A DNA stretch of 20,560 nt, taken from positions 1 to 20,560 of IMG/VR virus record IMGVR_UViG_3300017989_000511, one strand, 5' to 3'. The stretch is from a virus. This document shows positions 1-20,560 of this stretch, in pieces (within the stretch, counting starts at the first letter, position 1; each line of letters starts with the position of its first letter). Made by a program: the position numbers and the translations under genes. The notes below the pieces were generated by a model. That model did not search any database. It was not told the DNA's origin and saw nothing but the letters and a program-made list of their open reading frames with translations.

Positions 1-192
1 GCTACTTTCTCAATAGAGAACAGGTTTGCAGGGAGTTTACTTTTTGAAAAGGCAGCCATGATGCTTGTCAACAAGGCCGTACAGAACAAGGTAACCGGTG
101 TAATTAAGTACTATGACGAGGATAACGAAACGGTCATTCTTACCCACACACCGACTGATGGCGTATCGGAGATTACGAGGGAATCGAGCTGA
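1..192 (+). CDS. C-terminal fragment of a fibre-like phage protein (5' end outside window)
   Basis: Frame 1 is open from the first base to a TGA at 190-192 and gives 63 residues; the start lies upstream. The fragment has an amphipathic helix-like segment (residues about 5-30, with FAGSLLFEKAAMMLVNKAVQ) followed by a beta-hairpin-like tail (IKYYDEDNETVILTHTPTDG). A short hydrophobic helix followed by an acidic Tyr/Asp strand and a Thr-rich end resembles the C-termini of some phage tail-fibre or upper-baseplate proteins. The end of the gene at 1871-3232 has a comparable layout. That resemblance is by eye and is an inference. The next ORF can start 8 bases after this stop. Confidence 0.6.
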   Translation, partial: ATFSIENRFAGSLLFEKAAMMLVNKAVQNKVTGVIKYYDEDNETVILTHTPTDGVSEITRESS

Positions 193-199
193 TGCTAAA

Positions 200-364
200 A
201 TGGCTGATTTAGTGATGCTTGCAACTGAAGGTAGAGATATTACTAATTTTGTTCAATATATGGTCGATTTACCAGACCCTCTTCCAGATATTATTAAACC
301 TTGGTCTTGGGAGGAAGCCGAGCATCGATTTCTTTATCGGGCCAAAGTGCTTTTAAATCTTTAG
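200..364 (+). CDS. Small hypothetical protein (54 aa)
   Basis: An ATG at 200 opens a 54-residue ORF ending at 362-364. The frame is also open further upstream (ATGs at 113 and 158), but those starts would lie deep inside the preceding gene; 200 lies just after that gene's stop at 192 and is preferred. The best Shine-Dalgarno-like stretch (GAGGGA near 178) is too far away to be convincing, so translation may depend on coupling to the upstream gene. The product is acidic at first and ends in an aromatic, basic helix (WSWEEAEHRFLYRAKVLLNL). No family is recognised. Small ORFs following a fibre gene are sometimes fibre chaperones, but nothing here proves that. Confidence 0.5.
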   Translation: MADLVMLATEGRDITNFVQYMVDLPDPLPDIIKPWSWEEAEHRFLYRAKVLLNL

Positions 365-376
365 TATTTTAATTCC

Positions 377-393
377 TATCCTATTAAAGGATA
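377..393 (+). promoter_or_regulatory. Inverted repeat covering the terS ribosome-binding site
   Basis: TATCCT (377-382) and AGGATA (388-393) are perfectly complementary with a 5-base loop (ATTAA). The AAAGGA Shine-Dalgarno of terminase small subunit (386-391) lies largely in the right arm, so folding would hide it. The stem is short and AU-rich, hence weak. The T-rich bases that follow (394-402) also make a poor terminator possible. Confidence 0.35.
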
Positions 394-402
394 TTTTTAT
401 TT

Positions 403-1020
403 ATGGCTTCAAGAGGAATAAAGCAGAGAAGAGCGGGCAAAAAGAAAGCCGAAGTGCCAAAACCAGAGCAGCAAGAATCTGCCGGAAACAAACTCAGCTT
501 AGTTTATAAACGTTTCTGTGAAGAATTGGTCGCACATCCTTCGTTGGAAGCCAAGGCAACTTACAAAAAAATATATCGTTGTAGTGATAAGGCAGCTGAG
601 GCAGGTTCATCCCGGCTAATGAAGAACCCACAGATACAGGCTTATATTACAGAATTAAAAAACAAAAGAGCTGAGAGAACTCAAATTACAGCTGATAAAG
701 TACTGCAGGAATTGGCCCGGATGGCTTTTTCTAATATCAGTGATTATTTAACCTTTGGGCCTGGTGGTGTGATATTGAAAGACTCAGAGAAGTTGACAGA
801 AGGCCAGCTGGCTTGCATTTCACAAATCAGTGAACATGAAACGGAAAGAGGTGCAAAAAGACTTTCATTTAAACTTTACGACAAAATCAAGGCATTGGAG
901 TTGATTGGAAACCACCTTGCAATGTTCGATAAAGACAGAAACAGAGATGCTGACAAAGAAAAGACACCCAAAGTAATCAAGTACCCAATAACACCACCAG
1001 GAGAAAAAAATGAGAAATAA
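403..1020 (+). CDS. terS: Terminase small subunit (Terminase_2-like)
   Basis: This 205-residue protein would recognise phage DNA and recruit the large terminase subunit to start packaging. After a basic, disordered N-terminus (residues 1-30) comes a helical DNA-binding region (about 32-95: LVYKRFCEELVAHPSLEAKA, then a Cys/Ala-rich turn and GSSRLMKNPQIQAYITEL). This is the typical layout of Terminase_2 small subunits: repeated short helices with an 'NP.V..yI..l'-like element. A conserved mid-region follows (VLQELARMAFSNISDYLTF) and then a KALELIGNHLAMF helix near residues 160-175, also typical of the family. The start is supported by AAAGGA at 386-391, 11 bases upstream. Unlike many phages, the large subunit is not adjacent but begins about 3.6 kb downstream. 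Confidence 0.9.
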   Translation: MASRGIKQRRAGKKKAEVPKPEQQESAGNKLSLVYKRFCEELVAHPSLEAKATYKKIYRCSDKAAEAGSSRLMKNPQIQAYITELKNKRAERTQITADKVLQELARMAFSNISDYLTFGPGGVILKDSEKLTEGQLACISQISEHETERGAKRLSFKLYDKIKALELIGNHLAMFDKDRNRDADKEKTPKVIKYPITPPGEKNEK

Positions 1021-1059
1021 TGTATTTACTTCTAACTCGCTACTTAATATTTGTGAAAT

Positions 1060-1239
1060 ATGATGAGCAGCATAAAAGAACATCTTAATAACTTGCTCGA
1101 TGAAACAAGGCAGTTAAGTTCTCACGTAACTGAGGTAAACGAGTTTGTTGCTGTTGATGATATAAGACAGGCCATAAACGAATTGGAGCTTACGATTTAT
1201 CAGGCGAGAAAAACTTTCGAAAGAACTAAAGAAATATGA
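1060..1239 (+). CDS. Small coiled-coil-like hypothetical protein (59 aa)
   Basis: ATGATG at 1060-1065 opens a 59-residue ORF (58 from the second Met) that ends in TGA at 1237-1239 and overlaps the next gene's ATG at 1236 as ATGA. It fills the otherwise empty space between terS and the sigma-like gene. Its sequence (SSIKEHLNNLLDETRQLSSH, then DDIRQAINELELTIYQARK) has heptad-like spacing of I/L residues and is rich in E, K, Q and R, so it is probably all alpha-helical. There is no good Shine-Dalgarno. The ATGA overlap and dense packing favour a real gene. No family is recognised. Confidence 0.6.
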   Translation: MMSSIKEHLNNLLDETRQLSSHVTEVNEFVAVDDIRQAINELELTIYQARKTFERTKEI

Positions 1240-1874
1240 ATGCTTATACCTGTATCAGACCTCAATTAACTGTGGATAATATTACTGTCTTTGTTGAGCA
1301 TACTTTTAAGCAGCTGAGGAAAGCACTGTATAAATGGGCTGCATACTTTTGTAAGAAGTACCGGGGGAGATTCGAACTTGACGAGTTAGTTAATGCAGTA
1401 TGGGTTAGGGGCAAAGTACAGAAAGTTCCCAAAATCGAGATGGCTTCTTCAAAGATTCGATGGGAGATGCTTTCTTATATCGCATCTGAACTAAAGCTTC
1501 GTAAAGTAAACTCGATAAACTTTTTTACTAATTTTGATAGTCTGTATGACAATGTTCAGCATCACGAAGATGATGAATTAGCAAAGTTATATTCCCAGCT
1601 AGACGACGGTTTTGACCAGGTTGATGCGAAAGATTTTGTTGATGTTGATTTTGTATGGCCATATCTAACGACAGAGCAGCAGAAAATCATCAAGCTTCGA
1701 TATTATGATCCTAAAATTTTGCCTGGCGGACCGCGGCATAATAACTACGCAATGATAATTGGCAGAAAACTTGGTTTAAGTGATAGTGGCGTACGAAACA
1801 GGATTGCACGAACTTTTATTGATTGTCGAAGATTGCTGTTGTTTCGTGATATTAAAAGGAGCTCAGTAAAATGA
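1236..1874 (+). CDS. Sigma-70-like transcription factor (putative late-gene regulator)
   Basis: The 212-residue product has two parts that fit a small sigma-70-family protein. Residues about 24-90 are helical and aromatic, with FELDELVNAVWVRG at 46-59, resembling region 2. Residues 144-201 resemble region 4: an LTTEQQKIIKLRYYD helix (144-158), then a helix-turn-helix (YAMIIGRKLGLSDSGVRNRI) ending in basic residues. In the family, region 2 contacts core RNA polymerase and the -10 element and region 4 the -35 element. An acidic linker (DDELAKLYSQLDDGFDQVD) separates them. The gene overlaps both neighbours by ATGA, so it is co-translated with virion genes. It may direct late transcription; an RNA-polymerase-binding or purely DNA-binding regulator is the alternative. 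Confidence 0.65.
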   Translation: MNAYTCIRPQLTVDNITVFVEHTFKQLRKALYKWAAYFCKKYRGRFELDELVNAVWVRGKVQKVPKIEMASSKIRWEMLSYIASELKLRKVNSINFFTNFDSLYDNVQHHEDDELAKLYSQLDDGFDQVDAKDFVDVDFVWPYLTTEQQKIIKLRYYDPKILPGGPRHNNYAMIIGRKLGLSDSGVRNRIARTFIDCRRLLLFRDIKRSSVK

Positions 1875-3232
1875 AGAAGGTCATATTGATTTTGGTAATG
1901 TTGATTTGTGTAACATCGAGCTTTGCAGCAATAGAATTGAAAATCAAACCAGGCTCCACTGATGTTACTGTTAACGTTCAAATGGTGGATGGTACAGATG
2001 GTCACACACCGGAAACCGGTTTGACTATAACCGACATAGACATGACATATATTCGTGAACGGTCTGCTGCAGTTAAAGCTGATGCTACGGCTTTGGGTAC
2101 GGTTGACGCTGCTCATGCTGATAACAAGGCTATTGAAATAGACAGCACGAACGCACCAGGTGTTTACCGTTTTGATTGGCCTGATGCTGCTTTTGCTTCT
2201 GGTGTGAGCTTTGTTACTTTAGTAGCTACCTGTACTGGTTGTGAAGCAGAAATGATAACTGTTGATTTATCTACTGTTAATGCCAATGTAGTTCAATGGA
2301 ATGGTACAAATGTAGTTACGCCAGATACTGCTGGCTGTCCCAAGGTCACGATAAAAGATGGTACCGGTACTGGTGAAATTGACACAAGTGCAGGGGCTGT
2401 AGTTACTGTTACCGATGTTACTAATGACGTAGGAATAACTCAGACAGGAGCGGATAAGGTCTGGAGTTCAACAACTCGGACAGTTACGGCCGCTACCAAC
2501 ATCACATCTACAGGCAATGTTATAGGGTTGCATACTGACGATAAGGTGCTTTTGGCAGGTACCACTCATACAGGTGCCGTAATTCCTACGGTTAGCACTC
2601 TTACCGGCCATACACCACAAACAGGTGATACCTATGCTGCACTACCAACTAATTTTTCTGATCTGGCCATTACAGTAACAACGGGCAAAGTGACAATTGG
2701 AACCAATGATGACAAGACAGGATATGGTCTTGCAGACGATGCAATTACCGCTGCTAAATTTGATGAAACTACGGCGTTTCCGCTTGCAAGTGCCGATAGC
2801 GGCTCAACACAAGTAGCAAGAACCGGTGCTGATGGAGACACATTGAAAAACTTAAGTGACGAAATTGCTACAGTAGATACTGTTGTTGACGCCGTGAAAA
2901 CTAAGACCGACCAGCTTAATTTTACCGGAACTGATGTCAAGGCAACCTTGGACGGAGAAACAGTTACGGTCGCAACTAACAATGATAAAACTGGTTACAA
3001 ACTGGCTTCAGATGGCCTTGATAGTGTTTCTGCCAGTGAACCGAGTGGTGATCCATCTGGCTGGGATTTCAGAGATTGGTTGTTCTGGTTATGTAAAATT
3101 CGTTTTGGCGGCAAGACCACTTGTGATAACAACTGGCTGAAATCATATACCGCAGCTGATTCGGAGCTTACCAAACAGTCCGTAAATGATGACGGTACAA
3201 CACAAACAATTGAGAAAGTACAGGTTCCGTAA
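1871..3232 (+). CDS. Fibre/upper-baseplate-like protein with N-terminal signal peptide
   Basis: Residues 1-20 form a textbook Sec signal peptide: MKK, then the hydrophobic run VILILVMLICV, then TSSFAA with a signal peptidase I-type site. The remaining 430 or so residues are Thr/Val/Asp-rich and beta-predicted. An element near residues 95-115 (GVYRFDWPDAAFASG) and segments around GTNDDKTGYGL and NNDKTGYKL recur in phage tail-fibre and upper-baseplate proteins. A short helical stretch (DTLKNLSDEIATVDTVVDAV) precedes the C-terminus, which has an aromatic helix (DWLFWLCKIRF) and a DDGTTQTIEK strand. AAAGGAG lies just upstream of the ATG, and the start overlaps the sigma-like gene by ATGA. Function is inferred as host attachment or surface display. 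A signal peptide on a virion-like protein is odd and suggests export to the envelope or an anchored form. Confidence 0.6.
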   Translation: MKKVILILVMLICVTSSFAAIELKIKPGSTDVTVNVQMVDGTDGHTPETGLTITDIDMTYIRERSAAVKADATALGTVDAAHADNKAIEIDSTNAPGVYRFDWPDAAFASGVSFVTLVATCTGCEAEMITVDLSTVNANVVQWNGTNVVTPDTAGCPKVTIKDGTGTGEIDTSAGAVVTVTDVTNDVGITQTGADKVWSSTTRTVTAATNITSTGNVIGLHTDDKVLLAGTTHTGAVIPTVSTLTGHTPQTGDTYAALPTNFSDLAITVTTGKVTIGTNDDKTGYGLADDAITAAKFDETTAFPLASADSGSTQVARTGADGDTLKNLSDEIATVDTVVDAVKTKTDQLNFTGTDVKATLDGETVTVATNNDKTGYKLASDGLDSVSASEPSGDPSGWDFRDWLFWLCKIRFGGKTTCDNNWLKSYTAADSELTKQSVNDDGTTQTIEKVQVP

Positions 3233-3810
3233 TGGGAAGAATCAGAATAATACCGAAGGGACGTGGACGGATATTGGCTCCACCATTTACGTTGGGGGCA
3301 CCAGATACCTCACGGCAGATGTGTGCTGACGTGGACAAAGCATCCTGTTTGGATACGGAGATAAATGGTTCATCTTATCTAAGTGCTGACGTGGACAAAG
3401 CATCCTGTCCAGAAGGTAATGTTGGTCAGGCAGTAGCAGCAAGAACGTGGATTAACGTATTTGATATAGCTCAAATATTTTTACAGAGTTTCTACGTTGA
3501 AGGTAATCATTCTTCTGAGTTTAACCAGGCAGATGTAATACAAATTATTGATTCAGATAGAGCGGATGGTTATTACACTGTTATAGAAGTATGGTATTGT
3601 TCAGGTAACAACAGAACAAGGATTAAGGTTGAAGAATCGATTCCGACAGGGCCGACAGATGGATTGTCATTGTTGGATGTTGATTTTTCACCTTTTAGAG
3701 TTTGGGTACCGGCCAAACTTTATGATAAGGATTATCATTGCGGGGATTTGTCTTGTCTTGCCTATAAAGGGCAAATGTGTTGTGAGATAGAAAGAGCGGA
3801 GTGTACATAA
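3232..3810 (+). CDS. Hypothetical Cys-containing phage protein with internal repeat (192 aa)
   Basis: The start overlaps the preceding stop as TAATG. Residues 1-20 are basic (GRIRIIPKGRGRIL). Residues about 25-65 carry two copies of ADVDKASC, 20 residues apart, encoded by a perfect 26-base direct repeat. Residues about 97-137 form a beta-rich unit (ADVIQIIDSDRADGYYTVIE, then NRTRIKVEESI) that resembles a unit in the next gene and in the last gene of the window. The C-terminus has a Cys cluster (HCGDLSCLAYKG and MCCEIERAEC). The position between a fibre-like gene and the large terminase suggests a virion accessory role. No family is recognised and no function is assigned. Confidence 0.7.
   Translation: MGRIRIIPKGRGRILAPPFTLGAPDTSRQMCADVDKASCLDTEINGSSYLSADVDKASCPEGNVGQAVAARTWINVFDIAQIFLQSFYVEGNHSSEFNQADVIQIIDSDRADGYYTVIEVWYCSGNNRTRIKVEESIPTGPTDGLSLLDVDFSPFRVWVPAKLYDKDYHCGDLSCLAYKGQMCCEIERAECT
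3323..3348 (+). repeat. 26-bp direct repeat, copy 1
   Basis: This is the first copy of a perfect 26-base repeat (core GCTGACGTGGACAAAGCATC) inside the gene at 3232-3810. The second copy starts exactly 60 bases later, so both are read in the same frame and encode ADVDKASC. Flanking bases differ (T versus A before, T versus C after), so the match ends sharply. Confidence 0.95.
3383..3408 (+). repeat. 26-bp direct repeat, copy 2
   Basis: This is the second copy of the perfect repeat that starts at 3323. The lack of synonymous changes between the copies suggests recent tandem duplication of a 20-codon unit with divergence of the spacer, or gene-conversion-like homogenisation. Confidence 0.95.
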
Positions 3811-3811
3811 A

Positions 3812-4348
3812 ATGGCTGCGGAATTTTTTATTGCTTCTGATAATCTTGTGCAAGTAAATGGCTTAAGAGACGCTGCAACGGGCAATTATGTTAATGATGC
3901 TGAAATCAAAATGTCCTTGTTTGTGGAAAGTACGTTTAATCCTGATAATGCAGCTGTAACCGATGAAACTGGTGGTAAGGTTGGAGTTCCTGCTACTTCT
4001 CATGGGCTTTCTGCTGATGATTATATTCGTCTGGAAGGAACTGAGAACTATGATGGTGAATATGCAATTGATAGTGTGGAAGCCAATAAAATCATTATAG
4101 TAGCCACTTATGTAGCGGAGACGTTGTCAGGGGCAGAAAAAATATATACAGGTGTGCCTAACGGTACCAATCTACCTGTAAATTATGTGGATGCGTCTGA
4201 TGGTAATTATGAAGGTGTTTTGCCTGATACGCTTAAAGGAATAGTTGAACGTGATTGGTATTGTCTTTTTGTTGAGGCAATAAAGGATACGAACAGATTA
4301 ACGAGTCGATTAAAATGGAAAGCTGTATACCACCTTAGTACTGATTAA
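3812..4348 (+). CDS. Hypothetical beta-rich phage structural protein (178 aa)
   Basis: The ATG follows the preceding stop by one base. Residues 1-50 look like a beta-sandwich half (FFIASDNLVQVNGLRDAATG). Residues about 54-101 hold a compact motif: GGKVGVPATSHGLSADDYIR, then YDGEYAIDSVEANKIIIVAT. This 'HGLs.gD.i.i.G....nG.y.v..v....i.l' pattern is common in phage structural proteins, where annotation pipelines sometimes label it as an E1 FCCH-like domain. The motif recurs in the gene at 19338. The C-terminus (GIVERDWYCLFVEAIKDTNR) has an Ig-like ring to it. A capsid- or tail-surface role is plausible but unproven. Confidence 0.7.
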   Translation: MAAEFFIASDNLVQVNGLRDAATGNYVNDAEIKMSLFVESTFNPDNAAVTDETGGKVGVPATSHGLSADDYIRLEGTENYDGEYAIDSVEANKIIIVATYVAETLSGAEKIYTGVPNGTNLPVNYVDASDGNYEGVLPDTLKGIVERDWYCLFVEAIKDTNRLTSRLKWKAVYHLSTD

Positions 4349-4361
4349 TTGGGAGACAAAG

Positions 4362-4664
4362 ATGTCTGATCTGGGGCAAATCTATACGAAGTTACAAGAA
4401 ATCGATGGTAAATGTAATCAGTTGCTGGAATGGAAAGCTGTTCACAGTGAACATCATAAATCGTTAGGACGTGATATTGGGGAAATAAGGAATTGTCTTT
4501 TTGGTGAAAACCCTGGTTTGGTAAATCGAGTTCAGCAATTATGGAGTTGTAAAAGTAATATCACAACGTGGAAAGATATGGTGTTTGGAATACTGCGGAT
4601 AACAATTGCTGCCGGAATCATAAGTTTGATTGTTTGGTTGTTGACAATTTATAAAAGTAGCTAA
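4362..4664 (+). CDS. Small coiled-coil protein with one C-terminal membrane helix (100 aa; XhlA/holin-like candidate)
   Basis: GGGAGA upstream gives a good ribosome-binding site. Residues 1-45 are helical and charged (QIYTKLQEIDGKCNQLLEW), then a turn with NPGLVNRVQQL (50-60), then a single hydrophobic segment at about 74-97 (FGILRITIAAGIISLIVWLL) ending in a short basic tail. Soluble helix, PGL-RV turn and single C-terminal membrane helix are common in small phage membrane proteins near lysis or packaging genes, including XhlA-like ones. Such proteins can help permeabilise the membrane, but no endolysin gene is next to it here. It ends directly at the TerL start (TAA followed by ATG). Confidence 0.7.
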   Translation: MSDLGQIYTKLQEIDGKCNQLLEWKAVHSEHHKSLGRDIGEIRNCLFGENPGLVNRVQQLWSCKSNITTWKDMVFGILRITIAAGIISLIVWLLTIYKSS

Positions 4665-6059
4665 ATGGAATTAGCCTTTGATACAAAACCTGTTATAAAA
4701 CCTAATCCCGGGGGACAAGAAGGGTTTGCCCAGGATTGGGAGCATTTTATTGTTGCTTTAGAGGGTGGATGGTATTCAGGTAAGACTTTCATCGGAGCAC
4801 GGAAGTTACTAACTTTGCATGAGTACAATGCTTTTGATGCTAACGGAGATGTTACATATGTCCCATCATTAATAGTTGCTCCGACTTACAGCAATGCAAT
4901 GGATTTTTGTGTACCTCATTTTCAGGAAGCGTGTATTGAAGCCGGACTTAGTTACGAGTGGAAAGGCAGCGGGTATTTGGCTGATGGTAAATTTGCAGCT
5001 CCTGCAATTATAATCTCTGATTTTGGAACATCCTTGCGGCCGAGCGTGGTTTTGGTTCGAAGTGCTGATGTTCCAAAACGTATTACTGGTTTTACCGTAG
5101 GTGCAGCGTGGGGAGACGAACCTACTCGGTGGAAATCAGATAGCTTTGATCCCTTGAACGATCCATTTATTCAGATGACCGGACGTGTTCGGGATGTTAG
5201 GGCTCGGTTGTTACAGATTTTATTAACCTACACCAACGAAGGTGATACTACCAGAGTTTATGAGGAAATGCATACAGGGGCCTCTGATAGAAAATTGTAT
5301 CGGGCTCCGACGAGTGAAAACAAAGCGGCAGAGGATTTCTGTCAGCGTCAAGAAAATGTGCTTACAAAGGAATTAGCCCAGCAGTATCTTGGTGGTAAAG
5401 CAATAAGTTTGAGAGGCGGCAAGGTTTACAGCGGTTATGATTTTGATGTGAATGTAGATAACAAGTTGACTCTAAGAGAAGAAATACCGCTTCAAATAGC
5501 ACTTGATTTTAATATTGTCCCCGGTATGCATTTGGAAGTAGGTCAGTACCATGGTGACTTGGACTTGTTTACTACGATTCATGAGATACACGGTTCTCGA
5601 ATGGATGTCCAAGCTGCTGCAGATGAGTTTGTTAAACTAACAAAGCAATTAGAATGGAAGTGGAACAATCCGTTGGAAATATTTGGCGATGCTACAGGTG
5701 GTAGTGAATGGGCAGGTACAGGTGACAGCTGTTATACTATCCTGCAGCAGAAGTTAAAAAGCCAGGATATTCCATACCGAATGCGAGTCCCCAGAAGTAA
5801 TCCTCCAGTAATTGATAGAACAAACGCTGTTAATTGTGCTCTGATGGATGTAACCGGTAAAGTGCATTACAAAATTCATCCTCGCTGTAAAAGGCTTCTC
5901 GATGATTATAAAAAGCTGCAAAGAGACAAATTTGGTGAGATTGATAAAACTGATCGCAAGTTATCCCATCCATCCGATGCCGACGGTTATAGGATCTGGT
6001 TTTTAAGGCCGGTACGCATTGAACAAACAAATATAGGAGGCAGAATCTCTGTATCATAA
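4665..6059 (+). CDS. terL: Terminase large subunit (ATPase and nuclease)
   Basis: This 464-residue protein is the packaging motor that translocates DNA through the portal and cuts it. The ATPase domain has a Walker A-type loop GGWYSGKT (34-41), a Walker B-type strand AAWGDEP with acidic D151/E152, and an LLTYTNEG motif near 187-193 that fits the coupling motif. The RNase H-like nuclease domain has acidic residues at ALDFN (D281), IFGDATGG (D342) and SHPSDADGYRIW (D438/D440), spaced as in terminase nucleases. Length is typical. It starts immediately after the preceding stop and ends in a TAATG overlap with the portal gene, the usual terL-portal arrangement. Confidence 0.93.
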   Translation: MELAFDTKPVIKPNPGGQEGFAQDWEHFIVALEGGWYSGKTFIGARKLLTLHEYNAFDANGDVTYVPSLIVAPTYSNAMDFCVPHFQEACIEAGLSYEWKGSGYLADGKFAAPAIIISDFGTSLRPSVVLVRSADVPKRITGFTVGAAWGDEPTRWKSDSFDPLNDPFIQMTGRVRDVRARLLQILLTYTNEGDTTRVYEEMHTGASDRKLYRAPTSENKAAEDFCQRQENVLTKELAQQYLGGKAISLRGGKVYSGYDFDVNVDNKLTLREEIPLQIALDFNIVPGMHLEVGQYHGDLDLFTTIHEIHGSRMDVQAAADEFVKLTKQLEWKWNNPLEIFGDATGGSEWAGTGDSCYTILQQKLKSQDIPYRMRVPRSNPPVIDRTNAVNCALMDVTGKVHYKIHPRCKRLLDDYKKLQRDKFGEIDKTDRKLSHPSDADGYRIWFLRPVRIEQTNIGGRISVS

Positions 6060-7435
6060 TGGCTAAAACAACAGTAAAAAAACCAAAAGAGGGCGAAGAA
6101 ACCAAAAAACAGACAGCCAGTGATGTTGCTGGTCTGGCTGATGGATTTATGGGGTTTGGGCAAGCACTTTCGGGAACATATAAAACATATCGTAAAATGA
6201 GGAACAATCCTACTATCGCCTTGGCTCGTATGGTAGCGATGGCTCCAATTAGAACGGCAACTTACAGTGTTGTATCTTCTGATGACGTCCCAGAGGAAAG
6301 AGTTGAATTTATATCAGAGCACCTGCAAGCGATGTGGCCAGGATTGATAAAACAGATTTTATATGCTTTGGATTATGGGTGGATGCCTTTTGAGAAAGTT
6401 TGGCAAGTTAATTCAGCGGGTAAATTGATTTATCGCAAATTAAAACCATTGTTAGTTGATAAGACGCAAATAATGATAGACAGGGAGACTGGGTTGTTCA
6501 CTGGACTAAAACAGGAAGCAGTTGAGTTACCTGTGGAGAAGTGCTTTGTTTTTACCTATGACGGTGAAGCTGGTGATTTATATGGTCGCAGCCGTCATGA
6601 AAATTTAAGAGAAACAGTATGGAATCAATGGATTCAAATCTCTGAAAGACGTGGTCAATACACACGTAAAGTTGCTGGTGTTACACCGATGATTGAGTAT
6701 CCAGAAGGTGAAAGTCTTAATGAGCAGGGAGTGAAGAAATCCAATTTCGAATTGGCTAAGGCAGTATTGTCCAAGTTAGGCGAGGGCAATGGTGTTTGCA
6801 TGCCTAATACAATGGCTAAATTTGCTGGTGACTTGGCTCGCAGTGGCATCGATATTGCTGCACTGAAAGCATGGCATATTTCATTTCTTGAAACCAAAGG
6901 GACTCACGGCAAAGGATTTACTGATACATTACGTCATCTTGAAAGTCTTATGATGAGGGGTTGGCTTGTACCTGAACGAGCTGCAACTGAAGGTCAGTAT
7001 GGAACAAAAGCAGAATCTGAAGCTCAGGCAAGTTTGGCTTTGGTAATTGCCGATTTAACTTTCGCAGATATTTTACAAGCTATTAGCTGGTATGTTGTCA
7101 ATCCCTTATTAGTTTATAACTATGGACAGGAAACTGAAAACAGCATATGGCTTGAACGCGGTGGGCTTGATCCAGTATTACAGGCTTTTTACAGAGAGAT
7201 AATCAAAGCTGTTTTAATCCATCCTCAGAATGTTGATTTGTTTGAGACCTGGCTGGATGTTGATGCAATGTTGGATAACGTAGGTTTACCGAAAGCTGCA
7301 GAAGTTGTAACTAATTCAGAAGATGGGAGGCAAGAAGGCAAATTGACTTCTATGGTGAAAGATATTTACCACAAAGTAAATAGGAATTTGAACAATGTCC
7401 GAAATGCAAAAGAGAAAACCAATCGAAAAAGGTAG
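6059..7435 (+). CDS. Portal protein (DUF935 / Mu gp29-like)
   Basis: The 458-residue product forms the dodecameric ring through which DNA enters and leaves the head. Features matching the Mu gp29-type portal family include an early helix with NNPTIALARMVAMAPIRTAT (about 48-67), the LKQILYAL-like helix followed by DYGWMPFEKVW (about 105-120), an FTYDGEAGDLYGRSRHENLR segment (about 165-185) and a C-terminal region ending in a long basic tail. The early part is acidic/basic mixed and probably disordered. It lies directly after terL and before the MuF-type gene, the canonical order. Its end overlaps a small basic ORF by 41 bases. Confidence 0.9.
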   Translation: MAKTTVKKPKEGEETKKQTASDVAGLADGFMGFGQALSGTYKTYRKMRNNPTIALARMVAMAPIRTATYSVVSSDDVPEERVEFISEHLQAMWPGLIKQILYALDYGWMPFEKVWQVNSAGKLIYRKLKPLLVDKTQIMIDRETGLFTGLKQEAVELPVEKCFVFTYDGEAGDLYGRSRHENLRETVWNQWIQISERRGQYTRKVAGVTPMIEYPEGESLNEQGVKKSNFELAKAVLSKLGEGNGVCMPNTMAKFAGDLARSGIDIAALKAWHISFLETKGTHGKGFTDTLRHLESLMMRGWLVPERAATEGQYGTKAESEAQASLALVIADLTFADILQAISWYVVNPLLVYNYGQETENSIWLERGGLDPVLQAFYREIIKAVLIHPQNVDLFETWLDVDAMLDNVGLPKAAEVVTNSEDGRQEGKLTSMVKDIYHKVNRNLNNVRNAKEKTNRKR

Positions 7436-7520
7436 AAAGAAACCGGCTTCAGCAGAAAAAAAGATTGCCGAAAATAGGCAAGATGAATCCAGAAAAAGAA
7501 GTGGGTTTGCTACAAGATGA
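7395..7520 (+). CDS. Tiny basic hypothetical protein (41 aa) overlapping the portal end
   Basis: The ATG at 7395 is preceded by AGGAA with 9-base spacing. The ORF runs to TGA at 7518-7520, overlapping the portal stop by 41 bases and the next ATG (7517) as ATGA. The peptide is almost entirely K, R, E, Q, S and A (MSEMQKRKPIEKGRKKPASA then EKKIAENRQDESRKRSGFAT), so it is probably disordered or a single basic helix. It occupies the only space between portal and minor-head genes. The good ribosome-binding site and ATGA coupling support expression. A role in translational coupling or as a nucleic-acid-binding minor head peptide is speculation. Confidence 0.55.
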   Translation: MSEMQKRKPIEKGRKKPASAEKKIAENRQDESRKRSGFATR

Positions 7521-8407
7521 TTAAGAGGCTTCAACAAGATAAGGATAAATTGGTCAAAATTGGTTTACGTGCAGCCAAGCAAATAGGAGTACGTACTCGG
7601 ATTGCAGTAATTAGAGCGTATAAAAATAGCGAAGATATAGCACAGGCCGTGTTACTGGAATTAGCAAAACTTGAATCTCTTATTTGTGATGCAATGATAG
7701 CTGCACATTTATCTGGCCGATTGCGTTCTGTATTGACCGCAGCTGAATATATTCGTAACAGAAATAAAGCACTGGGGCCTTATGATGCTGCAACTGAGTT
7801 TGCTAAAAAGCGGTTAGATGTTGATGAATCTGATTTGTCTGTTCTCAAAACAAAATATGGAGATACGGCTACAGATGTTACCCGGCAAGCAAGTAAAGCA
7901 GTTGAACTGAAAGTTAAAAAAGCAGCTCAAGAGATTATTGAGGAAGGAATGCATGTCAGGGAAGGAATCAAGCACTTACGTGAAGCAATGGCAGATACTG
8001 GCATTGAACCGGCAAATCCATGGCTTCTTGAAACGCTTGTCAGAACACAAATTGAAGTGGCTTATGGTGCTGGTCGATGGAATGCTAATCAGGATCCAGA
8101 TATACAGGAGATTCTCTGGGGTTACGAATATGTAACTGTCGGAGATGATAGAGTTCGTCCAAGTCATGAGGCTCTGGAAGGAATAAAACTGCCGAAAGAT
8201 GACCCGATGTGGGATGAGATTTGGCCTCCGAACGGCTTTAATTGTAGATGTGATGTACTTGAAGTATTTGAAGATGACAGCCATAAAATTGTTGAGGTGC
8301 TAGAAACCAAAGAGGTTGACGGGAAAATAGTGGTTCCTGGTGCCGATGAGGGCTGGGGCATAAATCACGGTAAAGTTTACGAAGATATGATTGGCTTGGC
8401 AGCTTAA
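7517..8407 (+). CDS. Minor head / head morphogenesis protein (Mu F-like, SPP1 gp7 family)
   Basis: In this family the protein binds the portal inside the procapsid and may be ejected with DNA. The 296-residue product has a helical N-terminal half and a clear C-terminal MuF domain: LVRTQIEVAYGAGRW (174-188), then WGYEYVTVGDDRVRPSHEAL (201-220), then WPPNGFNCRC (236-245) with paired Cys, and a distal GADEGWGINHGK. The DDRVRPSH and PPN.NCRC blocks are the hallmark of the family. The position after the portal agrees. The start is an ATGA overlap with the tiny basic ORF. After its TAA comes the longest non-coding stretch in the window. Confidence 0.93.
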   Translation: MIKRLQQDKDKLVKIGLRAAKQIGVRTRIAVIRAYKNSEDIAQAVLLELAKLESLICDAMIAAHLSGRLRSVLTAAEYIRNRNKALGPYDAATEFAKKRLDVDESDLSVLKTKYGDTATDVTRQASKAVELKVKKAAQEIIEEGMHVREGIKHLREAMADTGIEPANPWLLETLVRTQIEVAYGAGRWNANQDPDIQEILWGYEYVTVGDDRVRPSHEALEGIKLPKDDPMWDEIWPPNGFNCRCDVLEVFEDDSHKIVEVLETKEVDGKIVVPGADEGWGINHGKVYEDMIGLAA

Positions 8408-8433
8408 AAATTTTTTTGAAAAAAGTGTATTGT

Positions 8434-8471
8434 CATCTAACTGTTGCCGGAGTAATTTCGATTTTTAGATG
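8434..8471 (+). repeat. Inverted repeat 1 in intergenic region
   Basis: CATCTAA (8434-8440) is perfectly complementary to TTAGATG (8465-8471) across a 24-base loop. The stem is AU-rich and weak on its own, but it is the first of three consecutive inverted repeats. Confidence 0.5.
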
Positions 8472-8493
8472 AATGAGTTGAAAAATTAGGTTC

Positions 8494-8508
8494 TTGGCAA
8501 GTGGCCAA
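8494..8508 (+). repeat. Small hairpin 2 in intergenic region
   Basis: TTGGC (8494-8498) pairs with GCCAA (8504-8508) around a 5-base loop AAGTG. It is compact and moderately stable, and sits between the first inverted repeat and the terminator-like structure. Confidence 0.5.
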
Positions 8509-8518
8509 ATTTGTGATT

Positions 8519-8581
8519 GCTGGATGCTATACCCATCGCAGCTTGGTATAGGAGTTGTTAGGTAGGGCATCCAGTTTTTTT
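8519..8581 (+). terminator. Terminator-like structure with a competing hairpin (attenuator candidate)
   Basis: CTGGATGC (8520-8527) is perfectly complementary to GCATCCAG (8567-8574), which is followed by seven T (8575-8581), the form of a Rho-independent terminator. The 39 bases between the arms hold a second perfect stem, CTATACC (8527-8533) with GGTATAG (8545-8551). The left outer arm can instead pair with nearer bases: GCTGGATG (8519-8526) with CATCGCAGC (8534-8542), eight pairs with one bulged G. That hairpin would exclude both terminator stems, as in attenuators or riboswitch expression platforms. It would act between the minor head gene and the protease, scaffold and capsid genes. Confidence 0.5.
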
Positions 8582-8605
8582 ATAGCAGAAAAAGGAACAA
8601 GTGTT

Positions 8606-10000
8606 ATGAAACAATTTGCGGTTTGGACAACAAAATATATTAATGACTTGCCGGATTCTGCATTTCTTTATATTGAATCGGGGGGCAAGAAAGATGAAGA
8701 AGGTAAGACTGTTCCTCGAAATCTGCGTCACTTTCCCTACAAAAATGTTTCTGGCAAGATAGATTTACCTCATTTGCGTAATGCTATTGCTCGTATTCCC
8801 CAAAGTAATTTACCTGCTGATATTAAAGATAAATTGCAGGCAAAGGCTCGTAATATCTTAGAGGCAGAGAAGAAAAAAAGCAGTTTTCATCAACCTGAGA
8901 CATATGCCGTAAATTATGACGGTAATTCTCCATCAGTGGTTTCGTCGGCACAAAAAACAGAAGACCAGGTATCTACCCAGCGTTTCAAAAAAGATATGTT
9001 GAAAGTTGGTGTTTATACTCATCCTGTCTGGGAATGGACACTGGATATTACCGAGGAGCGATTACATCACTTTGTCACAGTCTTTAAAGAGATGCGGGCT
9101 AATGGGGTTGATGTTGAAGTGCCTCTCGACCATAGCAGATCTGCAGCCGACAACCTTGGTTATGTGGTTGATATGTTCGTAGAGCTAGACAAAGAAGGAG
9201 TTTTGACTTTATACGGGATTCACGAGATACGCGGCCAGGAAGGAATTGACATTGTTAGACGAAACAAAAATGTAAGTGTTGCTATTGAACGTGATTTTAA
9301 AGATGGTCAGGGTAATGTTTATGGCGAAGCTATTATTCACAGCAGCATTGTTCAGCAGCCTGTTGTACCTGGACAGGATGATTTTGAAATAGCAGCATCA
9401 CGAGGAACTGTGAGGCAAATACCGGTATTTACTTTATCAAATACAAAGGAGAATAAAATGAATGAAGAAATGTTACAGAAAGTAAGAGAATTGCTTGGTG
9501 CCAGCGATGATCTTACCGAAGAAAATGTTTTGAGCAGAATCACTGAGAAGATTCAATCTTTGACTAGCAAAGCCGAAGAATTGCAGAAAGAAAACATTGA
9601 CCTAAAAGCTAAAAGCGAAAGCAATTCTTCAACAGCAAGCAAAATCGACAAGAATCTTGCTGAGCAGATGGGCACTACTGCTGAGCAACAGCTTAGTTTG
9701 CTTGTTGACGCAGGCAAGATTACACCTGCTGTCAAAAACAAACTTACCGAAGCTCTTATCGGTAAAACTGGCAGTCGTAACATAATGGCACTGAGTATCG
9801 GCGATAACAATGCACCATCCCTATTGTCAAAGGTCATTGATGCACTGAAAGAGAATGACATTGTTCAGCTTGGCGAAAGAACTGGTGTCCAGGTATTGAG
9901 CCGCAGTGTACCAGGTGCTATTGATAAAGAGACATCTGAAAAAGAGCAGGCTAAGGTTACTGACGAAATGGTTGAAATGGTAAATGGAAAATCTAACTAA
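8606..10000 (+). CDS. Prohead protease with C-terminal scaffold (Mu I-like)
   Basis: The ATG at 8606 has AAGGA about 9 bases upstream and gives 464 residues; an in-frame TTG at 8555 is rejected. Residues about 12-90 form a domain (LPDSAFLYIESGGKKDEEGK, then RHFPYKN and LRNAIARIPQSNLP) seen at the N-terminus of some phage proteases and related proteins. Residues about 130-265 are the Mu I-like protease: PLDHS with candidate catalytic H176, NVSVAIE with candidate S224, and a terminal HSSIVQQPVVPGQ like the 'n.PA' end of the family. Residues 285-464 are helical, charged scaffold. The protease cleaves the scaffold during capsid maturation. Catalytic residue assignment is by pattern only. Confidence 0.85.
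   Translation: MKQFAVWTTKYINDLPDSAFLYIESGGKKDEEGKTVPRNLRHFPYKNVSGKIDLPHLRNAIARIPQSNLPADIKDKLQAKARNILEAEKKKSSFHQPETYAVNYDGNSPSVVSSAQKTEDQVSTQRFKKDMLKVGVYTHPVWEWTLDITEERLHHFVTVFKEMRANGVDVEVPLDHSRSAADNLGYVVDMFVELDKEGVLTLYGIHEIRGQEGIDIVRRNKNVSVAIERDFKDGQGNVYGEAIIHSSIVQQPVVPGQDDFEIAASRGTVRQIPVFTLSNTKENKMNEEMLQKVRELLGASDDLTEENVLSRITEKIQSLTSKAEELQKENIDLKAKSESNSSTASKIDKNLAEQMGTTAEQQLSLLVDAGKITPAVKNKLTEALIGKTGSRNIMALSIGDNNAPSLLSKVIDALKENDIVQLGERTGVQVLSRSVPGAIDKETSEKEQAKVTDEMVEMVNGKSN
9445..9457 (+). promoter_or_regulatory. Internal ribosome-binding site for the nested scaffold
   Basis: AAAGGAG (9445-9451) lies 6 bases ahead of an in-frame ATG at 9458, inside the protease gene. It is among the strongest ribosome-binding sites in the window and has no role for the full-length protein, so it argues for independent initiation of the C-terminal part. 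Confidence 0.8.
9458..10000 (+). CDS. Nested capsid scaffold (in-frame C-terminal product, Mu Z / lambda Nu3-like)
   Basis: Translation from the internal ATG gives a 180-residue protein identical to residues 285-464 of the protease-scaffold. It starts exactly where the protease domain ends. Its sequence is highly charged and helical, with a coiled-coil-like stretch (VLSRITEKIQSLTSKAEELQ) and no cysteines. This matches the known scheme in Mu (Z within I) and lambda (Nu3 within C), where scaffold is made in excess of protease from an internal start. The strong internal Shine-Dalgarno supports it; expression itself is inferred. Confidence 0.75.
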   Translation: MNEEMLQKVRELLGASDDLTEENVLSRITEKIQSLTSKAEELQKENIDLKAKSESNSSTASKIDKNLAEQMGTTAEQQLSLLVDAGKITPAVKNKLTEALIGKTGSRNIMALSIGDNNAPSLLSKVIDALKENDIVQLGERTGVQVLSRSVPGAIDKETSEKEQAKVTDEMVEMVNGKSN

Positions 10001-10029
10001 CAACATTTTATTGAATAGGAGATAAAAAA

Positions 10030-11382
10030 ATGAATCCGAATTCAAGTCCAGGAATTGGGACTACTAAAAGTGCTAGTCCTCGTAAGGTACTCGCATCTAC
10101 AGAAGGTGCGTTATTTTTGCCGAGCGGCAAAAGAATCGATGGTTCAGAAAGCCGAGACCCTGCCAATACCGGTGACGTTGATGTTTTGCGTGCTGGTTTA
10201 CTTATGGGTAAGTGTAGTGCAAATGGTTTGTTTGCTCCAAGTATCCTTGGAGTATTGTCGTCTGCTGCCGTTTTTGATGCTGCGACATTAACCGTTCCTA
10301 CTGCCGTTAGCACCGAAGTCTTGCGGCGTATCGGGGCCGGTGGTGTGTTTAGGCTGGTTGGTCCGCGTGTGGCGGGCGGGCCGGTGAGAACAAGGAAATG
10401 TAGTTTGTCTTCCTCCGCAGCTGGAACAATTACCTTAGCTGCTAATGCTGCTGTGGCTGAAGTGCAAACTTTAACGTTGGATGCTTTGATGACGGCAGGT
10501 ACATTTACGCTGTCTTACAAAGGTTATACGACGGCAGCGATAGCGTTTGATGCTACGGTTGCTGAAATTACAGCTGCATTGGAGCTGTTGCCGTCCGTTA
10601 ATTCTGGTGATATTACAATGCAGGCTGCTCACGAACCTGATACCGAGCTGACCTGTACGTGGACGTTTAAGGACACATTAGGAAATGTGCCAATGCTGTC
10701 GATGGACATCTCTAATGCGACTGGCCCGACCAGTGCCACTTGGGTAGAAACTACACCCGGTGAACTGGTTGCTTATGCAACACCAGGAACGAAAGAAGTT
10801 CAGACAATCACAAATGCTGATGGTACCGATGCTGGTACCTTCTGTCTCAAGTGGGGAGACCAAGTTACAACTGCTTTGACTTACGATGACACTGCTGCTG
10901 ATATTGAGGCGGCTCTGGAGGCTTTATCCAGCTGTGGTACTGATGAGATTAAAGTTACCGGAGACGCTGGCGGTCCCTGGACATTGACATTCCAAGGTGC
11001 GTTAGATGGGTCGCAGCCGTTAATAGAAGTTGTCAATGATCTCACAAATGATGGTGGTGTTTGGGAAGGTGGTGTGGTTGTTGCAAGGTCGGTAGCTGGT
11101 GACGGCGGTGCATTTATTGCAGGCTCGCTGATTATGCCTGACGATGGCAGCGAGGTACCACTCACTGTACTTACTGACGAATATGGTATCAAGGTTACTG
11201 ATGACGACAATACGACAAACCTTGATGTTGAATTGGCAAAAGTCTTAGTCGGTGGTCAAATTAAAGCAAATCAGATAATTAACTATCCAGCAGATGCAGC
11301 ATTGCAGAGATGGCTTAAAGACCAAATGAATGCAATAAGTGCAGGACGATTTGTTTTCGATGATGATTATGGTCTTTTGTAA
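10030..11382 (+). CDS. Head decoration protein with two inserted repeat domains
   Basis: AGGAG precedes the ATG. Residues about 55-140 (RAGLLMGKCSANGLFAPSIL, then a TVPTAVSTEVLRRIGAGGVF stretch) and about 358-450 (GGAFIAGSLIMPDDGSEVPL and onward to the C-terminus) together fit head-decoration-type proteins that coat phage capsids. Between them lie two tandem units of about 100 residues (144-245 and 256-355). Each begins VQTLT/VQTIT, continues as AGTF.L...G..TTA, has a D.A..I.AALE.L helix and ends in a beta strand. The same repeat type occurs in other phage structural and large extracellular proteins. The inserts probably project from the capsid surface. Length (450) is large for a decoration protein because of them. 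Confidence 0.65.
   Translation: MNPNSSPGIGTTKSASPRKVLASTEGALFLPSGKRIDGSESRDPANTGDVDVLRAGLLMGKCSANGLFAPSILGVLSSAAVFDAATLTVPTAVSTEVLRRIGAGGVFRLVGPRVAGGPVRTRKCSLSSSAAGTITLAANAAVAEVQTLTLDALMTAGTFTLSYKGYTTAAIAFDATVAEITAALELLPSVNSGDITMQAAHEPDTELTCTWTFKDTLGNVPMLSMDISNATGPTSATWVETTPGELVAYATPGTKEVQTITNADGTDAGTFCLKWGDQVTTALTYDDTAADIEAALEALSSCGTDEIKVTGDAGGPWTLTFQGALDGSQPLIEVVNDLTNDGGVWEGGVVVARSVAGDGGAFIAGSLIMPDDGSEVPLTVLTDEYGIKVTDDDNTTNLDVELAKVLVGGQIKANQIINYPADAALQRWLKDQMNAISAGRFVFDDDYGLL
10459..10764 (+). repeat. Inserted beta-rich repeat domain, copy 1 (within decoration protein)
   Basis: Residues 144-245 of the decoration protein: VQTLTLDALMTAGTFTLSYK, then ATVAEITAALELLPSVNSGD, then a TWTFKDTLGN strand. 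It aligns by eye with copy 2 at 10795 along its full length, but the DNA is diverged, so the duplication is old or the domains were acquired separately. Confidence 0.65.
10795..11094 (+). repeat. Inserted beta-rich repeat domain, copy 2 (within decoration protein)
   Basis: Residues 256-355: VQTITNADGTDAGTFCLKWG, then DTAADIEAALEALSSCGTDE, then PWTLTFQGALDGSQPLIEVV. It has the same strand-strand-helix-strand order as copy 1, with two extra Cys. Confidence 0.65.
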
Positions 11383-11425
11383 TGAATGAATGTTAGCAAA
11401 ATTTAATTTCTAAGGAGTGCTTAAA

Positions 11426-12568
11426 ATGAGTAAAACATTGGCTCAAATCCTTGGTGGAAAGAACCTTTGCGGGGTTATTGAACGCATAAAAGGTGGACTG
11501 CCTTCCGATGTGATCCCTGCAGGTTTTATGAAACCAACGAGAACAATCAAAGGCAACATGGGAACCTACCGCAAGGTAGTTGGAACCAGAAAAACTGCAA
11601 GGCTGGCAACCTATGGTTCACCGAGTAGAATTCGGCAGCTTTCTGGTGTTGAGGAAGTACCTGTCACTTTGCTGCATACTATTGAATCAGCCATACACAA
11701 CCCGACAATTTTAATGATGTTAAAAAATCTGGCTGATGAAGGTGAGCAAAAACTTGGTGAGCAGGAAGTGGCTCGCAAGACAGCCGAATTCAAGCAGCTG
11801 TTTACTAACTTGCGTTTGGCTGCAATCTATAGTGCACTGGCTAACGGAGCTATTTACTATGATACAGATGGTAATCTGCTTGCCAGCGACACTTCACTGA
11901 AAGTTGATTTCAGTGTTCCTGCTGCCGAGACCGGCGGTGGTGGTAACAAAGGAAACCTTGCCGATGCTGCTGGCAATGCAAGTATCATCGGTGCCATTGG
12001 TGCCGGAACTGGTCCGAGTTACAAATGGTCTACGGCTTCAACGAAGATACATACTCAACTTAAAGTATTAAAGAAAACTGCTCGTAAAAGAACTGGCTAT
12101 CCCCTGAAGTATGCGTTCTACGGCGATAACATCTTAGATTACTTTTTGAGCAATACCGCTATCCAGGCGATTATGTCACGCAACGCGAAGATTCAGGATG
12201 CCATTATGAGCGGTGAAATCCCTGATGGTTTTCTCGGGCTGACATGGTTCCCGGCTGGTGAAGCTTTTTTTGAAGATGCAAATGGTACAGCACAAGAGGT
12301 TTTTGATACCAACACGGTAGTTTTCACCCCAGAAATTGACATGACCTGGTATGAGCTGGTTGAAGGTACATATCCAATTCCGAGTAATGTTGGTGATATA
12401 ACAGAGGATGCTTCTGCTGCTCTTAGAACGATAGCAATTAAAGCGGGCATGTTCAGTTATGCTAAAGTTACTGATGATCCGGTTGGTATTAAGCATGTAG
12501 CTGGTGATACGTTTATGCCGCTGATTAAAGTTCCTGGTGCTATTTACATTGCAACTGTTCACTGGTAA
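11426..12568 (+). CDS. Major capsid protein (probable, phage capsid E-like)
   Basis: AAGGAG (11412-11417) lies 8 bases from the ATG at 11426, giving 380 residues; an in-frame GTG at 11417 overlaps the ribosome-binding site and is rejected. The position after scaffold and decoration genes is that of the major capsid protein. The sequence has a basic N-terminal arm, a long helix with LKNLADEGEQKLGEQEVARK (about residues 97-116), and a C-terminal half with ALKYAFYGDNILDYFLSN-like and EGTYPIPSNVGDI segments in a mixed alpha/beta pattern like HK97-fold capsid E proteins. It would build the icosahedral shell. Assignment rests on position, strong translation signals and fold-like pattern; exact family is less sure. 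Confidence 0.8.
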   Translation: MSKTLAQILGGKNLCGVIERIKGGLPSDVIPAGFMKPTRTIKGNMGTYRKVVGTRKTARLATYGSPSRIRQLSGVEEVPVTLLHTIESAIHNPTILMMLKNLADEGEQKLGEQEVARKTAEFKQLFTNLRLAAIYSALANGAIYYDTDGNLLASDTSLKVDFSVPAAETGGGGNKGNLADAAGNASIIGAIGAGTGPSYKWSTASTKIHTQLKVLKKTARKRTGYPLKYAFYGDNILDYFLSNTAIQAIMSRNAKIQDAIMSGEIPDGFLGLTWFPAGEAFFEDANGTAQEVFDTNTVVFTPEIDMTWYELVEGTYPIPSNVGDITEDASAALRTIAIKAGMFSYAKVTDDPVGIKHVAGDTFMPLIKVPGAIYIATVHW

Positions 12569-12574
12569 TCAAAA

Positions 12575-12976
12575 ATGAGTAGCTACGTAACCAAAGATGA
12601 TTTGGAAGATATATTCGGCAAAGATAACATTGCTACATGGAGCAATCTTGATGGTGAGGCCGATGCTGATACTGTACGCATAGATCGGGCAATAGCTGTT
12701 GCAGAAGAAGACGTTGAGAATCGGTTTCGGGATGGTAAGTATGCTTTGCCGTTTAATCCAATACCTTTGGTTGTTAAAGACTGGTGTGCTCGATTAGCAG
12801 GTATATGGCTGTTCGAAAATAGACCGGGTTACAACAAAAATGAGGAAGAAAAAGAGGGTTTTGAAGATATGCGAGATTCAATTGACAGGCAAGTCGAAGC
12901 ATATACTTCTGGCCAGCGTACGTTACCTGCTAATTTGGCTGATAACATAAACAAAGGTGGTCCTATTGCTATCTGA
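12575..12976 (+). CDS. Head-tail connector protein (Mu gp36 / DUF1320-like)
   Basis: The 133-residue product begins SSYVTKDDLEDIFGKDNIAT and continues with DRAIAVAEEDVENRFRDGKY and IPLVVKDWCARLAGIWLFEN, the compact all-helical pattern of the gp36/DUF1320 family (first-position connectors under the portal). Size and place between capsid and gpG-like genes agree. It starts six bases after the capsid stop with no clear Shine-Dalgarno and ends in a TGATG overlap, so coupling to neighbours is likely. The C-terminal third (TSGQRTLPANLADNINKGGP) is probably flexible. Confidence 0.85.
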   Translation: MSSYVTKDDLEDIFGKDNIATWSNLDGEADADTVRIDRAIAVAEEDVENRFRDGKYALPFNPIPLVVKDWCARLAGIWLFENRPGYNKNEEEKEGFEDMRDSIDRQVEAYTSGQRTLPANLADNINKGGPIAI

Positions 12977-13527
12977 TGAGAAAAAGCGGATTTGATTTAC
13001 GTAGGTTTGATAAGTTCAGAAAGAGTGTTACCCGTGCCGAAAAAAATGCTATTTTGCAACCTGTATTTAAGAAGTGGGCTGTTCGTTATTTGGCTTGGAC
13101 TAAGAGACTGTTCGTTAAGAACTCCCAAGGTGGTGGTGAATGGCCGGCCTTGAAACCAAGTACCATAGCTCAAAGGCGAGCAGGGAGAACTCGACAAAAA
13201 AGAAAGCGTGGCCGGGGTTATAGAAAACGAGGTCCGGCAAGCAAAGTTGCTATCTTGCGAGATACGGGAACACTATTCAAAGCTTTGAGTTTAGGAGCTC
13301 CAGGAAATTTGTTTAAGTATATTCGAAATGGCTGCAGGGTTGGCTTTGGCGGTCCTGCAAAATATCCTGATGGGAAAGCGACAATTGCTGATATAGCGAA
13401 GTTTCATAATGCAGGCAAAGACAAATTGCCAAAACGACAGATATTGCATAAGCCTGACGATACATTGACCAGACAAATGATGCAAGATTTGAAAACAGGG
13501 ATAGATAAATTAGGACGTAGTTTGTAA
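12976..13527 (+). CDS. Virion morphogenesis / head completion protein (Mu gpG-like)
   Basis: The 183-residue protein is strongly basic. It has the arrangement of the phage virion morphogenesis family: N-terminal helix (FDKFRKSVTRAEKNAILQPV), an EWPALKPSTIAQRRAG block near residues 53-70, a basic stretch RQKRKRGRGYRKRGP, then ILRDTGTLFKALSLGAPGNL, and a C-terminal VGFGGPAKYPDGK and PKRQILHKPDD. The 'LRDTG.L..SL' and 'P.R..L' motifs are typical. In Mu, gpG is linked to tail/head joining. It overlaps both neighbours (TGATG at the start, TAATG at the end). Confidence 0.85.
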   Translation: MRKSGFDLRRFDKFRKSVTRAEKNAILQPVFKKWAVRYLAWTKRLFVKNSQGGGEWPALKPSTIAQRRAGRTRQKRKRGRGYRKRGPASKVAILRDTGTLFKALSLGAPGNLFKYIRNGCRVGFGGPAKYPDGKATIADIAKFHNAGKDKLPKRQILHKPDDTLTRQMMQDLKTGIDKLGRSL

Positions 13528-14021
13528 TGGCAAATGACCCATATACAGAGATTGACCCTTTTACTGAAGTGCTGCAAGCGTTATGGACTCTGTTGGAAAG
13601 CAGTACACGTTTTACAGCTTTGGTCCCGGAACGTAATCGGATTAAGATTTACGAAGGGGCTTCAAAGCCTGAAAAAACCTCGTACACTACTGCAGATTTT
13701 CCAATGGTCACAATTGGGCCTGTTGGAAATCAATTAAATATGTCGGCATCAAGCAGCTCGGCAACAATAATACAGCGATACCGAATTGCCACAATTGACG
13801 GAGATAAACGCCCGACTGTAAAGTTTTTTCTACTGAAGTGGATTGTTTTTATGACGCTTGCAAAAATCGATGCGGATTTAAATTTGTATTACGTAAAAAA
13901 TGTATCGCTGGCTGATGTTTCGGACAATCCTAATACTGAAAAACATCCTGGCTGGAATGCTGAGTTTGATGTTGATGTTGAAATGTGGTTTGACAGATCC
14001 ACGATGAAAGGAAGTATATAA
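13527..14021 (+). CDS. Tail terminator / connector candidate (Mu gp37-like)
   Basis: The 164-residue protein sits where Mu-like phages carry gp37/DUF1834 and lambda-like phages carry tail terminator U. It begins with a helix (FTEVLQALWTLLESSTRFTA) typical of terminators and continues with a Thr/Ser-rich beta region (TADFPMVTIGPVGNQLNMSA), a helix (FLLKWIVFMTLAKIDADLNL) and a final strand pair (WNAEFDVDVEMWF). The helix-plus-sheet plan fits the terminator fold, which caps the growing tail tube. No unique motif is visible, so the call depends mostly on order and secondary-structure pattern. Confidence 0.7.
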   Translation: MANDPYTEIDPFTEVLQALWTLLESSTRFTALVPERNRIKIYEGASKPEKTSYTTADFPMVTIGPVGNQLNMSASSSSATIIQRYRIATIDGDKRPTVKFFLLKWIVFMTLAKIDADLNLYYVKNVSLADVSDNPNTEKHPGWNAEFDVDVEMWFDRSTMKGSI

Positions 14022-14254
14022 TGGGAAAAAAGGATTTCACTGAGTCCCCTGATGATATTAAGGAAACAAAAAAATCTCGTCCAGAGAAAGCTAAAACATT
14101 TTGTGTTCGAGCAATATGTCCTAAATGTAGTGCTCGAACTTTTGAGACGATAGCCTCAGTAACTTTGCCCCAAAAAAATGACAGCTTAGATAATTTGTGC
14201 AAAGAATGTGGTCAGAGATTGGAAGTTATTAGCATATATAACAAGGAGAACTAA
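14021..14254 (+). CDS. Small zinc-ribbon protein (77 aa; Com-like candidate)
   Basis: The start overlaps the previous stop as TAATG and has AAGGA about 10 bases upstream. The first 27 residues are highly charged (KKDFTESPDDIKETKKSRPE). A zinc-ribbon follows: CPKC at 33-36 and CKEC at 60-63, separated by 23 residues, with C28 nearby. Two CxxC knuckles bind one Zn and usually support nucleic-acid or protein binding. In Mu, the small zinc-finger Com activates translation of mom. Here the gene sits within tail genes rather than next to a modification gene, so any translational-regulator role is speculative. Confidence 0.75.
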   Translation: MGKKDFTESPDDIKETKKSRPEKAKTFCVRAICPKCSARTFETIASVTLPQKNDSLDNLCKECGQRLEVISIYNKEN

Positions 14255-14256
14255 AA

Positions 14257-14760
14257 ATGACTTTATCAGGTAAATTCGGGCTTGAACTGGTTGCTACCGA
14301 TGATAGGAGCGAAGAACTTAGCCGCTTGGTAGACTACCTTGCCTTGAGCCGCGGCAAAACGTTCTCAGAAGGCGAAGGAGCTAATCAGATAGACATGGTA
14401 TTCCATGACCAACGAGACCTTGATGATGGTGCCAATGAGACGCTGGATTTTCACGACGGCTCGTTGACTAACAAGGTTGGCATCTCAATTACAATGGACA
14501 AGCTCAAGGCCCTGTACATCAAGAATGGTTCAACGGAAGCCAGTTTGATAGTCGGAGGTGCTGCAGCTACGCAGGTAGGATTATTCGCCGATGCAAGCGA
14601 TAAACTTGTTTTACCTCCAGGCGGTGAATTTGCATTCATAGCTCCTGGGGCAAGCGGCGTAGATATTAGTACGAATTCCGATTTGAAATTGGAACATGAT
14701 GGCACAGGCAGCAGTTCATTGACCTATGACATTATAGTATTTGGCGTTGATGTAGAATAA
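14257..14760 (+). CDS. Probable virion structural protein, unrecognised (167 aa)
   Basis: AAGGAG (just before 14250) gives this gene one of the strongest ribosome-binding sites in the window. The product starts SGKFGLELVATDDRSEELSR, has a Gly/Asp-rich middle, and ends with beta strands (FAFIAPGASGVDISTNSDLK, then SSSLTYDIIVFGVDVE). The Gly-rich loops and final 'L.h.G.gSS.lTYDIIV.G' strand look like an abundant surface or tube-associated structural protein. It is followed by another strong site and the tail tube candidate. A second tube-type or head-tail joining protein are the alternatives. No family is recognised with confidence. Confidence 0.6.
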   Translation: MTLSGKFGLELVATDDRSEELSRLVDYLALSRGKTFSEGEGANQIDMVFHDQRDLDDGANETLDFHDGSLTNKVGISITMDKLKALYIKNGSTEASLIVGGAAATQVGLFADASDKLVLPPGGEFAFIAPGASGVDISTNSDLKLEHDGTGSSSLTYDIIVFGVDVE

Positions 14761-14775
14761 TAAAGGAGACAAATA

Positions 14776-15165
14776 ATGGCTGGAGTTACTGCAAAAAACG
14801 GAATGGTAAAATTTAACAGCGGAAGTTCTCAGGCCGGCATCTTGAAATGGACTCTTGAAGAAACCGCGGATAACCAAACTTATGTAAGCAGCTCTACAAA
14901 TGGATGGGCTGAAACTGCCGAAGGTGCTAAACGCTGGACGGCTACAATCGACATTCTTTTTGAGAGTAGTAATTTTCCCAAAAACCAGCTTGCCGCTTTG
15001 GATGTAGGCACCTTACTTGACGATGTTGAGCTCTGTGTCGATGGCAGCCACAGCCGACACGGCTCAGCCAGAATCGACAGTATCGGTGGAATCGAAGCAG
15101 ATATTGAAGGAAGTGGAATAGTCAAGGCTACCATATCTGTAACAGGACATGGGGCCCTTACATAA
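14776..15165 (+). CDS. Major tail tube protein (probable)
   Basis: AAAGGAG lies close upstream of the ATG. The 129-residue product is almost wholly beta-predicted: KNGMVKFNSGSSQAGILKWT, AKRWTATIDILFESSN, a DDVELCVDGSHSRHGSARID strand pair and IVKATISVTGHGAL. Small size, alternating hydrophobic strands and location immediately before the tail assembly chaperone pair fit major tail tube proteins, which stack in hexameric rings around the tape measure. No contractile sheath gene precedes it. The chaperone gene starts 13 bases after its stop. Confidence 0.8.
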   Translation: MAGVTAKNGMVKFNSGSSQAGILKWTLEETADNQTYVSSSTNGWAETAEGAKRWTATIDILFESSNFPKNQLAALDVGTLLDDVELCVDGSHSRHGSARIDSIGGIEADIEGSGIVKATISVTGHGALT

Positions 15166-15178
15166 GGAATGAAATAAT

Positions 15179-15700
15179 ATGGAAAATCTGGCAAAAGCAA
15201 CCGCTGCTCCGGAGGAATTTAACTGCAATGGTCAAGCTGTGAAGCTGCATCCGCTTCGGTTTCTGGACTGGGGTAAAATTGAACAATGGATGAGGACGCA
15301 GATAATCAACGCTGCCAAGGAAACTTTGAAGGAAGATCCTCAGTTACATCAAGCTGAACGACATGAAGTTATGCGAAGTGCACATCAGGAAGCTGCAAGA
15401 ATTTCAATATCATCTTGTTTTATGGGTAAAAAAACAGGGGATATCGATGAACAGACTATCGCATTTTTACGAACCTTTGAAGGCATGCTACGAGTAGTCC
15501 ATTTGGCCTTACGCGATGCACCAGGCAAGGCCGGAAAACCAATTTATAGTTTGGCGGAAGTAGATGAAATGCTGTGCCAGAATTTTGACATGCTTGGTGA
15601 AATGTTTAGCAAAGTTTTTGATTTGAGTTTTCCGACTGCACCTGTAGATTCCGGAATCGATGGGGATACTGAAAAAAAAACGATGCAGAAAGGCCAATAG
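15179..15700 (+). CDS. Tail assembly chaperone, short form (lambda gpG-like)
   Basis: AAGGA precedes the ATG. The 173-residue zero-frame product lies in the position of lambda gpG, between tube and tape measure. It begins with a short beta region (FNCNGQAVKLHPLRFLDWGK), then helices (QAERHEVMRSAHQEAARISI and AEVDEMLCQNFDMLGEMFSK). The short form ends in TEKKTMQKGQ at TAG 15698-15700, just after a run of nine A. A -1 shift at that run extends it into a conserved-looking second domain. The short and long forms together bind the tape measure and recruit tube subunits in this family. Confidence 0.85.
   Translation: MENLAKATAAPEEFNCNGQAVKLHPLRFLDWGKIEQWMRTQIINAAKETLKEDPQLHQAERHEVMRSAHQEAARISISSCFMGKKTGDIDEQTIAFLRTFEGMLRVVHLALRDAPGKAGKPIYSLAEVDEMLCQNFDMLGEMFSKVFDLSFPTAPVDSGIDGDTEKKTMQKGQ
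15673..15679 (+). other. Programmed -1 frameshift site (A AAA AAA)
   Basis: The zero-frame codons GAA AAA AAA ACG run through nine A (15672-15680). A AAA AAA at 15673-15679 is a canonical slippery heptamer in the right phase (third position of GAA, then two Lys codons). Shifting -1 makes the next codon AAC at 15679 and the frame stays open to TAA at 15889-15891. Transcriptional slippage on the A-run could give the same product. The fusion protein would be 237 residues. Confidence 0.85.
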
Positions 15701-15891
15701 AGTTTGCTTTAATGTTTCGCCAGTTGGCTGAAGAATATACCTGGGATGCTAACCAAGTAAGTTTGCTGACCATTCCTCAAGCAATGCTGTATTTACAGGA
15801 TGTAAAATCTAATCAAAGTGTATTTAGAAGGTCGAAAAAATTTTCAACTTTAGCTCAGGCATTTAAATGGGCTGAGGAGCATAAGAAATAA
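15679..15891 (+). CDS. Tail assembly chaperone, frameshift domain (lambda T-like extension)
   Basis: This is the -1 frame segment that joins the upstream chaperone. It reads NDAERPIEFALMFRQLAEEY, then TWDANQVSLLTIPQAMLYLQ, and ends AFKWAEEHKK. The 'f..LA.eY.w....v..LTlpq...l' pattern is typical of the second domain of phage tail assembly chaperones. It ends in TAA overlapping the tape measure ATG as TAATG (15889-15893). An ATG at 15712 could start it independently as 59 residues, but there is no Shine-Dalgarno at proper distance, so frameshift expression is favoured. Confidence 0.8.
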   Translation, partial: NDAERPIEFALMFRQLAEEYTWDANQVSLLTIPQAMLYLQDVKSNQSVFRRSKKFSTLAQAFKWAEEHKK

Positions 15892-17972
15892 TGGCATTTA
15901 ATTTATCAGAAGGATACGTTGACCTTACTGTCCACGACAGAAAGTTTGACTCTGTTATGGGCAAGGTACGCCGGACACTGGCAGGCGTATCCTCTAAAAT
16001 GCAGGCAGTCAGCCAAACCGCTAAAAAAATGTTTTTGGCATCTGCAGCGGTCGCAGGGGTATCGTTGAAAGCTTATGCCAGTTTTGAGCAGGCAATGCGA
16101 AAAGCTACTGCTGTCAGCGATGTTACCGATAAACAATTTGCTCACATGTCCGACATGGCTGAGAAACAATCGATTCGCTTGAATATGGCAGCTACAAAAA
16201 CCGCAGAAGCTTTTTACTATCTTGGTTCTGCCGGCTTGAGTGTCAATGACCAGATAAAGGCTTATGTTCCTGTAGCAACTCTGGCAAAAGCCGCTACGAT
16301 AGAGATGGGGGAAGCAGCCGAGATGGTCGTTGACACAATGAAGGGCTTCAAACTTGGCTTTGAAAATACCGGTCATGTTACTGATGTTATGGCTAAGGCT
16401 GTTACCTCCAGCAATATGACCTTTAGCCAGTTGGGTGAAGCTCTGGCCATTGTTTCTGGCGTAGCAAGGACAACCAATAATTCACTGGAAGAAACTGCAA
16501 CGTTACTTGCAACAATGGCAGATGTCGGCATAAAAGGTTCCCGAGCGGGTACTTCGCTTAGAAGGGCAATGCTTAATTTGGCAGCACCCATGAGTTCAAT
16601 GAATAAATTACTTGCCAGCTACGGTATTGAGATATATACCGCTGAAGGCAAAATGAAACCTTTTATTCAAATTGTGGGCGAAATGAGCGAAAAACTAAAG
16701 GGGGCGTCTGAAGAACAAAAGAATATGGTATTTAAGACTATTTTTGGTGCAAGGGCAATTGCTGGCCAGATTGCCATATTTGATAAGGGACGAGAAGCTC
16801 TTGAAGCATATCGCAAGGGCCTTGAGAACTCTGGGGGAACAGCAGAGAAAATCGCAAATAAACAAATGAAAGCTTTTGCTGAGCAGGTCGGCAAAGTCTG
16901 GAGGCAGGTTAAAACTTTGGCACGGCACATAGGCGAAGTACTTGCCCCTGCGTTCTTGGAATTAGGTGAGCATACCGGCAAAGCTATTGAAAAATTAACC
17001 ACTCTTGTGGATAAGCATAAACGTGATGTACAGGAATGGGCTGAAAGAGTAGCTGCTCGAATAAACTTTGTAAAAAATCTGTTGTGGGAATTTGCTAAGT
17101 TTATGTACACAGACTTTAAAGAGGGTGCAAAATTCGGATTGAGTGCAGTACTGGAAGAATTCAAGGCGTTTGGTAAATCGCTGATGGTGGTAATGGAAAA
17201 GACCTTCACTGATCTATACAACAACATAGGTGTTTGGATTAAACGTGCTATAGCTCAAAAACTCACATTCGACAAATATGAAATGCAATTTCTCAAAGAA
17301 TTAGGATCTGAGGGCGGATTACTATCGTTGTATCCCGAAGAATCTGGAAAATTTATGCATAGCAGAGCCGTAGAAGAAGCCATAAGAACACAAGCCAAGG
17401 AAATGGCACGTAAGCGGCTTCAGTATGATATTGATTATGGCATTTTTGAAACGGCATACCCCTCCAGAGAAACTACTACTTGGGAAGATGTTGGTAAGAA
17501 AATTTTGAAAATTCAGGAAAAAGCATTAGAGACCATTGGCGAAAAGGCTCCACCTGAGCTTGTAGATGCCTACAAAAAAGAACACGAAAAACTTACAAAA
17601 AAGCTGGCTGAAATTGAGGAAAAATACGCCAGATTAAGATTGGAAGATGCTGCAGAATTAAACGAAGAAGTAGCAGACAAAGTGACTAAAGCAGTTGAAA
17701 CAGCAACATCTCCTGCAGCCCCAGCCGTGGCCAAGGAACCAGCTAAATTCGGTTTTGCCGGACTGCAGGAAGCCTGGCGGTCATTAGCAACAAGTCTGGC
17801 TGAAAAAAAGGATAATATCCCCAAAGCTACTCTGGATGAACAAAAAAAGACAACAGAAGAATTGAAAGCGGCCAATCGCATCCATCGTGAAGCAAACAAA
17901 GCACTTACTTCTATGGCAGAGGATGTGGCACGAAAGATTATAGAAAGCGGCCTTGGTACTGTTGCAGCATAG
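15891..17972 (+). CDS. Tail tape measure protein (TP901-1 type)
   Basis: The 693-residue product starts in a TAATG overlap with the chaperone extension. A hydrophobic stretch at about 47-60 (MFLASAAVAGVSLK) precedes the family-typical YASFEQAMRKATAVS (62-76), then helical blocks including FYYLGSAGLSVNDQIKA, MGEAAEMVVDTMKGFKLGFE, MADVGIKGSRAGTSLRRAML and KTIFGARAIAGQIAIF. These are the hallmark order of the TP901 core. The C-terminal half is long alpha-helix with coiled-coil character (KEHEKLTKKLAEIEEKYARL). It sets tail length and is ejected into the host on infection. By the common rule of about 0.15 nm per residue, tail length would be near 100 nm. Confidence 0.93.
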   Translation: MAFNLSEGYVDLTVHDRKFDSVMGKVRRTLAGVSSKMQAVSQTAKKMFLASAAVAGVSLKAYASFEQAMRKATAVSDVTDKQFAHMSDMAEKQSIRLNMAATKTAEAFYYLGSAGLSVNDQIKAYVPVATLAKAATIEMGEAAEMVVDTMKGFKLGFENTGHVTDVMAKAVTSSNMTFSQLGEALAIVSGVARTTNNSLEETATLLATMADVGIKGSRAGTSLRRAMLNLAAPMSSMNKLLASYGIEIYTAEGKMKPFIQIVGEMSEKLKGASEEQKNMVFKTIFGARAIAGQIAIFDKGREALEAYRKGLENSGGTAEKIANKQMKAFAEQVGKVWRQVKTLARHIGEVLAPAFLELGEHTGKAIEKLTTLVDKHKRDVQEWAERVAARINFVKNLLWEFAKFMYTDFKEGAKFGLSAVLEEFKAFGKSLMVVMEKTFTDLYNNIGVWIKRAIAQKLTFDKYEMQFLKELGSEGGLLSLYPEESGKFMHSRAVEEAIRTQAKEMARKRLQYDIDYGIFETAYPSRETTTWEDVGKKILKIQEKALETIGEKAPPELVDAYKKEHEKLTKKLAEIEEKYARLRLEDAAELNEEVADKVTKAVETATSPAAPAVAKEPAKFGFAGLQEAWRSLATSLAEKKDNIPKATLDEQKKTTEELKAANRIHREANKALTSMAEDVARKIIESGLGTVAA

Positions 17973-18018
17973 AATGCGTTATCATAACTGCTTGCGTACA
18001 TTATAGTTAGGGCAAACA

Positions 18019-18885
18019 ATGGCCTTTTTAGTTGAACCAAATAATATCACCGTTGATTATGAAGAAATGAATGATTCTCCCAGAGAAAGTCTTTCCCATG
18101 ACAGAATCAGCGCTACACGTACATTGAAATGTGCTTGGACGAACAGATTGCAGCTGGCAAAAGAATTGATTGGTTATACTCAAGTTTCCGGCAGTGATTC
18201 AATATTATACCAACCCCATCCTTATGCACCTCTTGATAATGTGGTTGCGGTAGAAGTAAGCATTTCTCCGTTTGCAGGAATCATACCGGATCCAACAAGT
18301 GTAAAAGATGCAGAATATCGGCATGCTTTTCTTACAGTTAAATATGAAACCCCAAGTTATGATCTGCCAACTGAAGGTCAGCAGACTTATGTTACCGAGT
18401 CGCTGGAGCCAGCAGCAGAATTCCTAACGTTAACCCATGACAAGTTATTCTGGGATACGAATGGAGAGACACTAATAGATTCAACAGAAGCACCTGCCAG
18501 AGTTATTCGTATGTTGGATTGGGTATACACTATAAATAGAATTAGTTACCTGCCATCTGAAGTTTTTGACCTTCCCGGCTGCGTAAATAAGTATGACATA
18601 TATTCCTGGTCGCTTAATAGGTGGTTTGCCTGGGAGACGCTTCTGTGTGGCAATCCTTCGTTGCGTCGAGAGACAACGAGTGAGGGTACTACTGCCTGGA
18701 CAGTAACTTTCAGATTTACATACAGAAATGCCGGTACGTTTGCCAGCCCATTAGGTTGGAATGTGTTTCCTCGTCCTGGCCAGGCAGATGCCCAGGGGCA
18801 TATCTACTATGATTCGATTAAGACTGAAAGCGGCAATGATATATTGGTCTATGAACCAAAAGATTTCGAAGGGCTGATTATATGA
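18019..18885 (+). CDS. Probable tail tip / distal tail protein, unrecognised (288 aa)
   Basis: It follows the tape measure after 46 non-coding bases, a slot that in siphoviruses often holds distal tail or hub proteins. The sequence is beta-rich: FLVEPNNITVDYEEMNDSPR, RTLKCAWTNRLQLAKELIGY, VVAVEVSISPFAGIIPDP, and a C-terminal TTAWTVTFRFTYRNAGTFAS strand set with Trp/Tyr-rich loops (WSLNRWFAWETLLCGNPSLR). The gene ends in an ATGA overlap with the next. Position suggests a tail-tip ring or baseplate hub component. No family is recognised; the assignment is contextual. The Shine-Dalgarno (AGGGC) is weak. Confidence 0.65.
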   Translation: MAFLVEPNNITVDYEEMNDSPRESLSHDRISATRTLKCAWTNRLQLAKELIGYTQVSGSDSILYQPHPYAPLDNVVAVEVSISPFAGIIPDPTSVKDAEYRHAFLTVKYETPSYDLPTEGQQTYVTESLEPAAEFLTLTHDKLFWDTNGETLIDSTEAPARVIRMLDWVYTINRISYLPSEVFDLPGCVNKYDIYSWSLNRWFAWETLLCGNPSLRRETTSEGTTAWTVTFRFTYRNAGTFASPLGWNVFPRPGQADAQGHIYYDSIKTESGNDILVYEPKDFEGLII

Positions 18886-19337
18886 CTTTGGAAACAGGAC
18901 CGTCTTTTAAACCACTTGTTCCCAACAGAGATAGAGTTAGTGCCCGCCAATATAATAGTGACATGGAGCTGCTTCATAAAATCGCTCGGTCATTGCAGGC
19001 TTATGGCTTTATTGACAGCTCAGGTCTTTTGATAAGAAAACAGCCAGTTAAATTACCAAATTACATAAGCGATAACAAAGTCTATAAAATTGAAAGCATA
19101 GTCTATTCGGACGGAACATATGGCCCTCATCTTAAAGTTAAACTTTGTGAGCCGGATTTCCTTGCTACGCGTGAAAAACCAATTATCTGGAACCCTACCG
19201 GCAGTAAAATAGTTGCATATGCATTCCCTGATATGAATGTTTCATTTTACGAAAATATGCCTTCAACGACTCGGTTCATTGGCCGCACTATCGATAATTA
19301 CCTGATTCTTGACTATCAGCCCTGGAGTATTTACTAA
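18882..19337 (+). CDS. Hypothetical tail-tip-associated protein (151 aa)
   Basis: The ATG overlaps the preceding stop (ATGA). The 151 residues begin LETGPSFKPLVPNRDRVSAR, pass a helix (NSDMELLHKIARSLQAYGFI), then a Lys/Tyr-rich beta stretch (SDNKVYKIESIVYSDGTYGP, LKVKLCEPDFL) and end in an aromatic strand (NYLILDYQPWSIY). Nothing here matches a family I can name. Tight coupling to the upstream probable tail-tip gene and the immediately following gene suggests a shared complex. The protein could be a small hub or adaptor. Confidence 0.65.
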   Translation: MTLETGPSFKPLVPNRDRVSARQYNSDMELLHKIARSLQAYGFIDSSGLLIRKQPVKLPNYISDNKVYKIESIVYSDGTYGPHLKVKLCEPDFLATREKPIIWNPTGSKIVAYAFPDMNVSFYENMPSTTRFIGRTIDNYLILDYQPWSIY

Positions 19338-20560
19338 ATGGCTGCGAGCTGGGAAAATGATTTAGAGAACCCAAGACCTTTTAAGAAAGTTGATCTGACA
19401 GAGATTCATAGGTCACTTGACCGGCGTTACTTGCTACGTGGACCTTACGTAAATACTTACTACAGTAGCATCAAACCCAAACCCTGGAATATAAATACGG
19501 GTAATAGCCATGTCCATGAAGGAGCTGATAGTATCCCATTGCCCTGTGAACGTCCACCAGGAGCACCACCGTGTGCTATTACAATTCCCGAACATCATGG
19601 TGCAGAACGTACAGAATACGCTTTTCAAAAAACTCCGTATTGTTTTAAGTCACTTGGTATGACTGGTAGTAAGTTAAAGCTCAATACGGGTGGGTTTGCA
19701 AAGGGGATAAATACCCGATTTGATGACTACTTGATTTCTGAAAGTGGTGAAATAATATATATCACCCAACGAGACAGTATTTGGCTCTGGGACAGAGCAG
19801 GTCACAATTTAGAACAAAGTCCTGTTATCCAATGTGCAATGAACCAATTGGGCATATTTTACCCTTTATCCGAACAAGACAAAGAAGATATTGACCAGTG
19901 GTTTGAAGACAATCACGACTATTGTAAATATTTGATTTCGTATAGTGGCTGCACCGAACACTATTATGAATGTACAATTGAACGGGGCTGCTTTGGGACT
20001 GAACAGGGTTCGTTAGCTGCGGGCGTAAAACTGTATCCTTATTTACAGGGTCCCAAGCGAAAAGGTCACTTTGATGATGCCGGTGGTTGTGGCAGCGGAA
20101 AAGATTTCTGGGGTGGTATCTGCTGGGGATTGTGTGATGCCTGCGATGAACATTATCGAGGGGCATTTTCGTATTGGAGTTGTGCTTCGACCAGATATTA
20201 TGCTGCTGATGGTAAACTGTATGTATTTACTGAGAGGTTAACCGAAGAAGACGAGCAAACGAAGAAGCAGATTTTTGAAGAATGTAGAGATGTTACGGAA
20301 TGTTACTTGTACGAAGTTAAGGGAGCCGGTGTTAATTACTTTAAGATAGCTCGAAGACACAGTCTGGAAGAACAAGAATTTACTATCTCAAATGACGATG
20401 CTGCAAACAAAGGTGAGGGTAAAGTTGGTATCCCTGTCGATAATTCAGACTTCGAGCTTTTGGTAGATGACCATATTCGCATTGAATTAACAGACCATTA
20501 CAATGGTGAATATGATATTGTTGAAACCTCTGAAGATGAAATCGTTATTAAGGCAAGCTA
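19338..20560 (+). CDS. Cys-rich tail-tip/fibre candidate, 3' end outside window
   Basis: The ATG follows the previous TAA directly and the frame is open to the last base (407 codons plus two bases). Residues 1-70 are Pro/Tyr/Asn-rich (RRYLLRGPYVNTYYSSIKPK). Residues about 70-340 contain at least 15 Cys, several in pairs or clusters (GCTEHYYECTIERGC, GGICWGLCDACDEHY). Residues 359-407 repeat the beta unit found in the gene at 3812: GEGKVGIP, DDHIRIELTDHYNGEYDI and EIVIKAS. The Cys content suggests disulfides or a metal site. Location after tail-tip genes fits a receptor-binding or hub protein, but no family is recognised. Confidence 0.7.
   Translation, partial: MAASWENDLENPRPFKKVDLTEIHRSLDRRYLLRGPYVNTYYSSIKPKPWNINTGNSHVHEGADSIPLPCERPPGAPPCAITIPEHHGAERTEYAFQKTPYCFKSLGMTGSKLKLNTGGFAKGINTRFDDYLISESGEIIYITQRDSIWLWDRAGHNLEQSPVIQCAMNQLGIFYPLSEQDKEDIDQWFEDNHDYCKYLISYSGCTEHYYECTIERGCFGTEQGSLAAGVKLYPYLQGPKRKGHFDDAGGCGSGKDFWGGICWGLCDACDEHYRGAFSYWSCASTRYYAADGKLYVFTERLTEEDEQTKKQIFEECRDVTECYLYEVKGAGVNYFKIARRHSLEEQEFTISNDDAANKGEGKVGIPVDNSDFELLVDDHIRIELTDHYNGEYDIVETSEDEIVIKAS

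Follow-up and report, generated by a model that had tools for sequence, protein, structure and literature searches.

The window, by which we mean the whole stretch of DNA analysed here, is a 20,560-base virus record with a head operon, whose recognisable genes are the following.

403–1020, terminase small subunit
4665–6059, terminase large subunit
6059–7435, Mu-type portal
7517–8407, + strand, MuF-like minor head protein, upstream neighbour of the gap (PF04233, E 2e-16; phrog_220, E 2e-31)
8606–10000, + strand, head maturation protease (Mu I-like), downstream neighbour of the gap (phrog_976, E 5e-6)
10030–11382, further protein between protease and capsid
11417–12568, capsid-E-type major capsid protein

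From the stop codon of the MuF-like gene to the start of the protease gene there are 198 bases (8408–8605) without a reading frame of at least 30 aa, and we see no other sizeable gap that lacks one; an earlier note on this DNA had called it the only sizeable gap in a near-gapless operon. Two further sizeable gaps turned out to be filled: 1021–1235 by a 58-aa ORF at 1060–1238, ahead of the ORF that begins at 1236, and 15701–15890 by a stretch open in another frame, behind an A9 run near the end of a tail-chaperone-like gene. This run (within 15671–15892) lies near the end of the tail-chaperone-like ORF at 15179–15700, with the downstream frame open to 15892, and is a probable site of programmed frameshifting that would give a longer tail chaperone. 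The protein at 10030–11382 carries repeated domains (of the LDALMTAGTFTLSYKGYTTAAIAF... type) matching tail sheath and tail tube families, and a related segment sits in a different gene of the relative L002 (8621–8914). The window protease is 58–60% identical to the proteases of L003 and L002. Its N-terminal domains are shuffled among the phages (window 8606–8980; L003 8251–8700; L002 13791–14000), such that the AVWTxKYINDLPDSAFLYIE domain occurs alone in the window, the MPVxCxxxN...RIV domain occurs alone in L002, and L003 has both in tandem.

The predicted terminator hairpin and the conserved core

The features within the gap, all on the + strand, are listed below.

8408–8518, A+T-rich (69%) 5' part of the gap, without conserved sequence or significant structure
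8433–8472, first inverted repeat, TCATCTAA/TTAGATGA, at chance level (33 of 200 shuffles fold as well)
8494–8508, second inverted repeat, TTGGC/GCCAA, at chance level (17 of 200 shuffles fold as well)
8519–8575, intrinsic terminator hairpin, −27.8 kcal/mol, with perfect outer arms at 8520–8527 and 8567–8574
8519–8542, alternative hairpin (extended P2), GCTGGATG (8519–8526) with CATC(G)CAGC (8534–8542), −8.6 kcal/mol
8523–8558, conserved 36-nt core, GATGCTATACCCATCGMAGCTYGGTATAGGRGYTGT, 32 of 36 positions identical to L003 8178–8213
8527–8551, core hairpin (P1), CTATACC (8527–8533) with GGTATAG (8545–8551) around an 11-nt loop, CATCGMAGCTY; found in the RNAalifold consensus and in the minimum-energy fold of L003
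8575–8581, U-tract of the terminator, TTTTTTT, read from the sequence
8593–8596, AGGA, likely ribosome-binding site of the protease gene, read from the sequence

On each strand of the window, we determined for every T-run the most stable hairpin that ends at it. The hairpin at 8519–8575 ranked first at −27.8 kcal/mol, the runner-up reaching −18.8 kcal/mol; none of 120 dinucleotide shuffles of the whole window attained its energy and 9 of the 120 reached −24 kcal/mol, a level met by none of 600 local shuffles. In a further comparison with 200 shuffles, none of which folded as stably, its z-score was −5.3. Eight perfect outer pairs, CTGGATGC (8520–8527) with GCATCCAG (8567–8574), connect directly to the seven T, which is the arrangement of an intrinsic (Rho-independent) terminator, and both direct reading and folding bear out the terminator-like character proposed for this third repeat. 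A consensus scanner missed it because that scanner allows loops of at most 8. The segment 8519–8581 is accordingly a predicted strong intrinsic terminator, far above chance. Of the three consecutive inverted repeats reported in the earlier note, this is the one that exceeds chance, while the first and second fall within the shuffled range. Folded alone, the 5' part of the gap is no more structured than shuffled sequence, being equalled by 138 of 200 shuffles; the complete gap of 198 nt exceeds chance only weakly (z −1.69, 15 of 200 shuffles). A search of the gap for a sigma-70-type promoter revealed none inside it; 8408–8518 is a possible promoter region.

Relatives were collected by a terminase protein search, which yielded L002, by alignment of L002 with the window, which yielded L003 and L005–L009, and by MuF alignment, which yielded 58 loci. 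L003 and L009 (17.5 and 47.6 kb) are identical over the gap and were counted once, and the support for core plus terminator comes from two independent sequences only. Their gap measures 176 nt and holds a counterpart of the core, GATGCTATACCCATCGAAGCTCGGTATAGGGGCTGT, likewise between MuF and protease. The best ungapped match between the window and L003 gaps extends from the core to the T-run with a score of 29, compared with at most 15 in 300 shuffled gaps. The 5' parts of the two gaps, A+T-rich (69%) in both phages, show no similarity above that of shuffled sequence and no shared motif, and the flanking non-coding DNA cannot be aligned. When the terminase, MuF and protease genes of the two phages are aligned by codons, their DNA is 60–65% identical overall and 35–43% identical at third positions, a divergence at which no similarity would be expected to survive in unconstrained sequence; in these three genes, only 15 of about 3,070 36-nt segments contain at least 32 matches, all of them in the protease gene. 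We infer that the core is under purifying selection, an exchange confined to about 40 bases being the alternative that seems less likely.

The terminator of L003 is built from other sequences. It consists of GGGCTGTC-GAAAAT-GACAGCCC followed by TTGTTTTTTT (−19.5 kcal/mol with its lower stem) and comes after the core hairpin, whereas the window terminator encloses the core hairpin and overlaps the core. The window arms CTGGATGC/GCATCCAG are absent from L003, and the terminator arms of the two phages are unrelated. That a terminator is kept despite the replacement of its arms argues for termination itself being what is retained, and the T-run lies at a nearly constant distance from the beginning of the core (52 nt for the window, 53 for L003), so that both position and termination signal have been kept. 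The core hairpin (CTATACC/GGTATAG) and the terminator are thus probably under selection, as judged from the two sequences. The proposal of a structured non-coding RNA inside the head operon is to this extent supported: the predicted terminator is well above chance, and the core that bears the exclusive pairings is kept in one other lineage.

Further members were sought in several ways. At gathering score and at E ≤ 10, Rfam returned no family for the core or the gap, its best sub-threshold matches being at chance level, and gave no match to a described regulatory RNA family of the attenuator or riboswitch kind; a tRNA/tmRNA search found none. Phage DNA similarity searches with the region, with 8515–8580 and with the L003 element gave no match or chance matches. 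Three core patterns scanned over viral contigs recovered L003/L009 and otherwise chance matches inside long reading frames. Over 84,980 bacterial genomes the core pattern matched 9 times, about the chance number estimated for its 18 fixed bases, and none of these matches had the outer core bases. Several of the nine lie in what we take to be a glgC-like coding stretch. Covariance models built from the two sequences found no further member in 50 related loci (best other match, E 0.66), and in the other relatives the element is absent from the 1.5 kb after MuF, with at least 11 mismatches of 30. The core is present once per genome. Only two lineages carry the element in these collections, which may omit records very close to the window.

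Interpretation of the element and its alternatives

The reading that we consider reasonably probable is an intergenic non-coding element, closed by an intrinsic terminator, that bears a conserved RNA hairpin core and brings about partial termination in the head operon. RNA polymerase on the late/head operon would run past the MuF gene and transcribe the core hairpin (CTATACC/GGTATAG, loop CATCGMAGCTY); a share of transcripts would stop at the T-run (8575–8581), and the read-through share would continue into protease, scaffold and capsid. As a result, transcription would be thinned between portal/MuF and protease/scaffold/capsid, or the upstream unit would be closed. Against this reading, expression of capsid genes that lie behind so strong a terminator would call for read-through, anti-termination or a promoter further downstream, none of which was found. 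The computations show the termination signal and the conservation of the core; partial termination, an effect on downstream gene dosage and any binding or role of the core are inferred. We favour a fixed-ratio attenuator, or the close of an upstream transcription unit, over a switch that senses a ligand.

A doubtful alternative is that the gap contains a small-RNA gene, starting in its A+T-rich part and ending at the terminator, whose RNA of about 100–160 nt would act in trans through the core. Such a gene would account for the A+T-richness of the 5' part in both phages and for a conserved core joined to a terminator, at a site where other relatives carry inserted genes (the L044 methylase, the L008 toxin-like fusion and small ORFs). 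Against it, a search for sigma-70-type sites gave no promoter in the gap, the 5' parts of the two phages share no conserved motif, and, within the phage DNA compared, no 11-nt complement to the core occurs elsewhere in the window or in L009.

The earlier note had interpreted the hairpins as a two-fold switch. In such a switch the alternative hairpin of the core would act as an anti-terminator opposed to the terminator, under the control of a phage or host factor. The core permits three arrangements: P1; P2, which is GATG/CATC around the loop CTATACC and is lengthened by CAGC in the window; and P3, which is AGCTY/GRGYT around the loop GGTATAG. In the window the energies are −8.6 kcal/mol for extended P2, −6.9 for P1, −6.3 for P3 and −27.9 for the full terminator, whose best fold includes P3 and excludes P1 and P2. 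The inner stem CTATACC/GGTATAG, noticed earlier, is thus present as a perfect repeat and is not formed in the window minimum-energy fold. Folding confirms the proposed pairing of GCTGGATG with CATC(G)CAGC, with eight pairs and one bulge, and this pairing and the terminator do exclude each other in the window; in L003, however, P1 and the terminator coexist without conflict in the minimum-energy fold (−23.1 kcal/mol, z −4.6).

These folds leave the switch unlikely, somewhat more so than the small RNA. In its favour, besides the exclusive pairings, prefix folding of the window gives extended P2 as the early structure, displaced once the terminator has its 3' arm available, and in L003 the 5' arm of the terminator overlaps the alternative core hairpin AGCTC/GGGCT, so that some core pairing competes with the terminator in both phages. 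The early appearance of P2 is, however, expected of any long hairpin, in which transient local folds occur, and is no evidence of a switch. The competing stem differs between the two phages: the terminator arm that competes with P2 is missing in L003, whose terminator instead shares bases with P3, on the 3' side of that stem, and the switch as stated is therefore not conserved. In the window the terminator is more stable than the alternative pairing by about 19 kcal/mol, and only GATG/CATC of the anti-terminator is kept in L003. A lack of compensatory changes in either stem had been named beforehand as evidence against the switch. None of the P1 and P2 pairs varies between the window and L003; three P3 pairs vary one-sidedly and still pair, and one breaks; and the core and terminator stems show no two-sided compensatory change, two independent sequences giving this comparison almost no power.

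Terminator-type riboswitches, attenuators and RNA anti-terminators such as HK022 put are the known systems closest to such a switch. The window element resembles them in that a conserved RNA core adjoins a terminator directly and can form pairings incompatible with it, and differs from them in that it has no Rfam match, ligand or factor and in that its switching pairs are not conserved.

It is less likely still that the core is a conserved DNA site, either a protein-binding inverted repeat or a recombination linker at the module boundary, that lies beside the terminator by chance. The core is indeed an inverted repeat, the N-terminal domains of the adjoining protease are reassorted from phage to phage and the boundary accepts insertions, but there is one copy per genome, the constant spacing to the T-run suggests a single RNA unit, and pattern scans found no copy at the module boundaries of other phages. 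The seven-base loops of P2 and P3 (CUAUACC and GGUAUAG) are fully complementary, and one may imagine, as a highly speculative reading, an RNA element of two adjacent hairpins, GAUG-[CUAUACC]-CAUC and AGCUY-[GGUAUAG]-GRGYU, that acts near the head-assembly genes either as an H-type pseudoknot opposing termination or by intermolecular loop-loop pairing; loop-loop pairing between RNA molecules is a property of the phi29 packaging RNA. A short conserved peptide encoded by the core (MLYPSQLGIGVVR in the window, MLYPSKLGIGAV... in L003), for which an ATG opens the same frame in both phages and, of the 5 differences as far as codon twelve, 3 fall in third positions, was rejected as extremely improbable, since the ATG has no ribosome-binding site ahead of it, lengths and ends differ between the two phages, and the third-position bias is not significant, 3 of 5 being within chance.

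The boundary in relatives and in known phages

Phages need the products of their head genes in widely different quantities, and it is often not clear how a single late operon supplies them. A terminator that sits just where portal/MuF give way to protease/scaffold/capsid, and that has been rebuilt from unrelated arms in two lineages, suggests a selected transcription boundary, and the 36-nt core offers a concrete target for asking whether that boundary is regulated. If the element is only a fixed partial terminator, it makes a modest addition to what is known of SPP1 and T7-like phages.

In Bacillus phage SPP1, the MuF-like gene 7 ends at 4730, with a predicted Rho-independent terminator at 4718–4765; moron ORFs 8–10 follow, then a predicted terminator at 6780–6824 and scaffold gene 11 from 6917 (PMC6316719). 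Late gene clusters of SPP1 are bounded by terminators, without a recognised second late promoter (PMC6316719). As far as this account of SPP1 goes, the two phages are alike in having an intrinsic terminator between MuF-like and scaffold/capsid genes, in the late region, with no mapped late promoter after it. They differ in their sequences, a comparison made from the published tables, and in that ORFs 8–10 lie between in SPP1 whereas the window has no ORF there. The terminator table of PMC6316719, which gives stem, loop, position and energy, describes no conserved core at the SPP1 terminators. The earlier view that a phage switch at this point was not known is too strong, given the predicted SPP1 terminators that end gene 7 and precede gene 11 (PMC6316719); the same kind of boundary is present in the same place, and the location is therefore not new. 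In the T7-like phage LUZ100, the capsid gene is controlled by a local promoter and by a terminator after the capsid gene (PMC10134795). T7-like phages thus resemble the window in having a terminator within the structural operon that adjusts head gene expression, but their terminator follows the capsid gene, with a local promoter ahead, whereas that of the window precedes the protease gene and no promoter is seen (PMC10134795).

Among the relatives, L002, whose terminase is 71% identical to that of the window, has a MuF–protease gap of 68–71 nt without a hairpin, which shows that a phage of this type can do without the element. Unrelated terminators occur shortly before the protease in the more distant L037/L044 and L048, and other relatives have genes or nothing at this boundary. 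Insertions found there include a cytosine methylase (L044), an ADP-ribosyltransferase-like MuF extension (L008) and, elsewhere, small ORFs. L044 (6698–8760) and L037 (4190–6153) share the same layout, a gene insertion between MuF and protease, in which a C5 cytosine methylase was found in L044; the insertion is closed just ahead of the protease by a terminator, AACGCCTGTG...CACAGGCGTT-TTTCTTT. In L008 (12973–14559, on a contig shared with L029), the MuF-like protein carries a C-terminal ADP-ribosyltransferase-like extension (PF03496, E 1.6e-5), a fusion of the toxin-carrying MuF kind that the SPP1 paper mentions (PMC6316719).
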